NCBI RefSeq assembly: GCF_030704685.1
Contig: NZ_JAUZDX010000020.1
Location: 1-64,000, forward strand
Direction: 5' to 3'
DNA: 64,000 bases
Source of the DNA: Acidovorax sp. A1169
GTDB lineage: Bacteria > Pseudomonadota > Gammaproteobacteria > Burkholderiales > Burkholderiaceae_C
Positions 1 to 64,000 of the stretch are shown piece after piece; position 1 is the first letter of the stretch; every line of letters starts with the position of its first letter. The translations under genes were made by a program, and so were the position numbers. The notes beneath the pieces are model-generated. The model saw only the letters and a list, made by a program, of their open reading frames with translations, had not been told where the DNA came from and ran no database searches.

Positions 1-34
1 GGAAATCGATGCAATGCTGGACCCGACGCGCTGA
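1..34 (+). CDS. C-terminal tail of an upstream gene (partial)
   Basis: An open frame enters from the left edge and ends at a TGA at 32-34, reading EIDAMLDPTR. Only about ten residues are visible, so no family can be assigned. It lies just upstream of, and on the same strand as, the hybrid kinase gene, so it may be the preceding gene of that signalling operon. That is inference; the frame could also be fortuitous. Confidence 0.35.
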   Translation, partial: EIDAMLDPTR

Positions 35-79
35 CCCATGTGATCCATGGACGGGCCTTGTGCCCACCGGGGGCTGTGC

Positions 80-4933
<4,854 letters not shown>

Positions 4934-4958
4934 ACGGTCCCAATTCGCAGGAAAGCCC

Positions 4959-6089
4959 ATGGACAACGCGCCCTTCGCTTCGCACCAGCCGACCCTTGTG
5001 GACAAGCCGATTGCCACGGTACTGGTGGTGGACGATACGCCCGACAACCTCACGCTGATGGGCAGCCTGCTGCGCGAGCACTACCTGGTGAAGGTGGCCA
5101 ACCATGGGGAGAAGGCACTCAAGATCGCCCAGTCGGACACCAAGCCCGACCTCATCCTGCTGGACATCATGATGCCCGAGGTGGACGGCTACGAGGTCTG
5201 CCGGCGCCTGAAGGCCTCGCCTGCCACGCGCGACATCCCGGTGATCTTCCTTACCGCCCGCTCCGACCCGGATGACGAGCGCATGGGCCTGGCCCTGGGC
5301 GCGGTGGACTACATCACCAAGCCCATCAGTCCGCCCATTTTGCTGGCGCGCGTGAACACGCACCTGGCGCTCAAGGCCACGGCCGATTTCCTGCGTGACA
5401 AGAGCTCCTACTTGGAGCGCGAGGTGGCCCTGCGCACGCTGGAGGTGCAGGCCATCCAGGACGTGACCATCATGGCCATGACCTCGCTGGCCGAGACCCG
5501 CGACAACGAGACCGGCAACCACATCCGCCGTACCCAGCTGTACGTGAAGGCACTGGCCGAACGGCTGCGCCACCACCCGCGTTTCGAGCATGTGCTCAAC
5601 GACCGCATGATCGACCTGCTGTACAAGTCGGCGCCGCTGCACGACATCGGCAAGATCGGCATCCCGGACAGCATCCTGCTCAAGCCCGGCAAGCTCACGG
5701 TGGAAGAGTTCGAGGTCATGAAGACCCACACCACGCTGGGCCGTGCCGCCATCGAGGACGCCGAAAAGCGCCTGGGCATGCGCGTGGCGTTCCTTAGCGT
5801 GTCCAAGGAAATCGCCTACAGCCACCAGGAGAAGTGGGATGGCTCGGGCTACCCCGAGGGGCTGGCGGGCGACGCCATCCCCGTGTCGGCCCGGCTCATG
5901 GCCGTGGCCGACGTGTATGACGCGCTGATCAGCAAGCGCGTCTACAAGCCCGCGTTCTCGCACGACCAGGCCTGCAGCACCATCGTGCGCGGCCGGGGCA
6001 CGCATTTCGACCCCGACATGGTGGATGCCTTTGTGGACATCGCCGAGGATTTCCGCGTCATCGCGCAGAGGTACCCCGACCCGGGTTGA
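4959..6089 (+). CDS. Response regulator with HD-GYP c-di-GMP phosphodiesterase domain
   Basis: A 376-residue cytoplasmic regulator (RpfG-like). Residues about 18-135 form a receiver with the acidic pair DD and phospho-Asp in LILLDIMMPEVDG, ending with the conserved Lys of ITKP. The C-terminal half (about 165-370) is an HD-GYP domain with metal-binding HDIGKIGIPD and HQEKWDGSGYPEGL, so an active phosphodiesterase is expected. An AGGAAA ribosome site lies 5' of the ATG. It follows the hybrid kinase by 25 bp on the same strand, which suggests that the kinase phosphorelay controls c-di-GMP breakdown. The partnership is inferred from position. Confidence 0.92.
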   Translation: MDNAPFASHQPTLVDKPIATVLVVDDTPDNLTLMGSLLREHYLVKVANHGEKALKIAQSDTKPDLILLDIMMPEVDGYEVCRRLKASPATRDIPVIFLTARSDPDDERMGLALGAVDYITKPISPPILLARVNTHLALKATADFLRDKSSYLEREVALRTLEVQAIQDVTIMAMTSLAETRDNETGNHIRRTQLYVKALAERLRHHPRFEHVLNDRMIDLLYKSAPLHDIGKIGIPDSILLKPGKLTVEEFEVMKTHTTLGRAAIEDAEKRLGMRVAFLSVSKEIAYSHQEKWDGSGYPEGLAGDAIPVSARLMAVADVYDALISKRVYKPAFSHDQACSTIVRGRGTHFDPDMVDAFVDIAEDFRVIAQRYPDPG

Positions 6090-6137
6090 TGGGGTGGGGG
6101 CGGGTGGCGATGGGCCAATGGGCCACCCCAAAGGCTG

Positions 6138-7070
6138 TCAGAGCGGAGCGCTCTCGTCCTTGGCTGCGCCGTCCTGTGCGTCGGGAGCGGCGTCCGCCGC
6201 TGGGGCCGCATCCGGCTCACCGGCATCGGCCGCCTGGCGCACGGCGGCCTTGTCGCCGGCACTGGCGAACTTGCTGTACTTGCCCAGGATGGGCACCAGC
6301 TGACCGTAGATGCGGGGGGTGCCGGCCAGGCATTCGCGCTGCTCCAGGAACTCGGCCTCGCCCGTGAAGTTGCCCACCAGGCCGCCGGCCTCGGTCACCA
6401 GCAGCGAGCCGGCGGCGATGTCCCAGATGGACAGGCCGGTTTCAAAGAAGCCATCGGTGAAGCCGGCGGCCACGTAGGCCAGGTCGAGCGCTGCGGAGCC
6501 GGGGCGGCGCAGGCCGGCCGTGCGCTGCATCACGTCGGCCATCATGTTCATGTAGCTCTTGAAGTTGTCGCCCGGGCGGAAGGGGAAGCCCGTGGAGATC
6601 AGGCAGTCCTTGAGCTGGGTGCGCTTGCTCACGCGGATGCGGCGGTCGTTCATGTAGGCGCCACGGCCCTTGGTCGCGGTGAACAGGTCATTGCGCGAGG
6701 GGTCGTAGATCACCGCCTGCTCGATTTTGCCCTTGACGGACAAGGCGATGCTCACGCAGTACACGGGAAAGCCGTGGATGAAGTTGGTGGTGCCGTCCAG
6801 CGGGTCGATGATCCAGACGAATTCCGAATCCTTGGCGCCGTATTCCGAACCCGACTCCTCGGCCAGGATGCCGTGCCCGGGGTAGGCCGTCAGCAGGGTT
6901 TCGATGATGATCTTCTCGGCCGCGTGGTCCACCTCGGTCACAAAGTCGTTCACCTGCTTTTGCGAAATGCGCACGGCCTCCACGTCAAGGGCCGCGCGGT
7001 TGATGATGGCGCCGGCGGCGCGTGCGGCCTTGATGGCCACGTTGAGCATGGGGTGCAGGTTGGACGACAT
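6138..7070 (-). CDS. suhB: Inositol-1-monophosphatase SuhB
   Basis: A 310-residue member of the inositol monophosphatase family. The Mg-dependent phosphatase motifs are visible: EES at about residues 71-73, DPLDGTTNF at about 89-97, and WDIAAG in the C-terminal half. In proteobacteria SuhB also acts with Nus factors in rRNA transcription complexes (known for E. coli). The protein carries an Ala/Asp-rich, probably disordered tail of about 35 residues beyond the usual family length. It is divergently transcribed from trmJ across about 170 bp. Confidence 0.93.
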
Positions 7071-7241
7071 AAATTGTGGTTTCTGGCAGGGCGCCGGCAG
7101 GGGGCGCGCCTTGCGAAAGAGGAGCGTGGAACGCAGCCAGGCGATGCTGGCGGCGACAATAAGGGCTGTATTTTACCTGTTTTGCCGTTTCCGTCCCAAT
7201 GCAAGGGCCTATCCAGGTCCGCACAGAGCCCTTTCGACCCC

Positions 7242-7994
7242 ATGAAAACCCGTTTCGTCCTGATCAACACCAGCCATGCCGGCAACGTCGGTGCCGCCGC
7301 GCGGGCCCTGAAGACGATGGGGTTCGACGACCTCGTGCTGGTCGAGCCGCGCTGGGCCAACGTGCTGCGGCGTGAAGAAACCATCCAGCGCGCCAGCGGC
7401 GCCCTCGACGTGCTGGACAACGCCCGCATCGTCGCCACGCTGGACGAGGCCCTGGACGGCATGAGCCACCTGTGCGCCACGGCCATGACGCCGCGCGATT
7501 TCGGGCCGCCGACCGCATCGCCGCGTGCGCATTTCGAGCAATTGCTGGGCTGCGGCGCCGCTGCGGATGCGCCTGCCCAGTCGGGCGTGGCCTTCCTGTT
7601 CGGCTCCGAGCGCTTCGGCATGGCCAACGAGGACGTGTACCGCTGCCATGTGGCGCTGTCGATTCCCACCAATCCCGGCTTCGGCTCGCTCAACCTGGGT
7701 GCAGCCATCCAGGTGATCGCCTACGAATGGCGCATGGCCCTGGGGGGGTTCGGTGCGCCGGCGGCGGTGCCCGTGCCGGACCGCGAGGTAGCCGATGCCG
7801 CCCAGGTGGCTGGCATGCTCGCGCACTGGGAGCGCGCCCTGGTGGACATCGGCTTCCTGGACCCGGAGGCGCCCAAGAAGCTCATGCCGCGCCTGAACCA
7901 GCTTTTCAACCGCGCGCAACTGGGGTCCGAGGAAATCCACATCCTGCGTGGTGTCGCAAAAGCCATGATCGAGACGGCGCAGGCAAAGCGCTAG
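7242..7994 (+). CDS. trmJ: tRNA (cytidine/uridine-2'-O-)-methyltransferase TrmJ
   Basis: A 250-residue SPOUT-class RNA 2'-O-methyltransferase. TrmJ modifies position 32 of several tRNAs using S-adenosylmethionine. The N-terminus ([20 protein letters not shown]) is the family signature. The trefoil-knot SAM site is seen in [14 protein letters not shown] and in [15 protein letters not shown]. The ATG at 7242 directly precedes the family start; a longer open frame upstream has no homologous sequence. Divergent from suhB and followed 34 bp later by cysE, the usual proteobacterial neighbourhood. Confidence 0.92.
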
Positions 7995-8028
7995 ACTGCA
8001 TTTCCATATTCCAAAAACAACCATAGCC

Positions 8029-8808
8029 ATGTTTGCACGCCTGCGTTCCGACATCCAGTGCATCCTCGACCGCGATCCCGCTGCGCGCAGCACCTGGGAG
8101 GTGATCACCTGCTACCCCGGCCTGCACGCCATCTGGCTGCACCGCCCTGCGCACTGGTGCTGGGGCCATGGCTTCAAGTGGTTGGGGCGCTTTATCTCGC
8201 ACATTGCGCGCTGGTTGACGGGCATCGAGATCCATCCGGGCGCCAAGATCGGCGAACGTGTCTTCTTCGACCACGCCATGGGCGTGGTGGTGGGCGAGAC
8301 GGCCGAGATTGGCGACGGCTGCACCATCTACCAGGGCGTGACCCTGGGCGGTACCTCGCTCTACAAGGGCGCCAAGCGCCACCCCACGCTGGGCAAGGAT
8401 GTGGTGGTGAGTGCGGGTGCCAAGGTGCTCGGCGGCTTCGAGGTCGGCGATGGCGCCAAGATCGGCAGCAACGCCGTGGTCATCAAACCCGTGCCCGCCG
8501 GGGCCACGGCCGTGGGCATCCCCGCGCGCATCATCCCCTCCAAGGCCGGCCAGAGCGCCGACGTGACCGAACCGCAGTCGCGCAAGTTCACGGCCTACGG
8601 CATCACTCAGGAGGACGATCCGCTGTCGCAGGCCATGCGCGGCCTGATCGACAACGCCTCCTCGCAGGAGCACCAGATCATGCTGCTGTGGCAGGCCATC
8701 GAGAAGCTCTCGACGGCGGCCCCCGCCACCCGGGACTGCGTGCCCTGCGATGCTGCCACCACCGAGCAGTTCGAGGCGGGCAAGCTCAATGAGCTGGTGG
8801 GTAAATAA
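8029..8808 (+). CDS. cysE: Serine O-acetyltransferase CysE
   Basis: A 259-residue enzyme that acetylates serine with acetyl-CoA, the first step of cysteine synthesis. It has the short N-terminal helical domain typical of the compact (NifP/SrpH-like) form. A left-handed beta-helix of hexapeptide repeats runs from about residue 66 ([18 protein letters not shown]) and contains the His-Asp surroundings of the active site, then [17 protein letters not shown]. It lies 34 bp downstream of trmJ and may be co-transcribed with it. Confidence 0.93.
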
Positions 8809-8887
8809 GGGGCCTTGCCTGCTCTCTGCCTGGCGTGGGATGTCTCTATGGCAACCACATTGCCGGCATGGCCGACGTTCGATAGTA

Positions 8888-9005
8888 CGGATTCGCCTTC
8901 AACCGTATAACGTCGTTGGTTCGCCTTGCCGTGCTACAGCACTGTCTGCGGCTCCCGCCTAGTTATACGATCGAATGCAAATCCGTATAAGAGGTCGGAT
9001 TCGCC
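8888..9005. repeat. Intergenic inverted/direct repeat cluster, attC-like
   Basis: The 272-bp gap after cysE has no credible gene. It holds a perfect 8-bp inverted repeat CGTATAAC (8904-8911) and GTTATACG (8962-8969) separated by 50 nt, with a small inner hairpin GTGC-TACA-GCAC at 8931-8942. The 10-bp direct repeat CGGATTCGCC occurs at 8888-8897 and 8996-9005, and another CGTATAA at 8984-8990. The outer pair resembles the RYYYAAC/GTTRRRY boxes of integron attC sites, each with one mismatch. The inner pairing is poor, so attC identity is only a possibility. Confidence 0.4.
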
Positions 9006-9080
9006 ACAGGCGCTTGCGCTTGCCGAAGACATCGTTGACTGGGCACGGCGCCGGGCACCGCACACTGCGCCCGACTGAGG

Positions 9081-9677
9081 TCAGCGGCTGCGCACCGCGC
9101 TCTTGGGCCGAAAGGCCTTGCAGACCTCGTCGCGGGTTTCTAGGTAGGGCCCGCCGATCAGGTCGATGCAGTAGGGCACTGCTGCGAAGATGCCGGGCAC
9201 GATCTGGCTGCCATCGGCCGCGCGCAGGCCTTCCAGCGTCTCGGCAATCGCCTTGGGCTGGCCGGGCAGGTTGATGACGAGGCTCTGCCCGCGCACCACC
9301 GCCACCTGGCGCGAGAGGATGGCCGTGGGCACGAACTTCAGGCTGATCTGGCGCATCTGCTCGCCAAATCCCGGCATTTCCTTGTGCGCCACGGCCAGCG
9401 TGGCCTCGGGCGTCACGTCGCGCAGCGCGGGGCCCGTGCCGCCAGTGGTCAGCACCAGGCTGCAGCCAGAGGTATCCACCAGCTCGATCAGCGCGGCGCT
9501 GATGCCCGCCTGCTCGTCGGGGATCAGGCGCGCGTCGAAGGTGATGGGGTTGTGCAGCGCCCGGGTGAGCCAGTCCTGCAGCGCCGGCAGGCCCTTGTCT
9601 TCATAGACGCCGCTGCTGGCGCGGTCGCTGATGGAGACGATGCCTATCCGGACGGGGTCGTGCGCCGCTTCAGGCAT
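9081..9677 (-). CDS. mog: Molybdopterin adenylyltransferase / MoaB-MogA family protein
   Basis: A 198-residue MoCF-biosynthesis-domain protein. The family activates molybdopterin by adenylylation before molybdate insertion. The signature TTGGTGPALRDVTPEAT is at about residues 78-94, and the IGIVSISDRASSGVYEDKG N-terminus is typical of MogA. Its start codon overlaps the end of darP by 8 bp, so the two are translationally coupled. The molybdopterin-dependent NasA encoded at 39.3-42.2 kb is one likely consumer of the cofactor. MoaB versus MogA cannot be fully separated by eye. Confidence 0.85.
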   Translation of the reverse strand: MPEAAHDPVRIGIVSISDRASSGVYEDKGLPALQDWLTRALHNPITFDARLIPDEQAGISAALIELVDTSGCSLVLTTGGTGPALRDVTPEATLAVAHKEMPGFGEQMRQISLKFVPTAILSRQVAVVRGQSLVINLPGQPKAIAETLEGLRAADGSQIVPGIFAAVPYCIDLIGGPYLETRDEVCKAFRPKSAVRSR

Positions 9678-10329
9678 GGTCCCCGTCCTCGTCGCCGTCT
9701 TCGTCGTTCTCAGGCACGTCGCCCATGTGCTCGCGCACCAGCCGGAACAGGTCGCGGTAGGCGCGGCCCTTGCGCGGCGCCAGGCCCTGCGATACGGCGG
9801 CCTTGTCGGCGGGCGGAGCATCCTTGCGCGCCTGGCGGATCAGGGCGCGCAATTGCTGGGTGTCGGTGTCGGGGTGCTCGGCCATCCAGGGGGCCAGGGC
9901 CTCGTCGTCGGCGATCAGGCGGTCGCGCCACTGCTCGGCCAGGTGCAGCGTGAGTTTCACGTCGGCCGAGCCCTTGTGCTGCTCTTCGAGCGCCTGGCGC
10001 GCAGCCTGCACCAGCTCGGGGTCGAGCTTGCGCATGATCTTGCCCACGTACTGCATCTGGCGGCGCTTGCCCTCGAAATTGGTGATGCGCTTGGCCTCGG
10101 CCAGCGCGTCCACCAGCTTCTCGGGCAGGCCCACCCTCTCGAACAGGTCGGCGCGCAGGCTCAGAAGCTCCTTGCCCAGGTCCTGCAGGGCATCGCTTTC
10201 GCGCTTGAGATCGGTTCGGCTGGCATCGGGCGTGCCTTTGAGTTCGGCTTTGAGCTGAATGTCCATTTCGCTGCCTTCGGCAACGAACTGGCCCTTCACA
10301 AAGTAGCCTTTTTTGGGTTTGCGTGACAT
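9670..10329 (-). CDS. darP: Ribosome-associated protein DarP (YjgA, DUF615)
   Basis: A 219-residue soluble, charged, helical protein of the YjgA/DUF615 family. In E. coli DarP binds late pre-50S particles and aids 23S maturation. The family core is recognised in KRESDALQDLGKELLSLRADL and ITNFEGKRRQMQYVGKIMRK. The C-terminus is an acidic Asp/Glu tail. I chose the ATG at 10329 (MSRKPKKGYF) because the longer upstream frame reads as non-homologous Pro/Ala-rich sequence. It is divergent from pmbA across 64 bp and overlaps the mog gene. Confidence 0.88.
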   Translation of the reverse strand: MSRKPKKGYFVKGQFVAEGSEMDIQLKAELKGTPDASRTDLKRESDALQDLGKELLSLRADLFERVGLPEKLVDALAEAKRITNFEGKRRQMQYVGKIMRKLDPELVQAARQALEEQHKGSADVKLTLHLAEQWRDRLIADDEALAPWMAEHPDTDTQQLRALIRQARKDAPPADKAAVSQGLAPRKGRAYRDLFRLVREHMGDVPENDEDGDEDGDHA

Positions 10330-10393
10330 GGGTGGGGGCAAATGGGGAGGTGGCGCAGCGCGCGCCACAGCGGCAAGTATCATAGCTGCCGCT

Positions 10394-11824
10394 ATGAATA
10401 AACCCTCCATCCGCACGCCGCGCGCCTCCAGCGCCCCGGCCGCCACCGCATCCGGCACCCCCGACAACGGCTTCAGCTACAGCCGTCCGTTCTTCGAAGA
10501 ACTGGTGGACCGCGCCCTCGCGCATGCCAAAAAGCTCGGCGCCACCGACGCCGGCGCCGAGGCCTCCGAGGGCTGCGGCCTGTCGGTCAGCGTGCGCAAG
10601 GGCGAGCTTGAAACGGTGGAGCGCAACCGCGACAAGTCGCTGGGCATCACCGTCTACATCGGCAACCGCCGGGGCAATGCCAGCACCTCCGACTTTTCCA
10701 GCAAGGCCATCGAACAGACGGCGCAGGCCGCCTACGACATCGCACGCTTCACGGCCGAAGACCCCATGGCCGGCCTGCCCGATGCCGACGACATCGCGCC
10801 TGCCGACAGCCACCGCGACCTGGACCTGTTCCACCCCTGGTCCATCGACAGCGAGCAGGCCGCGAAGCTGGCCATGGAATGCGAGGCCGCCGCCCTGAAG
10901 GCCAGCCGCCGCATCACCAACAGCGAAGGCGCGGGCGTCTCGGCCCAGCAAAGCCACTTCTTCAGCGCCCACACGCGCGGCTTTCGCGGTGGCTATGCCT
11001 CGTCGCGCCACAGCTTCTCGGTGGCGCCGATCGCCTCGCTGCCCGGCCGCAATGCCGAGATGCAGCGCGACGCCTGGTACAGCTCCATGCGCGATGCGAC
11101 CGAGCTGGCTTCGCCGCAGGCCGTGGGCCGTTACGCCGCCGAGCGCGCGCTGTCGCGCCTGGGCAGCCGCAAGATCCCCACCACGCAGTGCCCCGTGCTG
11201 TTCGAGTCCACCCTGGCCGCCGGCCTGCTGGGCGGCCTGGTGCAGGCCGTGAGCGGTGGCGCGCTCTACCGCAAGAGCAGTTTTTTGCTCGATTCGCTGG
11301 GCAAGCGCGTGCTGCCCAAGCACATCGACGTGCGCGAAGACCCCTTCGTGCTGCGCGGCAAGGGCAGCTCGCCGTTTGATGACGAGGGCGTGCGCGTGGC
11401 GCCGCGCCAGGTCGTCAAGGGCGGGCGCCTGGAAGGCTATTTCCTGTCCACCTACTCGGCGCGCAAGCTGGGCATGAAGACCACCGGCAACGCCGGCGGC
11501 TCGCACAACCTGACCATGACCTCGCGCCTGACCCAGGCCAGCGACGACCTCGACGCCATGCTGCAAAAGTTGGGCACTGGCCTGTTCGTGATCGAGCTCA
11601 TGGGTCAGGGCGTGAACTACGTGACCGGTGATTATTCGCGCGGCGCCAGCGGCTTCTGGGTCGAGAACGGCCGCATCGCCTACCCGGTGCACGAGATCAC
11701 CATCGCCGGCAACTTGAAGGACATGCTGCAGGGCATCGAGGCCGTGGGCGCCGATACCTACAACTATGGTGCCAAGACTGTTGGCTCCATCCTCGTGAAC
11801 CGGATGAAGGTGGCGGGCAGCTGA
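10394..11824 (+). CDS. pmbA: Metalloprotease PmbA/TldE
   Basis: A 476-residue member of the TldD/PmbA family. PmbA (TldE) pairs with TldD in a protease that matures microcin B17 and degrades CcdA in E. coli. The PmbA subunit lacks the HExxxH metal site, and none is seen here. The family core is visible in VSVRKGELETVERNRDKSLG near the N-terminus and in the C-terminal GNAGGSHNLTM and GVNYVTGDYSRGASGFWVENG segments. No tldD is present in the window. Divergent from darP. Confidence 0.9.
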   Translation: MNKPSIRTPRASSAPAATASGTPDNGFSYSRPFFEELVDRALAHAKKLGATDAGAEASEGCGLSVSVRKGELETVERNRDKSLGITVYIGNRRGNASTSDFSSKAIEQTAQAAYDIARFTAEDPMAGLPDADDIAPADSHRDLDLFHPWSIDSEQAAKLAMECEAAALKASRRITNSEGAGVSAQQSHFFSAHTRGFRGGYASSRHSFSVAPIASLPGRNAEMQRDAWYSSMRDATELASPQAVGRYAAERALSRLGSRKIPTTQCPVLFESTLAAGLLGGLVQAVSGGALYRKSSFLLDSLGKRVLPKHIDVREDPFVLRGKGSSPFDDEGVRVAPRQVVKGGRLEGYFLSTYSARKLGMKTTGNAGGSHNLTMTSRLTQASDDLDAMLQKLGTGLFVIELMGQGVNYVTGDYSRGASGFWVENGRIAYPVHEITIAGNLKDMLQGIEAVGADTYNYGAKTVGSILVNRMKVAGS

Positions 11825-11828
11825 GTCA

Positions 11829-12590
11829 TCAGGCTGTGGCGCGGGGCTGCGCCGCCCAGGTGTCCTTCCTGCCCCGCATGCCCACGGGCAGCGCCAGCCC
11901 CACGCGGTGGCGCGACAGGGTGCCGGCAGGCTCCAGGTGGGCCAGCATCAGTGCGGCGGCGTCGGCATAGGGGATGATCATCTCGGGCACCTTGGAGGCG
12001 AACAGCAGCAGGAGCAGTGGGACAGGCAGCGCGTTGGCGAAGCCCGCAATGCGCACCGGCAACCGCTCCGTGGACACCCGCATCCGGGCCAGGCCGAGCG
12101 CGGCCTGCTCCACCATGGGGCCAGGGCACAGCATGCGCCAGTCCAGGGGCGACGCGCAGATGCGTTCGTAGTTTTTCAGGTGCGGCCAGTAGGTGTCGCG
12201 CACTTTGGGCAGGGTGGCGCCCTTGCGGCCGGTCTGGCCGATGTCCAGCGCCGCAGCGCCCCCCAGAAACCAGCAGATAGGCCGCTCGGTGGCAGGCCGC
12301 GATTCGACGCTTTCGACGATGCGCGCCACCAGGTCCACGAAGGCCTGGCCCTCGGTGACCATGCCGGCGCAGTTGATGAGCGCATCGTGGCCACGCACGA
12401 CGGCCGCCAGGTTCTCCGTGGCGATCTGGCCCAGGTCGGCCTGGTGCACCGTGACCAATGAGCGGGTTTCGGCGGGAAGCCTGGCGGGGTTGCGTACCAG
12501 CGCGGAGACCTGATGTCCGGCGGCGACGGCCTGTTCGAGCACTTGGCGGCCGAGGGAGCCGGTGGCTCCGAGGACGAGGAGGCGCTTCAT
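11829..12590 (-). CDS. NAD(P)-binding SDR-like epimerase
   Basis: A 253-residue atypical short-chain dehydrogenase/NmrA-like protein. The Rossmann glycine motif GATGSLGRQV is at residues 8-17, and a second conserved stretch reads DALINCAG. The classic YxxxK is not evident, as in many atypical (extended) members, so a redox-sensor or non-catalytic role is possible. The substrate is unknown. It converges on pmbA with a 4-bp gap and lies 170 bp downstream of iclR on the same strand. Chosen start ATG at 12590 sits immediately before the nucleotide-binding strand. Confidence 0.78.
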   Translation of the reverse strand: MKRLLVLGATGSLGRQVLEQAVAAGHQVSALVRNPARLPAETRSLVTVHQADLGQIATENLAAVVRGHDALINCAGMVTEGQAFVDLVARIVESVESRPATERPICWFLGGAAALDIGQTGRKGATLPKVRDTYWPHLKNYERICASPLDWRMLCPGPMVEQAALGLARMRVSTERLPVRIAGFANALPVPLLLLLFASKVPEMIIPYADAAALMLAHLEPAGTLSRHRVGLALPVGMRGRKDTWAAQPRATA

Positions 12591-12760
12591 GGAGATTGGC
12601 GTGGTAGGTGGCTGGCGGTGGTTTCTGGACCTGGGCGCGATCATTCCACGCTGTCAGATGGAAGTCATGGTCCTGCGCTGCAGCGCGGGGGCGGGGTGGT
12701 GACTTTGTTCACGGCCTGGGCTTCGTTCGTCCGCGGGGCCCGCATTGGCAGCTCAGCCTC

Positions 12761-13522
12761 TCAACCCCAGGTCCTCGCCAACGCCGCCGCTGCGGCCTGC
12801 AGCCTTGGTAGCTTCTCCAGCGCCTGCGCCAGCGACATGCGCGCCACCGGGGCCTGCAGCGCCACGGCGCAGCGGATGCTTTTGCCATCGGCACCGTGCA
12901 CCGGCACGGCCACGCAGACCAGGCCTTCGACGAACTCTTCGGCGTCCACTGCGTAGTCCTCCTTGCGGATGCGCTTGAACTCGGCATCGAGCGCGGCGCG
13001 CGCGGTCAGCGTGGTCGCGGTGTGGCGCGTAAGAGCCAGCCCATCCAGCAGCTTATTGCGCTGGCCTGCGGCCATGTGCGCCAGCAGCAGCTTGCCGCTG
13101 GCTGAGCAGTGCACAGGCACGCGCGTGCCGGGCCGCAGGTTCATCTGCAGCGGAAAGGCCGACTCGATGCGGTCCAGGTACACCACTTCGGCGCCCGACA
13201 GGGCCGTGAAGTTGCAGCTTTCGCCCACCTCCGCCACCAGCTGGCGCAGCACAGCGTGGCGCACGCCCTGCTGGGTGCTGCCGGCCAGCGTGGCCTCGGC
13301 CAGGCGCATCAGGCGCGGTGCGGGGGCGTAGCGGCGGCCGTCGGGCTCGCGCGCCAGCAGGCCGCCGGCCTCCAGCTGCACCAGCAGCCGGTGCACGCTG
13401 GGTTTGGGCCAGCCGCTGGCGGCAACGGCCTCGGCCAGGGTCAGGGGGCGGGCCTCGCGCACCAGCAGCTCCAGCAGGTCGAACAGGCGCAGGCCAGGTG
13501 ATGGAGCAGTGTTTTCGGTCAT
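12761..13522 (-). CDS. IclR-family transcriptional regulator
   Basis: A 253-residue regulator. The N-terminal winged helix-turn-helix (about residues 12-75) contains LAEAVAASGWPKPSVHRLLVQLEAGGLL. The C-terminal effector-binding domain contains the conserved PVHCSASGKLLLAHM and DAEEFVEGLVCVAVPV motifs. IclR proteins bind small aromatic or organic-acid ligands and usually control the divergent operon. Here that is the SDR-monooxygenase-BASS cluster, whose first gene starts 113 bp away. A perfect dyad at 13532-13546 lies right upstream of the start codon and is a good autoregulatory operator candidate. Confidence 0.88.
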   Translation of the reverse strand: MTENTAPSPGLRLFDLLELLVREARPLTLAEAVAASGWPKPSVHRLLVQLEAGGLLAREPDGRRYAPAPRLMRLAEATLAGSTQQGVRHAVLRQLVAEVGESCNFTALSGAEVVYLDRIESAFPLQMNLRPGTRVPVHCSASGKLLLAHMAAGQRNKLLDGLALTRHTATTLTARAALDAEFKRIRKEDYAVDAEEFVEGLVCVAVPVHGADGKSIRCAVALQAPVARMSLAQALEKLPRLQAAAAALARTWG

Positions 13523-13531
13523 GAATCTCTG

Positions 13532-13546
13532 ATTTCGAGACGAAAT
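13532..13546. promoter_or_regulatory. Candidate IclR operator
   Basis: Perfect 6-3-6 dyad ATTTCG-AGA-CGAAAT in the iclR/SDR divergent intergenic region, followed by an AT-rich stretch that suits a promoter. Position and symmetry fit an IclR-family operator (family sites are often GAAAT-type palindromes). Binding is inferred. Confidence 0.5.
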
Positions 13547-13635
13547 AAGAAAATATTCCGGGATTTGTGAGGCCTGGCCTACAGTGGGCGCATCGTAGAC
13601 ATCCGTCTGCGTTCTGTAAACAACCGCTGCCACCC

Positions 13636-14493
13636 ATGTCCCTGACCCCCGCACCCTTTCGCAATGCCGTCGTCACAGGTGCCTGTGGCGGCCTGGGCCA
13701 GGCACTGGCGCGTGAGTTGCTGGCCCAGGGCACACAGGTGGCGCTGGTGGGACTGCAGCGCCCGGTGCTCGACGCGCTGGCCGCCACCGCGCCCGGGCGC
13801 TGCGCGGTGTACACGCCCGACGTGGCCGATGCAGCCGCCATGGCGCAGGTGGCCGCCGACTGGATGGCGCGTGCCGGCCTGCCCGACCTGGTGATCGCCA
13901 ATGCGGGTGTGGCGGGCGGCTTCGACACTGCGGAGACCAGTGACCTGGCCGTGATGCGCCGCATGCTGGAGATCAACCTGCTCGGCCCTGCCACCACCTT
14001 CCAGCCCTTTGTGCAGGCGCTGCATGCGCACGCCGTGCAGGGGCCGCGCTGCGCCCTGGTCGGCGTGGCCAGCATCGCGGGCTGGCGCGGCATGCCCGGC
14101 AATGGCGCCTACTGCGCGAGCAAGGGCGGGCTGATCCGCTACCTCGAAAGCCTGCGCGCCGAGTGCCGGGGCACGCGGCTGTCCGTGCACACGGTGAGCC
14201 CGGGCTACCTGCGCACGGCACTTACCGCTGGCAACCGTTTCGCCATGCCCGGCCTCATGGAGCCCGATGCCGCTGCCAAGGCCCTGCTGGCGGGCGTAGC
14301 GCGCGGGCGCGAGCACATCGTGCTGCCGCGCCACATCGGCTGGCTCTCGCGCCTGCTGGCCTGCCTGCCCGCCGCCACCTACGACCGCCTGCTGCGCGGC
14401 CAGCCGCGCAAGCCGCGCGTGGGCGAGGCCGGTGCCACCGCCATCCCGGGACTGCCGGGCGCTGCCGACGGCGCGCCTGCCGAACCCCGCTGA
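13636..14493 (+). CDS. Short-chain dehydrogenase/reductase
   Basis: A 285-residue classical-type SDR, probably oxidising or reducing an alcohol/ketone with NAD(P). Seen: TGACGGLGQ (cofactor glycines, about residues 14-22), NAG in VIANAGVAG, a catalytic Ser in GVASIAGW and YCASK (YxxxK). The C-terminus has an amphipathic region resembling membrane-associated steroid/retinol SDRs. It is the first gene of the cluster divergent from iclR, and the monooxygenase gene starts 25 bp after its end. The substrate is unknown. Confidence 0.85.
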   Translation: MSLTPAPFRNAVVTGACGGLGQALARELLAQGTQVALVGLQRPVLDALAATAPGRCAVYTPDVADAAAMAQVAADWMARAGLPDLVIANAGVAGGFDTAETSDLAVMRRMLEINLLGPATTFQPFVQALHAHAVQGPRCALVGVASIAGWRGMPGNGAYCASKGGLIRYLESLRAECRGTRLSVHTVSPGYLRTALTAGNRFAMPGLMEPDAAAKALLAGVARGREHIVLPRHIGWLSRLLACLPAATYDRLLRGQPRKPRVGEAGATAIPGLPGAADGAPAEPR

Positions 14494-14518
14494 ATTTCAC
14501 CTGCGAGCCAAGCCCCTC

Positions 14519-15886
14519 ATGCAAGACGACCTTCGCAACGCATCTGCCGACCTGCAGGCCTGCGTCGACACCACCACGCCCACCACGCGCGGCTCGATTG
14601 CGCTGATCGGCGCAGGCCCCTCGGGCCTGGCCGGTGCGCGCAATCTGCAAAAGCTCGGCATCCCGTTCCAGGGCTTCGAGGCGTACACCGACGTGGGCGG
14701 GCTGTGGAACATCGCCAACCCGCGCTCAACCGTCTATGCCTCGGCGCACCTGATCTCGAGCAAGCGCACCACCGAGTTCAGCGAATTCCCCATGGCCGAC
14801 AGCGTGGCCGACTACCCCAGCCACCGCGAGCTGTGCCGCTATTTCAGCGATTTTGCCGAGCACTTCGACCTGCGCCGGCACTTCCGTTTAGGCGTGCGCG
14901 TGCTGCAGGTGGAACCGGTCAGCGACAGCGAGGACACCCTGTGGCGCGTGACCATCGCCACGGCGGACGGTGGCACCGAAGCGGCCGAGTACAAAGGCGT
15001 GGTGATCGCCAACGGCACGCTGGCCGAGCCCAGCATGCCGCGCTTCGAAGGCCATTTCAGCGGCGAGCTGCTGCACACCTCGGCCTACAAGCATGCCGAG
15101 CAGTTCAAGGGCAAGCGCGTGCTCATCGTGGGCGCGGGCAACTCGGGCTGCGACATCGCGGTCGATGCGGTGCACTACGCCGAGAGCGTCGACATCTCGG
15201 TGCGGCGCGGTTACTACTTCGTGCCCAAGTACGTGTTCGGCAAGCCGGCCGACACGCTGGGCGGCAAGCGCCCGCTGCCGCCCTGGCTCAAGCAGAAGGT
15301 GGACAGCACGGTGCTGAAGTGGTTCACGGGCGACCCCACGCGCTTCGGCTTCCCCAAGCCCACGTACAAGATGTACGAGTCGCACCCCATCGTGAACTCG
15401 TTGATCCTGCACCACCTGGGCCATGGCGACATCCATGTGAAGGCCGACATCGCGCGCTTCGATGGCGCCACGGTGCACTTCAAGGACGGAACCCAGCAGG
15501 ACTACGACATGGTGCTCGCCGCCACCGGCTACACGCTGCACTACCCCTTCATCGCGCGCGAGTTGCTCAACTGGCAGGGCATGGCGCCGCGCCTGCACCT
15601 GAACATCTTCGCGCCGCGCTGGCGCCGCCTGGCGGTGCTGGGCATGATCGAGGCCAGCGGTATCGGCTGGCAGGGCCGCTACGAGCAGGCCGAGCTGGTG
15701 GCGCGCTACTTCAAGGCGCTCGATGCCGGCACGCCCGCTGCCCGTGCCTTCGAGGCCGCCGTGCAGGGCCCGCCGCCGGACCTGTCGGGTGGCTTCAAGT
15801 ACCTGCAGCTCGAACGCATGGCGTACTACGTACACAAGGACACCTACCGCGCCGCCGTGCGCAACGCCGCTGCCGCCCTGGGCTGA
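14519..15886 (+). CDS. Flavin-containing monooxygenase (FMO/Baeyer-Villiger-like)
   Basis: A 455-residue NAD(P)H-dependent flavin monooxygenase. The FAD-binding GAGPSGLAGARNL is at about residues 28-40. The FMO fingerprint appears as FSGELLHTSAYK (FxGxxxHxxxYK) near residues 178-190. The second, NADPH-binding Rossmann motif is VLIVGAGNSGCDIA. Members oxygenate nucleophilic heteroatoms, or ketones in Baeyer-Villiger style. Its place between an SDR and a BASS transporter gene suggests a ketone-forming then oxygenating route on an imported hydrophobic acid, but no substrate can be named. Confidence 0.87.
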   Translation: MQDDLRNASADLQACVDTTTPTTRGSIALIGAGPSGLAGARNLQKLGIPFQGFEAYTDVGGLWNIANPRSTVYASAHLISSKRTTEFSEFPMADSVADYPSHRELCRYFSDFAEHFDLRRHFRLGVRVLQVEPVSDSEDTLWRVTIATADGGTEAAEYKGVVIANGTLAEPSMPRFEGHFSGELLHTSAYKHAEQFKGKRVLIVGAGNSGCDIAVDAVHYAESVDISVRRGYYFVPKYVFGKPADTLGGKRPLPPWLKQKVDSTVLKWFTGDPTRFGFPKPTYKMYESHPIVNSLILHHLGHGDIHVKADIARFDGATVHFKDGTQQDYDMVLAATGYTLHYPFIARELLNWQGMAPRLHLNIFAPRWRRLAVLGMIEASGIGWQGRYEQAELVARYFKALDAGTPAARAFEAAVQGPPPDLSGGFKYLQLERMAYYVHKDTYRAAVRNAAAALG

Positions 15887-15934
15887 GCACACCACAAGAA
15901 AAGGGCCTCCAGGCCCACCGAGGAGACAAATACC

Positions 15935-16867
15935 ATGCTGCCCGTCGACGAGATCCGCCTGAACTTCAACCCCGCATCGCTGATGCTGCTCAACGCGGTG
16001 CTGGCCTTTTTGATGTTCGGCATCGCGCTCGACACGCGGGCGGACGACTTTCGCCGTGTGGCCAAGATGCCCTGGGCCATGGCCGTGGGCATTGCCGCGC
16101 AGTTCATCGTGCTGCCGGCCGTGACCTATGTGCTCACGCTGCTGCTCGGCGTGGGGCCGAGCATCGCGCTGGGCATGATCCTGGTGGCCTGCTGCCCGCC
16201 GGGCAACGTGTCCAATATCCTCACGCACCGTGCGCGCGGCAACGTGGCGCTGTCGGTGTCCATGACGGCGATTTCCAACGCCATCGCCATCGTGGTCATG
16301 CCGCTGAACTTCGCGTTCTGGGGCGGCATGCACCCCACGGCCGCACCGCTGCTCAAGACCATTGCACTCGACCCGCTGGAGATGGTGGGCCACATCGTCG
16401 CCATCATCGGCGTGCCCTTCGTACTGGGCCTGTTGTGCGCACACCACCTGCCGCGCCTCACGCAGCGCGTGAAGAAGGCCGTGCGCATCGCCAGCTTCCT
16501 GGCGCTCATCGGCTTCATCCTGGGCGCCATCGCGGGCAACTGGCGCTTCTTTCTCGACTACGTGGGCATGGTGCTGCTGGCCGTGGCCCTGCACGATGCG
16601 CTGGCCTTCGGCACCGGCTACCTGTGCGCGCGGTTCACGGGCCTGCAGGACTATGACCGGCGTGCCGTGGCCATCGAGGTCGGCATCCGCAACGCGGGCC
16701 TGGGCCTGGTGGTGATCTTCAGCTTCTTCGGTGGTCTGGGCGGCATGGCCGTGGTGGCGGGTGTCTGGGGCTTCTGGGACATCATCGCCGGCCTGGCGCT
16801 GGCCAGTTGGTGGGGCCGCAAGGACCCCGTGGGCGCGCCTGCGGCCTTGCAGGGGGAGGGCGCATGA
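15935..16867 (+). CDS. BASS-family bile acid:sodium symporter-like transporter
   Basis: A 310-residue inner-membrane protein with about nine or ten hydrophobic segments. It matches the bile acid/sodium symporter (BASS, SBF) fold, with the crossover-helix motif VACCPPGNVSNILTHRARGN (about 86-105). Bacterial members move organic acids such as taurocholate, pantoate or keto acids with Na+. It follows the monooxygenase after 48 bp, with an AGGAGA ribosome site, and its stop overlaps the next start (ATGA). It probably imports the substrate of the adjacent enzymes. Confidence 0.86.
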   Translation: MLPVDEIRLNFNPASLMLLNAVLAFLMFGIALDTRADDFRRVAKMPWAMAVGIAAQFIVLPAVTYVLTLLLGVGPSIALGMILVACCPPGNVSNILTHRARGNVALSVSMTAISNAIAIVVMPLNFAFWGGMHPTAAPLLKTIALDPLEMVGHIVAIIGVPFVLGLLCAHHLPRLTQRVKKAVRIASFLALIGFILGAIAGNWRFFLDYVGMVLLAVALHDALAFGTGYLCARFTGLQDYDRRAVAIEVGIRNAGLGLVVIFSFFGGLGGMAVVAGVWGFWDIIAGLALASWWGRKDPVGAPAALQGEGA

Positions 16868-17877
16868 CGGCACCGGTCCCGCGCGCCCGCAACGTCCTCG
16901 TCACCGGTGCCGACGGCTTCCTGGGCCGTGGCGTGGTGGCGGCGCTGGCCCGGCGGCCGGATACCGGCACCGTGGTGGCACTCGACGTGCGCGAGGTACC
17001 GCCCGAGCGCCGCCAACCGGGCATCACCTACCAGGCCCAGGACGTGCGCGACAAGGCCCTGGCCGCCACGCTGCAGCGCCATGCCATCGACACCGTGGTG
17101 CACCTGGCCTCCATCGTCACGCCGGGCCGCGACTCGAACCGGGCGTTCGAATACGACGTGGACGTGAACGGCACGCGCAATGTGCTCGAAGCCTGCGCGG
17201 CCCAGGGCGTGCGGCATGTGCTCGTTTCCTCCAGCGGCGCGGCCTACGGCTACCACGCCGACAACGCGCCCTGGCTCACCGAATCGCACCCGCTGCGCGG
17301 CAACGAAAGCTTTGCCTATGCGCACCACAAGCGCCTGGTCGAGGAGATGCTGGCCGCATGGCGCCAGAGCCATCCGCAGCTGGCGCAGACGGTGCTGCGC
17401 ATCGGCACCATCCTGGGCGAGCGCGTGGACAACCAGATCACCGCGCTGTTCGAAAAGCCGCGCCTCTTGGCCATTCGCGGCAGCGACAGCCCCTTCGTCT
17501 TCATTTGGGACGAAGACGTGACCGGCGCGCTGCTGCATGCGCTCGATGGTGCGCCCCCGGGCTGCTACAACCTGGCGGGCGACGGGGCGCTGACCATCCA
17601 CCAGATCGCGGCGCGCCTGGGCAAGCGCACGCTCGACTTGCCGGCCTGGCTGCTGCAATCGGCCCTGTTCGTGGGCTCGCGCCTGGGTGTGAGCCGCTAT
17701 GGCCCCGAGCAGCTCGACTTTCTGCGCTATCGGCCGGTGCTGCTCAACACCGCGCTCAAGGAGCAACTGGGCTACGTGCCGCGCAAGACCAGTGCACAGG
17801 CCTTCGATGCCTTCGTGGCGGCGCGCCAGCGGCAGGGGCGGCCCGTCGCCGGTGCGCTGGCAGGCAGCCGCGCATGA
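16864..17877 (+). CDS. NAD-dependent epimerase/dehydratase (extended SDR)
   Basis: A 337-residue extended SDR. The N-terminal VLVTGADGFLGRG binds NAD(P). The active site is seen as VSSSGAAYG with YAHHK (YxxxK). The C-terminal domain (YNLAGDGALTIHQIAARLGK) resembles sugar epimerases and 3-beta-hydroxysteroid dehydrogenase-like proteins. Start and stop both use 4-bp ATGA overlaps with the BASS and EamA genes, so the three are tightly coupled. The exact reaction is unknown. Confidence 0.83.
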   Translation: MTAPVPRARNVLVTGADGFLGRGVVAALARRPDTGTVVALDVREVPPERRQPGITYQAQDVRDKALAATLQRHAIDTVVHLASIVTPGRDSNRAFEYDVDVNGTRNVLEACAAQGVRHVLVSSSGAAYGYHADNAPWLTESHPLRGNESFAYAHHKRLVEEMLAAWRQSHPQLAQTVLRIGTILGERVDNQITALFEKPRLLAIRGSDSPFVFIWDEDVTGALLHALDGAPPGCYNLAGDGALTIHQIAARLGKRTLDLPAWLLQSALFVGSRLGVSRYGPEQLDFLRYRPVLLNTALKEQLGYVPRKTSAQAFDAFVAARQRQGRPVAGALAGSRA

Positions 17878-18806
17878 ACACGGCGACGGCACTGGGGGCT
17901 GCGCCGGCCCGCGCGCTGTCGCAGGGCGACCTGGCCTGCGCACTGGCCGTCATCGTCATCTGGGGCTCGAACTTCGTGGTCATGAAGATGGGCCTGCAGA
18001 CGCTCAGCCCCATGCTGCTCGGCACACTGCGCTTCATGGCGGCCTCGCTGCCCTTTTTGCTCTTCGTGCGCCGGCCGGCACTGCCCTGGCGCTTCATCGT
18101 GGCCTATGGCCTGGCGCAGGGCCTCGGGCAGTTCGGCCTGTTGTTCCTGGGCCTGCGCCTGGGCATGACGGCGGGCATGGCCTCGGTGGTCATGCAGACC
18201 CAGGCCTTCTTCACGCTGATCCTCGCCGTCACGCTGCTGCACGAGCGTGCGCGGCCCGCGCAGTGGCTGGGTCTGGCGGTGGCGTTCGGGGGCCTGTTGG
18301 TAATCGCCAGCGCCCATGGCGAGGGCGCGCTGCAGATGAGCCTGGCGGGCTTTGTGCTCACGCTGGGCGCGGCCTTCATGTGGGCCACCTCGAACCTGGT
18401 GGTGCGCTTCGCGGCGCGCGTGGGGGGTGACTACGCGCCGTTCCCCTTCATCGTCTGGAGCAGCACCGTGCCCATCGTGCCCTTCTTCGCCCTGGCGCTG
18501 TGGCTCGATGGCCCGGCCGTGGTGGCCGCGCAGCTCGCAGGCCTGAACGGCCGTGCGCTGTTCGCGGTGCTGTACCTGGCGCTGCTGGCCACCCTGCTGG
18601 CCTACAGCCTCTGGACACGGCTGCTGCAGCGCCACCCGGCGGGGCGCGTGTCGCCGTTCTCGCTGCTGATCCCGGTGGTGGGCCTGTTGGCCGCGATGCT
18701 GGTGCTGGGTGAGCAGCCGGCGCCCGCGCAGTGGGCGGGCACCGGCGCGGTGCTCTGCGGCATGCTCATCAACCAGTTCGGCCATCTATGGTGGAAGCGG
18801 GGCTGA
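17874..18806 (+). CDS. EamA/DMT-family transporter
   Basis: A 310-residue inner-membrane protein with ten predicted helices arranged as two EamA repeats (first repeat WGSNFVVMKMGLQTL, second beginning near FVLTLGAAFMWATSNLVVR). DMT transporters commonly export amino acids or metabolites. It is the last gene of the SDR-FMO-BASS-epimerase operon, coupled by an ATGA overlap, so it may release a pathway product or by-product. A GC-rich hairpin overlaps its stop codon. Confidence 0.85.
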   Translation: MNTATALGAAPARALSQGDLACALAVIVIWGSNFVVMKMGLQTLSPMLLGTLRFMAASLPFLLFVRRPALPWRFIVAYGLAQGLGQFGLLFLGLRLGMTAGMASVVMQTQAFFTLILAVTLLHERARPAQWLGLAVAFGGLLVIASAHGEGALQMSLAGFVLTLGAAFMWATSNLVVRFAARVGGDYAPFPFIVWSSTVPIVPFFALALWLDGPAVVAAQLAGLNGRALFAVLYLALLATLLAYSLWTRLLQRHPAGRVSPFSLLIPVVGLLAAMLVLGEQPAPAQWAGTGAVLCGMLINQFGHLWWKRG

Positions 18807-18815
18807 AAGCCCCGC
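18797..18815. terminator. GC-rich hairpin between convergent genes
   Basis: Perfect 8-bp stem GCGGGGCT/AGCCCCGC with a GAA loop, straddling the stop codon of the EamA gene and facing the convergent dehydrogenase gene. There is no T-tract on either side, so its role as a terminator is uncertain. Confidence 0.4.
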
Positions 18816-18821
18816 ACTGCC

Positions 18822-19922
18822 TCATGCCTTGGCGATGCGCGCCGCGATGGCCTGGCCCAGCTCCGTGGTGCTGGCCTTGCCGCCCAGGTCGGGGGTGAGC
18901 GGGCCTTCCTTCAACGCGGCCTCGATGGCCGCCACGATGGCGTCGTGCGCCGCGCGCCCGGCGCCCTGGCCATTGGTCAAAAAGTCCAGCATCAGCGCGC
19001 CCGACCAGATCATGGCGATGGGGTTGGCGATGTTCTTGCCGAAGATATCGGGCGCCGAGCCGTGCACGGGCTCGAACAGCGAGGGGAAAGTGCGCTCGGG
19101 GTTCAGGTTGGCCGAAGGGGCCAGGCCGATGGTGCCGGTGGTCGCGGGGCCCAGGTCCGAGAGGATGTCGCCGAACAGGTTGGTGGCGGCCACCACATCA
19201 AAGCGGCCGGGCTGCAGCACGAAGCGCGCGGTCAGGATGTCGATGTGCTGCTTGTCCAGCGTGATCTCCGGGTAGTCCTTGGCCACCTCGTCGGCGCGTT
19301 GGTCCCACCAGGGCATGCTGATGGCGATGCCGTTGCTCTTGGTGGCCAGGGTCACATGCTTGCGTGGGCGGCTCTGCGCCAGGTCGAAGGCGAAGCGCAG
19401 CAGGCGGTCGGTGCCCTTGCGCGAGTAGACCGACTCCTGGATCACGATCTCGCGGTCCGTGCCCTCGTACATGATGCCGCCGAGCGAGGTGTACTCGCCC
19501 TCGGTGTTCTCGCGCACCACGAAGTAGTCGATGTCGCCGGGCTTCCTGCCCGCCAGCGGGCAGGGCACGCCTTCGAACAGGCGCACGGGGCGCAGGTTGA
19601 TGTACTGGTCGAACTCGCGGCGGAACTTGAGCAGCGAGCCCCACAGCGAGACATGGTCGGGCACGGTGGCGGGCCAGCCCACGGCGCCGAAGAAGATCGC
19701 GTCCACGTCCGCGAGCTGCGCCTTCCAGTCGTCGGGCATCATCTGGCCGTGCTCGGCGTAGTAGTCGCAGCTGGCCCAATCGATGGTGCGGCAGGTCAGC
19801 GCGATGCCGAAGCGCTCGGCGGCGGCCTTCACGGCGCGCAGGCCTTCGGGCATGACTTCCTTGCCGATGCCGTCGCCGGGGATCACGGCGATCGTGTACT
19901 GGGTGCTGTTGCTGCTGCTCAT
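18822..19922 (-). CDS. Tartrate / D-malate dehydrogenase (decarboxylating)
   Basis: A 366-residue member of the isocitrate/isopropylmalate dehydrogenase family, best matching the tartrate dehydrogenase/DmlA branch. It oxidises D-malate or tartrate with NAD+ and Mn/Mg. Seen: IAVIPGDGIGKEVMPE, LRPVRLFEGVPCPL (substrate Args), VVRENTEGEY, and the metal-binding FGDILSDLGPATTGTIGLAPSAN. A divergent LysR gene 100 bp away is the usual DmlR-like partner. The leu operon is absent here, which argues against leuB. Confidence 0.86.
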   Translation of the reverse strand: MSSSNSTQYTIAVIPGDGIGKEVMPEGLRAVKAAAERFGIALTCRTIDWASCDYYAEHGQMMPDDWKAQLADVDAIFFGAVGWPATVPDHVSLWGSLLKFRREFDQYINLRPVRLFEGVPCPLAGRKPGDIDYFVVRENTEGEYTSLGGIMYEGTDREIVIQESVYSRKGTDRLLRFAFDLAQSRPRKHVTLATKSNGIAISMPWWDQRADEVAKDYPEITLDKQHIDILTARFVLQPGRFDVVAATNLFGDILSDLGPATTGTIGLAPSANLNPERTFPSLFEPVHGSAPDIFGKNIANPIAMIWSGALMLDFLTNGQGAGRAAHDAIVAAIEAALKEGPLTPDLGGKASTTELGQAIAARIAKA

Positions 19923-20022
19923 CAGATGTCTTCCTTGGAGGGTGGAGGGTGCGTGGCCTGCATTGTTGGACAGGGCTGCGCAAAATACAATCGACCGCCT
20001 GTGCATCCATTCTTCACATATC

Positions 20023-20934
20023 GTGCATAAAAGCCCGTCGACCGAGGACCTGCGTGTCTTCACCGTGGTCGTGCGCAAATCGAGCTTTGCGGACGCCGCC
20101 ACCGAGCTGGGCGCCTCGCCCGCCTACGTGAGCAAGCGCATCCGCCTGCTGGAAGAAGACCTGGCCGTGAAGCTGCTGCACCGCACCACGCGGCGAGTGG
20201 CCGTCACGGAGGAGGGCGAGCGCGTTTTCCACTGGGCGCAGCGCATCCTGGACGACGTGGACCAGCTGCTGCAGGAGGTGGCGGTCACGCGCCGCGAGCC
20301 ACGCGGCCTGCTGCGCGTGAGCAGCAGCTTCGGCTTCGGGCGGCGCATCGTCGCGCCCGCGCTGTCGCGCCTGGTGGAGCGCCACCCGGGCCTGCAGGTG
20401 CGGCTGGAGGTGTTCGACCGGCTGGTGGACGTGGCCGGCGAAGGCTTCGATCTGGATGTACGCGTGGGCGACGAGATTGCGCCGCACCTGATTGCGCGGC
20501 GCCTGGCCGACAACCACCGCGTGCTGTGCGCTGCCCCGGCCTATCTGGCGCGCCACGGCACACCGCGCACACTGGCGGAGCTATCGAGCCACGACTGCCT
20601 GGTGATCAAGGAACGCGACCACCCCTTTGGTGTGTGGCGCCTGCGCAATGGCGCTGTCGAGGACATGGTCAAGGTGCGCGGCCCGCTGTCGGCCAACAAT
20701 GGCGAGATGGTGGTGCAGTGGGCCGTGGACGGGCGCGGCATTGCGCTGCGCTCGCTGTGGGACGTGCAGCCCCACCTGCAGGCCGGTCAGCTGGTGCAGG
20801 TGCTGCCCGAATGGCGCCAGGACGCCAACGTCTGGGCCGTCTACCCCACGCGTCTGCACCTGTCGGCCAAGGTGCGCGTGTGCGTGGAGTTTCTGCAGGA
20901 CCACTTCAAAAGGGAGTGGTCCGGGATCGATTGA
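20023..20934 (+). CDS. LysR-family transcriptional regulator (DmlR-like)
   Basis: A 303-residue LysR regulator. The N-terminal HTH reads DLRVFTVVVRKSSFADAATE and ASPAYVSKRIRLLEEDLAVK. The C-terminal two-lobed effector domain includes GFDLDVRVGDEIAPHLIARRL. The start is a GTG at 20023 (MHKSPSTEDL), which gives the normal family length; the open frame upstream runs into the intergenic region. It is divergent from the tartrate/D-malate dehydrogenase. The shared 100-bp region has an ATTGT...ACAAT pair (19962-19966 and 19987-19991) that could be part of its operator. Confidence 0.87.
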   Translation: MHKSPSTEDLRVFTVVVRKSSFADAATELGASPAYVSKRIRLLEEDLAVKLLHRTTRRVAVTEEGERVFHWAQRILDDVDQLLQEVAVTRREPRGLLRVSSSFGFGRRIVAPALSRLVERHPGLQVRLEVFDRLVDVAGEGFDLDVRVGDEIAPHLIARRLADNHRVLCAAPAYLARHGTPRTLAELSSHDCLVIKERDHPFGVWRLRNGAVEDMVKVRGPLSANNGEMVVQWAVDGRGIALRSLWDVQPHLQAGQLVQVLPEWRQDANVWAVYPTRLHLSAKVRVCVEFLQDHFKREWSGID

Positions 20935-20941
20935 GGTCCGA

Positions 20942-21391
20942 TCAGCCGCCTGCGAGCGCGGTCTTCACTGCGGCGGAGACCTGGCCCATGTCGGCCTTGC
21001 CGGCCAGGCGCGTCTTGACCGCGCCCATCACCTTGCCCATGTCGCCAGGGCCCGAGGCGCCCAGTTCGGCCACGATGGCCTTGACGGCGGCCAGAGTCTC
21101 CTCGGCCGACATGCGCTCGGGCAGGTAGGCCTGCAGCACCACCAGCTCGGACTTTTCCTTGTCGGCCAGGTCCTGGCGCGCGGCCTGCTCGAAGGCGGCG
21201 ATGGAGTCCTTGCGCTGCTTGATCAGCTTGTCCACGATGGCGATGACGGCCACGTCGTCGAGCTCGATGCGCTCATCGACTTCCTTTTGCTTGAGCGCCG
21301 CCAGCAGCAGGCGGATGGTGCCCAGGCGCTCGCTGTCCTTGGCGCGCATGGCGGTCTTCATGTCTTCGGTGATCTGGTCCTTGAGGGACAT
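20942..21391 (-). CDS. yqeY: GatB/YqeY domain protein
   Basis: A 149-residue soluble protein of the YqeY family, related to the tail domain of GatB. It has the conserved start LKDQITEDMKTAMRAKDSERLG and LVVLQAYLPERMS. Its cellular role is not established. It lies downstream of rpsU on the same strand, the conserved proteobacterial order, but an intrinsic terminator lies between them. Neither dnaG nor rpoD follows. Confidence 0.9.
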   Translation of the reverse strand: MSLKDQITEDMKTAMRAKDSERLGTIRLLLAALKQKEVDERIELDDVAVIAIVDKLIKQRKDSIAAFEQAARQDLADKEKSELVVLQAYLPERMSAEETLAAVKAIVAELGASGPGDMGKVMGAVKTRLAGKADMGQVSAAVKTALAGG

Positions 21392-21445
21392 GGCATTTCT
21401 CCTGTGGTCTTGTCGTTGAATCTGCAAAAAAGAGAGCGCAAAAAG

Positions 21446-21480
21446 CAAAAAACCCGCGCCTGGCGTCCCGAGCGCGGGTT
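21446..21480 (-). terminator. Intrinsic terminator after rpsU
   Basis: On the minus strand a 9-bp perfect stem AACCCGCGC/GCGCGGGTT (21472-21480 with 21451-21459) is followed by a T-rich run. It lies between rpsU and yqeY, so it should attenuate or end rpsU transcription before yqeY. Confidence 0.8.
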
Positions 21481-21504
21481 GATGCGGCCTGTGAGGGCCA
21501 GCGA

Positions 21505-21717
21505 TCAGAACAGCTTCTTGGGCAGCTGCATGCTGCGCACGCGCTTGTAGTGGCGCTTCACGGCGGCAGCCTTCTTGCGCTTGCGCTCGGCCGTTGGCTT
21601 TTCGTAGAACTCGCGGGCGCGCAGGTCGGTCAGCAGGCCGAGCTTTTCAATGGTGCGCTTGAAGCGGCGCAGTGCAACGTCAAAGGGTTCGTTTTCTTTT
21701 ACGCGGATCGTAGTCAT
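21505..21717 (-). CDS. rpsU: 30S ribosomal protein S21
   Basis: A 70-residue basic protein, full length for S21: [20 protein letters not shown] at the N-terminus and an Arg/Lys-rich C-terminal helix ([16 protein letters not shown]). S21 sits on the 30S platform near the anti-Shine-Dalgarno and helps initiation. A promoter with a consensus -10 lies about 130 bp upstream, and an intrinsic terminator follows. Confidence 0.96.
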
Positions 21718-21846
21718 TAGCTAATGTGTTCCAAATTTTTTTGCCGCGCAGAGGGTCTTGGGGAGATCGGGCCTCAAGACCATGCGTGGCGGTTGTCCCC
21801 GTCTGTAACTAGTATTGGCCGACGGGGCATGCCAGCGAAGCCGAGC

Positions 21847-21877
21847 ATTATAGCAGTCGGATGCGAGAAATGTGCAA
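21847..21877 (-). promoter_or_regulatory. rpsU promoter (extended -10)
   Basis: Minus strand: TTGCAC (21872-21877) and TATAAT (21847-21852) preceded by TGC, an extended -10, with 19-nt spacing. The 320-bp gap between rpsU and the GGDEF-EAL gene holds this promoter, and a CCCCGTC/GACGGGG hairpin (21797-21827) in the predicted rpsU leader. I see no gene there. Confidence 0.6.
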
Positions 21878-22037
21878 GTGCGTTCCGTGCGCCCCAAGGT
21901 GGTGCGTGTGGCGCGGAAATTGCATGTGTACTTACAGAGTGTTTCCATTTCGTCCATTCAGGGACGTGGGAGCACGATCTCACTGTCCGGCACCGAACCG
22001 CCGGGCGCATCTTGCAGGAACGGGAAACTGGGCACCC

Positions 22038-25000
22038 ATGGCAATCATGCACCGCGTATCAGGTTGGCTAGGCCGGCTCAGTGTGGGCCGCAAGCTCATG
22101 CTCATCTATCTGCTGGACCTCACGGCGGTGATCTATGTCTCCAGCATCCTGATCCACGAGAAGAACCAGGCCATCGACTTCACGCGCAAGGAGATCGTGG
22201 GCACCAGCTACGCGACCGTGGTGCGCGACGGCCTGCTCGGCCGCTTCCTGCAGCCCGGCCAGCCAGGCCTGTCGGTGGCCGACACGCTGGCGCGCCTGGA
22301 CACGGTGCGTGCCGAGCACGACGAGGCCCTGCACACCCAGGAGGCCGGCCAGCGCTTCAAGGACGCGCTGGAGCGCCTGGGCACCGATGCCGCCGCGCAG
22401 GCCGACCCGCAGGCCCTCACACGGCTGCGCAGCCAGTTGCTGCGCGATGGGCGCGAACTGCTCACCACCGTGGGCAACCAGTCCAACCTGATCCTCGACC
22501 CGGACCTGGACAGCTACTACGAGATGTCGCTGTCGGTGCTGCGCTTTCCCGAGCTGCTGCAGGCGGTCCACGACACGGTGAGCTTCCTGAACTCACCGCG
22601 CACCGCGCGCGGGCCGCAATGGTCGTCCGAGCTGCTCACGCTGGTGGGCCGGCTGGAGGCCGTCACCCTGGGCATCGAGTCGGACTACAACCAGGCCTTC
22701 ATCGCCGGCACGCCCGAACTGAGAACCGCGCTGGTGCACGACCGCGAGGCGCTCAACGCCACGCTGCTCGAATTCCAGTCGCACCTGCAGGCCGTCGCCA
22801 GCGGCGAATCGCGCCTGACCATGGCGCAGCTGACCGAGCAGGAGGCCAAGCTGTTGGGCGCCTTGCAGGCTGCCTGGGGTTCGGGCATCAACGACCTCGA
22901 TCGCCTGCTGCACCAGCGCGTGGACAGCCTGTACTCGCGCATGTGGCTGCACCTGGGCACGGCGCTGGTGCTGCTGGGCTGCATCCTGTCTTTGGTGACG
23001 CTGGTGGCGCGCCAGATCGCCAAGCCGCTGCAGCAACTGGCCCGCGTGGCCGACGAGGTGAGGAAGAGCGGCGACCACACGCTGCGCGCCCACTGGACCA
23101 GCAGCGACGAAATCGGCCGCCTGGTCACCGCCTTCAACGGCATGCTGGCCCAGCTCGACCGCGAGCGCCTGCTGCAGCAGGAGCTGGCCGCCAGCGCGCG
23201 TGCGGCCGAGGCCCAGCGCGAGCTGGTGGAGGCCTTCCCCATCCCGCTGATGGTGACCTCCATCCCCGAGCACGAGGTGCTGCACTCCAACGCGCCAGCC
23301 GGGCAGTGGCTCAACGGCCGTACCGTGGACCCCTGGGTGGCGGGGCTGGAGCCCGGCGTGCGCGCGCGCTTCTTCCAGCGCCTGGCCGACCAGGGCTCGG
23401 TGGACGAGTTCGAGGTGCGCTGGAAGGGCGGGCCCGAACCGTCGTGGGCCGTGCTGTCGGCGCGGCGCCTGGTGTTCCAGGGGCGCGACGCGGTGCTCAC
23501 GGCCTTCACGCCGATCAATGTGCTCAAGGTCATGGAGCAGCGCCTGGAGCTTTGGGCCAAGGTGTTCGAGGCCTCGTCCGAGGGCATCATCATCATGAAT
23601 GCCGACCAGCAGATCATCAGCGTGAACAAGGCCTTCTGCCGCAGCACGCACTACGACTTCTACGAGGTGATCGGCGAGGGCCTGGGGTTCCTGCAGGAGG
23701 ACACCGCAGGGCAGGAGCCGCTGTCGGCCCAGATCGCGCGCGCCATGCAGGACAAGGAGTCCTGGCAGGGCGAGGTGCGCTTTCGCCGCCGCTCGGGCGA
23801 GACCTACCCGGCCTGGCTCATGGTCTCGGCCGTGCGCGAGGGCAAGGCGGGGGCGGTGGTCAACCACATCGGCATCGCCATCGACATCACCGACCGCAAG
23901 CTCAACGAGGAGCGCATCCAGTTCCTGGCCCACCACGACGTGCTCACCGAGCTGCCCAACCGCTCGCTGTGCGTGCAGCGCCTGCAACTGGCGCTGGCGC
24001 ACGCTCAGACCTGCAACGAGCGCGTGGCCGTGCTGTTCATCGACCTGGACCGCTTCAAGGCCATCAACGACACACTGGGTCACCACATCGGCGACGGCCT
24101 GCTGCGCTCGGTGGCGCAGCGCCTCACGCAGGCCGTGCGCAGCCGCGACACCGTGAGCCGTCTGGGTGGCGACGAGTTCGTGGTCATCATGCGCGACGTG
24201 GCCGGCCCTGAGGACGTGCAGCAACTGGTCGAGAACCGGCTGATCCCGCTGATCCGCCAGCCGCACCCCGTGGAGGGCCATGAGCTCAACGTGAGCTGCA
24301 GCGTGGGCATCGCGGTCTACCCCGAGGACGGCGGCGACATCGACGAGCTCATGCGCCGCGCCGATGCGGCCATGTACGAGGCCAAGACCACCGGCCGCGA
24401 CATGGCCCTGTTCTATTCGGCCGAGACCGACCAGCGCGCGCTGGCCCGCCAGTCGATGGAGCAGCATCTGCGCCGGGCCCTGGGGCGCGGCGAGTTCAGC
24501 CTGCACTACCAGCCGCGGCTGAGCGCCCGGGGAGGGCGCCTGCAGGGCGTGGAAGCGCTGCTGCGCTGGAACAACCCGGTGTTGGGCATGGTGCCGCCCA
24601 GCGAGTTCATCCCCATCGCGGAAGAGACCGGCATGATCCGCCCCATCGGCGCCTGGGTGCTGCAGCAGGCCAGCGCGCAGTGGCTGGCCTGGCAGTCGCT
24701 GGAGTACGAGGGCCCGCTGGGCCGCGCGCCGCACCCGCTGTCGCAGGTGTCGGTCTCGGTCAACCTGTCGGCGGCACAGCTGGCCGACCCGCAGCTCGTG
24801 CCCGACATCGAGGCGCTGCTGGCCAAGAGCTGCATGCCGGCCCACCGGCTGGAGCTGGAGATCACCGAGTCGCAGCTCATGGACCATGCCAACGCGGCCG
24901 AGCGGCAACTGGCCGCGCTCAAGGCGCTGGGGGTGCAGCTGTCCATCGACGACTTCGGCACCGGCTACTCAAGCCTGGCCTACTTGAAGCGCTTCGACAT

Positions 25001-25298
25001 CGACCGGCTCAAGGTGGACAAGTCCTTCATCCACGACATGCTCACCAACCCGGCCGACATGGCCATCACCCGCGCCATCATCGCGCTGGGGCACACGCTG
25101 GGCCTGAAGATCGTCGCCGAAGGTGTGGAGGACTTGGCCACTGCCCAGGTGCTCGATGCGCTCGACTGCGAGGAGCTGCAGGGCTTTCACTTCACCCGGC
25201 CGCTGCCCGTGGCGCAATTGCAGGAGTGGGTGCTACAGCACGCCAGCCGCCCCGCGCTGGGCGATTCGCGCTTTGGCGAGCTGGTCAGCATTCCCTGA
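22038..25298 (+). CDS. Membrane GGDEF-EAL protein (diguanylate cyclase/phosphodiesterase) with HAMP and PAS
   Basis: About 1086 residues. An N-terminal membrane segment (about 17-38) is followed by a large helical periplasmic sensor, a second membrane helix (about 305-325), HAMP and PAS modules. The GGDEF domain has an intact RLGGDEFVV. The EAL domain keeps EALLRW, NLSA, ITESQL, DDFGTGYSS, KVDKSFI and AEGVE. Both activities therefore look possible, and the net direction cannot be read. Start ATG at 22038 (MAIMHRVSGW) precedes the first membrane helix; the upstream open frame is Cys/Arg-rich and not protein-like. It is transcribed alone, divergent from rpsU. Confidence 0.9.
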   Translation: MAIMHRVSGWLGRLSVGRKLMLIYLLDLTAVIYVSSILIHEKNQAIDFTRKEIVGTSYATVVRDGLLGRFLQPGQPGLSVADTLARLDTVRAEHDEALHTQEAGQRFKDALERLGTDAAAQADPQALTRLRSQLLRDGRELLTTVGNQSNLILDPDLDSYYEMSLSVLRFPELLQAVHDTVSFLNSPRTARGPQWSSELLTLVGRLEAVTLGIESDYNQAFIAGTPELRTALVHDREALNATLLEFQSHLQAVASGESRLTMAQLTEQEAKLLGALQAAWGSGINDLDRLLHQRVDSLYSRMWLHLGTALVLLGCILSLVTLVARQIAKPLQQLARVADEVRKSGDHTLRAHWTSSDEIGRLVTAFNGMLAQLDRERLLQQELAASARAAEAQRELVEAFPIPLMVTSIPEHEVLHSNAPAGQWLNGRTVDPWVAGLEPGVRARFFQRLADQGSVDEFEVRWKGGPEPSWAVLSARRLVFQGRDAVLTAFTPINVLKVMEQRLELWAKVFEASSEGIIIMNADQQIISVNKAFCRSTHYDFYEVIGEGLGFLQEDTAGQEPLSAQIARAMQDKESWQGEVRFRRRSGETYPAWLMVSAVREGKAGAVVNHIGIAIDITDRKLNEERIQFLAHHDVLTELPNRSLCVQRLQLALAHAQTCNERVAVLFIDLDRFKAINDTLGHHIGDGLLRSVAQRLTQAVRSRDTVSRLGGDEFVVIMRDVAGPEDVQQLVENRLIPLIRQPHPVEGHELNVSCSVGIAVYPEDGGDIDELMRRADAAMYEAKTTGRDMALFYSAETDQRALARQSMEQHLRRALGRGEFSLHYQPRLSARGGRLQGVEALLRWNNPVLGMVPPSEFIPIAEETGMIRPIGAWVLQQASAQWLAWQSLEYEGPLGRAPHPLSQVSVSVNLSAAQLADPQLVPDIEALLAKSCMPAHRLELEITESQLMDHANAAERQLAALKALGVQLSIDDFGTGYSSLAYLKRFDIDRLKVDKSFIHDMLTNPADMAITRAIIALGHTLGLKIVAEGVEDLATAQVLDALDCEELQGFHFTRPLPVAQLQEWVLQHASRPALGDSRFGELVSIP

Positions 25299-25369
25299 GC
25301 TGTTCACCGGGGGGGCCACTTCGTCGGCGTGCGAAGTGTTCTCGCGCTCACGCGGTGCACACTGTGGGC

Positions 25370-26101
25370 ATGAACACCAACCAGATCGCCCACATCGCCG
25401 GCCTCGTGGGCGAGCCCGCGCGCACGGCCATGCTGGTGGCGCTGATGGACGGGCGCGCGCTCACGGCGCGCGAGCTGGCCGATGCCGGCCACATCACCGC
25501 CCAGACGGCGAGCCGCCACCTTGCCTTGCTGGTCGAGGCCGGGCTGCTGCGTCTGGAACGCCAGGGTCGCCACCGCTACCACCGCCTGGCCTCGGCCGAC
25601 GTGGCGCGCGTGCTCGAAGGCCTGATGCAGCTGGCCGTGCAGCAACCCGCACCCGCCGCTCCCCGGCGCGTGGTGGTGGGCCCGCGCGATGCGGCCCTGC
25701 GCACCGCGCGCACCTGCTACGACCACATCGCCGGCCGGCTGGGCGTGGCCATCACCGAGCACCTGCTGGACGAGGGCGCCATGGCCTTCGATGGCGATGC
25801 GGGCGGCCATGTCACGGCGCAGGCGGCGCCGGTGCTGCAGCGCCTGGGCCTGGATGGAGATGCCAGCCAGGGCGCAGCTGGCAGTGGCAAGCGCCCGCAC
25901 TGCCGACCCTGCCTGGATTGGAGCGAGCGGCGCATGCATGTGGCCGGCAAGCTCGGCGCCATGATCTGCAGCCATTGCCTCTCACAGGGCTGGCTACTGC
26001 GCCGCAGCGATACCCGGGCGCTGGAGATCACGCCCGGCGGCGCCGTGGCGCTGCGCAACTGGCTAGGGCATGCGCGCTGGGGCCAGGTGGCCGATCACTG
26101 A
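25370..26101 (+). CDS. ArsR-like winged-helix regulator with Cys-rich C-terminal domain
   Basis: A 243-residue regulator. Residues about 5-90 are an ArsR-type winged helix (ALTARELADAGHITAQTASR, then HLALLVEAGLL). The C-terminal half contains a CPxC-like cluster PHCRPCLDWSERRMHVAGKL followed by MICSHC, suggesting metal or thiol chemistry. Similar long ArsR proteins with a DWSERR motif exist in many proteobacteria, but their ligand is not generally known. The start at 25370 gives the family N-terminus. Its 3' end overlaps the convergent flavoprotein gene by 7 bp. Confidence 0.82.
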   Translation: MNTNQIAHIAGLVGEPARTAMLVALMDGRALTARELADAGHITAQTASRHLALLVEAGLLRLERQGRHRYHRLASADVARVLEGLMQLAVQQPAPAAPRRVVVGPRDAALRTARTCYDHIAGRLGVAITEHLLDEGAMAFDGDAGGHVTAQAAPVLQRLGLDGDASQGAAGSGKRPHCRPCLDWSERRMHVAGKLGAMICSHCLSQGWLLRRSDTRALEITPGGAVALRNWLGHARWGQVADH

Positions 26102-27339
26102 GCTGTGCTGGCGGGCAGCGCTCCAGCACAGGCATGGGCACTGGCCCAGGCCCACTGGAAGTTGTAGCCGCCCAGCCAGCCGGTCACGTCCACCACCTCG
26201 CCGATGAAGTACAGGCCGGGCTGGGTCTTGCATTCCATGGTCTGCTGCGAGAGCACCCGCGTGTCCACGCCGCCCAGCGTCACCTCGGCCTTCTTGTAGC
26301 CCTCGGTGCCCGTGGGGGTGAGCTCCCAGCGCGCCAACTGCTCGGCCAGGCGCGCCAATGCCTTGTCCGAGGCTTCGGCGACGGGGCGCTGCCAGTCCGC
26401 CTCGCGCTGGGCCCAGGCGTCGGCCAGGCGGCTCGGCACCAGGCTGGCCAGCTCATTGGCGATGAGCTTGCGCGAGCGCAGCTTGGCCTGCGCCAGCGCG
26501 GCCTGCAGGTCCACCGTGGGCGCGAGGTTGATGGCCAGGGGCGCACCCTCCTGCCAGTAGCTCGATATCTGCAGCACCGCCGGGCCCGACAGGCCCCGGT
26601 GCGTGAACAGCAGGTCTTCGTCGAACACCATGCGTGCCTTCTTGGCCCCGGTACTGATCTGCACCGGCAGCGCCAGGCCCGAGAGCTGCGCATAGGGCGC
26701 CCAGGCTGCCCCGTCGAAGGTCATGGGCACCAAGCCTGGGCGCTGTTCGATGAGGGGAATGTCGAACTGCCGGGCCAGCCGGTAGCCGAAGTCGGTGGCA
26801 CCGATCTTGGGGATCGACAGGCCGCCGGTGGCCACCACCAGGCTGCGTGCCTGCACCGGGCCGCGGTCGGTGTCCACCAGGTAGCTGCCGCCCTGGCCGT
26901 CGGTGCCGGTCTGGAAATCGATCTTCTTCACACCGCAGGGCTGCCAGTGCGTCACGCCGCCTGCGGCGCACTCGGCCAGCAGCATGGCGATGAGGTCCTC
27001 GGCCGAGCGGTCGGCAAACAGCTGGCCCTTGTGCTTTTCGTGGTGGGGAATGCCGTGCTTTTGCACCAGCGCGATGAAGTCCTGCGGCGTGTAGCGCGAC
27101 AGCGCCGAGCGGCAGAACTGCGGGTTCTGCCCCACGAAGTGCTTGTGCGGCGCAGCCGGGTCCAGGTCGCGGTTGGTGAAGTTGCAGCGCCCGCCGCCCG
27201 AGATGCGGATCTTTTCGGCCACCTTCTCGGCATGGTCGATGAGCAGGACCTTCAGGCCCCGTTGGCCCGCCTGGCCGGCGCAGAACAGGCCGGCTGCGCC
27301 GGCGCCGATGATGATGGCGTCAAAGAAAGGGATGGTCAT
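26095..27339 (-). CDS. NAD(P)/FAD-dependent oxidoreductase (HI0933/BaiN family)
   Basis: A 414-residue flavoprotein. FAD is bound by AIIIGAGAAGLFCAGQAGQR, followed by the family motif ISGGGRCNFTNRD. The C-terminal GEVVDVTGWLGGYNFQWAWA closes the FAD site and is diagnostic for the HI0933/YhiN family. The physiological substrate is unsettled (BaiN members act in bile acid dehydroxylation; others reduce unknown substrates). I set the start at ATG 27339, since residues upstream are unrelated. Convergent with the ArsR-like gene. Confidence 0.88.
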   Translation of the reverse strand: MTIPFFDAIIIGAGAAGLFCAGQAGQRGLKVLLIDHAEKVAEKIRISGGGRCNFTNRDLDPAAPHKHFVGQNPQFCRSALSRYTPQDFIALVQKHGIPHHEKHKGQLFADRSAEDLIAMLLAECAAGGVTHWQPCGVKKIDFQTGTDGQGGSYLVDTDRGPVQARSLVVATGGLSIPKIGATDFGYRLARQFDIPLIEQRPGLVPMTFDGAAWAPYAQLSGLALPVQISTGAKKARMVFDEDLLFTHRGLSGPAVLQISSYWQEGAPLAINLAPTVDLQAALAQAKLRSRKLIANELASLVPSRLADAWAQREADWQRPVAEASDKALARLAEQLARWELTPTGTEGYKKAEVTLGGVDTRVLSQQTMECKTQPGLYFIGEVVDVTGWLGGYNFQWAWASAHACAGALPASTAQ

Positions 27340-27396
27340 GGATGCCGCGGATTGTAGGGGGACTAACATGTGCGATCCATCCTGCAAGGACTGCTC

Positions 27397-27876
27397 ATGA
27401 CCATCATCCGCTACGCCGCCTGCACCCTGGCGCTGGGCTTTCTGGCCCCGGCCTGGGCCATCAACAAGTGCACGGATGCAGATGGCAAGGTGTCCTTCCA
27501 GGACGCATCCTGCCCGGGCCAGGGCGAGAAGATCGAGGTGCGCCCGGCCCTGGAGGGTGCCACGCCGATCCCGTCCCCGCCCTCCACCTCCAGGGAGGGG
27601 GCGTTCGGTCCCACCTGGCAGCGCAAGAACCACCTTCAGAACCAGGGCGTTCCCCAGGCACGCATGGCCCTGGAGCGCAACCAGAAGGAATGTGCAGCGC
27701 AACCCCTGGAGGCCGCGGCCAGCGCGGGTCCGCTGCGCAGCACCTTGGCATCGGGCACCCAGTTCGCGCAGGAGCGGGCGGCCGCAGCCGGCCAGGGCAA
27801 AGCCGCGTGCGAGGCCCGCAGCGAGGAGCTGCGCAAGCAACTGAAAACGCTGGAAGAAGAGCTTGGCGCCCCGTAG
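27397..27876 (+). CDS. DUF4124-domain secreted protein
   Basis: A 159-residue envelope protein. It has a signal peptide (TIIRYAACTLALGFLAPAWA) and then the DUF4124 core INKCTDADGKVSFQDASCPG, with two cysteines likely to form a disulfide. The rest is low-complexity and ends in a coiled-coil-like Glu/Lys segment. Function is unknown. The ATG at 27397 is preceded by AAGGA; an in-frame ATG at 27370 would place unrelated residues before the signal peptide. Monocistronic. Confidence 0.8.
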   Translation: MTIIRYAACTLALGFLAPAWAINKCTDADGKVSFQDASCPGQGEKIEVRPALEGATPIPSPPSTSREGAFGPTWQRKNHLQNQGVPQARMALERNQKECAAQPLEAAASAGPLRSTLASGTQFAQERAAAAGQGKAACEARSEELRKQLKTLEEELGAP

Positions 27877-27986
27877 TCCTGCGTCTGAGCGACCGTGGCG
27901 TGCTCCTGGAACACCTGTCCGGACCTCTGTCGCAAGCGAGCTTTCAAGCGTGGCCGTGCAAAAAGAAGCCAGGGCGCGCAGCTGCG

Positions 27987-30440
27987 TCAGAACTCCGTGC
28001 TGACCGAGAACAGCGCGGTACGTGGCGTGCTGCGCGTCAGGAAGCCGGTACGCACCGCGAGCCAATGGGATGAGTCCGCCACGTTTTCCACGGTCAGGCG
28101 GAACACCGTGGGACGCCCGGCAAGGCGGGTGCTGTAGCGCAGGCCCAGGTCGTAGCTGTCAAAGCCCGAGATGCTCTGCGCGTTGTTGGCGCTGGCGATC
28201 TGGCTCGACACCTTGGTGAGGCGGCCGGTCGCGGTGAGGCCCGGCAGGGCGGCGATGTCCCATTCGCCCTGCACCACCAGCGTGTGGTCGGGGATGCCGA
28301 TGGCCTTCTTGCCGTCGTTGGCGCCGTTCAGGGTTTTCGACTGCACGGCATCGGACAGCGCCAGGCCGGCGTTCAGGCGCAGGTTCCTGGCCACCTCGCC
28401 GTAGAGCGACAGCTCCAGGCCGCGGTTGCGCTGCTCGCCATCGACCACGAGGAAGTTCGCCCCGTTGACGAAGGACACCGGCTGGCGGATCTGGAACAGG
28501 GACGCGCTGGCACCGAAGGAGCCGCCGTCGTACTTCACGCCGGCTTCGATCTGCTTGCCCTTGAACGGGGGGAACACCTTGCCCGCATTGGCGGTGCTGC
28601 CGCCCGCCACGGGCCCTTGCGACAGGCCTTCGGCATAGTTGGCATACACCGAGAAGGTCGGCGCCAGCTTGTAGCTGGCGGCCAGCGACGGGGCGGTGGC
28701 CGTCTGTTCGTAGCGGCGCTGCTCCACGCCGCCCGCGAATTCACCGATGTCCAGCTTCTGGTAGCGCACGCCGGCGATCAGGTGCAGGCGGTCGTCCAGC
28801 AGGTGCATGGAGTCCACCACGGCCAGGCTGTCGGAGGCGGTGTCCTGAAAGCGCGCCAGGCGGCCGCCGGTGGGCAATGCGGGCTGGGCGATGAAGACCG
28901 GGTTGTAGAGGTTGCTGGTGAAGGCGCTGCCCATGGTCTGGCTCAGACTGGAGCCGTCCCCCGTGAATCGCGAATAGCCGACCACCACCCGGTGCTTGAC
29001 CGGGCCGGTGGCAAAGCGCACGCGCCAGCCCAGCTCGCCCGAACGCAGGGCCGAGTTGGTCTGGAAGATGCTGGGCTGGGCGGTGAAGTTGCCGCTGGCC
29101 GTGGTGATGCGGGTGCTGCCCGCGTTGACGTTCGACTCCTCGTAGTCCACGCCGCCGAGCACGCCGAACACGGTGGAGTCGGGCGTGATGTCGTACTCCA
29201 CCCGCGAGACCACCGAAGAGCTCTTGGTGTCGCTGCGGTCCCAGGGCTGGCTGATGGCCTGCGCCGTCGATGGCGGGGCGGGCAGTGCAAAGCCTTCGTT
29301 GAAGCGGTGGAACTGGGGAAACCCGTCGAACTGGCGCTGGTTCTGTGCCATGTCCAGGCTGGCGCGCAGCTTCTCGCCCGCGAAATCCAGCGCGGCCGAC
29401 AGGTGGTCGATGCCCACCTTTTCATTCGGCACGCCGGTGGAGCCGCCGCCGCGCGTGGCGGCGTTGACGCGCACACCCCACTGGTTGTCGGTGCCGAAGC
29501 GGCGCCCCGCGTCCAGGTGCGCGCCGGCCTGGCCGTGGGATGAGGCGGACAGGGTCAGCCGGGTCAGCGGCACATCGGTGCCGCGCTTGGGCACGAGGTT
29601 GATGGTGCCGCCCGTGGTGGTGCTGTTCGGGCCGATGCCGTTGAGCAGCGCGCTCGGGCCCTTGAGCACTTCGATGCGCTCGAACTGCTCCACCGCGATG
29701 CGCCGCGTGTCCACCACCGCGAAGGTCTCGTTGAACGAGATGTCCTGGCTCAGCATGGGCAGGCCACGCAGGAAGAACACGTCCACAGCGTTGCTCTCGG
29801 AGTTGGTGGTCCGCACGGCCGGGTCCGCGGCCAGCACGTCGATCAGCCGCCGGGCCTGCGCGTCGCGCGCGGCCTGCTCGGTGTAGCCGCTGATGGCAAA
29901 GGGCGCATCGAGCAGGGCAGTGTTGCCCAGGGCTCCCAGGCGTGCGCCCTTGGCGATCTGCCCGCCCGCAAAGGGCTGGTACAGCTGGTTGGGGTCGCGC
30001 GAGCCCTCGACCGTCACGGCCGCCAGGCTGCGCTCCGCCGTGCCAGAGGCGGCGACTGGTGCTGCAGCGGGGGCTGCAGTGGGCGTGGGGGCCGCAGGGC
30101 GCACGGTCAGCGTGTCGTTGCCCAGGCGCACCAGCGCCAGGCCCGAGCCTGCGAGCGCACGCTGCACCGCGTCTTCCACCGCAAAGCTGCCGCGCACGGC
30201 GGGGGCGGTCTTGCCGCGCAGCAACGCGGGGTCGGCGGTGAGGATCTTTCCGCCCTGGCGGGCCATGCGGGCCAGGGTGTCGTCCAGGGGGCCGGCGGGC
30301 AGGTCCCAGTTCTGTACGGCACCGGCCTGGGCCACCAGCGTGTCGCCGAGGGCGTGAAGGGTTTGCGCAAAACTGGCGCTTCCGAGGGCGGCGGTCAAGG
30401 CCGCCACGAGCAGGCGGGGGCGAAAGGAGGGGCTGGACAT
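27987..30440 (-). CDS. TonB-dependent siderophore receptor with STN signalling domain
   Basis: An 817-residue outer-membrane transducer. After a signal peptide ending near SFAQ comes the STN (secretin/TonB short) domain (about 45-115, GPLDDTLARMARQGGKILTA). A plug domain carries GLPMLSQDISFNE and TTGGTINLVPKRG. A 22-strand barrel ends in an aromatic residue (VSTEF). STN domains of FecA/FpvA-type receptors signal through FecR to the ECF sigma, and those genes lie immediately upstream. It is the last gene of the set. The ferric ligand is not predictable. Confidence 0.9.
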   Translation of the reverse strand: MSSPSFRPRLLVAALTAALGSASFAQTLHALGDTLVAQAGAVQNWDLPAGPLDDTLARMARQGGKILTADPALLRGKTAPAVRGSFAVEDAVQRALAGSGLALVRLGNDTLTVRPAAPTPTAAPAAAPVAASGTAERSLAAVTVEGSRDPNQLYQPFAGGQIAKGARLGALGNTALLDAPFAISGYTEQAARDAQARRLIDVLAADPAVRTTNSESNAVDVFFLRGLPMLSQDISFNETFAVVDTRRIAVEQFERIEVLKGPSALLNGIGPNSTTTGGTINLVPKRGTDVPLTRLTLSASSHGQAGAHLDAGRRFGTDNQWGVRVNAATRGGGSTGVPNEKVGIDHLSAALDFAGEKLRASLDMAQNQRQFDGFPQFHRFNEGFALPAPPSTAQAISQPWDRSDTKSSSVVSRVEYDITPDSTVFGVLGGVDYEESNVNAGSTRITTASGNFTAQPSIFQTNSALRSGELGWRVRFATGPVKHRVVVGYSRFTGDGSSLSQTMGSAFTSNLYNPVFIAQPALPTGGRLARFQDTASDSLAVVDSMHLLDDRLHLIAGVRYQKLDIGEFAGGVEQRRYEQTATAPSLAASYKLAPTFSVYANYAEGLSQGPVAGGSTANAGKVFPPFKGKQIEAGVKYDGGSFGASASLFQIRQPVSFVNGANFLVVDGEQRNRGLELSLYGEVARNLRLNAGLALSDAVQSKTLNGANDGKKAIGIPDHTLVVQGEWDIAALPGLTATGRLTKVSSQIASANNAQSISGFDSYDLGLRYSTRLAGRPTVFRLTVENVADSSHWLAVRTGFLTRSTPRTALFSVSTEF

Positions 30441-30551
30441 GGGATAGTGTTCCTGTACTGAACGTTGGACAAGGGCTTCTGTCTGCTTGTCGAACGAACC
30501 CCGCAAAACCCCTCACGCGGTGCGAAATAATTTGCGGCAGGCGGCTTCGGG

Positions 30552-31571
30552 TTACTGCGCGTCGATCAAGGTCAGCATCGGCCCGTAGTGGGTGACGGTG
30601 ATGGGCTGGGTGTCCACCAGGGCCTGCAAGGCCTGACCGGTGTCGTTCAGGCGGAAAACGCCAAAGACCCGGAGCCGGGCCGCTGCCGGGCTGATGCGTA
30701 CCAACCCCTTGCGCCAGGCGCCCAGTGCGGCGACCACATCGCCCAGCGGTTCATCGCGCACATCCAGCACGCCTTCGGTCCAGCTGGCGTGGTGCGCCAT
30801 GCGCTGCTGCGCCATCTCGATGCGCTGGCCATCCATCCAGGCCGCCTGGCCTTCGCGCAGGACGCGTTGCACGCCATCGCCGGTCTGCAGGGCCACGCTG
30901 TGCTCCAGCACCACCACCAGGCTGCGATCCGCTTCCTGGCGCACGAGGTAGCGGGTGCCCATGGCATGGGCGGTGCCATGCCGGGTCTGAACGATGAAGG
31001 GGCGCGCAGGCAGGCCCGATGGCCCATCGGCCAGGGCATCGCGGGCCACCTGCACCAGCAACTCGCCTGCGCGCAGCATTACCAGGCGCTGCCCGTGGTC
31101 AAAGCGCAGGTCGGCCGCGCTGCGGGCGTTCAGGTTCAGCCCGCTGCCGTCGGGCAGCAGGGTGTGGCGCGTCTCGGCGGTGCCGGTGTGCAGGTCGGCC
31201 AGCAGCTCGCCCAGCGGCTGGCTGCGGTGGGCGAGGTACCCGGCGCCCACGCTGGCGAGCAGCATCAGGGCCGATCCGCCCACAATGCCCCTGCGCTGGC
31301 GCGAGACCGGCGCTGCCGCTGCGGTCAGGCTGCGGCGGACGGCCGGCAACTGGCCCGGGTGGCTTTGGTCGATGCGGTGGATCTGCCCCAGGGGCTCTGC
31401 GAGCACGCCCTGCACAAGTTGCCATGCGGCCTGGTGGCGCGCATCGGCCGACAGCCAGCGCGCAAAATCTGCGTGCTCGCCTGCGCTGGCGCGGCCGGAG
31501 GTCAGCCGAACCTGCCAGTCCACGGCGGCGGCGAGTGCGTCCTGCGCCGGCCCGGAAGGGGCGCTGCTCAT
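30552..31571 (-). CDS. FecR-family anti-sigma / sigma regulator
   Basis: A 339-residue single-pass inner-membrane protein. The cytoplasmic DUF4880-like N-terminus (AAAVDWQVRLTSG, FARWLSADARHQAAW) binds the sigma factor. One membrane helix (about 95-115, IVGGSALMLLASVGAGYLA) leads to a periplasmic FecR domain with TRHTLLPDGSGLNLNARS. It should relay ligand occupancy from the STN domain of the receptor encoded 111 bp downstream. The start overlaps the stop of the sigma gene (ATGA), the typical fecIR arrangement. Confidence 0.9.
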   Translation of the reverse strand: MSSAPSGPAQDALAAAVDWQVRLTSGRASAGEHADFARWLSADARHQAAWQLVQGVLAEPLGQIHRIDQSHPGQLPAVRRSLTAAAAPVSRQRRGIVGGSALMLLASVGAGYLAHRSQPLGELLADLHTGTAETRHTLLPDGSGLNLNARSAADLRFDHGQRLVMLRAGELLVQVARDALADGPSGLPARPFIVQTRHGTAHAMGTRYLVRQEADRSLVVVLEHSVALQTGDGVQRVLREGQAAWMDGQRIEMAQQRMAHHASWTEGVLDVRDEPLGDVVAALGAWRKGLVRISPAAARLRVFGVFRLNDTGQALQALVDTQPITVTHYGPMLTLIDAQ

Positions 31572-32110
31572 GGGTGGCCCACGCCGGTATCCTGCCTGCA
31601 GCAGTGCAGGTAGGCCTGCTTCATGTAGCGCTCCACACTGGCCACCGAGATCCCCATCTCGCAGGCGATCTGCACATGCGTCAGCCCATCGAGCCGGTGC
31701 AGCAAAAAGGCCTGCTTGACCTTGGCAGGCAGGCCGTTCAGGCGCTGGTCGATGGCCTGCAGCGCCTCGTGCAGCACGGCCATAACCTCTGGCGACGGTG
31801 CCGTGGCCTGCGGCGACTCGGCCAGTGCCTGCAGGTAGGCCTGCTCCAGCTCGCGCCGGCGCCAGTGGCTGAACAGCACCCGCTTGGCCAGCGTGGTCAG
31901 AAAGGCGCGGGGCTCGGCCACCTGCTCGATCTCCCGCGCGGCGAGCACGCGCACGAAGGTGTCCTGCGCCAGATCGGCGGCACCGTGGGGGCACCCCATC
32001 TTGCGCTGCAGCCAGACCACCAGCCACTCATGGTGGCTGGCATACCAGCGGCCTGCCGGATGGGATGGCGCGGCATGCGCCGAACCGTGCGTGGAATGCG
32101 GGGTGGTCAC
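31568..32110 (-). CDS. FecI-type ECF RNA polymerase sigma factor
   Basis: A 180-residue ECF sigma factor of the iron-starvation group. Region 2 includes DLAQDTFVRVLAARE, and region 4 reads LTHVQIACEMGISVASVERY with MKQAYLHC. It is co-translated with FecR (4-bp overlap) and follows the first TonB receptor gene by 48 bp. It should direct transcription of the STN-receptor gene, and perhaps its own operon, when iron is scarce and ligand is present. Confidence 0.9.
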   Translation of the reverse strand: MTTPHSTHGSAHAAPSHPAGRWYASHHEWLVVWLQRKMGCPHGAADLAQDTFVRVLAAREIEQVAEPRAFLTTLAKRVLFSHWRRRELEQAYLQALAESPQATAPSPEVMAVLHEALQAIDQRLNGLPAKVKQAFLLHRLDGLTHVQIACEMGISVASVERYMKQAYLHCCRQDTGVGHP

Positions 32111-32158
32111 GGTGGTGGCAGCACCGAGGCGCGCAAGCGCCTCAGGCGCATGGTCCGA

Positions 32159-34348
32159 TCAGAATGCCGCGCGCATCGTCAGGCTGACGTTGCGCGGGTC
32201 GCTGTAGTTGCCATAGTCCAGGTTGGCCCAGTACTTCTTGTTCGTCACGTTGTTGACGGCCAGGGTGGCGCTGAGCTTGGGGTTGAACTGCCACGAGGCG
32301 CGCAGGCCCAGGACTGCCGTGGGCGACTGCTTGACCGTCACCGTACCGGTGGGGTGCGGGATGTTGAAGCCTTCGACCGAGCTTTGCCACACCAGGTTGC
32401 CGCCCACCGACAGGGGTGCGAGCGCACCCGACAGTTGGTAGTCCGTGCCCAGCTGCAGCAGGTAGTCGGGCAGGTTGGCGTAGATCAGGTCCGTGGGGGC
32501 GCGCGTGACCCTGGCGCGCGTCAGGCCCGCGCTCACGCGCCATTGCCTGGTGGCCATGCCCGCGAACTCCAGCTCGAAGCCGGTCGACTTGGTGCCGTTG
32601 ACCGCCACGTAGGGCAGCGTGCCATCGGGCAGCGGCGTGGTGATGGCGCCATCGCGCACACCATAGTTGTCCTGCTTGGTCTGGAACACCGCGAAGTGCG
32701 CCTGGATGCGGCGATCCAGCAGCTCTGCCTTGAGGCCCGCTTCGGCATTGCTGCCGATCACCGGCGACAGCGGGTTGTTGTTGCGGTCCTTGTAGTTCTG
32801 CGGGTTGAAGATGCGCGTGTAGCTGGCGTAGGCCGACAGCGTGGGCGTGATGTCGTACACCGCGCCGATGTAGGGGGTGACCTTGCGGTTCTCGTCCTGG
32901 ATGGCGCTCTTGCCGGCATAGGTGCCGGTGGTACCGTAGCTGTCGCTATGGCGATGCCAGTCGGTCAGGCGCACGCCGGTGAGCAGGGACAGCGGGTCGG
33001 CCAGGCGCCAGCGCGCCGAGGCGAACAGCCCCGTCTGCTGCGTGATCTGCGTGCGCCAGGCGCCCGTCTTGGAATACGTGGGCGCTGGCGCACTGCCGTC
33101 CCAGGTGTAGATGTTGGGGATTACGTAGCTCCAGCTGGCCACCGAGCTGTAGCCATCGGTGCGCGTGGCGATGCGCGTGGAGCTCATGCCCACCATCAGG
33201 TCGTGCTTGCGGCCGCCGAGCTCGAACTTGCCCGACAGGTAGGCATCCACCGTGTCCTGCTTTTCGCTGCCGCCGCCCACGGCGGCGTACAGCGTGGTGC
33301 CGGCGCCCGTGGCGGGGTTGATGAAGGGTGCCAGCGAGGTGGTCCTGCCGTAGCCGTAGGTGCGCAGGCTGAAGGTATCGCCCTCGGTGTGGTTCAGCGC
33401 CGCCTTGAGGTTCCAGTCATCGTTGATCTGGTGCTCCAGCGTTGCGTACAGCGTGCCCGAGGTGCGCTCCCAGCGCGTCCAGGGCGGCGAGAAGCTCACG
33501 GACGTGGGCAGATCGATGGGCGAGCCGTCGATGGCAAAGCGCGGAATGGTGCCCCAGATCGGCGCCTTGGGGTCGTTGGACTGGCGCTGGTAGCCCAGGG
33601 CCACCACGGTGGAGCGGCCCAGGTCGGCCTCGATGGCGGCGAGCAGGGCAGTCTTGTCCTCGGAGTAGCGGTCGCGGAAGCTGTCCTTCTTCTGCGGGGC
33701 GACCACCAGGCGGCTGCGCACGCTGCCGTCGCTGTTCAGCGGGGCGTTGATGTCGAGCTCGCCACGGTACAGGTTCCAAGAGCCTGCAGTGAGCGCGACC
33801 GAGGCCGCGAACTCGCGCTGCGGGCGCTTGCGGATCATGTTGATCGTCGCCGAGGGCACGCCCACGCCGGTCAGGATGCCGTTGGCGCCGCGCACGACCT
33901 CGATGCGCTCGTACAGCGCGGTGTCGAACTCCTGGTTGGTGCTGCTGCTGTACGAGGGCAGGCCATCGATCTGGAAGTCGGTGACCTGGAAACCGCGTGC
34001 GTAGTACAGCGGGCGCTGCGTGTCGTAGAAGCTCACGGCGATGCCGTTCACGTTGCGCAGCACCGAATCGATGCTGGTCAGCGACTGGCGCTCGATCTGC
34101 TCGCGGGTCACCGTGGTGGTGGACTGGGGTGTCTCGCGTGCAGTCAGCTGCAGGCGGGTGGAGGCGCTCTCGCGCGAGCCCGAGACGGTGACACTGTTCA
34201 GTGCCTTGGGGGCCGTGATCTGGTCGGGGGCGGATGCAGCGGCTGGGGCGGCATCCTGGGCACGGGCTGCGCCGGCCAGGATGGTGGCGACGGCGGCCAG
34301 CGCCAGCGGGTGCAGACGGCAGACGGGCTGCCTACGGGAAACAGACAT
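32159..34348 (-). CDS. TonB-dependent siderophore receptor (FhuE/FoxA-like)
   Basis: A 729-residue outer-membrane receptor. The signal peptide ends near GAARAQ. A TonB-box-like segment (NSVTVSGSRE), the plug (TTTVTREQIERQSLTSID, RGANGILTGVGVPSATINMI) and a barrel ending in RAAF follow. There is no STN domain, so it is a plain transporter. It is first in a same-strand run receptor-fecI-fecR-receptor. An AGGAG ribosome site is 9-13 nt before the ATG, and immediately beyond that begins a 270-bp inverted-repeat element. Confidence 0.9.
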   Translation of the reverse strand: MSVSRRQPVCRLHPLALAAVATILAGAARAQDAAPAAASAPDQITAPKALNSVTVSGSRESASTRLQLTARETPQSTTTVTREQIERQSLTSIDSVLRNVNGIAVSFYDTQRPLYYARGFQVTDFQIDGLPSYSSSTNQEFDTALYERIEVVRGANGILTGVGVPSATINMIRKRPQREFAASVALTAGSWNLYRGELDINAPLNSDGSVRSRLVVAPQKKDSFRDRYSEDKTALLAAIEADLGRSTVVALGYQRQSNDPKAPIWGTIPRFAIDGSPIDLPTSVSFSPPWTRWERTSGTLYATLEHQINDDWNLKAALNHTEGDTFSLRTYGYGRTTSLAPFINPATGAGTTLYAAVGGGSEKQDTVDAYLSGKFELGGRKHDLMVGMSSTRIATRTDGYSSVASWSYVIPNIYTWDGSAPAPTYSKTGAWRTQITQQTGLFASARWRLADPLSLLTGVRLTDWHRHSDSYGTTGTYAGKSAIQDENRKVTPYIGAVYDITPTLSAYASYTRIFNPQNYKDRNNNPLSPVIGSNAEAGLKAELLDRRIQAHFAVFQTKQDNYGVRDGAITTPLPDGTLPYVAVNGTKSTGFELEFAGMATRQWRVSAGLTRARVTRAPTDLIYANLPDYLLQLGTDYQLSGALAPLSVGGNLVWQSSVEGFNIPHPTGTVTVKQSPTAVLGLRASWQFNPKLSATLAVNNVTNKKYWANLDYGNYSDPRNVSLTMRAAF

Positions 34349-34360
34349 GGAGCGCTCCTT

Positions 34361-34630
34361 GGAGCCTGTTCAATGTCTTTTTGCAGCCGCGTTGGAGTGC
34401 AATCGGGATGAGTGGATGCTTCGGATGCGCCGCATGGGCTCATGCCCATGCAAGCAACCGGGGCGTCCAATCGCCCGATTTCACTCCAACCCTTCGGGCA
34501 AGTGCCTTTTCGGGCGGTATGCGGCGTTGCGGCGCTTGCCGATAGCACGGGCTATCGGCTGCGCACCGCGCCTTGCATCCCATCCCGAAAAGGGACTTGC
34601 GCGGCTTCAAAAAGGCATTGAACAGGCTCC
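34361..34630. repeat. 270-bp element with about 31-bp terminal inverted repeats
   Basis: The ends (34361-34391 and 34600-34630) are inverted copies with two or three mismatches; the outermost 15 bp, GGAGCCTGTTCAATG and its complement, are perfect. Inside are a second inverted pair TTGGAGTGCAATCGGG (34392-34407) and CCCGATTTCACTCCAA (about 34475-34490), and a hairpin GCCGATAGC-ACGG-GCTATCGGC (34538-34559). No protein-like frame and no clear target-site duplication are seen. It occupies the leader between a Fur-like dyad and the ribosome site of the receptor gene. It looks like a MITE or REP-type element. Confidence 0.8.
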
Positions 34631-34725
34631 TGGTTGTTGAATCTGGCAACTGGCTGGCTGCGCAACAACAAGAAGAGCACGGCGTGGCTGGTTTATGGCT
34701 CCAATTGTAACTTTTAAATAGCAAT

Positions 34726-34742
34726 CATTCTTAATAAGAATG
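34726..34742. promoter_or_regulatory. AT-rich dyad, candidate Fur box
   Basis: CATTCTTA-A-TAAGAATG, an 8-1-8 perfect dyad in the only AT-rich patch of this gap, with AATCATTC/GAATGATT context resembling Fur hexamers. It lies upstream of the siderophore receptor operon, where iron control is expected. Fur binding is inferred. Confidence 0.5.
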
Positions 34743-34823
34743 CTTGAAAGATGCGCAGCCCGGGCCAAGCCCGTTGCTTTTGCGCCTCATTCGCAAACTG
34801 GACGGCCCTTTCGGGGCGGCTGC

Positions 34824-35957
34824 TCACCCCTTCCAGGTGAACGGAAACTTGAACTGCTTCACGAAGCCGTTGGGCACGTAGTCGCCCAGCACGCCGTAGT
34901 GCTCGGGCCACAGCTTGGTGCTCTTCACGGCGGTGCCGAACAGGTGGTCGAGGAAGGCGAAGTGGGCCGCATAGTTCTTGTCCAGCGCCTCCTGGTCCTG
35001 GCTGTGGTGCCAGTGGTGGAAGTTGGGCGTGACCAGCACGTAGCGCAGCGGCCCCAGGCGCACGCTCACGTTGGCGTGGTTGAACACGGCCTGGAAGCCC
35101 ACGACGACGATGTAGGCGTCGATCACTTCCTTGGAAAAACCGAACACGTAGATCGGGGCCAGCACCAGCGTGCGTGTGATCAACAGCTCCAGGATGTGCT
35201 GGCGCGAGCCGGCCATCCAGTCCATGCTTTTCACGCTGTGGTGCACGGCGTGCAGGCGCCACAGCACGGGCACCTCATGGTAGGCGCGGTGCGTCCAGTA
35301 CTGCACCAGGTCGGCCACCAGCACGATGAGGAACAGCGCCACCCAGAAGTTCAAGCCCTGCACCCAGCCGCGGATGCCGTCGCTGGCGGCCCAGCCGAAG
35401 AACTTGTGCACGACCAGGTTGGTGGCCAGCAGCACGAAGCCCACCACCATGTGGTTCACGATGAAGTGGTGGAAGTCGGTCTGCCACTCGGCGCGGAAGA
35501 TGGGCTGGTCCTTGCGCAGCGCGAACAGCTTTTCGATGAAGATGAAGATCAGCGAGCTGCCCAGCAGGTCCAGGATGAACCAGTCCAGGCCGATGTAGGG
35601 CGTGTTGTCGGGGAAGTTCGGGTTCACCTCCACCTTGTGGCCGCCCAGGATGGCCGCCAGCGCCACGGTGGCGAAGGCGAACGTGGCCAGCCAGCGCGAG
35701 CGGTTGAACAGGATGTTGACCAGCGAGATGCCGCCCGCGATCGCCATGGCCGCCAGCATGATGTAGCGGATCACCGTCACGTCGTAGCTCTTGCGCAACT
35801 GGGGCGTGGTCAGGTACTCGGGGAAGTGGAAGGCCAGCACACCCAGGAAGCACAGGATGGCCAGCGTGAGTGCAATTACCCCCGACACCAGCCCGCGACC
35901 GCGCCGCAGCGCACCGTGGCTTTCGGTAAATTCATTGAGTTTGTCGATTTCCAGCAT
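34824..35957 (-). CDS. Sterol desaturase / fatty acid hydroxylase family membrane protein
   Basis: A 377-residue integral membrane di-iron oxygenase. Several hydrophobic segments surround the His-box set: HRAYHEVPVLWRLHAVHHS and FHHWHHSQ, the pattern of the fatty acid hydroxylase superfamily (ERG3/CrtZ-like). Members hydroxylate lipids or sterol-like substrates with O2, and the target here is unknown. It is a single gene, divergent from the thioesterase gene at 36073. Confidence 0.87.
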   Translation of the reverse strand: MLEIDKLNEFTESHGALRRGRGLVSGVIALTLAILCFLGVLAFHFPEYLTTPQLRKSYDVTVIRYIMLAAMAIAGGISLVNILFNRSRWLATFAFATVALAAILGGHKVEVNPNFPDNTPYIGLDWFILDLLGSSLIFIFIEKLFALRKDQPIFRAEWQTDFHHFIVNHMVVGFVLLATNLVVHKFFGWAASDGIRGWVQGLNFWVALFLIVLVADLVQYWTHRAYHEVPVLWRLHAVHHSVKSMDWMAGSRQHILELLITRTLVLAPIYVFGFSKEVIDAYIVVVGFQAVFNHANVSVRLGPLRYVLVTPNFHHWHHSQDQEALDKNYAAHFAFLDHLFGTAVKSTKLWPEHYGVLGDYVPNGFVKQFKFPFTWKG

Positions 35958-36072
35958 GTTTTACCCCTCTGTGCACGGATCGTGGATCGTCGTCCGTGGC
36001 CCGTGTTGGCTTTATGTGCCGCGAGTGTAGCGGGCGCTCGCGGCGCAGGTTGTAACCGTAAAATCACGGTCC

Positions 36073-36576
36073 ATGAACATCCCCTCGCACCAGCTGAGCA
36101 TGACCGTGCTCATGTCCCCGGACATGGCCAATTTTTCCGGCAACGTCCACGGCGGCGCTGTCCTCAAGCTGCTCGACCAGGTGGCCTACTCCTGCGCCAG
36201 CCGCTACTCGACCTGCTACGTGGTCACGCTCAGCGTGGACCAGGTGATGTTCCTGCAGCCCATCCACGTGGGCGAGCTCGTGACCTTCCTGGCCAGCGTC
36301 AACTACACCGGCTCCTCGTCGATGGAGATCGGCATCAAGGTGGTGGCCGAGGACATCCGCTCGCAGTCGGTGCGGCATGTGAACAGCTGTTTCTTCACCA
36401 TGGTGGCGGTGGACGAAGAGCGCAAGCCCGTGCCGGTGCCCCCGCTGTCACCCTCCACGGCCGAAGAGCGCCGCCGCTGGGATGCCGCCGTGATGCGCAA
36501 GACCCTGCGCAAGGAATTGGCCGCGCGCTTCGAGCAGGCCCGCTCGGCACCCGTGCCCGCCCCCCTGGCCGCCTGA
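36073..36576 (+). CDS. Acyl-CoA thioesterase (YciA-like hot-dog)
   Basis: A 167-residue hot-dog fold protein that hydrolyses acyl-CoA. The family motif is MANFSGNVHGGAVLKLLDQVAY, with the catalytic Asp in LLDQ, followed by SVDQVMFLQPIHVGELVTF. The C-terminus has a short Pro/Arg-rich extension. It is divergent from the fatty acid hydroxylase and convergent with the P-box/MCP-like gene. Confidence 0.88.
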   Translation: MNIPSHQLSMTVLMSPDMANFSGNVHGGAVLKLLDQVAYSCASRYSTCYVVTLSVDQVMFLQPIHVGELVTFLASVNYTGSSSMEIGIKVVAEDIRSQSVRHVNSCFFTMVAVDEERKPVPVPPLSPSTAEERRRWDAAVMRKTLRKELAARFEQARSAPVPAPLAA

Positions 36577-36605
36577 CCGGGGCAGTCAGGCCTTTGGCGC
36601 TGCGT

Positions 36606-37298
36606 TCAGCGGTTGCGCCCCGCCAGCGACACGGCCTGCAGCGACAGCCCGTCGATCTCGTTGGTGATGCCCGATAGCACGTTCGCCACCACCGCGAATT
36701 CGCGGCCATGCTGGCCCGCGCGCGCGGCCATCACCTGGGCGTTGAAGCTCACCACCTTGGCCTCGCGCGCCACGGTCTGGATGGAGGCGACGATGCCCGC
36801 CAGCTCCTTCATCAGCGTCTCGGACTTGGCCTTGCCCAACTGGTCAAAGGCCGTGGTGGCCGTGTTCAGCGCATCTAGCGCGCCGTCGGTGATCTCAACC
36901 AGGCGCGCCAGTGCTTCTTCCACGCGCGGGCTTTGCCGCTCGGCCAGCTCCAGCGTGCGCTCCACCTGCTGCATGAAGGCGTCGATGGTGGGGCCCACAC
37001 CGACAGAGCCCTGGTAGGTCGTGAGGATGCGCTCGCCCATGACCGCATCGAGGTGGCGCGGCGTGTCCACCAGCCTGGCGTGGCTTTCGCTGAACAGCGC
37101 TAGCGAGCCGCGAGCCGCCTTCAGGTGCAGGTCGCTGCCGCGCGTGGCCAGCACGGTCTGCAGCACCATGCGCTGCGACAGCATGCGCTGGCGGGCGGCC
37201 AGGTTGACCAGCGACATCTCGCCATCGCGCGGCGCTGGGGCGGTGGGGGCGGGCAGATTGCCGTGGCTGCTGCGGGCGGAGAGGGGGTAGGCTGCCAT
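36606..37298 (-). CDS. Soluble P-box / MCP-tip protein (PilJ-type)
   Basis: A 230-residue protein without signal peptide or membrane helix. Residues 30-44 carry LVNLAARQRMLSQRM, the P-box-like motif of PilJ/NarX nitrate-sensing domains. A helical bundle follows. The C-terminal part (about 168-216) contains VSFNAQVMAARAGQHGREFA, clearly related to the signalling hairpin of chemoreceptors. It is thus a minimal cytoplasmic sensor-like protein. It is the same-strand gene after cobA at the end of the nas region, across a 193-bp gap. A role in nitrate or nitrite sensing is inferred; chemotaxis adaptor is the alternative. Confidence 0.75.
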   Translation of the reverse strand: MAAYPLSARSSHGNLPAPTAPAPRDGEMSLVNLAARQRMLSQRMVLQTVLATRGSDLHLKAARGSLALFSESHARLVDTPRHLDAVMGERILTTYQGSVGVGPTIDAFMQQVERTLELAERQSPRVEEALARLVEITDGALDALNTATTAFDQLGKAKSETLMKELAGIVASIQTVAREAKVVSFNAQVMAARAGQHGREFAVVANVLSGITNEIDGLSLQAVSLAGRNR

Positions 37299-37491
37299 GG
37301 TGTGATCCTGTGTGGTGTGCCATCGGGTTGTCGGTACACAACTAGCAATACCCGGGCCAATGCATGCCTGCTGGCCTGCCCCTGGAGCGTGCACACAACG
37401 GGGTGCGGGCACATCAAAAAAACAGGCCCGGCGATGGGATCGCAGGGCGTGCCGAGCGGGCGAAAGGGGCGTGCGAAAAGGTGCGGCGCGA

Positions 37492-38322
37492 TCAGGCGAA
37501 GCGCAGCTTGTTCGCCGGCTGCGGCACGGCCGCTGCGGCAATGCCCTGCACCACGTCGCCCACCACGATCACCGAGGGGCTGGCCAGTCCCTCGCGGGCA
37601 ATGGTGGCGTGCAGCTCGCCCAGTGTGGTCACGGCATGGCGCTGCTGCGGCAGGCTGGCATGCTGGATGATGGCCACGGGCGTGGCGGCGGGCAGGCCGG
37701 TGAGCAGCTCCTGCTCGATGGTGGCGGCACCGCTCACGCCCATGTAGATCACCAGCGTCAGCTTGGCGTCGCGTGCGGTTGCGGCCAGTTGGCGCCAGTC
37801 GGTGCCGGCGTCGCCGGGCTTGGCATGGCCGGTGACGAAGACCACGCCGTGGGCATGTTCGCGGTGCGTGAGCGGCGCGCCCAGCGAGGTCAGGCCCGCC
37901 AGGCCGGCGGTGATGCCGTTGACCACCGTGACCGGCACGCCTGCGGCGCGCAGGTGCTCCACCTCCTCGCCGCCGCGGCCGAAGACGAAGGGGTCGCCAC
38001 CCTTGAGGCGCACCACGTTCTCGCCCTCGTTCACAGCCATGAGCATCAGCTTTTCGATGAAGGCCTGCGGCGTGCTCTTGCAGCCGCCGCGCTTGCCCAC
38101 GTGCACGATGCGCGCCGTGGGCGAGGCGTAGGCCACGATGGCATCGCTCACGAGGTCGTCCACCAGCAGCACGGTGGCCGCCTGGATGGCCTTGAGCGCC
38201 TTGAGCGTGAGCAGCTCCGGATCGCCGGGGCCGGCGCCCACCAGGGTGCAGGAGCCGCCGGTGCCCAGGTGCGGGCGGTCGTGCTGGGGCGAGGGGGCGG
38301 ATGGATTCGTGGGGCGGTTCAT
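37492..38322 (-). CDS. cobA: Uroporphyrinogen-III C-methyltransferase
   Basis: A 276-residue SAM-dependent tetrapyrrole methylase that makes precorrin-2, the precursor of siroheme. Seen: LVGAGPGDPELLTLKALKAI at about 27-46, VVRLKGGDPFVFGRGGEE, and GITAGLAGLTSLGAPLTHRE. There is no fused CysG dehydrogenase/ferrochelatase domain. In nas clusters this enzyme supplies siroheme for nitrite reductase. Its start overlaps ybiB by 4 bp. Confidence 0.92.
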   Translation of the reverse strand: MNRPTNPSAPSPQHDRPHLGTGGSCTLVGAGPGDPELLTLKALKAIQAATVLLVDDLVSDAIVAYASPTARIVHVGKRGGCKSTPQAFIEKLMLMAVNEGENVVRLKGGDPFVFGRGGEEVEHLRAAGVPVTVVNGITAGLAGLTSLGAPLTHREHAHGVVFVTGHAKPGDAGTDWRQLAATARDAKLTLVIYMGVSGAATIEQELLTGLPAATPVAIIQHASLPQQRHAVTTLGELHATIAREGLASPSVIVVGDVVQGIAAAAVPQPANKLRFA

Positions 38323-39254
38323 GGCTGTGTCTCCGGCATTGCGGCGGTGGCTGTTTGACCGGTGATCTGCAAGATATGTTCCACCTGCCGCGTGAGGGCG
38401 GGCGGTGTCGGCAATTCGCCTGCGAGCACGCGGCGCGTGTAGTCGGCCGTGGTGGCCACGTCGATCTCGATCGGCAGGCCGGGCACCTCGCTCGCGGTGC
38501 CAGGCTCCTGCTCCTGCAGCACATGGTGCGCCCCGGCCACGAAGGCGTCGTAACGGGGTGTGCGGCGCGGGTCGGCCGCCACTTCGCCCTCGAGCCCGCG
38601 CGAGAGCAAGGCGTTCATGCCCATGGCGCTGAAGGTGTTTTGCAGCATCTCGAAGTATTCGGGGTGCGTGTAGCTCGTGACCACCACCGCCGCACCGGCA
38701 CACGGGTTCATGAGCTTGACGGCGCTGTGCCCCGCGTTGCGCAGGCCCACGGTCTGGCGCACGGCCAGCAGGCGGGCCAGCCCCGGGTGCAGCAGGCCGG
38801 TGGCGATGTGCGCCACCTCGCCATCGGCCACCTTGCGCGGCGCGGTCAGCGCCGGGATGTGGAGCGCTTCGAGCACGTCGGAGGCGAGGATGCGCCGCGC
38901 CTCGGTGCGCATGCCGTGCAGCAGCACGGGCAGGCCCTCGCGCGCCAGCAGCAGGGCCAGCAGCGGGGTGAGCACGGGCAGCTTGCGCGCGCCGTTGTAG
39001 CTGGGCAGCACCACCAGCGGGCGGTCGCTGGCGGGCAGCAGGGCCATGCGGGCATGCGTGGCGTCCAGAAAGCCGCACATCTCCTCGGCCGTCTCGCCCT
39101 TGATGCGCATGGCCAGGCAGAAGGCGCCGATCTCCAGATCGGTCACGCTGCCGTCCAGCACCTGGCCGAACAGGTCCGTGGCCTGCTCGCGCGTGAGCGG
39201 CTTGGCCCCGCGCGGGCCGCGGCCGATTTCCTTGATGTACTGGCTGATGCCCAT
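38319..39254 (-). CDS. ybiB: DNA-binding protein YbiB (TrpD2 family)
   Basis: A 311-residue paralogue of anthranilate phosphoribosyltransferase. The fold signature is seen in LTREQATDLFGQVLDGSVTD and NAGHSAVKLMNP. YbiB/TrpD2 proteins bind nucleic acid and lack the anthranilate-pathway role. Its position between nasA (62 bp upstream) and cobA (ATGA overlap) matches many betaproteobacterial nitrate clusters, but why it belongs there is unknown. Confidence 0.85.
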   Translation of the reverse strand: MGISQYIKEIGRGPRGAKPLTREQATDLFGQVLDGSVTDLEIGAFCLAMRIKGETAEEMCGFLDATHARMALLPASDRPLVVLPSYNGARKLPVLTPLLALLLAREGLPVLLHGMRTEARRILASDVLEALHIPALTAPRKVADGEVAHIATGLLHPGLARLLAVRQTVGLRNAGHSAVKLMNPCAGAAVVVTSYTHPEYFEMLQNTFSAMGMNALLSRGLEGEVAADPRRTPRYDAFVAGAHHVLQEQEPGTASEVPGLPIEIDVATTADYTRRVLAGELPTPPALTRQVEHILQITGQTATAAMPETQP

Positions 39255-39316
39255 GGTGCGTGAATGGCTCTTTGAAGTGGGACTGGATATTTTCTCGCAA
39301 CCCAGCGAACTTTTGG

Positions 39317-42157
39317 TTATATGGCGGCGATTGCGATGGCCGCTTTGGCGAGAGGCCCCGCGGCGCGCACCATGCGCTTGAGCTCGGGCAGGCAGGAGCC
39401 GCAGTTGGTGCCGCAGCGCAGCTCGCCCTGCAGCTGGGCCAGGCGCTCGTCATCCGTGCCGTGGCAGTGCGCCAGTTGGCCGGTGATGGCCACGTCGGTT
39501 ACGTTGAAGCAGGTGCACACCGTCTTGCCGCGCGACTGCACCGCTACCGGGGCCTTGGCACTGGGCACGAGCAGCAGGCGGCCGTAGCTCTGCGCGGGCA
39601 GTTCATCCTGCAGCAGGGTCTTGATCCAGCCCTGGGCGCTGGTGTCGCCGGCCAGCACGATGGCTTCGAGCGTGCTGCTGCCGTCGTCCCGCCGGGCCAG
39701 GCGCGCGGCGCGGCGCTGGCCGCGCTTCCTGTCGGCATAGCGCAGGGTGTCGGCGGTGGCCAGGCCCAGCACGGCCTCGATTCGCTCGATCAGCGCGTCC
39801 GGTGGCGCTTCGTGGCCGGCGGCGCGCAGCAGCACGCCGGTGCGCTCGCGGCCTGGCTCCGACAGCGGGGTGTTGTTGCTGAAGGGCACGCAACTGGCAA
39901 ACGGGAAGGCATCCATCAAGGCCGACAGCGACTCGCGTGCGGCCAGGGCCTTGTCGCCCGGCAGCCAGGCCATGGCCAGCAGCGTCCACGGCATCTCGGC
40001 CTTGAGGATCTTCACGGCCGCGTGCTTGAGTTCGGGCTGCTTGGAGGTGGGGCAGTAGGCCGAGGTGGTCAGTGCATTCACGCCCGACAACCGCTCGCCG
40101 GAAGACGACTGGCCGCTGAGGTACTCGCTGCCCCAGTGCATGGCCATGAAGGCCTGCGACAGGCCCATGCTGGCGTCGGCCAGCACCGGTACGACGATGG
40201 AGCCGCGCTTGCTTGTGACGTGCACCAGGTCGCCGCTGTGCAGCTTGCGCTGCGCCATGTCGTCCGGGTGCATCTGTACCGAGGGCTCGGCCACATGGCC
40301 GAACAGCCGGCCCAGCGTGCCGGTGCGGCTCATGCCGTGCCACTGGTCGCGCAGGCGGCCGGTGGTCATGCCGAAGGGGAAGCGCGATTCGCGCTGCTCG
40401 GCCACGGGCTGCCAGGCATGGGCCGCAAAGCGCGCACGGCCATCGGGCGTGGGGTAGATGCCGTCTTCGTACAGGCGCACCTTGCCGCTGGCAGCACCCT
40501 CGGGCAGCGGCCACTGCTGCGGGCCTTGTGCTTCAAGCTGCAGCCAAGAGAGGCCGGTGATGTCCAGGTCGCGCCCGCGCGTGGTCTCGCGGTGCTCGTT
40601 CCATACCGCCTCGGCCCCGGCATCGGCGTCGTCGGTGGTGTAGGGGAACAGGCTGGGTGCGCCAAGGCGCAGCCGTGCTTCCAGCTGGTGCGCAAACTGC
40701 ACCGCAATGGCCCAGTCGTGGCGCGTCTGGCCGGGTGCCGGCACCGCAGTGCGCACGCGGGAGATGCGGCGTTCGCTGTTGGTCACGGTGCCGGTCTTCT
40801 CGCCCCAGGTGGTGGCGGGCAGCAGCAGGTCGGCGTACTGCGCGGTGGCGGTGGTGGCAAAGGCCTCCTGCAGCACCACGAACTCGGCGCGCTCCAGCGC
40901 GCGGCGCACGGTGGCCTGGTCGGGCATGCTCTGCGCGGGGTTGGTGCAGGCGATCCACAGCGCGCGGATCTCGCCGTCGGCGGCGGCCTGGAACATCTCC
41001 ACCGCCGTCTTGCCAGGGCGCGAAGGCACGTCGGCCACGCCCCACATCGCCGCCACCTCGGCGCGGTGCGCGGGGTTGGCGAGGTCGCGGTGCGCGCTCA
41101 GCAGGTTGGCCAGGCCCCCCACCTCGCGCCCGCCCATCGCATTGGGCTGGCCGGTCAGCGAGAAGGGGCCCGCGCCCGGCTTGCCGATCTGCGCCGTGGC
41201 CAGGTGCAGGTTGATGAGTGCGGCATTCTTGGCCGTGCCGCTGGTGCTCTGGTTCAGGCCCTGGCAGTACAGGCTGAGCGTGGCCTTGGAGCTGGCGAAC
41301 CACTGCGCGGCCGTGGCCAGGTCGGCCTCGGGGATGCCGCACACTGCGCTCACGCGCTCGGGTGTGCAGTCGGCCACCAGGGCCTTGAGCGCCTCGAAAC
41401 CGGTGGTGTGCGCGCCGATGTAGGCGGCATCGACCCAGCCTTCGCGCAGCATGAGGTGCAGCATGCCGTTGAACAGCATCACATCGCTGCCCGGCTGTAT
41501 CGGCAAAAACAGATCGGCCATGCCCGCGGTGTCGGTGCGGCGCGGATCGGCCACGATGACCTTCATGCCCGGGTTGGCCGCGCGCGCGTCCTCGATGCGC
41601 CGGAACAGGATGGGGTGCGCCCAGGCCGCGTTGCTGCCCACGAAGAACAGGCATTGCGCGTGCTTCACGTCGTCGTAGCAGGCGGGCGGCGCATCGGCCC
41701 CCAGCGTGGCCTTGTAGCCGGCCACGGCGCTGCTCATGCACAGGCGCGAGTTGGTGTCGATGTTGTTGGTGCCGATGAGGCCCTTGGCGAGCTTGTTGAA
41801 GACGTAGTAGTCCTCGGTGAGCAACTGGCCGCTGACGTAGAAGCCGACGGCGTCGGGGCCGTGCTGCTCGATGGTGTCGGCGAATTTCTGGCTCGCCATG
41901 TCCAGCGCGGTATCCCACGTGATGGGCAGGGCCTGCTGGCCGCGCTGTGTGCGGTGCAGGGGGTGGAGCAGGCGGGTTTGCAGGGTGACGGGGCTGGCTG
42001 CGGTGAGGTGCAGCGTGGAGCCCTTGGTGCACAGGCGGCCGAAGTTGGCGGGGTGGGTCGGGTCGCCGCGCACGCCGGTGATCTGCGGGCCTTCGGATTC
42101 GATGATCACGCCGCAGCCTACGCCGCAGTAGGGGCAGGTGGATTTGGTTTCTGTCAT
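39317..42157 (-). CDS. nasA: Assimilatory nitrate reductase catalytic subunit
   Basis: A 946-residue cytoplasmic molybdoenzyme reducing nitrate to nitrite. The N-terminal [4Fe-4S] site uses Cys 8, 11, 15 and 43 (CPYCGVGCGV, then GRLCTKG). The bis-MGD domains follow (NTNSRLCMSSAVAGYKATLG, GLNQSTSGTAKNAALINLH, GQPNAMGGREVGGLANLL) with the dinucleotide-binding domain around 590-700. The C-terminus adds a BFD-like [2Fe-2S] domain (VCTCFNVTDV ... CGTNCGSCLPEL), as in Klebsiella NasA. No signal peptide. The gene upstream in the operon is separated by a 694-bp palindromic element that ends 53 bp before this ATG. Confidence 0.94.
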   Translation of the reverse strand: MTETKSTCPYCGVGCGVIIESEGPQITGVRGDPTHPANFGRLCTKGSTLHLTAASPVTLQTRLLHPLHRTQRGQQALPITWDTALDMASQKFADTIEQHGPDAVGFYVSGQLLTEDYYVFNKLAKGLIGTNNIDTNSRLCMSSAVAGYKATLGADAPPACYDDVKHAQCLFFVGSNAAWAHPILFRRIEDARAANPGMKVIVADPRRTDTAGMADLFLPIQPGSDVMLFNGMLHLMLREGWVDAAYIGAHTTGFEALKALVADCTPERVSAVCGIPEADLATAAQWFASSKATLSLYCQGLNQSTSGTAKNAALINLHLATAQIGKPGAGPFSLTGQPNAMGGREVGGLANLLSAHRDLANPAHRAEVAAMWGVADVPSRPGKTAVEMFQAAADGEIRALWIACTNPAQSMPDQATVRRALERAEFVVLQEAFATTATAQYADLLLPATTWGEKTGTVTNSERRISRVRTAVPAPGQTRHDWAIAVQFAHQLEARLRLGAPSLFPYTTDDADAGAEAVWNEHRETTRGRDLDITGLSWLQLEAQGPQQWPLPEGAASGKVRLYEDGIYPTPDGRARFAAHAWQPVAEQRESRFPFGMTTGRLRDQWHGMSRTGTLGRLFGHVAEPSVQMHPDDMAQRKLHSGDLVHVTSKRGSIVVPVLADASMGLSQAFMAMHWGSEYLSGQSSSGERLSGVNALTTSAYCPTSKQPELKHAAVKILKAEMPWTLLAMAWLPGDKALAARESLSALMDAFPFASCVPFSNNTPLSEPGRERTGVLLRAAGHEAPPDALIERIEAVLGLATADTLRYADRKRGQRRAARLARRDDGSSTLEAIVLAGDTSAQGWIKTLLQDELPAQSYGRLLLVPSAKAPVAVQSRGKTVCTCFNVTDVAITGQLAHCHGTDDERLAQLQGELRCGTNCGSCLPELKRMVRAAGPLAKAAIAIAAI

Positions 42158-42210
42158 GTTCTTGTCGTGGTTGCGGCGTGCTTGTTGTTGGGGCGGGGGC
42201 CGGGGTGTGC

Positions 42211-42904
42211 GCCCGGCGGCGCAGTAACTTTCTTTTGCTTCGCCAAAAGAAAGTCACCAAAGAGAAGACGACCCCCAGTCTGCGTCCCCCGTTCGCCCTG
42301 TCGGGCGAACGGGGGCAACCTGCGATGCTCGGTCCTGGGGTGGTGCCGCAGAACTCGCTACGTTCTTCGAACTCCGCTCAAACAGCTGCGGCAAGTCAGA
42401 TGACGAAGTGCGTGTGTCCTTCGGCACACGCACCCACCCCAGCTCCTGCGCTTCTCGGCGCAGCCAGCAGAGGTGGGGAGCGGGTACCGCACGGCTGCTG
42501 CTTCGCAGCTGCGCCTGGGGTCGGGGGCGCGCGCGGTGCGCGCTGCCGACGAAACTGGCGCCATCGCCCTGGCGAGCCGAGCGCAGCGAAGGACCGCGGT
42601 GCCGAGCGAAGCAATGGCCCGAGTGGAGCCCGTTCCCACCCCCTTCTGACCGTGCCGAGAAGCGCAGGGCCTGGGGTGAGCGCGTGCCGAAGGACACGCG
42701 CATCGTGAACTGACTCACCGCGGTTGTCCGAGCGGAGTTCTCCCGCAGGGGGAACGCAGCGAGTTCCGCGGTGCACCCCAGGACCGAGCATCGCAGGCTG
42801 CCCCACTCGCCCAACGGGCGAGTGGGGACACGGGCAGCGGGGTCGCCTTTCTTTTGGGTACTTTTCTTTGGCGAAGCAAAGAAGAAGTACCTCGGCCGCC
42901 GGGC
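42211..42904. repeat. 694-bp near-palindrome with paired hairpins
   Basis: Two arms of about 345 bp are inverted, imperfect copies of each other, centred near 42558. The outer tips are GCCCGGCGGC (42211-42220) and GCCGCCGGGC (42895-42904). Each arm has three hairpins at matching places: CAAA-type with loop CTTCGC (42228-42253; 42861-42886), CCCC-GGGG type (42286-42315; 42801-42827), and CACGC-type with loop TCCTTCGG (42408-42433; 42680-42701). Stem sequences differ between arms but pairing is kept. Open frames across it are mirrored on both strands and low-complexity, so I judge it non-coding. It fills the 802-bp gap in the nas operon. Confidence 0.85.
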
Positions 42905-42959
42905 CGAGACCCGGCCTCCACCCTCAGCACAAAAACAGAAGCAACCAGAAGCCACGAAC

Positions 42960-43808
42960 TCACCCAGCCAAAGCAGCATAAAGACCAGTCACCCGATCCA
43001 TGCTCGACAACAAATTCTCACTCGCCACAAACACCTCCGACACCTGCCGCGCCGTGCTGCCCGCAACCCCACCCGCCTGCATCCGCTGCAAAGCAGCATC
43101 AAAGAACACCCACTGCCCATCCGCCAGCAGCAGCTCCTGCCGAATCCGGTCATTGGCCTCAGGCGCCTTGCGCAGCACCTCGGTCGCCGCGATGAACTCG
43201 GTGCGCGCCTTGGCAATCTCCGCCGCCGCAACGGCAGCATCCACCGGTAACTGCGCAGCCAGGTAGAACTTGGCCATGCGCTGGCTCAGCATGCGCTGGC
43301 GGCCCGCCACGTTGACCAGGTGGCCGACGGGCTTGCCCGAGGCCGACTCGTACTGCACCGTGCCCTGGTGCGCCAGGGCCAGCACCTTGGCGTCGGCCTG
43401 CAGCATCGCGGTGGCGCCGGCCAGTGCGGGCGTGCCGCCCAGCAGCGTGGCCTTGTGTGAAACCCAAGCCGCATCGAGCTGGCCGTAGGTGTCGCGGATG
43501 GTGGGATTCGGGGCGTAGGCCTTGAGCTCTGCCAACTGGCGCTCGAACAGCGCGACGGACTGGTCCAGCACCTGGCGTGCCGCAGGCTCCTGCACCTTGT
43601 GGGCCAGGGCCAGCCAGGCCTTGCCCATGCGCTGGCTCAGCATGCGCTGGCGCCCGGCCTTGTTGATGGCGTCGTTGAGGTTGGCGACCTGGGCATTCGC
43701 CGGCCGGGAGACGAGGGCCAGGGTGCCGGCCACGGTGGCGGCGCCTGCGGCGGCACCGGCCTTCAGCAGAAAGGTTCTGCGCTGCAATGCGGGTGAGGGC
43801 ATGGTCAT
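42960..43808 (-). CDS. Tat-exported P-box (PilJ-domain) protein
   Basis: A 282-residue predicted periplasmic protein. The N-terminus has a Tat-like signal (RRTFLLKAG, twin Arg at 10-11, then AANAQ-like cleavage near residue 40). Two P-box motifs follow, INKAGRQRMLSQRM (48-61) and LVNVAGRQRMLSQRM (164-178), so it is a tandem of PilJ/NIT-like nitrate-sensing modules without any output domain. It lies between the NasC-like flavoprotein gene and nasA. A nitrate/nitrite-binding or sensing role is inferred from P-box homology (NarX, PilJ) and context. Confidence 0.8.
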   Translation of the reverse strand: MTMPSPALQRRTFLLKAGAAAGAATVAGTLALVSRPANAQVANLNDAINKAGRQRMLSQRMGKAWLALAHKVQEPAARQVLDQSVALFERQLAELKAYAPNPTIRDTYGQLDAAWVSHKATLLGGTPALAGATAMLQADAKVLALAHQGTVQYESASGKPVGHLVNVAGRQRMLSQRMAKFYLAAQLPVDAAVAAAEIAKARTEFIAATEVLRKAPEANDRIRQELLLADGQWVFFDAALQRMQAGGVAGSTARQVSEVFVASENLLSSMDRVTGLYAALAG

Positions 43809-43843
43809 GGGCGTGTCCTTTCTGGTCATGGCGGGGGTGGGGT

Positions 43844-45073
43844 TCATTCGGTGCCCGCTGGTCCGAACATCAGCTGGTCGCGGATCTCGTCCACCGTGCG
43901 GCCTTCGCGCAGCAGCTCGAAGTACCAGCTGCCGTCCACCGTGTCGCCATACAGGCAGGCGCCCACCAGCTTGTCGTCCTTGATCACGAGCTTCTTGTAC
44001 GAGCCGGTCACGGGGTCGCTCATGACGATCTCCTCGGTGCCTTCGCCGCCCTGGAAGTCGCCGGCGCTGAACAGGTCGATGCCGGTCACCTTGAGCTTGG
44101 TGGAGGTGAGCGAGCCCTGGTAGCGGTCGATGCCCAGCTCCGCCAGGTGGTTGGCCAGCACCTTGCCCTGCTCGAACAGCGGCGCCACCAGGCCGTAGGC
44201 GATGCCCCGGTGGGCAGCGCACTCGCCCACGGCGTAGATGCGTGCATCGGTGATGGTCTGCAGCGTGTCGCTGACCACGATGCCCCGGTTCACATGCAGG
44301 CGCATCTTCTCGGCCAGCGCCGTGTTGGGGCGTATGCCCACGGCCATCACCACCAGGTCGGCGGGTACCTGGCTTCCGTCCTTGAACTTCACGGCGGTCA
44401 CGCGGCCCTCGGGGCCGCCCACCAGTTCCGCAGTCTGGGCGTTGAGCAAAAACTGCATGCCGCGCTCCTGCAGCGACTGCTGCAGCATCACGCCTGCCAC
44501 GCCGTCGAGCTGGCGCTCCATGAGGGTGTTGCCCACGTGCACCACGCTCACCTGCATGCCCCGCTTGACCAGGCCGTTGGCCACCTCCAGCCCCAGCAGG
44601 CCACCGCCGATGACCACGGCATGCCGGTAGGTGGCGGCGGCAGCGATCATGGCCTCGGTGTCGGCGATGTCGCGGTAGGCGAGCACGCCGGGGAGGTCCT
44701 TGCCCGGGATGGGCAGGATGAAGGGGTTGGAGCCCGTGGCCAGGATCAGGCGGTCGTACTCGGCGCTGATGGCCTCGCCCGCCGCATTGGTGGCATGCAC
44801 CACGCGGCGCACGCGGTCCACCTCGGTCACCGTGAAGCCCGTGTGCAGGGTGATGGCGTGGTTCTTGTACCAGGACCAGTCGTTGAGGATGATTTCGTCG
44901 ATTGTCTGTTCGCCCGCGAGCACGGGCGACAGCAGGATGCGGTTGTAGTTGGGGTGCGGCTCGGCCCCGAACACCGTGATGTCGTAGAGGTCCGGGGCGA
45001 TCTTGAGCAGCTCTTCCAGGGTGCGCACACCGGCCATGCCATTGCCCACCATCACCAGCCTGGATTTTTTCAT
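43844..45073 (-). CDS. NasC-like FAD/NAD electron-transfer subunit of nitrate reductase
   Basis: A 409-residue flavoprotein equal to the N-terminal FAD/NAD(P)H half of NirB (RLVMVGNGMAGVRTLEELLK, HPNYNRILLSPVLAGEQT, VVIGGGLLGLEVANGL, YAVGECAAHRG). It stops exactly where NirB would continue into its [2Fe-2S] and siroheme modules. That size and context suit the NADH-dependent electron donor to NasA (Klebsiella NasC, Bacillus NasB). No siroheme nitrite reductase gene is visible in the window. It is the first gene behind a sigma-54/ANTAR control region. Confidence 0.86.
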   Translation of the reverse strand: MKKSRLVMVGNGMAGVRTLEELLKIAPDLYDITVFGAEPHPNYNRILLSPVLAGEQTIDEIILNDWSWYKNHAITLHTGFTVTEVDRVRRVVHATNAAGEAISAEYDRLILATGSNPFILPIPGKDLPGVLAYRDIADTEAMIAAAATYRHAVVIGGGLLGLEVANGLVKRGMQVSVVHVGNTLMERQLDGVAGVMLQQSLQERGMQFLLNAQTAELVGGPEGRVTAVKFKDGSQVPADLVVMAVGIRPNTALAEKMRLHVNRGIVVSDTLQTITDARIYAVGECAAHRGIAYGLVAPLFEQGKVLANHLAELGIDRYQGSLTSTKLKVTGIDLFSAGDFQGGEGTEEIVMSDPVTGSYKKLVIKDDKLVGACLYGDTVDGSWYFELLREGRTVDEIRDQLMFGPAGTE

Positions 45074-45105
45074 CGCAGCCCCCACGCCCATCGAAAACAC
45101 AAAAC

Positions 45106-45162
45106 AAAAAAGGCGCCCACACGATGCTGCTTCGATGTCTCGAAACCGCATGTGGGGACGCC
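45106..45162 (-). terminator. Leader terminator of the nasC-like/nasA operon
   Basis: Minus strand: arm 45151-45162 (GGCGTCCCCACA) pairs, with a small bulge, with 45112-45121 (TGTGGGCGCC) and is followed by TTTTTT at 45106-45111. It lies between the two-hairpin ANTAR site and the start codon, as expected for the terminator that NasT overrides. Confidence 0.8.
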
Positions 45163-45180
45163 TTCGTCCTTGCAAGCCCG

Positions 45181-45226
45181 GGTGCGCCATTGCACCGTGG
45201 ACCCGCGTGGCCCTTGCGGGCCGTGC
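45181..45226 (-). promoter_or_regulatory. ANTAR target leader, nasC-like operon
   Basis: Minus strand. Hairpin P2 (45181-45196) is GGTGC-AATGGC-GCACC, a hexaloop with A at position 1 and G at position 4, the signature of ANTAR targets. Upstream P1 (45209-45222, with outer pairs to 45205/45226) has the same geometry, but its hexaloop is CGCAAG, which lacks A1/G4 and can close to a GCAA tetraloop. Confidence 0.75.
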
Positions 45227-45235
45227 CTTCGAACA

Positions 45236-45252
45236 AGCAATGCGTGTGCCAA
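45236..45252 (-). promoter_or_regulatory. Sigma-54 promoter, nasC-like operon
   Basis: Minus strand TTGGCACACGCATTGCT: TGGCAC and TTGC with GG-N10-GC spacing, one mismatch from consensus. Predicted transcription start is near 45225, at the foot of P1. Upstream to the kinase gene (45253-45438) I see no gene; it contains a 17-bp dyad TGGTGC-CACGC-GCACCA at 45313-45329, a possible activator site. Confidence 0.8.
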
Positions 45253-45438
45253 CCCGCCGCCCCGATCCGGGGCGTCCCGTCTTTCTGGCGGTCCGTGAGC
45301 GCAACCCCATGGTGGTGCCACGCGCACCATGTTGCATTGCACCATGATGGGGATGAAATTCTCGCATTGCCTTGCTGGGGTGCAACGGCGGGCTCCCTGT
45401 GCACCAGCTTGGGCATGAAAGATGCTTGCCTGTGGTGC

Positions 45439-47196
45439 ATGAGCTTTGAACTGGATTTTGGCTGTGTCTCGCAGGCCGGGCGCAAGGAGGGCAACGAGGA
45501 CTTTGCGGCCCTGGTCGAGGGCCGTGGACGCGACCTGCCCCGTGGCGCCATTGCCGCCCTGGCCGATGGCGTGAGTGCGGGGGGCAATGGGCGCGAGGCG
45601 GCCCAGACCACGGTGCGCACGCTGCTGTCCGACTACTTCGCCACGCCCGAGACCTGGGACACCACGGTGGCCCTGGACCGCATCCTCAGTGCCCACAACG
45701 CCTGGCTGGCCGCCATGAACCGGCGGCGCCAGCCCGCCGTGGGGCTGACCACGCTCACGGCCCTTGTGCTGCGCGGCCAGTCCTTCACAGTGGCGCACGT
45801 GGGCGATACGCGCGCCTACCTGCTGCGCGACGGGCGGCTGCAGCAGCTTACGGCCGACCATGTGATCGCGCAGCGCGACCTGGCCCACCAGCTCACGCGC
45901 GCCCTGGGGCTCGACGACCATGTGGTGGTGGACTACAGCCAGGGGGAGCTGCAAAGCGGCGACCTGTTCCTGCTGGTGTCCGACGGTGTGCACGGCAGCC
46001 TGCCCGAGCGCGAGCTGCGCAGCCTGATGCGCCAGGGCCTGGCCCCGCAAACGCTGTGCGAGGAGCTGGTGCGCTCAGCCCTGCGCAGGGGCAGCAGCGA
46101 CAACGTGACCGCCATGGCCGTGCAGGTGCGCGGCGTGCTGGAGGCCACCTTGCAGGACGAATCGCGGCGCGCGCAAGAGCTGCCGGTGCTGCCCCTGCTC
46201 AAGGTGGGCGATGCGGTCGACGGCCTGGTGGTCACCGCGCTGGTGGCCGACAGCGGCATCCACAGCATCTACCAGGTGCGTCACCCTGCCAGCCAGCGCC
46301 TGTATGCGCTCAAGACCCTGAACCCCCAGCGCGCGCACGATGGCGAAGAGCGCGCCACGCTGGCGCACGAGGCCTGGGTGGCGCGGCGCATGCAGTCGGG
46401 CAGCGCTGCGGCCCATCTGGCCTGCCTGAACGACTGGCCTGCCGCCGCATCAGGCACCAGCAGCAGCTTCTTTTACCTGTTGTACGACTGGCACCGGGGC
46501 GAGACCCTGGGGCAGCAACTGCGCCGGCGCCAGCCCTTTGGCGTGGCGCGTACGGTGGGCGTGCTCACCCAGGCCGTGCGCGTGCTCGGCCTGTTGCACC
46601 GCCAGGGCGTGGTGCACCGCGACATCAAGCCCGACAACCTGCACCTGGGCGACGACGGCGTGCTGCGCGTGCTGGACCTGGGGGTGGCGCTGAGTGGCCG
46701 CGAGCCCGAGGCCACGCGCCTGCTGCATGCGGGTACCCCGAGCTACATGAACCCCGAGCAATGGCCCGGCTACGAGCGCAGTGCCGATGGCGAGACCGGG
46801 CAGATGCCCGATGCCGGCAGCGACCTGTTCGCACTGGGCGTGACGCTGTACCAATTGCTCAGTCACGGGCGCCTGCCCTATGGCGACGTGGTGCCCTACC
46901 AGATCGGGCGCTACCACCGCGACCCGGTGGCCCCGAGCCGCCACAACCCCGAGGTGCCCATCTGGCTGGACCAGATCGCCTTGAAGGCCGTGGCGCGCAA
47001 CCGCGCACAGCGCTTCGAGACGGCCGAGGAACTGCTGCTGGCGCTGGAGCGCGGCGCCTCGCGGCCGCTGCACGCGCATGCACCGCTGGCGCCGCTGATG
47101 CAGCGCGACGCCACGGCGATCTGGAAGATCGCGCTGGCGGTGAGCGTGCTGGTGAACTTGCTGCTGGTGTACTGGGTGTTGTTTTTGCCGAGGTAG
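45439..47196 (+). CDS. Bifunctional PP2C phosphatase / Ser-Thr protein kinase
   Basis: A 585-residue fusion. Residues about 1-240 are a PP2C phosphatase (KEGNEDF, ALADGVSAGG, VAHVGDTRAYLLRDG, SDGVHGS, GSSDNVTAM). Residues about 260-550 are a protein kinase with Lys in YALKTL, HRDIKPDN, a variant DLG in place of DFG, and PEQW for APE. A C-terminal membrane helix (IALAVSVLVNLLLVYWVLF) anchors it. It is divergent from the nasC-like operon. Similar fusions occur in nitrate-assimilation loci of other proteobacteria, which suggests regulation of uptake or reduction, but no target is known. An in-frame ATG at 45415 is an alternative start. Confidence 0.88.
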   Translation: MSFELDFGCVSQAGRKEGNEDFAALVEGRGRDLPRGAIAALADGVSAGGNGREAAQTTVRTLLSDYFATPETWDTTVALDRILSAHNAWLAAMNRRRQPAVGLTTLTALVLRGQSFTVAHVGDTRAYLLRDGRLQQLTADHVIAQRDLAHQLTRALGLDDHVVVDYSQGELQSGDLFLLVSDGVHGSLPERELRSLMRQGLAPQTLCEELVRSALRRGSSDNVTAMAVQVRGVLEATLQDESRRAQELPVLPLLKVGDAVDGLVVTALVADSGIHSIYQVRHPASQRLYALKTLNPQRAHDGEERATLAHEAWVARRMQSGSAAAHLACLNDWPAAASGTSSSFFYLLYDWHRGETLGQQLRRRQPFGVARTVGVLTQAVRVLGLLHRQGVVHRDIKPDNLHLGDDGVLRVLDLGVALSGREPEATRLLHAGTPSYMNPEQWPGYERSADGETGQMPDAGSDLFALGVTLYQLLSHGRLPYGDVVPYQIGRYHRDPVAPSRHNPEVPIWLDQIALKAVARNRAQRFETAEELLLALERGASRPLHAHAPLAPLMQRDATAIWKIALAVSVLVNLLLVYWVLFLPR

Positions 47197-47199
47197 AAG

Positions 47200-47364
47200 C
47201 GGTCATGCGCTGCGCGCACGGCCGCCCTTTTAGCTGCAGTGAGTGCAACGCTGCGCGTTGGTTGGCTCACGCCAACTTGGCGCTGCGCGCCACCCTCCCT
47301 TCGCTGGAAGCGGGGCAAGCGCTGAAGCGCTTACCGGCTGCGCCGGTCATGCGCTGCGCGCACG
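47200..47364. repeat. 21-bp direct repeat flanking the narK 3' end
   Basis: The exact 21-bp sequence at 47200-47220 recurs at 47344-47364. The second copy contains the last codons and stop of the narK-type gene (minus strand), while the first lies just after the kinase gene stop. The 123 bp between is GC-rich with several short hairpins. It may be a small duplication. Confidence 0.75.
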
Positions 47365-48561
47365 CCCCCCCTTCTCTGCCCACGTCCGGGTCCAGCGGAT
47401 CTGCATCACGCGCAGCAGCACCAGCATGGCTGCGGCGCACACGGCGATGGAGACGAAGCCCCACAGGTAGGTGCCGCCGTACTGGCGCGACAGGCCCATG
47501 GCGTTGGGGATCAGGCCGCCGCCCAGGGCGCCGATTTCGCCGATCATGGAGCCGGCCACGGCGGTGGACAGGGGCCAGCGCAGCGGCACCAGCTGGAACA
47601 GCGCGCCGTTGCCTGCGCCCAGTGCAGCAAAGCACACCAGGAACAGCAGCATCGTGACCGGCAGCGAGTTCTCGGCCAGCCCGCACAGCACCAGGCTCAC
47701 CGTGGTGATGGCGAGCACGCCCGTCAGGGTGTTCACCCCGCCCCACAGGTCCGACAGCCAGCCGCCGAACACGCGCAGTGCCGCGCCCAGAAAGGCGGCC
47801 ATCATCGTCAGCTGGCCGGCCTGCACCTTGCTCACGCCGAACTGGTCGTAGAAGTAGGTAGGCATGAAGGCGATGAGGCCGATGAAGCCGCCGAAGGTCA
47901 CGGCGTAGATCAGGCTGAAGGCCCAGCCGTCCTTCTCGAACAGGCAGGCGATGTGTTCGCGGAACGAGGCATGGGGCGCCCGGTCCGGCGGCTCCTTGGC
48001 GTAGATGGCCATCACGAGGGCGGGGATGGCCACGCTCACGGCGGCAAAGCCGTAGACCGACTGCCAGCCGAACTTCTGCGCCAGCACGGGGGCCAGCAGC
48101 GCGGACACGGCGGTGCCCACGTTGCCCGCGCCCACGATGCCCATGGCCAGGCCCTTGTAGCGGGGTGGGAACGAGCCCGAACCCAGCGACAGTGCCACGC
48201 CGAAGCTGGCCCCCGCCACGCCCAGCAGCACCCCCATGGCCAGCAGGTCGTTGTAGTCGTTGACGAACAGGTAGCCGTAGCCCATGGCGATGAAGATGCC
48301 GGCCATCTCCACCAGCGTGGCGTTCTTGCGCCCGATGTACTGGGCCAGGATGCCCAGCGGAAAGCGCATCAGCGCGCCCGCGAAGATGGGGATGGACAGC
48401 ATGATCCCCATCTGCGTCGGGGTGAGTTTCAGGCTCTCGGTGATGAAGGGCGCCATCGCACCGTTGATGACCCACACCGCGCACGAAAAGGCGAAATAGA
48501 GAAACGCGGACCACAGCGTGGGGGAGTGGCCGGATTTGAAGAAGTCCCGAAATTGAAGCAT
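47347..48561 (-). CDS. narK: Nitrate/nitrite MFS transporter (NarK/NasA type)
   Basis: A 404-residue inner-membrane protein with about twelve helices. The nitrate/nitrite porter signatures are GVAGASFGVALSLGSGSFPP (NS1-like) and GNGALFQLVPLRWP (NS2-like region). A short form of NarK, it probably imports nitrate for assimilation. It sits behind its own sigma-54 promoter and ANTAR leader, 180-260 bp upstream. It is convergent with the kinase/phosphatase gene. Confidence 0.9.
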   Translation of the reverse strand: MLQFRDFFKSGHSPTLWSAFLYFAFSCAVWVINGAMAPFITESLKLTPTQMGIMLSIPIFAGALMRFPLGILAQYIGRKNATLVEMAGIFIAMGYGYLFVNDYNDLLAMGVLLGVAGASFGVALSLGSGSFPPRYKGLAMGIVGAGNVGTAVSALLAPVLAQKFGWQSVYGFAAVSVAIPALVMAIYAKEPPDRAPHASFREHIACLFEKDGWAFSLIYAVTFGGFIGLIAFMPTYFYDQFGVSKVQAGQLTMMAAFLGAALRVFGGWLSDLWGGVNTLTGVLAITTVSLVLCGLAENSLPVTMLLFLVCFAALGAGNGALFQLVPLRWPLSTAVAGSMIGEIGALGGGLIPNAMGLSRQYGGTYLWGFVSIAVCAAAMLVLLRVMQIRWTRTWAEKGGRARSA

Positions 48562-48667
48562 GGATGTCTCGCGTGGAAAGGGCGTCTGCCTGCGTGGGCG
48601 GTGGTGCCGGCATGCCTGCAGCGCTGCTCTGTGCCGTGTCTCGCAATGGAAAGGAAAACAGAAAAAC

Positions 48668-48725
48668 AAAAAGGCGTCCGCACGGAGCACGCCGGCCAGT
48701 GGCCAACGACTCTCCATGGGGACGC
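48668..48725 (-). terminator. Leader terminator of narK
   Basis: Minus strand: GGCGTCCCCATGG (through 48725) pairs with the complementary ...GCGGACGCC ending at 48673, then TTTTT at 48668-48672. It follows the two ANTAR hairpins and precedes narK by about 105 bp. Confidence 0.75.
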
Positions 48726-48741
48726 CTGCGTCCTGTGCCTG

Positions 48742-48789
48742 CCGGATGCGCCTTTGCACCGGGCAACACAAACGGCCAACTTTGGCCGT
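48742..48789 (-). promoter_or_regulatory. ANTAR target leader of narK
   Basis: Minus strand. P1 (48772-48789) is ACGGCC-AAAGTT-GGCCGT, a perfect 6-bp stem with an A1/G4 hexaloop. P2 (about 48745-48760) is GGTGC-AAAGGC-GCATC, again an A1/G4 hexaloop. The linker of about a dozen nucleotides matches the two-hairpin ANTAR motif. Confidence 0.85.
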
Positions 48790-48800
48790 GCTGCATTCCG

Positions 48801-48817
48801 AGCAAGACGTGTGCCAA
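48801..48817 (-). promoter_or_regulatory. Sigma-54 promoter of narK
   Basis: Minus strand TTGGCACACGTCTTGCT, with GG-N10-GC spacing. The predicted start lies one or two nucleotides before P1. The rest of the gap to the chemoreceptor gene (48818-49104) shows no gene; a GGAGGGAA ribosome site precedes that gene. Confidence 0.8.
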
Positions 48818-49104
48818 TGTTGGTGCGCTCGGTGGTACGGGCAGAAACTGCTGGCAAATTGCCGTGCTCAATCAGTCGACTGCTATTGATTTTGATTGTT
48901 TCCCCAGCACCAGTGACCCGGCATGGTGCGCGGTGGAAGCCGTTGCGTACCGGCGTGCACTATGCCCCGCACCAGGCTGGGGATGCCTGCCTTGCGCAAA
49001 TGTTGTTTGCGCGATGGGCGCATTGCTTCTAGGATGTTTTTACCGCTGCAGGGTCGGATGGCCACAGACAGCGGGGACGAGATGGCATCCGTGGAGGGAA
49101 TCCA

Positions 49105-50754
49105 ATGCGCGTGAATCTGCCGGTCAGCACCCAGGAGTACGTTTTTCCCAAAGGCGAAACCCTGGTCTCCACGACCGATCTCAAGGGCCGCATCCTCTAC
49201 TGCAACCCGATGTTCATCGAGGTCAGCGGTTACGAGAAAGAGGAACTCCTGGGCCAGCCCCACAACATGATCCGCCACCCGGAGATGCCCGAGGAAGCCT
49301 TCCGCGACATGTGGGAGACCATCGGCAGCGGCCAGCCCTGGTCGGCGGCGGTCAAGAACCGCCGCAAGGACGGCAGCTTCTACTGGGTGATGGCCAACGT
49401 CACGCCGCTGATGCAGGGCGAGCACCCCACCGGCTACATGTCGGTGCGCACCGAGGCCACGCGCGATCAGATCCAGGCCGCCGACCGGCTTTACGCCACC
49501 ATGCGTGCCGAGAAGGAGCGCGGCAGCCTGGTGCATGTGCTGCGCAACGGGCGCCTGGTCAAAAACACCGCCTGGGGCACCCTGGCGGCCCGGCTCCAAT
49601 TCGGCCCCATGGGCAAGATGTGCCTGTGCCTGCTCGTTCTGGTGCTCGCTGCCTGGGGTGCGGCGGAGGCGGGCGGGCACGACTTCTCGTTCGGCTCGGG
49701 CCTGGCGTGGGTGGGCGTGCTGGCGCTGGCGCTCGCCATGGCCTGGTACCTGCACCAGGCCACCGTGGCGCCGCTGTCGCAGATGCTGGGCTGGGCCAAC
49801 CGCATGGCAGCGGGTGACCTCACGCAGAAGATCGAGGTCACGCGCGACGACACCGTGGGCAGCTTGCAGAAGGCGCTGTCGCAGCTCAACGTGAACCTGT
49901 TGTCCATCGTGCGCGATGCGCGCCAGGAGAGCGAGCGTATGCAGGTCTCCACGCGCGAGATCGCCCAGGGCAACCAGGACCTGTCGTCCCGCACCGAGAC
50001 GCAGGCCAGCAACCTGCAGCAGACGGCGGCGTCGATGGAGGAGATCACCGGCACCGTCAAGCACACGGCCGAATCGGCGCGCCAGGCCACGGTGCTGGCC
50101 ACGCAGGCGACCTCGGTGGCCGAGCGCAGCAACGAAGCGGTGGATGGCGTGGCCGAGACCATGAAACAGATTCAGACCGCCTCGGGCCGTATCGGCGAGA
50201 TCACCCAGCTCATCGACAGCATCGCCTTCCAGACCAACATCCTGGCGCTCAATGCCGCTGTGGAGGCCGCGCGCGCGGGCGACCAGGGGAGGGGCTTCGC
50301 GGTGGTGGCGTCCGAGGTGCGCAGCCTCTCGCACCGCACGCTGTCGGCCGCCAAGGAGATCCGCCAGCTCATCGACGACTCGGCCACCAAGGTGCAAGAG
50401 GGCCACCACAAGACCGACACCGCGCAAAAGACCATGAGCGAATCGCTGGAACTGGTGCGCCGTGTGAACACCCTGATCGGCGAAATCCACAACGCCTCCA
50501 ACGAGCAGCTCACCGGCATCTCGCAGGTGAATGCGGCCGTGGCCCAACTGGACACCATCACCCAGCAGAACGCCGCGCTGGTGGAGGAGAACGCGGCCTC
50601 GGCCATGGAGCTGCAGGGCCAGGCCCAATCGGTCACCGAAACCGTGGCGGTGTTCCGCCTCGATGCATCGGCGCCTGCCCAGGCCCACGACGCAGTGGCT
50701 TTGCGCAAGTCCATGAAATCGTCGTCTTCGCAAAGGGCGCTCGCCTCGGCTTGA
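49105..50754 (+). CDS. PAS-containing methyl-accepting chemotaxis protein (Aer-like)
   Basis: A 549-residue chemoreceptor. Residues about 20-130 are a cytoplasmic PAS domain (EYVFPKGETLVSTTDLKGRI, SGYEKEELLGQPHNMIRHPE), typical of Aer-type redox/energy sensors. Two adjacent membrane helices (about 173-225) have almost no periplasmic loop. A HAMP-like segment is followed by the signalling domain with NILALNAAVEAARAGDQGRG. No C-terminal CheB/CheR pentapeptide is evident. It is monocistronic, next to narK but without a shared promoter. Confidence 0.92.
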   Translation: MRVNLPVSTQEYVFPKGETLVSTTDLKGRILYCNPMFIEVSGYEKEELLGQPHNMIRHPEMPEEAFRDMWETIGSGQPWSAAVKNRRKDGSFYWVMANVTPLMQGEHPTGYMSVRTEATRDQIQAADRLYATMRAEKERGSLVHVLRNGRLVKNTAWGTLAARLQFGPMGKMCLCLLVLVLAAWGAAEAGGHDFSFGSGLAWVGVLALALAMAWYLHQATVAPLSQMLGWANRMAAGDLTQKIEVTRDDTVGSLQKALSQLNVNLLSIVRDARQESERMQVSTREIAQGNQDLSSRTETQASNLQQTAASMEEITGTVKHTAESARQATVLATQATSVAERSNEAVDGVAETMKQIQTASGRIGEITQLIDSIAFQTNILALNAAVEAARAGDQGRGFAVVASEVRSLSHRTLSAAKEIRQLIDDSATKVQEGHHKTDTAQKTMSESLELVRRVNTLIGEIHNASNEQLTGISQVNAAVAQLDTITQQNAALVEENAASAMELQGQAQSVTETVAVFRLDASAPAQAHDAVALRKSMKSSSSQRALASA

Positions 50755-51492
50755 GCAGTTTGATGCGAATCGTTGCGGTGCTGACTGCGCCAACTCGGGC
50801 CCTTGCAGGGCAAGTCGGCGCAGTCGATCATGAGAATGTAGGCAATGCAGCCAGCAGCAGGTGAAGCTGATGGCGCCCAGCGTCGGTCTGCATGGACCCG
50901 AACTTCCAAAGGCGCGCGCCGGAGCGCCCCGACATGCGCCCATCAGCCCCGAAAAGCACGGCTGGCGGCTGAGAGGCTGAGAGTCTTTCGTCCATGCCCG
51001 CCTTGCACGCCAAAACACCCCGGCTCGTCGTTACCAATGCTCGCCATAGCCCGAGCTATGGCTGTGCTTTGCGCCTAGATCCAGGGCATTTTGACGCGCC
51101 ATTCGGACACGGCCAAAAAACTCCCAGCCTCTAAGCCGGGCGTTGCGCTTGAGCTGTCGGGACATACGCACGGGGGAATGGTCTTCGGCCTGGGCCGCCT
51201 GCTCGCCTTGGCCAATGAAAGATTTTTCTCGGGCAACTGCAAGATCGGAGACTTGCATTGATGTCATCAACAGCGCAGCACGATGGCCTGGATTCTTGCT
51301 TCTACTTGGCAAGCCGTCGGAACTCACGCGCATCTACCTGGTCAGAAAGTGAAGCCACCGGGCTCATCAGCGTATTTTGTGTTTTTTGCCTGCAGCGAGG
51401 CTGTGGCATCGAACGCACGATGCAGCTGGCCGGGTGAATCGGAGGCCATGCGGTTTTCCTGGCCCGCAGCCACCAGTACCATGTGGAGAATC
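50755..51492. other. 738-bp gene-poor region
   Basis: I see no credible gene. It starts with a long hairpin GACTGCGCC...GGCGCAGTC (50783-50825) lacking a T-tract, then GC-rich sequence, a REP-like element (51007-51098), and an AT-richer approach to the lipoprotein gene with a GGAGA ribosome site at 51484-51488. Short open frames here lack codon bias or motifs. Confidence 0.6.
51007..51098. repeat. REP-like inverted-repeat element
   Basis: Imperfect inverted ends (51007-51024 and 51081-51098, ACGCCAAAACACCCCGG-type) enclose a perfect hairpin GCCATAGC-CCGA-GCTATGGC (51043-51062). The hairpin and flanks (GTT...GCTCGCC, then GGCTGTGCTTTGCGCC) resemble those inside the 34361-34630 element, so both may belong to one family. 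Confidence 0.65.
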
Positions 51493-52440
51493 ATGCGCGA
51501 ATCGTTCTGTGTATTTCCATGGCGAAAGGGGGCGCGGATAGTCGGCGCCAGCCTGCTGGCACTCGCTCTCGCCGGCTGCACCGTGGTGCGGCTGGCCTAC
51601 AACCAGGCCCCGAACTGGGCCTCCGTGTGGATCGACAACTACGCCGACCTGGACGACGAGCAGGGCCCCCGCACCCGCGACGCCATCGGCGCCTGGTTCC
51701 GCTGGCACCGCAGCACGCAACTGCCGGAGTACGCAGGGATGTTGGCCCGCATGCAGGCGCAGGTGATGGACAACACCACCGGCGCAGCGCTGTGCCGCTG
51801 GGAGCCCGAACTTCTCCTGCGGACCGAGGCCGCGCTGGCGCAAGCCGTGGTGCCCGCGACCGAGCTGGTGGTGTCGCTGAGGCCACAGCAACTGCGCCAC
51901 ATCGAGAAGCGCTACGAGCGCAGCAACAAGGAGTTCCGCGACGATTACCTGCAGCCCGACCTGGATGAGCGCCGAGAGGAACGGCACAAGCGTACCGTCG
52001 AGCGGCTTGAAACGCTCTATGGCCGGCTGGACGATGCGCAACGAGAGCGCTTGTCCAAGGCGCTGGCCGCGTCGCCTTACGACGCTGAGGTGTGGCAGCA
52101 GGAGCGCCTGGCCCGCCAGCGTGACACGCTGCAAACGCTGCGTTCGCTCACCAGCGACGGTCGCGTCTTGGCGGCGTCGGTCGCCCAAGCGGAGGTCAAG
52201 GCCTTGATGGGCAGCTGGCTGCGCTCGCCGCGTCCGGCTTATGCAGCCTATCAGCGCAAGGTGGTGGAGAACAACTGCGCCTGGCTGGCCGAGCTGCACA
52301 ACAGCACCACACCCGAGCAGCGCCGCCATGCTCGCGCCAAACTGCGCGGCTGGGAGGCCGACGCCAGAGCGCTGGGGGCTGCAACCAGCGTTGCCTCGGC
52401 AGGTCCTGAAACTTCGGTATCGCCTTCCACGGGTCGCTGA
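51493..52440 (+). CDS. DUF6279-family lipoprotein
   Basis: A 315-residue predicted lipoprotein. The signal peptide ends in the lipobox LALAGC (Cys near residue 28). The mature part is a charged helical domain typical of DUF6279 (VRLAYNQAPNWASVWIDNYA; then many Arg/Glu heptads such as DLDERREERHKRTVERLETL). Function is unknown. The ATG at 51493 has a well-placed GGAGA; in-frame ATGs at 51448 and 51481 are less suited to a signal peptide. Monocistronic. Confidence 0.8.
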   Translation: MRESFCVFPWRKGARIVGASLLALALAGCTVVRLAYNQAPNWASVWIDNYADLDDEQGPRTRDAIGAWFRWHRSTQLPEYAGMLARMQAQVMDNTTGAALCRWEPELLLRTEAALAQAVVPATELVVSLRPQQLRHIEKRYERSNKEFRDDYLQPDLDERREERHKRTVERLETLYGRLDDAQRERLSKALAASPYDAEVWQQERLARQRDTLQTLRSLTSDGRVLAASVAQAEVKALMGSWLRSPRPAYAAYQRKVVENNCAWLAELHNSTTPEQRRHARAKLRGWEADARALGAATSVASAGPETSVSPSTGR

Positions 52441-52573
52441 ATGCCACCAGGCTTGTCGACGCAGTCGTCTGATCCATCTCGGGTGTAGAAACTCTGTCCA
52501 GGAGGCAGTCGGACTTGAGGCGTGTCGGCTGCAAACCGCCGCAGCGGTCCATTTTTCACCGTCTTTAGGTCCT

Positions 52574-53599
52574 TCAGGTGCTCTCGCGCACCGTGAGTTC
52601 GAACCCCAGGTTCACCGAGTTGTGCTCCGGCGCCTCGCCGCGCATCAGCGCCAGCAGCATGTGCGCGCTGGCCTCGCCGATCGATGAGCGCGGCGTGCGC
52701 ACCGTGGTCAGCGTGGGCAGCATCTGGTCGCTGCCCGCCAGGTCGTTGAACCCCGCCACCGCCACCTGGCCCGGCACGGCAATGCCCAGGCGCTGCGCGG
52801 CCAGCAGGCCACCTTGGGCCAGGTCGTCGTTGCAAAAGAAGATGGCGTCCACGTCGGGCCGGGTGCGCAGCACCTGCTCGAACAGCTCTGCCCCCAGGCG
52901 GATGGAAGAGGGCTGGGCGCTGAGCAGTTCCAGGCGCGGGTCGTGCAGGCCGGCCTCCTTGAGGCAGCGGCGGTAGCCCTCGGCGCGCTGCATGGTGCGC
53001 GGATCGAGCTGCGCCGCCACGAAGGCCACGCGGCGGCGGCCACGCTCGAGCAGATGGGCCGTGATGCGGTGGCCCGCGTCCTGCTGCGAGAAGCCCACGC
53101 AGTAGACGCCGGGCGCCGAGGTCATCTCCATCAGGTGCACGCAGGGCACGCCGCTGGCGGCAATCATCTGCCGCGCGGATTCGGTGCGGTCGAAGCCTGT
53201 GACCAGCAGGCCCGCCGGGCGGTGCGCGAGGTAGGTGCGCAGCAACTGCTCTTCTTCATCGGGGTCGTAGTGGGTCACGCCGATCAGGGCCTGGTAGCCG
53301 TGCGGGAACAGGGTGCGGTGCACGGCATCGAGCACGTCCACGAACAGCGCGTTGGACAGCAGCGGCACCAGCACCGGCACCTGCACACTGCGCTGCGAAG
53401 CCAGGGCGCGCGCAGCCGGGTCGGGCACATAGCCCAGTTGCTCAACTGCAGCCTTCACGCGCTGCACCAGTTCGTCGGCCACCCCGCGCTCGCCGCGCAG
53501 CGCGCGCGAGGCGGTGATGGGGCTCACGCCGGCGGTTTCTGCCACATGGCTGAGCGTGACGCGGCCACTGGAGCGGCGCCTGGGTTCGGGTCTGGACAA
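52574..53599 (-). CDS. gntR: LacI-family regulator, gluconate GntR type
   Basis: A 341-residue LacI/GalR repressor. The N-terminal HTH is VTLSHVAETAGVSPITASRA, with the hinge at YVPDPAARAL. The periplasmic-binding-like effector domain follows (FFCNDDLAQGGLLAAQRLGI). The start is a TTG at 53599, preceded by GAGGG at good spacing; no ATG fits, and the upstream frame is unrelated. It is divergent from gntK, and two matching operator-like sites lie in the shared region, so gluconate-responsive autorepression and repression of gntK-TRAP are likely. Confidence 0.85.
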   Translation of the reverse strand: MSRPEPRRRSSGRVTLSHVAETAGVSPITASRALRGERGVADELVQRVKAAVEQLGYVPDPAARALASQRSVQVPVLVPLLSNALFVDVLDAVHRTLFPHGYQALIGVTHYDPDEEEQLLRTYLAHRPAGLLVTGFDRTESARQMIAASGVPCVHLMEMTSAPGVYCVGFSQQDAGHRITAHLLERGRRRVAFVAAQLDPRTMQRAEGYRRCLKEAGLHDPRLELLSAQPSSIRLGAELFEQVLRTRPDVDAIFFCNDDLAQGGLLAAQRLGIAVPGQVAVAGFNDLAGSDQMLPTLTTVRTPRSSIGEASAHMLLALMRGEAPEHNSVNLGFELTVREST

Positions 53600-53636
53600 G
53601 GGTTTTCCCTCGGGTGGTTGCGGCCTGATGGATTTA

Positions 53637-53650
53637 GGATAGCGCTGTCC
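53637..53650. promoter_or_regulatory. GntR operator O1
   Basis: GGATAGCGCTGTCC, an almost perfect dyad about the AGCGCT core, 38 bp upstream of the gntR TTG. The same core recurs at 53751-53765. Confidence 0.6.
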
Positions 53651-53750
53651 AAGGGCAAGAGCAAGGCCAGCATGCGCAGTAGTGTGGCATTTTCCCCTGT
53701 GGCACCTGATTTTCACCTCATCCCGCCGGGATGTTTTTTTGAAGTTTGTT

Positions 53751-53765
53751 GGATAGCGCTACCAA
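53751..53765. promoter_or_regulatory. GntR operator O2
   Basis: GGATAGCGCTACCAA (with flanking TT a near-dyad TTGGATAGCGCTACCAA) ends one base before the gntK ATG, so bound repressor would cover its ribosome site. Shares the GATAGCGCT core with O1; the two sites are 114 bp apart. Confidence 0.6.
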
Positions 53766-53766
53766 T

Positions 53767-54303
53767 ATGAGTTCTTTGCCGTCATCGGTGTCGTCACCGG
53801 TCTTTCTGGTGGTCATGGGCGTGGCCGGCTGCGGCAAGTCCAGCCTGGGCGCCGCTGTCGCCACGGAGCAGGGCCTGCCCCTGATCGAAGGGGACGACCA
53901 CCACAGTGCCGCCAGCCGCGAGAAGATGAGCCAGGGCATCGCCCTGACCGACGCCGACCGCGAGGGCTGGCTGGCCGCGCTGGGCCAGTTGCTCCAGGAT
54001 CACCCGCAGGGCGCCGTGCTCACCTGCTCGGCCCTGAAAAAGGCCTACCGCGACCGCCTGCGCGCCGCCTGCCCCGGCGTGCGCTTCGCCTTCCTCGAGA
54101 TCGACCGGGTTCCTGCCGGTGAGCGCGTGGCGGCAAGGGTGAACACCCACTTCTTTTCCACCACGCTGGTGGACAGCCAGTTCGCCACGCTCGAATCGCC
54201 CGTGGGCGAGCCCGGCGTGCTGCGCCTGGATGCGCTCCTACCCATCCCCGCATTGCAAGCCCAGGTGTCCGCCTGGCTTGCTCACCAGGAAGCCACCCCA
54301 TGA
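53767..54303 (+). CDS. gntK: Gluconokinase
   Basis: A 178-residue kinase making 6-phosphogluconate from gluconate and ATP. The P-loop GVAGCGKSSLG is at about residues 18-28, followed by EGDDHHSAASREKMSQGIAL and the family motif LTCSALKKAYRDRLR. No clear Shine-Dalgarno precedes the ATG; the spot is occupied by operator O2. It overlaps the TRAP small-permease gene by ATGA. Confidence 0.92.
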   Translation: MSSLPSSVSSPVFLVVMGVAGCGKSSLGAAVATEQGLPLIEGDDHHSAASREKMSQGIALTDADREGWLAALGQLLQDHPQGAVLTCSALKKAYRDRLRAACPGVRFAFLEIDRVPAGERVAARVNTHFFSTTLVDSQFATLESPVGEPGVLRLDALLPIPALQAQVSAWLAHQEATP

Positions 54304-54830
54304 GTGCCGACACCTCCCTCAACCCTCCTGAGCCTGGCCACAGGGTGCCCAGCCGCTTTGAACAAGTGGCCCAGGTGCTGATGGCCAGCTGCCTGGGCGT
54401 GATGGCCGTGGCCGTCTTCGTCAATGTGGTGCTGCGCTATGGCTTTGGCAGCGGCATCGCAGCCAGCGAGGAGCTGTCGCGCCTGCTGTTTGTCTGGATG
54501 GTGTTCATCGGCGCTGCTGCGGCATATCCCGCAGGTGAGCACATGGCCTTCACCAGCCTGGCCGGGCTGCTGGCCCGGCGGCCGCTGGCCTTCGGCCTGC
54601 TCACCGCGCTCATCCGCCTGCTGGTGATCGCCGCCTGCGTGATGCTGGCCTGGGGTGCCTGGCAGCAGGTGGTGGTGGGCCTGGGCAGCCATTCGGTGGT
54701 GCTGGGCTATTCGGCGGCGCTGCTGCCGCTGCCTGCCCTTTTGTGCGCGGCGGCCATCGCGGTGATGGCATTGATCGAATTGATTCAACGCGTGCCGCTG
54801 GACCTCGGTCACGGCGCGGAAGTGGAGTGA
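54300..54830 (+). CDS. TRAP transporter small permease (DctQ type)
   Basis: A 176-residue inner-membrane protein with four helices, of the DctQ family. The region AASEELSRLLFVWMVFIGAA is the conserved family motif. It pairs with the large permease encoded next (TGATG overlap) and the DctP-type binding protein. Operon context with gluconokinase suggests gluconate or a related sugar acid as substrate. Confidence 0.88.
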   Translation: MSADTSLNPPEPGHRVPSRFEQVAQVLMASCLGVMAVAVFVNVVLRYGFGSGIAASEELSRLLFVWMVFIGAAAAYPAGEHMAFTSLAGLLARRPLAFGLLTALIRLLVIAACVMLAWGAWQQVVVGLGSHSVVLGYSAALLPLPALLCAAAIAVMALIELIQRVPLDLGHGAEVE

Positions 54831-56131
54831 TGGCCATGGGTCCCGAAGCACAGGCATTCATTGTTTTTTCGCTGGGCATGCTGGTGTTCATGGGCACGGG
54901 CATGAACATGGGCCTGGCCCTGGTGCTCACCGGTGCCGGCATGGCCTGGGTGCTCGATTTCTTCGACACGCAGCTGCTGGCCCAGAACCTGGTGGCCGGG
55001 GTGGACAGCTTTCCGCTGCTGGCCGTGCCCTTTTTCATCCTGGCCGGCGAGCTCATGAACTCCGGCGGCATCAGCCGGCGCATCATCGACATGGCGCAGG
55101 CCTGGGTCGGCCACATCCGCGGTGGCCTGGGCTACGTGGCCATCGGTGCGGCCGTGCTCATGGCCAGCATGAGCGGTTCGGCCCTGGCCGACACGGCGGC
55201 GCTGGCCACCATTCTGTTGCCCATGATGCGTCAGCAGGGCTACCCGATGAACACCTCGGCCGGGCTGATCGCTTCGGGCGGCATCATCGCACCCATCATC
55301 CCGCCGTCCATGCCCTTCGTGATCTACGGCGTGACGACCAATACCTCGATCTCGGCACTGTTCGTCTCGGGCATCGTGCCGGGGCTGATGATGGGGGCGG
55401 GCCTGATCTTCGCGTGGCGCTGGGTGCTGCGCGGCATCGACCTGCCGCCGAGCCGCGCACCGCTGCCCCTGCGCGAGCGCCTGCGCGCCACGGCCAAGGC
55501 CTTCTGGGCGCTGCTGATGCCGCTGATCATCATCGGCGGCATGAAGTCGGGCGTGTTCACGCCCACCGAGGCCGCCGTGGTCGCCGCCTTCTATGCGCTG
55601 GCCGTGGCCCTGTTCGTGCACCGCGAGATGCGGGTGCCCGAGATCTACGGCGTGCTGGTGCGCGCCGCCAAGACCACGGCCATCGTGATGTTCCTGTGCG
55701 CCGGCGCCCAGGTGGCCAGCTACATGATCACCCTGGCCGATCTGCCCACGGTGCTGACCGGCTGGCTCGGCCCGCTGGTGGAGAATCCGCGCCTGCTGAT
55801 GGCCGTGATGATGATCGTGCTGGTGCTCATCGGCACGGCGCTGGACCTCACGCCCACCATCCTGATCTTCGCGCCCGTGATGCTGCCCATCGCCGTCAAG
55901 GCGGGGATCGATCCGGTGTACTTCGGCCTGATGTTCGTGCTCAACGGCGCCATCGGCCTGATCACCCCGCCCGTGGGCACCGTGCTCAACGTGGTGGCCG
56001 GCGTGGGTCGCATCTCGATGCACAGCGTCATCAAGGGCGTCAACCCTTTCCTGTTCACCTATGTGCTGATCCTGGCGCTGCTGGTGGCATTCCCGCAGAT
56101 CGTGACCGCGCCGGTCCTGTGGATGCGCTAG
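54830..56131 (+). CDS. TRAP transporter large permease (DctM type)
   Basis: A 433-residue inner-membrane protein with about twelve helices. It shows the DctM hallmarks PFFILAGELMNSGGISRRII, ASMSGSALADTAALATI and GGIIAPIIPPSMPFVIYGV, and near the C-terminus LNGAIGLITPPVGTVLNVV. It is the Na+-coupled translocation subunit. The start shares TGATG with the stop of the small-permease gene. Confidence 0.92.
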   Translation: MAMGPEAQAFIVFSLGMLVFMGTGMNMGLALVLTGAGMAWVLDFFDTQLLAQNLVAGVDSFPLLAVPFFILAGELMNSGGISRRIIDMAQAWVGHIRGGLGYVAIGAAVLMASMSGSALADTAALATILLPMMRQQGYPMNTSAGLIASGGIIAPIIPPSMPFVIYGVTTNTSISALFVSGIVPGLMMGAGLIFAWRWVLRGIDLPPSRAPLPLRERLRATAKAFWALLMPLIIIGGMKSGVFTPTEAAVVAAFYALAVALFVHREMRVPEIYGVLVRAAKTTAIVMFLCAGAQVASYMITLADLPTVLTGWLGPLVENPRLLMAVMMIVLVLIGTALDLTPTILIFAPVMLPIAVKAGIDPVYFGLMFVLNGAIGLITPPVGTVLNVVAGVGRISMHSVIKGVNPFLFTYVLILALLVAFPQIVTAPVLWMR

Positions 56132-56175
56132 ATCTTTCCCCTGTTCCTTCTTCGCTCACCCCAATGGAGACAACC

Positions 56176-57189
56176 ATGAAGACTTTCCGCCGTACCCTGC
56201 TGGCCGCCCTGTCGGTCGCCGCTGTCGCCGCCTCGTTCCAGGCCGCTGCCCAGGACTTCAAGCCGCGCATCATCCGCTTTGGCTATGGCCTCAACGAGGT
56301 CTCCAACCAGGGCCGCGCCACCAAGCTGTTCGCGCAGGAGGTCGAAAAAGCCTCGGGCGGCAAGATGAAGGTGCGCGCCATCGGTGCCGCCGCCCTGGGC
56401 TCGGACGTGCAGATGCAGCAGGCGCTGATCGGCGGCGCGCAGGAAATGATGGTCGGCTCCACCGCCACGCTGGTCGGCATCACCAAGGAAATGGCGATCT
56501 GGGACACGCCCTTCCTGTTCAACAACGCCAAGGAGGCCGACGTGGTGCTCGACGGCCCCGTGGGCCAGAAGGTCATGGACAAGCTGCAGGAAAAAGGCCT
56601 CGTGGGCCTGGTCTACTGGGAGAACGGCTTTCGCAACCTGACCAACAGCAAGCGCCCGGTCACCAAGCTCGAGGACATGAACGGCATCAAGCTGCGCGTG
56701 ATGCAGAACAACGTGTTCCTCGACAGCTTCAAGACCCTGGGCGCGAATGCCGTGCCACTGCCGTTCTCGGAACTGTTCACGGCCCTGGAGACCAACACGG
56801 TGGACGGCCAGGAGAACCCCTACAACACCATCCTGTCGAGCAAGTTCTATGAGGTGCAGAAGTACCTCACGGTCACCAACCACGTCTACAGCCCCTGGAT
56901 CGTGCTGGTCAGCAAGAAATACTGGGACGGTCTCTCGAAGGCCGAGCAGAAGGTGCTGCTCGATGCCGCCAAGAAGAGCCGCGAGTTCGAGCGCCAGGAC
57001 ACCCGCGACGAGGCCAACAAGGCGCTGGCCGACTTGAAGGGCAAGGGCATGCAGGTCAACGAACTGTCGTCGGCCGAAGCCAGCCGCATGCGCGAAAAGC
57101 TCGGCGCCGTGAACGCCAGCATTGCCGCCAACGTGGGCGAAGACCTGTGGAAGGAAGTGCAGGGCGCGGTGGCTGCGACGCGCAAGTAA
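56176..57189 (+). CDS. TRAP transporter substrate-binding protein (DctP type)
   Basis: A 337-residue periplasmic binding protein with signal peptide (cleavage near AAAQD). Family motifs: KLFAQEVEKASGGKMKVRAI, FRNLTNSKRPVTKLEDMNGI (with the Arg that binds the substrate carboxylate nearby, KLRVMQNNVF) and PFSELFTALETNTVDGQENP. Probably binds gluconate or a similar sugar acid, judged from gntR-gntK. GGAG precedes the ATG at 56176. A strong terminator follows. Confidence 0.9.
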   Translation: MKTFRRTLLAALSVAAVAASFQAAAQDFKPRIIRFGYGLNEVSNQGRATKLFAQEVEKASGGKMKVRAIGAAALGSDVQMQQALIGGAQEMMVGSTATLVGITKEMAIWDTPFLFNNAKEADVVLDGPVGQKVMDKLQEKGLVGLVYWENGFRNLTNSKRPVTKLEDMNGIKLRVMQNNVFLDSFKTLGANAVPLPFSELFTALETNTVDGQENPYNTILSSKFYEVQKYLTVTNHVYSPWIVLVSKKYWDGLSKAEQKVLLDAAKKSREFERQDTRDEANKALADLKGKGMQVNELSSAEASRMREKLGAVNASIAANVGEDLWKEVQGAVAATRK

Positions 57190-57234
57190 AAAGCCAGGGC
57201 AGGTCGTGGCCGACGTGCGCGGCCTGCAATGGCA

Positions 57235-57270
57235 AAGGCCGGGGCCCCGTGAAGGGCCCCGGCCTTTTTT
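57235..57270 (+). terminator. Intrinsic terminator of the gnt-TRAP operon
   Basis: AGGCCGGGGCCC stem, CGTGAA loop, GGGCCCCGGCCT, then TTTTTT. About 45 bp after the DctP stop codon. Confidence 0.9.
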
Positions 57271-57306
57271 CCTGCTGGCTGCAGTGCGGTCTGCAGCCTG
57301 GGGAAA

Positions 57307-57600
57307 TTACATCGAGCCGAGTTCGCCCGAAGAGATCTTGCCCATGCGCACGGCGTCGGCAGCCTGGGCTTGCACGGCAGCGCGGTCGGCGGTCGATTGG
57401 TAAGACACCACGCGCGAACCAGCGGGCTCGGTGCTGCGGGTCTTGGCCACGGTGGCGGCGTCGGCCATCACTTCGACACGGGTGCGGCTGGTCTCGAACT
57501 TGGTGGCGAACTGCGAAGCATCGGCTTCGTCAGCCTGGGCACCGAAGGAAGCGAAAGCGGCAACAGCGGCGATGGAGAGGAAACGTGCGGTGGTGTTCAT
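57307..57600 (-). CDS. DUF4148 secreted protein, copy A
   Basis: A 97-residue small secreted protein. The signal peptide MNTTARFLSIAAVAAFASFG ends near AQA, and the mature part shows the DUF4148-like Arg/Glu pattern (SRTRVEVMADAATVAKTRS ... GKISSGELG). Function is unknown; the family is common in Burkholderiales envelopes. It is a tandem paralogue of the next gene: by my count 82 of 97 residues are identical, including the first 37. Confidence 0.82.
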   Translation of the reverse strand: MNTTARFLSIAAVAAFASFGAQADEADASQFATKFETSRTRVEVMADAATVAKTRSTEPAGSRVVSYQSTADRAAVQAQAADAVRMGKISSGELGSM

Positions 57601-57677
57601 GGTGAAACTCCTGTGAAATTCAAAAAATAGGGACGAGGTACTGGGGAATACGGGGCAATACGCCAACTGGATGCGAA

Positions 57678-57971
57678 TTACAGTGCGCCGATTTCGCCAG
57701 CAGAGATCTGGCCGGTGCGCACGGCATCAGCGGCCTGGGCACGCACGGCAGCGCGGTCGGCGGTGGACTTGTAGGTCACCACGCGCGAGCCAGCGGGTTC
57801 GATGCTGCGGGTCTGGGCCACGGTGGCGGCTTCAGCGGCCACTTCGGCGCGGGTGCGGTTGGTTTCGAACTTGGTGGCAAATTGCGAAGCGTCGGCTTCG
57901 TCGGCCTGGGCACCGAAAGAAGCGAAAGCGGCAACAGCGGCGATGGAGAGGAAGCGTGCGGTCGTGTTCAT
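57678..57971 (-). CDS. DUF4148 secreted protein, copy B
   Basis: A 97-residue paralogue of copy A, with an identical signal peptide and substitutions mostly conservative and clustered in the C-terminal half (NRTRAEVAAEAATVAQTRSI, GQISAGEIGAL). It lies 77 bp upstream of copy A on the same strand, with its own leader of unrelated sequence, which suggests tandem duplication and separate expression. Function is unknown. Confidence 0.82.
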   Translation of the reverse strand: MNTTARFLSIAAVAAFASFGAQADEADASQFATKFETNRTRAEVAAEAATVAQTRSIEPAGSRVVTYKSTADRAAVRAQAADAVRTGQISAGEIGAL

Positions 57972-58409
57972 GATGAAAGTCCTTGAAGGTAAAAGCGTCT
58001 CAAAAAAACCGGAACGGCTGCGAAACAAATGAAGCTGCTGAACCGGGTTCGGTGAGTCGCCTTGCGGGTTCGGCTCATCGATGGGTTGAACTGTACGCCT
58101 GCGGTGTTCAGAGAAAAACCACTTAGTCGCAAACTAACTGTTCCGGTATCAGAAACAATCCACAGAGTTCCTGCGGTGCTCAACAGGCCGGTTCCCGGGG
58201 GAGGCAGCGCGTTGAACATGGGTGTATCGTGCCGGGTTAACCCTGGTGCAGGGTCTCGCAACGGTTTCGTTTCTTTTCGGTTTGTTTCGACCGCAGCGCA
58301 GTGCAACAGCGCAGAAACATCGGCGTGGAGTGCTTCGGCTTGCGCTCGTGGAGCAGATGGGCTGAAATGACCCTGTGACCCGTTCCACGTCTTTCAGAGG
58401 GAGGTTTCC
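57972..58409. other. 438-bp intergenic region
   Basis: Divergent promoter region between DUF4148 copy B and the CBS gene. I see no convincing gene. A short repeated string CCTGCGGTG occurs twice (near 58098 and 58172), and a GAGGGAGG ribosome site precedes the CBS start. No clear operator found. Confidence 0.5.
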
Positions 58410-58847
58410 ATGACCGTTGTAGCCAAGATTCTCCAGTCCAAGCCTGACTCCACCGTGCACACCATCCGGCCCACCGATTCCGTGCTCTCTGCCCTGCAGC
58501 TCATGGCCGACAAGGGCATCGGCGCCCTGGTGGTCACCGAGGGGGATGCCATCGTGGGCATCTTCACCGAGCGCGACTATGCGCGAAAGATCGCCTTGCT
58601 GGGCCGCACCTCGGCCGCCACGCTGGCGCGCGACGTGATGACCAGCGCCGTGCGCTTCGTGCGACCCGACCAGACCAGCGAGCAGTGCATGCAGATCATG
58701 AGCACCGGGCGCCTGCGCCACCTGCCCGTGGTGGACGGCGGCAAGCTCGTGGGCATGATCTCCATCGGTGACCTGGTCAAGGACATCATCTCCGAGCAGA
58801 AATTCATCATCGAGCAGCTGGAGCAATACATCACAGGGACGCACTGA
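58410..58847 (+). CDS. Tandem CBS-domain protein
   Basis: A 145-residue cytoplasmic protein consisting of two CBS motifs (TIRPTDSVLSALQLMADKGI then GALVVTEGDAIVGIFTERDY; second RHLPVVDGGKLVGMISIGDL). Such stand-alone pairs bind adenine nucleotides and are thought to sense energy state. No partner domain is present and no partner gene is evident. It converges on nrtD across a shared hairpin terminator. Confidence 0.9.
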   Translation: MTVVAKILQSKPDSTVHTIRPTDSVLSALQLMADKGIGALVVTEGDAIVGIFTERDYARKIALLGRTSAATLARDVMTSAVRFVRPDQTSEQCMQIMSTGRLRHLPVVDGGKLVGMISIGDLVKDIISEQKFIIEQLEQYITGTH

Positions 58848-58848
58848 G

Positions 58849-58878
58849 AAAAAAGGCGCTGGCCATTCGGCCAGCGCC
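58849..58878. terminator. Bidirectional terminator between CBS gene and nrtD
   Basis: GGCGCTGGCC-ATTC-GGCCAGCGCC, a perfect 10-bp stem, preceded by AAAAAA (a T-tract for minus-strand nrtD transcripts) and followed by TTT for the plus strand. Confidence 0.85.
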
Positions 58879-58916
58879 TTTGCGCACCTCTCGCGCCGGC
58901 TGTCCGGCGCGGTAGC

Positions 58917-59747
58917 TCAGGCCGCCTTTTCCACGTGCCCCTGGCGCGTGTAGAGAAAATCGATGACCGCCTTGCGGTAGTGCACGTACTGCGCGTCCTC
59001 GGCCAGCTCCACGCGCTTGCGCGGGCGGGCCAGGTCGACCTGCAGCACCTCGCCGATGGTGGCGGCCGGGCCATTGGTCATCATCACGATCTTGTCGGAC
59101 AGCAGCACGGCTTCGTCCACGTCGTGCGTGACCATCACCACGGTGCTTTGCGTGCGCGCCACGATCTCCAGCAGTTCGTCCTGCAGCTTGGCGCGGGTCA
59201 GGGCATCCAGGGCGCCGAAGGGCTCGTCCATCAGCAGCACCTGGGGTTCCATCGACAGGGCGCGGGCAATGCCCACGCGCTGCTTCATGCCGCCCGAGAT
59301 CTCGCCGGGGCGCTTCTGGCCCGCGTGCGTCAGGCCCACCAGGGCCAGCGCCGCATCGGTGCGCGCCTTGAGTTCGGCCTTGCTCTCGCGGCCGCTGAAC
59401 ACACGCTCCACCGCCAGGTAGACGTTGTCGAAGCAGGTCAGCCAGGGCAGCAGCGAGTGGTTCTGGAACACCACCGCGCGCTCGGGGCCGGGGCCCTTGA
59501 TCTCCTTGTTGGCGCACAGCAGGACGCCGGCCGTGGGCGTGGTCAGGCCGGCGATCAGGTTCAGGAGCGTGGACTTGCCGCAGCCCGAGTGGCCGATCAG
59601 CGCCACGAACTCGCCCTTGGCGATGGTCAGGTCGATCCCCTTGAGCGCCGGGAACAGGCCCTTGGCGGTCTTGAAGGTCTGCTCGACCCCTTGCACCTCG
59701 ATGAACTTGGCGCCGTGGGATGCGTGTGCCGTGGTTGCGGTGTTCAT
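58917..59747 (-). CDS. nrtD: Nitrate ABC transporter ATP-binding protein
   Basis: A 276-residue ABC ATPase of the NrtD/SsuB-TauB branch. Walker A GHSGCGKST, signature ISGGMKQRVGIARALS, Walker B VLLMDEPFGALD and the switch His in VTHDVDEA are all present. There is no fused binding domain as in NrtC. It is coupled to nrtB by ATGA. Energises nitrate import at the inner membrane. Confidence 0.92.
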   Translation of the reverse strand: MNTATTAHASHGAKFIEVQGVEQTFKTAKGLFPALKGIDLTIAKGEFVALIGHSGCGKSTLLNLIAGLTTPTAGVLLCANKEIKGPGPERAVVFQNHSLLPWLTCFDNVYLAVERVFSGRESKAELKARTDAALALVGLTHAGQKRPGEISGGMKQRVGIARALSMEPQVLLMDEPFGALDALTRAKLQDELLEIVARTQSTVVMVTHDVDEAVLLSDKIVMMTNGPAATIGEVLQVDLARPRKRVELAEDAQYVHYRKAVIDFLYTRQGHVEKAA

Positions 59748-60691
59748 GCTTTCACCTCTTCGAATGTGAATGCGGTGGCCAGCTTGATGAGCGCGAACTC
59801 CAGCGCCAGCCCCACGATGCCGATCACGAAGATCGCGATGATGATGTTCTTGACGTTCAGGTTGTTCCACTCGTCCCAGACCCAGAAGCCGATGCCTACG
59901 CCGCCGGTCAGCATCTCGGCGGCCACGATCACCAGCCAGGCCGTGCCCACGGCCAGGCGCACGCCCGTCAGCATGTAGGGCAGCACGGCGGGGAACAGGA
60001 TCTTGGTGGCGATCTTCCACTCCGACAGGTTGAGCACGCGGGCCACGTTCATGTAGTCCTGCGGCACGCGCTGCACGCCCACGGCGGTGTTGATGATCAT
60101 GGGCCAGATGGAGCAGATGAAGATGGTCCAGATGGCGGCCGGGTTGGCGCCCTTGAACACCAGCAGGCCAATGGGCAGCCAGGCCAGCGGCGACACCGGG
60201 CGCAGCAGGCTGATCAGCGGGTTGAACATGCGCGAGAGAAAATTGAAGCGCCCGATCACGAAGCCCGCGGGGATGCCGACCAGCGCCGCCAAGCCGAAGC
60301 CCACCGCCACGCGCTCCAGCGACATCAGCACGTTCCAGCCCACGCCCTGGTCATTGGGGCCGTTGCGGTAGAAGGGGTTGCTGAAGATGTCCAGGGCCTG
60401 TGCCCAGGTTTCCAGTGGCGTCGGGATGCTCTTGCCGGTGGCGGCCGACACCAGCGACCAGGCCCCGATCAGCAGGCCCAGGCCGCACAGCGGCGGCAGC
60501 ACGGCCATCCAGAAGTTGCGCGACACGGCCGCCCAGTCGCGCGGCGGGCGCTTGGCGGCTGCGGGCTCGGCAGCGGCCTGCTTGCGCACCTCGGCAGGGC
60601 TGGCAACGCCCGCTGCCGCAGGGCGCGCAGGCGTGGCGCCGGGCTCGGCCGGCAGCGCGGCGGGAGGGGAGTGGAAAACGGCACTGACCAT
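59744..60691 (-). CDS. nrtB: Nitrate ABC transporter permease
   Basis: A 315-residue membrane permease. A Pro/Ala-rich cytoplasmic N-terminus of about 50 residues precedes six or so helices. The EAA-like loop (SRMFNPLISLLRPVSPLAWL) and AAEMLTGGVGIGFWVWDEWN are typical of NrtB. It lies between nrtA (68-bp gap) and nrtD (4-bp overlap) in one operon. Confidence 0.91.
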   Translation of the reverse strand: MVSAVFHSPPAALPAEPGATPARPAAAGVASPAEVRKQAAAEPAAAKRPPRDWAAVSRNFWMAVLPPLCGLGLLIGAWSLVSAATGKSIPTPLETWAQALDIFSNPFYRNGPNDQGVGWNVLMSLERVAVGFGLAALVGIPAGFVIGRFNFLSRMFNPLISLLRPVSPLAWLPIGLLVFKGANPAAIWTIFICSIWPMIINTAVGVQRVPQDYMNVARVLNLSEWKIATKILFPAVLPYMLTGVRLAVGTAWLVIVAAEMLTGGVGIGFWVWDEWNNLNVKNIIIAIFVIGIVGLALEFALIKLATAFTFEEVKA

Positions 60692-60759
60692 GGTGGATCT
60701 CCTGTGCGGGTGGGAACGTGGGGCGACCGGGGGCGATGGGCTATATGGGCTATGGGCTC

Positions 60760-62004
60760 TCAGGCCTTGATCTTGAACCCGTCGGCGTATTTCTTGGGAT
60801 CCTTGCCGTCCCAGACGACACCGTCCACGAGCTTGTGCGTGCGCATGTCGCTCTTGGGCAGCGGGGTCTTGGAGGCCGTGGCCGCCTGCTTGTAGACGTC
60901 GATGCGGTTGATGGCCTTGGCCACGCCGGCATAGTCGGGGTGGTCCTTGAGCAGGCCCCAGCGCTTGTGCTGGGTGAGGAACCACATGCCGTCCGACAGG
61001 TAGGGGAAGTTCACCGTACCGTCGTTGTAGAACTTCATGTGGTTGGGGTCGTCCCAGGTCTTGCCCATGCCGTCCTGGTAGCGGCCCAGGATGCGCTGGT
61101 TGATGGCGTCCACGCCGGTGTTCACGTAGGCCTTGCCGGCAATGGTCTCGGCCATCTTGTTCTTGTTGCCCAGGCTCTCGTCGATCCAGCGGCCGGCTTC
61201 CAGGATGGCGGCCGTCACGGCGCGGGCCGTGTTGGGGTACTTCTGCACGAACTCCGAGGTGGTGCCCAGCACCTTTTCGGGGTGGTCCTTCCAGATGTCC
61301 TGGGTAGTGGTCGCGGTCACGCCGATGCCGTCCATGATGGCGCGGTGGTTCCAGGGCTCGCCCACGCAGAAGCCGTCCATGTTGCCCACGCGCATGTTGG
61401 CCACCATCTGCGGTGGCGGCACGGTGATGACCTTGGCATCCTTCATGGGATCGATGCCGTGGGCCGCCAGCCAGTAGTACAGCCACATGGCGTGGGTGCC
61501 GGTGGGGAAGGTCTGGGCGAAGGTGTACTCGCGCTTTTCGCTCGCCATGAGCTTGGCCAGGCCTGCACCGTTGACGGCGCCCTTGTCGGCCAGCTTCTTG
61601 GACAGCGTGATGGCCTGGCCGTTCTGGTTCAGGTTCATCAGCACGGCCATGTCCTTCTTGGGGCCGGCCAGGCCCAGGTGCACGCCGTAGACCAGGCCGT
61701 AGAGCACGTGGGCAAAGTCGAGCTCGCCGTTGACCAGCTTGTCGCGCACGCCGGCCCAGCTCGCTTCCTTGGTGGGGATGATGGTCACGCCGTACTTCTT
61801 GTCGATGCCCAGCACCGAGGCCATCACCACACTGGCGCAGTCGGTCAGCGGGATGAAGCCGATCTTCACTTCCTTCTTCTCGGGCGCGTCGGAGCCCTGT
61901 GCGTGTACGAGGGCGCGCAGCGCTGGGCTCACGCCCACGGCGCCCACGGTGGCGGCCTGCAGCACGGTGCGGCGGTTGAGACTGGTTTTGAGCAGATCGG
62001 TCAT
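60760..62004 (-). CDS. nrtA: Nitrate ABC transporter substrate-binding protein
   Basis: A 414-residue NrtA/NasF-type binding protein. An N-terminal Tat-like signal (NRRTVLQAATVGAVGVSP) indicates periplasmic location, unlike the cytoplasmic NasS. Nitrate-family sequence: KIGFIPLTDCASVVMASVLG, ASWAGVRDKLVNGELDFAHV, TFPTGTHAMWLYYWLAAHGI, GNMDGFCVGEPWN. It is the first gene of nrtABD, under the third sigma-54/ANTAR leader and downstream of nasT. Confidence 0.93.
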   Translation of the reverse strand: MTDLLKTSLNRRTVLQAATVGAVGVSPALRALVHAQGSDAPEKKEVKIGFIPLTDCASVVMASVLGIDKKYGVTIIPTKEASWAGVRDKLVNGELDFAHVLYGLVYGVHLGLAGPKKDMAVLMNLNQNGQAITLSKKLADKGAVNGAGLAKLMASEKREYTFAQTFPTGTHAMWLYYWLAAHGIDPMKDAKVITVPPPQMVANMRVGNMDGFCVGEPWNHRAIMDGIGVTATTTQDIWKDHPEKVLGTTSEFVQKYPNTARAVTAAILEAGRWIDESLGNKNKMAETIAGKAYVNTGVDAINQRILGRYQDGMGKTWDDPNHMKFYNDGTVNFPYLSDGMWFLTQHKRWGLLKDHPDYAGVAKAINRIDVYKQAATASKTPLPKSDMRTHKLVDGVVWDGKDPKKYADGFKIKA

Positions 62005-62030
62005 GGGGCTCCCCTGGTGGCGTGAAAAAC

Positions 62031-62110
62031 AAAAAAGGCGTCCCCCCGGCGCTCGGGCTGCTGCAACTTCACGAATAAAGTCACGCAGCGCCGAGCGCGG
62101 GTGGGACGCC
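62031..62110 (-). terminator. Leader terminator of nrtABD
   Basis: Minus strand: GGCGTCCCACC... (from 62110) and inner GCTCGGCGCTGC pair with GCAGCCCGAGCGCC...GGGGGGACGCC (to 62037), followed by TTTTTT (62031-62036). It ends 26 bp before the nrtA ATG. Confidence 0.8.
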
Positions 62111-62131
62111 TGTGTCCGGTGGCGAGAGGTA

Positions 62132-62181
62132 CCTGCCCGCCATTGGGTAGGTGCCGCTCATCGAAGACCGTCGTTGGTCTT
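62132..62181 (-). promoter_or_regulatory. ANTAR target leader of nrtABD
   Basis: Minus strand. P1 (62164-62181) is AAGACC-AACGAC-GGTCTT, a perfect stem with an A1/G4 hexaloop. P2 (62132-62151) is CCTACCC-AATGGC-GGGCAGG, with one A/C mismatch and an A1/G4 hexaloop identical to that of the nasC-like leader. Followed directly by the terminator. Confidence 0.85.
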
Positions 62182-62191
62182 GACCAGTTCA

Positions 62192-62208
62192 TGCAAGCCC
62201 TGTGCCAG
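62192..62208 (-). promoter_or_regulatory. Sigma-54 promoter of nrtABD
   Basis: Minus strand CTGGCACAGGGCTTGCA, with GG-N10-GC spacing. The predicted start coincides with the first base of P1. Confidence 0.8.
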
Positions 62209-62318
62209 CTTCTCAGTGCCCCTGCCTGCTATTCATTCAATAGCGTTCTGGTGAATGCGGTAAAGGAGCTTTGCGTGCCTGCACCACAAGGTGGCAGGCC
62301 GATGGCAGTGGCGCAGGC

Positions 62319-62335
62319 TGCACGCATCTTGTGCG
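62319..62335. promoter_or_regulatory. Candidate NtrC site upstream of nrtA
   Basis: TGCAC-GCATCTT-GTGCG, the GCAC-N7-GTGC layout of NtrC sites with the last base off consensus, about 110 bp upstream of the -24 box. A weaker related string is at 62280-62296. The gap between nasT and nrtA holds only such control sequence. Confidence 0.4.
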
Positions 62336-62409
62336 GTGCACCATCCCAGCTCCGAAAATGGGTGGCGTGCTGCGCAGTGGGGCGTCGGCGCAGGGTGCGC
62401 CGCAGGCGG

Positions 62410-63036
62410 TCAGCCCAGCAGATCGGCCACGTCGAGCATGCGCTGGGCCACGTCGGCGAGCTTGAGGCCTTTGTCCATGGCCGTCTTGCGCAGCTTTTCA
62501 TAGGCGGCCTGCTCGGTCAGGCCCTGGCGCTCCATCAGCAGGCCCTTGGCGCGGTCGATGGTCTTGCGGTCCTTGAGTTCGGTCTTGGCATCGGCCAGTT
62601 CGGCGCGCAGCGCCTGCTCGTGCTGAAAGCGCGCCATCGCCACGTCCAGAATGGGGCGGATGCGCTGGGGCGCCAGGCCCGCCACGATGTAGGCCGAAAC
62701 ACCGGCGGCCACGGCCGCCTTCACGTGCGAGGTGTCCTCGTCATTGGTGAACATGACAATGGGGCGGCGCTCGTTGCGCGTGGCCATGACCACGTGTTCG
62801 AGCGCGTCGCGGGCCTCGCTCTCGGCGTCCACGATGATGAGGTCCGGCTGCAATTGCGCCAGGCGCTCGCTCAAAAACACGTCGGCGGGCAGCGTGGCTA
62901 CCAGGTTGAAGTTGTTTTCCAGCAGGCCGATGCGCAGCGCCCGCGAGCGCTCTGCCTGCAGCAGGGCGTGCTCGTCGTCGGGGTCGGCGACCGCCAGATC
63001 GGGGGCAACCACCACTATGCGCAAGGCCTCATTCAT
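62410..63036 (-). CDS. nasT: ANTAR-domain response regulator NasT (RNA antiterminator)
   Basis: A 208-residue regulator. The N-terminal receiver-like domain has LIIVDAESEARD. A coiled coil is followed by the C-terminal ANTAR RNA-binding domain (about 140-205: KTIDRAKGLLMERQGLTEQA, YEKLRKTAMDKGLKLADVAQ). ANTAR proteins bind paired hexaloop hairpins and prevent termination, and three such leaders exist in this window. In other bacteria NasT is held inactive by the nitrate sensor NasS; no cytoplasmic NasS is seen here. The start ATG at 63036 gives the usual N-terminus. Confidence 0.92.
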   Translation of the reverse strand: MNEALRIVVVAPDLAVADPDDEHALLQAERSRALRIGLLENNFNLVATLPADVFLSERLAQLQPDLIIVDAESEARDALEHVVMATRNERRPIVMFTNDEDTSHVKAAVAAGVSAYIVAGLAPQRIRPILDVAMARFQHEQALRAELADAKTELKDRKTIDRAKGLLMERQGLTEQAAYEKLRKTAMDKGLKLADVAQRMLDVADLLG

Positions 63037-63243
63037 GCTGTCAGCATAGCAAGATTTACGCCACAAATTGGTGCGCCGGGCTGGTGCGCGGAGGGTGTCT
63101 ACCCTTGCTTGCGCGGCTGAGCCTCTTTCGGGGCCTGAAACTTGCTAATAGATTGTGTATTGGGAGGGCATACCCGATAGCGCCTCTTGGCGGCGTCGCA
63201 TATACATCCGGTCACATTGACATACAGATATGGAGTTTCCTGC

Positions 63244-64000
63244 ATGAACCAGCCCATCGACCGGCGCCGATTTTCGGCCAGCCTGGCCCTCACCGCCGTG
63301 GCCACCACCGCCTTGTTGGCGGGCTGCGGCAAAGTGCCCGACACCATCAAGATCGGGGTCGCCCAGCCCCTGAGCGGGCCCCTGGCCGCCCTGGGGCAGG
63401 ACTTGCTCAACGGGGTGAACCTGGCCGTGGCCGAGCTCAACAAGGGCGGCTACACCGTGGACGGCAAGCGCGTGACGCTGGAGGTGGTGTCCGTGGACGA
63501 CAAGGCCGACGCCGCCACCGGCAAGACCGTGGCGCAGCAACTGGTGGATGCCGGTGTGGTGGCGGTGATCGGCCACCTTAATTCGGGTGTGAGCATCGAG
63601 ACCGCCCCCATCTACGCCGCCAAGGACATCCCGCAGATCGCCATCTCCACCAACCCCAAGTTCACGCAGCTGGGCTTTCCCACCACCTTCCGCATGGTGG
63701 CCAACGACACCCTGCAGGCGCGCGCCATCGGCTCGTTCGCCGCCACGCAGCTGGGCGCCAGCCGCTACGCAGCGCTGGACGACGGCACCCCCTACGGCAA
63801 GGGCCTGGCCGACGGCGCGGCCGAGCAGCTCAAGGCCGAGAAGAAGGAGGTCGTGGTGCGCAAGTCCTTCGACGACAAGACCACGGCCTTCGACGCCCTG
63901 GCTGGCGAACTCAAGGCGGCCAAGGTCGAGGTGATCGTCTCCACCCTGAATGACTTCCAGGCGATTGCCCTGCTGGAGGCGCTCAAGAAGGTCGACCACA
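63244..64000 (+). CDS. Branched-chain amino acid-type ABC transporter binding lipoprotein (partial)
   Basis: The open frame runs off the right edge; 252 codons are visible. The N-terminus has RRRF plus a lipobox LLAGC (Cys about 28). It continues as a LivJ/LivK-type type I binding protein (IGVAQPLSGPLAALGQDLLN, VVAVIGHLNSGVSIETAPIY, FRMVANDTLQARAIGSFAAT). It probably binds an amino acid or amide; urea and short-chain amide binders belong to the same family, so the ligand is open. It is divergent from nasT. Confidence 0.88.
   Translation, partial: MNQPIDRRRFSASLALTAVATTALLAGCGKVPDTIKIGVAQPLSGPLAALGQDLLNGVNLAVAELNKGGYTVDGKRVTLEVVSVDDKADAATGKTVAQQLVDAGVVAVIGHLNSGVSIETAPIYAAKDIPQIAISTNPKFTQLGFPTTFRMVANDTLQARAIGSFAATQLGASRYAALDDGTPYGKGLADGAAEQLKAEKKEVVVRKSFDDKTTAFDALAGELKAAKVEVIVSTLNDFQAIALLEALKKVDH

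Follow-up and report, generated by a model that had tools for sequence, protein, structure and literature searches.

A dispersed, apparently undescribed DNA element of Acidovorax and relatives with covarying, triplex-capable hairpin arms and a strand-asymmetric scar in its flanks

Several described systems resemble parts of the element reported here. The bacterial intrastrand triplex motif BoxC / PIT / TM-ECO, as presented by Holder et al. (2015, PMC4666352), combines a pyrimidine, a purine and a second purine tract, is dispersed between genes and is tied to genome instability; it is described as one short, G/C-rich motif of fixed sequence. REP/BIME sequences and their RAYTs (PMC2817692) are characterised as dispersed extragenic hairpins, often in inverted pairs, and MITEs, ERIC and Correia elements (PMC10969869) as non-coding, repeated, inverted-repeat sequences. 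The BRE of betaproteobacteria (PMC3110155) are intergenic repeats reported from Bordetella and Comamonadaceae and scarce in Acidovorax; they consist of units of 75-91 bp, often in tandem. Perfect palindromes are reported to be lethal in E. coli, and interrupted palindromes, engineered and cut by SbcCD, suffer replication-dependent breaks that are then repaired by recombination (PMC4245961). Fragile inverted repeats in yeast raise mutation on both sides (PMC3681665).

The window analysed here is a stretch of 64,000 nucleotides of Acidovorax sp. A1169. In it, an element of about 780 bp lies between two minus-strand genes, that of a PilJ-domain protein upstream and that of a nasA-type molybdopterin reductase downstream. 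Its two arms, each about 300 nt long, face head to head as an imperfect long palindrome. The ends are similar on both sides, with terminal inverted repeats of the MITE kind (TGGTTGC...GCAACCA) and conserved tails to ~42168 and ~42947. A first-pass annotation had recognised a 694-bp near-palindrome with three hairpins per arm; the arms and the stems it quoted are present at their positions and the three hairpins exist, but the tails make the element larger and the paired regions of each arm exceed three (H1, H2, H3, a long-range stem, H5 and an enclosing stem). The features have the following positions in the window:

42168 to 42947 (approximate), no strand assigned: whole element with two inverted arms (conserved ends in 18 aligned copies; letters checked; single-strand fold)
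42194 to 42336, plus strand: outer part of the left arm (H1-H3), covariance model R1 (119.7 bits, E 1.5e-26)
42226 to 42268, plus strand: left triplex-capable motif, with pyrimidine tract 42226-42237, purine tract 42244-42253 and third purine tract 42259-42268, the last with one mismatch to the mirror
42286 to 42315, plus strand: hairpin H3 of the left arm, stem CCCCCGTTCGCCC/GGGCGAACGGGGG (letters checked)
42334-42342 with 42435-42442: enclosing stem of the left arm
42344 to 42393, plus strand: long-range stem of the left arm, TGCCGCA/TGCGGCA (42344-42350 pairs with 42387-42393)
42408 to 42433, plus strand: hairpin H5 of the left arm, stem GTGCGTGTG/CACACGCAC, loop TCCTTCGG (pairing counts; letters checked)
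42680 to 42701, minus strand: hairpin H5 of the right arm, stem GCGCGTG/CACGCGC (letters checked)
42716 to 42773, minus strand: long-range stem of the right arm, CACCGCGG/CCGCGGTG (pairing counts; letters checked)
42780 to 42920, minus strand: outer part of the right arm, covariance model R1 (117.5 bits, E 4.9e-26)
42801 to 42827, minus strand: hairpin H3 of the right arm, stem CCCCACTCGCCC/GGGCGAGTGGGG (letters checked)
42846 to 42886, minus strand: right triplex-capable motif, with third tract 42846-42855, purine tract 42861-42870 and pyrimidine tract 42877-42886, the last with a small insertion
41860 to 42167 (approximate), plus strand: left flank, G/T-rich strand toward the element, 5' part of nasA (skew, codon and substitution data)
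42948 to 43250 (approximate), minus strand: right flank, G/T-rich strand toward the element, 3' part of the PilJ gene (skew, codon and substitution data)

Three ORFs overlapping the element were tested and none had a Pfam match, while the hairpins show compensatory change, in agreement with the initial view that structure and not protein is kept. The description of an element splitting the nas operon was fair but incomplete, since in most of the other informative Acidovorax genomes PilJ and nasA are separated by a Rieske (nirD-like) gene that is absent here.

The element is dispersed. The search for further copies proposed by the first-pass annotation yielded many, in this genome and in relatives. 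At least 16 complete copies were found in the genome itself (query positions 1-694; 40 of 101 candidates scored), besides at least three more that are almost complete but truncated by contig ends, and shorter pieces, which lay mostly at contig ends. Thirty-seven of 60 relatives had a match. A covariance model of one arm, suggested at the same time, was built from 39 outer arms (R1) and finds both arms in the window; its matches cover at least 74 of 200 genomes and at least 59 of 141 genera in the family and at least 61 of 369 genomes in the class (58 from beyond the family), all lower bounds with up to 16 (family) and up to 9 (class) candidates scored per genome. Exact matches to the core occurred in records of Polaromonas, Rhizobacter, Vogesella and Thiobacillus among the matches listed (80 of 120 stretches). 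A description of the element was not found in the literature searched, exact hairpin strings included, with subscription papers largely outside that search; it is apparently an undescribed dispersed DNA element of Acidovorax and its relatives.

Partial and rearranged forms were also observed. A Pasteurella multocida record, far from the family, carried, after dapF, 48 bp that match only the triplex-capable core (L211:1501-1548); a lone outer hairpin H1 stood beside a full copy (L014:1399-1425), and half an element with one arm lay inside a contig of this genome (L205:1805-1947). Arm pairs 1.0-1.9 kb apart enclosed ORFs at L123, L124, L125 and L126, encoding a methyltransferase in L126 and without a Pfam match in L123 and L125. 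In genome G430 (L134 / L143), three arms of the same orientation alternated with toxin-antitoxin-like genes (HTH_37, PIN and NYN domains). In G514, a single arm was part of a MITE of ~440 bp with 19-bp terminal repeats (L128:1510, 3867 and 12181; L129:1805); read by eye, two of the four copies had ~10-bp duplications, and two copies shared a longer duplicated segment.

In an alignment of 32 arms from 16 copies, loops and linkers were fixed and the stems changed on both sides together, a pattern that recurred in 46 arms of 23 elements among the matches listed. The compensatory stem changes first noticed within one element were thus borne out on a far larger scale across copies. The long-range stem had 24 variants in 111 arms, and 764 of 777 positions were Watson-Crick pairs, with no G-T, ten A-C and three other combinations. 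Together with the number of complete copies, such pairing goes far beyond what chance would give. For H5, 34 variants were counted in 115 arms (967 Watson-Crick, 7 G-T, 29 A-C, 32 other), and H2 in 120 arms gave 1309 Watson-Crick, 25 G-T, 86 A-C and 20 other positions. An A-C pair corresponds to G-U on the opposite strand, and most of these lay at one H2 position. Measured against what is familiar from RNA families, G-U-type pairs are scarce in the stems. Pairing in the stems is nearly complete, although alleles are numerous, and intermediates are rare. Alleles are transferred blockwise between arms and between copies, and the element is a mosaic because they combine freely among copies; since they differ in length, RNAalifold returned a poor structure for the full-arm alignment. 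At the nasA site the elements of G032 and G000 were 76.6% identical, with block-wise divergence, between flanks of ~93% identity; at two other shared sites the element was about as similar as the flanks (88.7% and 86.9%). In 12 of 17 comparison windows the G032 element at nasA resembled another copy more than its ortholog, a count biased because the best of 18 others was set against one ortholog; the ortholog comparison with G063 was limited by runs of N in that assembly. The two arms of one element were less alike than randomly paired arms (0.737 versus 0.803, 0 of 5000; 1 of 5000 in a second set). Loss of near-perfect palindromes would lead to such a difference, though two inherited arm types would give the same picture.

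Compensatory change had been taken to imply selection on structure. Far more of it is now seen across copies, but alone it is no proof of selection, because template-switch ('quasipalindrome') correction together with recombination between copies can also yield it. Such correction could keep the hairpins perfect with neither selection on structure nor function, in line with the near-perfect stems with few intermediates, the shift of alleles as blocks and the (biased) window comparison of the G032 element. As a complete account we consider it unlikely: template switching alone leaves unexplained the mirror-oriented third tract, which does not act as a Watson-Crick partner, as well as the deep conservation and the scar in the flanks. 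It can be compatible with the explanation by a structural element.

The third tract follows a different rule. The purine tract after hairpin H2 mirrors the purine strand of that hairpin, and the alleles change together: AAAAGAAA occurs with AAAGAAAAGG, AAGAGAAA with AAAGAGAAGG, GAAAGAAA with AAAGAAAGGG and AAAGAAAA with AAAAGAAAGG. In a first set of 121 arms, 115 were usable and six were dropped for want of a usable H2; the mean mirror match was 7.887 of 8 positions versus 7.023 for re-dealt tracts (0 of 2000 shuffles), and the 15 distinct combinations show it too. Of 251 arms in a larger set, deduplicated and selected without requiring mirror symmetry, 224 had a perfect mirror over 8 positions and 27 did not. 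Perfect mirrors made up 14 of 15 arms in the class, 32 of 36 in the family list (this group, 'family, outside genus', also includes the three genus loci L097, L098 and L106), 119 of 127 in named records and plasmids and 59 of 73 in genus and window, and shuffles never reached the observed matching (0 of 1000 in each of the four sets). A perfect direct-repeat match was found in 13 of the 251 arms, and seven rows fitted a direct repeat better than a mirror. The arms hence contain in sequence what an intrastrand DNA triplex requires, a pyrimidine-purine hairpin and a mirror-oriented third purine tract. The mirror covariation obeys the rule of an antiparallel purine-motif triplex and so points to DNA rather than RNA, in which purine-motif triplexes are stated to be impossible (PMC4666352). 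It is evidence for a DNA structure and no proof of folding in cells; judged from the sequences, the constrained structure looks like DNA, and the arms may form triplexes in the cell.

The DNA around the copies carries a directional signature. For ~250-500 bp on either side, the strand running toward the element is rich in G and T and poor in C. At 50-100 bp from the 16 copies of this genome the GC skew was +0.323, positive in 31 of 32 flanks; at 100-200 bp it was +0.239, positive in 30 of 32, and past 600 bp it had faded to about zero; 15 other Acidovorax copies showed +0.364 at 100-200 bp (29 of 30), compared with about zero in 372 random control flanks. The skew was present in 27 of 27 flanks of named Acidovorax at 150-250 bp and, at 50-150 bp, in 30 of 34 flanks of Polaromonas and 12 of 12 of other taxa. 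It also occurred with compact arm pairs outside the family (19 of 22) and, less often, with single arms (7 of 11) and with wide pairs (6 of 8). Unpaired arms of the named set (45 arms, 13 usable flanks) had a weak skew, positive in 10 of 13, and six other inverted repeats, few in number and small, had none. Significance figures for these data are too good because orthologous sites and related genomes are not independent. Skew at 50-150 bp was positive in all 39 flanks with a gene directed toward the element and in all 23 with a gene directed away, directions being taken from a codon-bias caller. The flank signature is a DNA-level, transcription-independent one, and transcription or R-loops are rejected as its cause, the skew being alike for both gene directions. 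A Chi-like motif was also rejected as the cause of the G/T-rich flanks: GCTGGTGG occurred in 4 of 62 flanks and its complement in none, and the words enriched there come from two other dispersed repeats.

Upstream of nasA, many Acidovorax loci (e.g., L054, L056) carry other dispersed repeats. One, with CAATAGCT...AGCGCTT..ATAAGCGC, resembles the A. ebreus motif GCTTAT(N)5AAGCG as given in PMC5217627; another contains TTCGACAAGCTCA.

A structured RNA or an attenuator had been among the first suggestions, and a bidirectional terminator at gene ends belongs to the same kind of explanation. The positions of the copies speak for it: they favour the 3' sides of genes (11 convergent, 17 tandem and 3 divergent of 31, a raw count without baseline and with one flank corrected by hand), often a few bases past the stop codon, and, with the opposite strand taken as the RNA, G-U would account for 125 of 3252 stem positions versus 32 on this one, mostly at the one H2 position. 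Nevertheless, wobble pairs are scarce, the core follows a triplex-type mirror rule and the scar is transcription-independent; no Rfam family reached threshold in positions 38000-47000 of the window or in 19 loci, and three matches in all stayed below it. The RNA reading is disfavoured by these results and appears very improbable.

Occupied and empty sites allow the scar to be related to the element. Relatives with empty sites, a further suggestion of the first-pass annotation, were found: 47 Acidovorax genomes were examined, one of which (L055) was dropped with too little upstream sequence, and of the 46 informative ones 31 had no element detected upstream of nasA and 15 had one there, in either of two arrangements. 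In the last 30 codons of nirD, third-position C amounted to 7.3% beside the element and 34.5% in genomes without it. Over 60 codons the GC3 skew of nirD was 0.638 in 11 occupied and 0.058 in 22 empty genomes (rank test p 4e-6, uncorrected for relatedness; L075 and L096 dropped from the empty-site groups, nirD not found in 3 of 25 empty genomes), and two of the 22 empty genomes were also high (0.44, 0.60). For PilJ the third-position skew was 0.746 (three occupied) versus 0.038 (four empty), while that of nasA differed little between occupied and empty sites (0.593 versus 0.480; 0.675 versus 0.559). Consensus changes on the element-facing strand of PilJ were C>T 18, C>G 12 and A>G 8, compared with 2 changes of complementary type (38 versus 2), and in nirD C>T 7, C>G 7 and A>G 2 against none (16 versus 0). 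The first 80 codons of nasA had 18 versus 4 directed changes on the antisense strand and 14 versus 13 further on; the second occupied group showed no asymmetry in nasA (4 versus 3). Other types of change occurred as well, e.g., seven C>A in nasA. Compared with G000, the empty genome G024 had a lower skew on both sides of one further site. At nirD and PilJ the scar is strong with the element and mostly absent without it.

Sites are gained and lost, and the occupied and empty ones, the many copies and the two different insertion places upstream of nasA would suit a non-autonomous mobile element, MITE-like or REP/BIME-like, with a transposase acting on the hairpins and the scar as a by-product of repeated excision or transposition. 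The single arm inside the G514 MITE, with its terminal repeats and by-eye duplications in two copies, and the widely spaced arm pairs with an ORF between them in four genomes also agree with mobility. Yet target-site duplications, as expected of a MITE, were not found in 31 copies (longest shared edge word 4.16 nt for own and 4.13 nt for mismatched pairs). A search of this genome for the Y1_Tnp family, the RAYT transposases linked to REP/BIME, gave one locus of 3.3 kb and no arm in it, so that a link to a Y1 transposase is rejected for this genome. Sites are shared with close relatives, none of 50,697 phage records matched the element, and plasmids matched in 6 of 72,556 records. Transposition seems an improbable origin of the pattern.

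We favour, with about even confidence, a dispersed, non-coding, structural DNA element that repeatedly causes breakage or exposes strands and whose copies undergo exchange. The arms would fold in single-stranded DNA, most likely during replication, the hairpin and nearby third purine tract of each arm forming an intrastrand purine-motif triplex beside perfect short hairpins. The folded arms would be a recurrent site of breakage or strand exposure, and resection would leave 3'-ended single strands on either side. Damage and error-prone filling of these strands (C>T, C>G, A>G) could then produce the strand-asymmetric scar in the adjoining genes; G:C to C:G changes in UV-treated Caulobacter are reported to depend on imuB/imuC (PMC3901139). 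Repair from other copies would shuffle the hairpin alleles, and selection may act against arms of one pair that resemble each other too closely, as perfect palindromes are lethal in E. coli. The data establish the family, its anatomy, the covariation of hairpins and of three strands, and the scar with its dependence on the element at nirD and PilJ; triplex folding in cells, the breaks, the enzymes acting and exchange, rather than replacement, as source of the mosaic we infer from these patterns. Two-ended breakage with resection fits best with a sustained exposure of 3' strands on both sides; a one-sided replication gap would not be symmetric, and transcription would follow gene direction. SbcD, a subunit of the palindrome nuclease, was over the cut-off in 6 of 36 genus genomes (G000-G035), unevenly distributed, and below it in this genome; with and without SbcD the flank skew was present, in 17 of 21 flanks of one group and 45 of 47 of the other (one element, L027 and L056, being counted twice). 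The E. coli SbcCD route therefore cannot be the general cause, and SbcCD is ruled out as general nuclease.

It has long been asked whether intrastrand DNA triplexes form in cells and matter there, mostly with arguments drawn from chemistry. We put forward tentatively, at somewhat less than even confidence, that paired triplex-forming elements are a widespread bacterial class of chronic two-sided break or exposure sites, giving local directional hypermutation and recombination at fixed positions. If so, the mirror covariation would provide, for the first time to our knowledge, evolutionary evidence of an intrastrand purine-motif DNA triplex maintained in living cells. Because the three-strand alleles co-change in many species and the neighbouring genes bear a strand-specific, distance-dependent scar, both structure and effect come within reach of tests, for which natural copies, empty sites and single arms offer ready controls. 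The scar is also a warning that near such elements codon use and substitution patterns reflect local mutation and not selection.

Compared with BoxC / PIT / TM-ECO, the Acidovorax motif is A-rich, variable with three-strand covariation, and set in head-to-head arms of ~300 nt; the available text on that motif (PMC4666352) mentions no directional flank scar, Acidovorax or Xanthomonas. From REP/BIME, as portrayed in PMC2817692, it differs in being an order of magnitude longer, with no GTAG-type head noted and no linked RAYT found, and from MITEs, ERIC and Correia elements, as portrayed in PMC10969869, in its size of ~780 bp, its covarying internal architecture and the lack of a detected target duplication. 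BRE is set apart by its description in PMC3110155, not by sequence. The E. coli and yeast palindromes are artificial constructs, whereas the Acidovorax copies are natural and SbcD is absent or below the cut-off in 30 of 36 genus genomes. By analogy, the element would work like a fragile palindrome and the E. coli triplex motifs, from which it differs in size, paired arms, covariation and scar.
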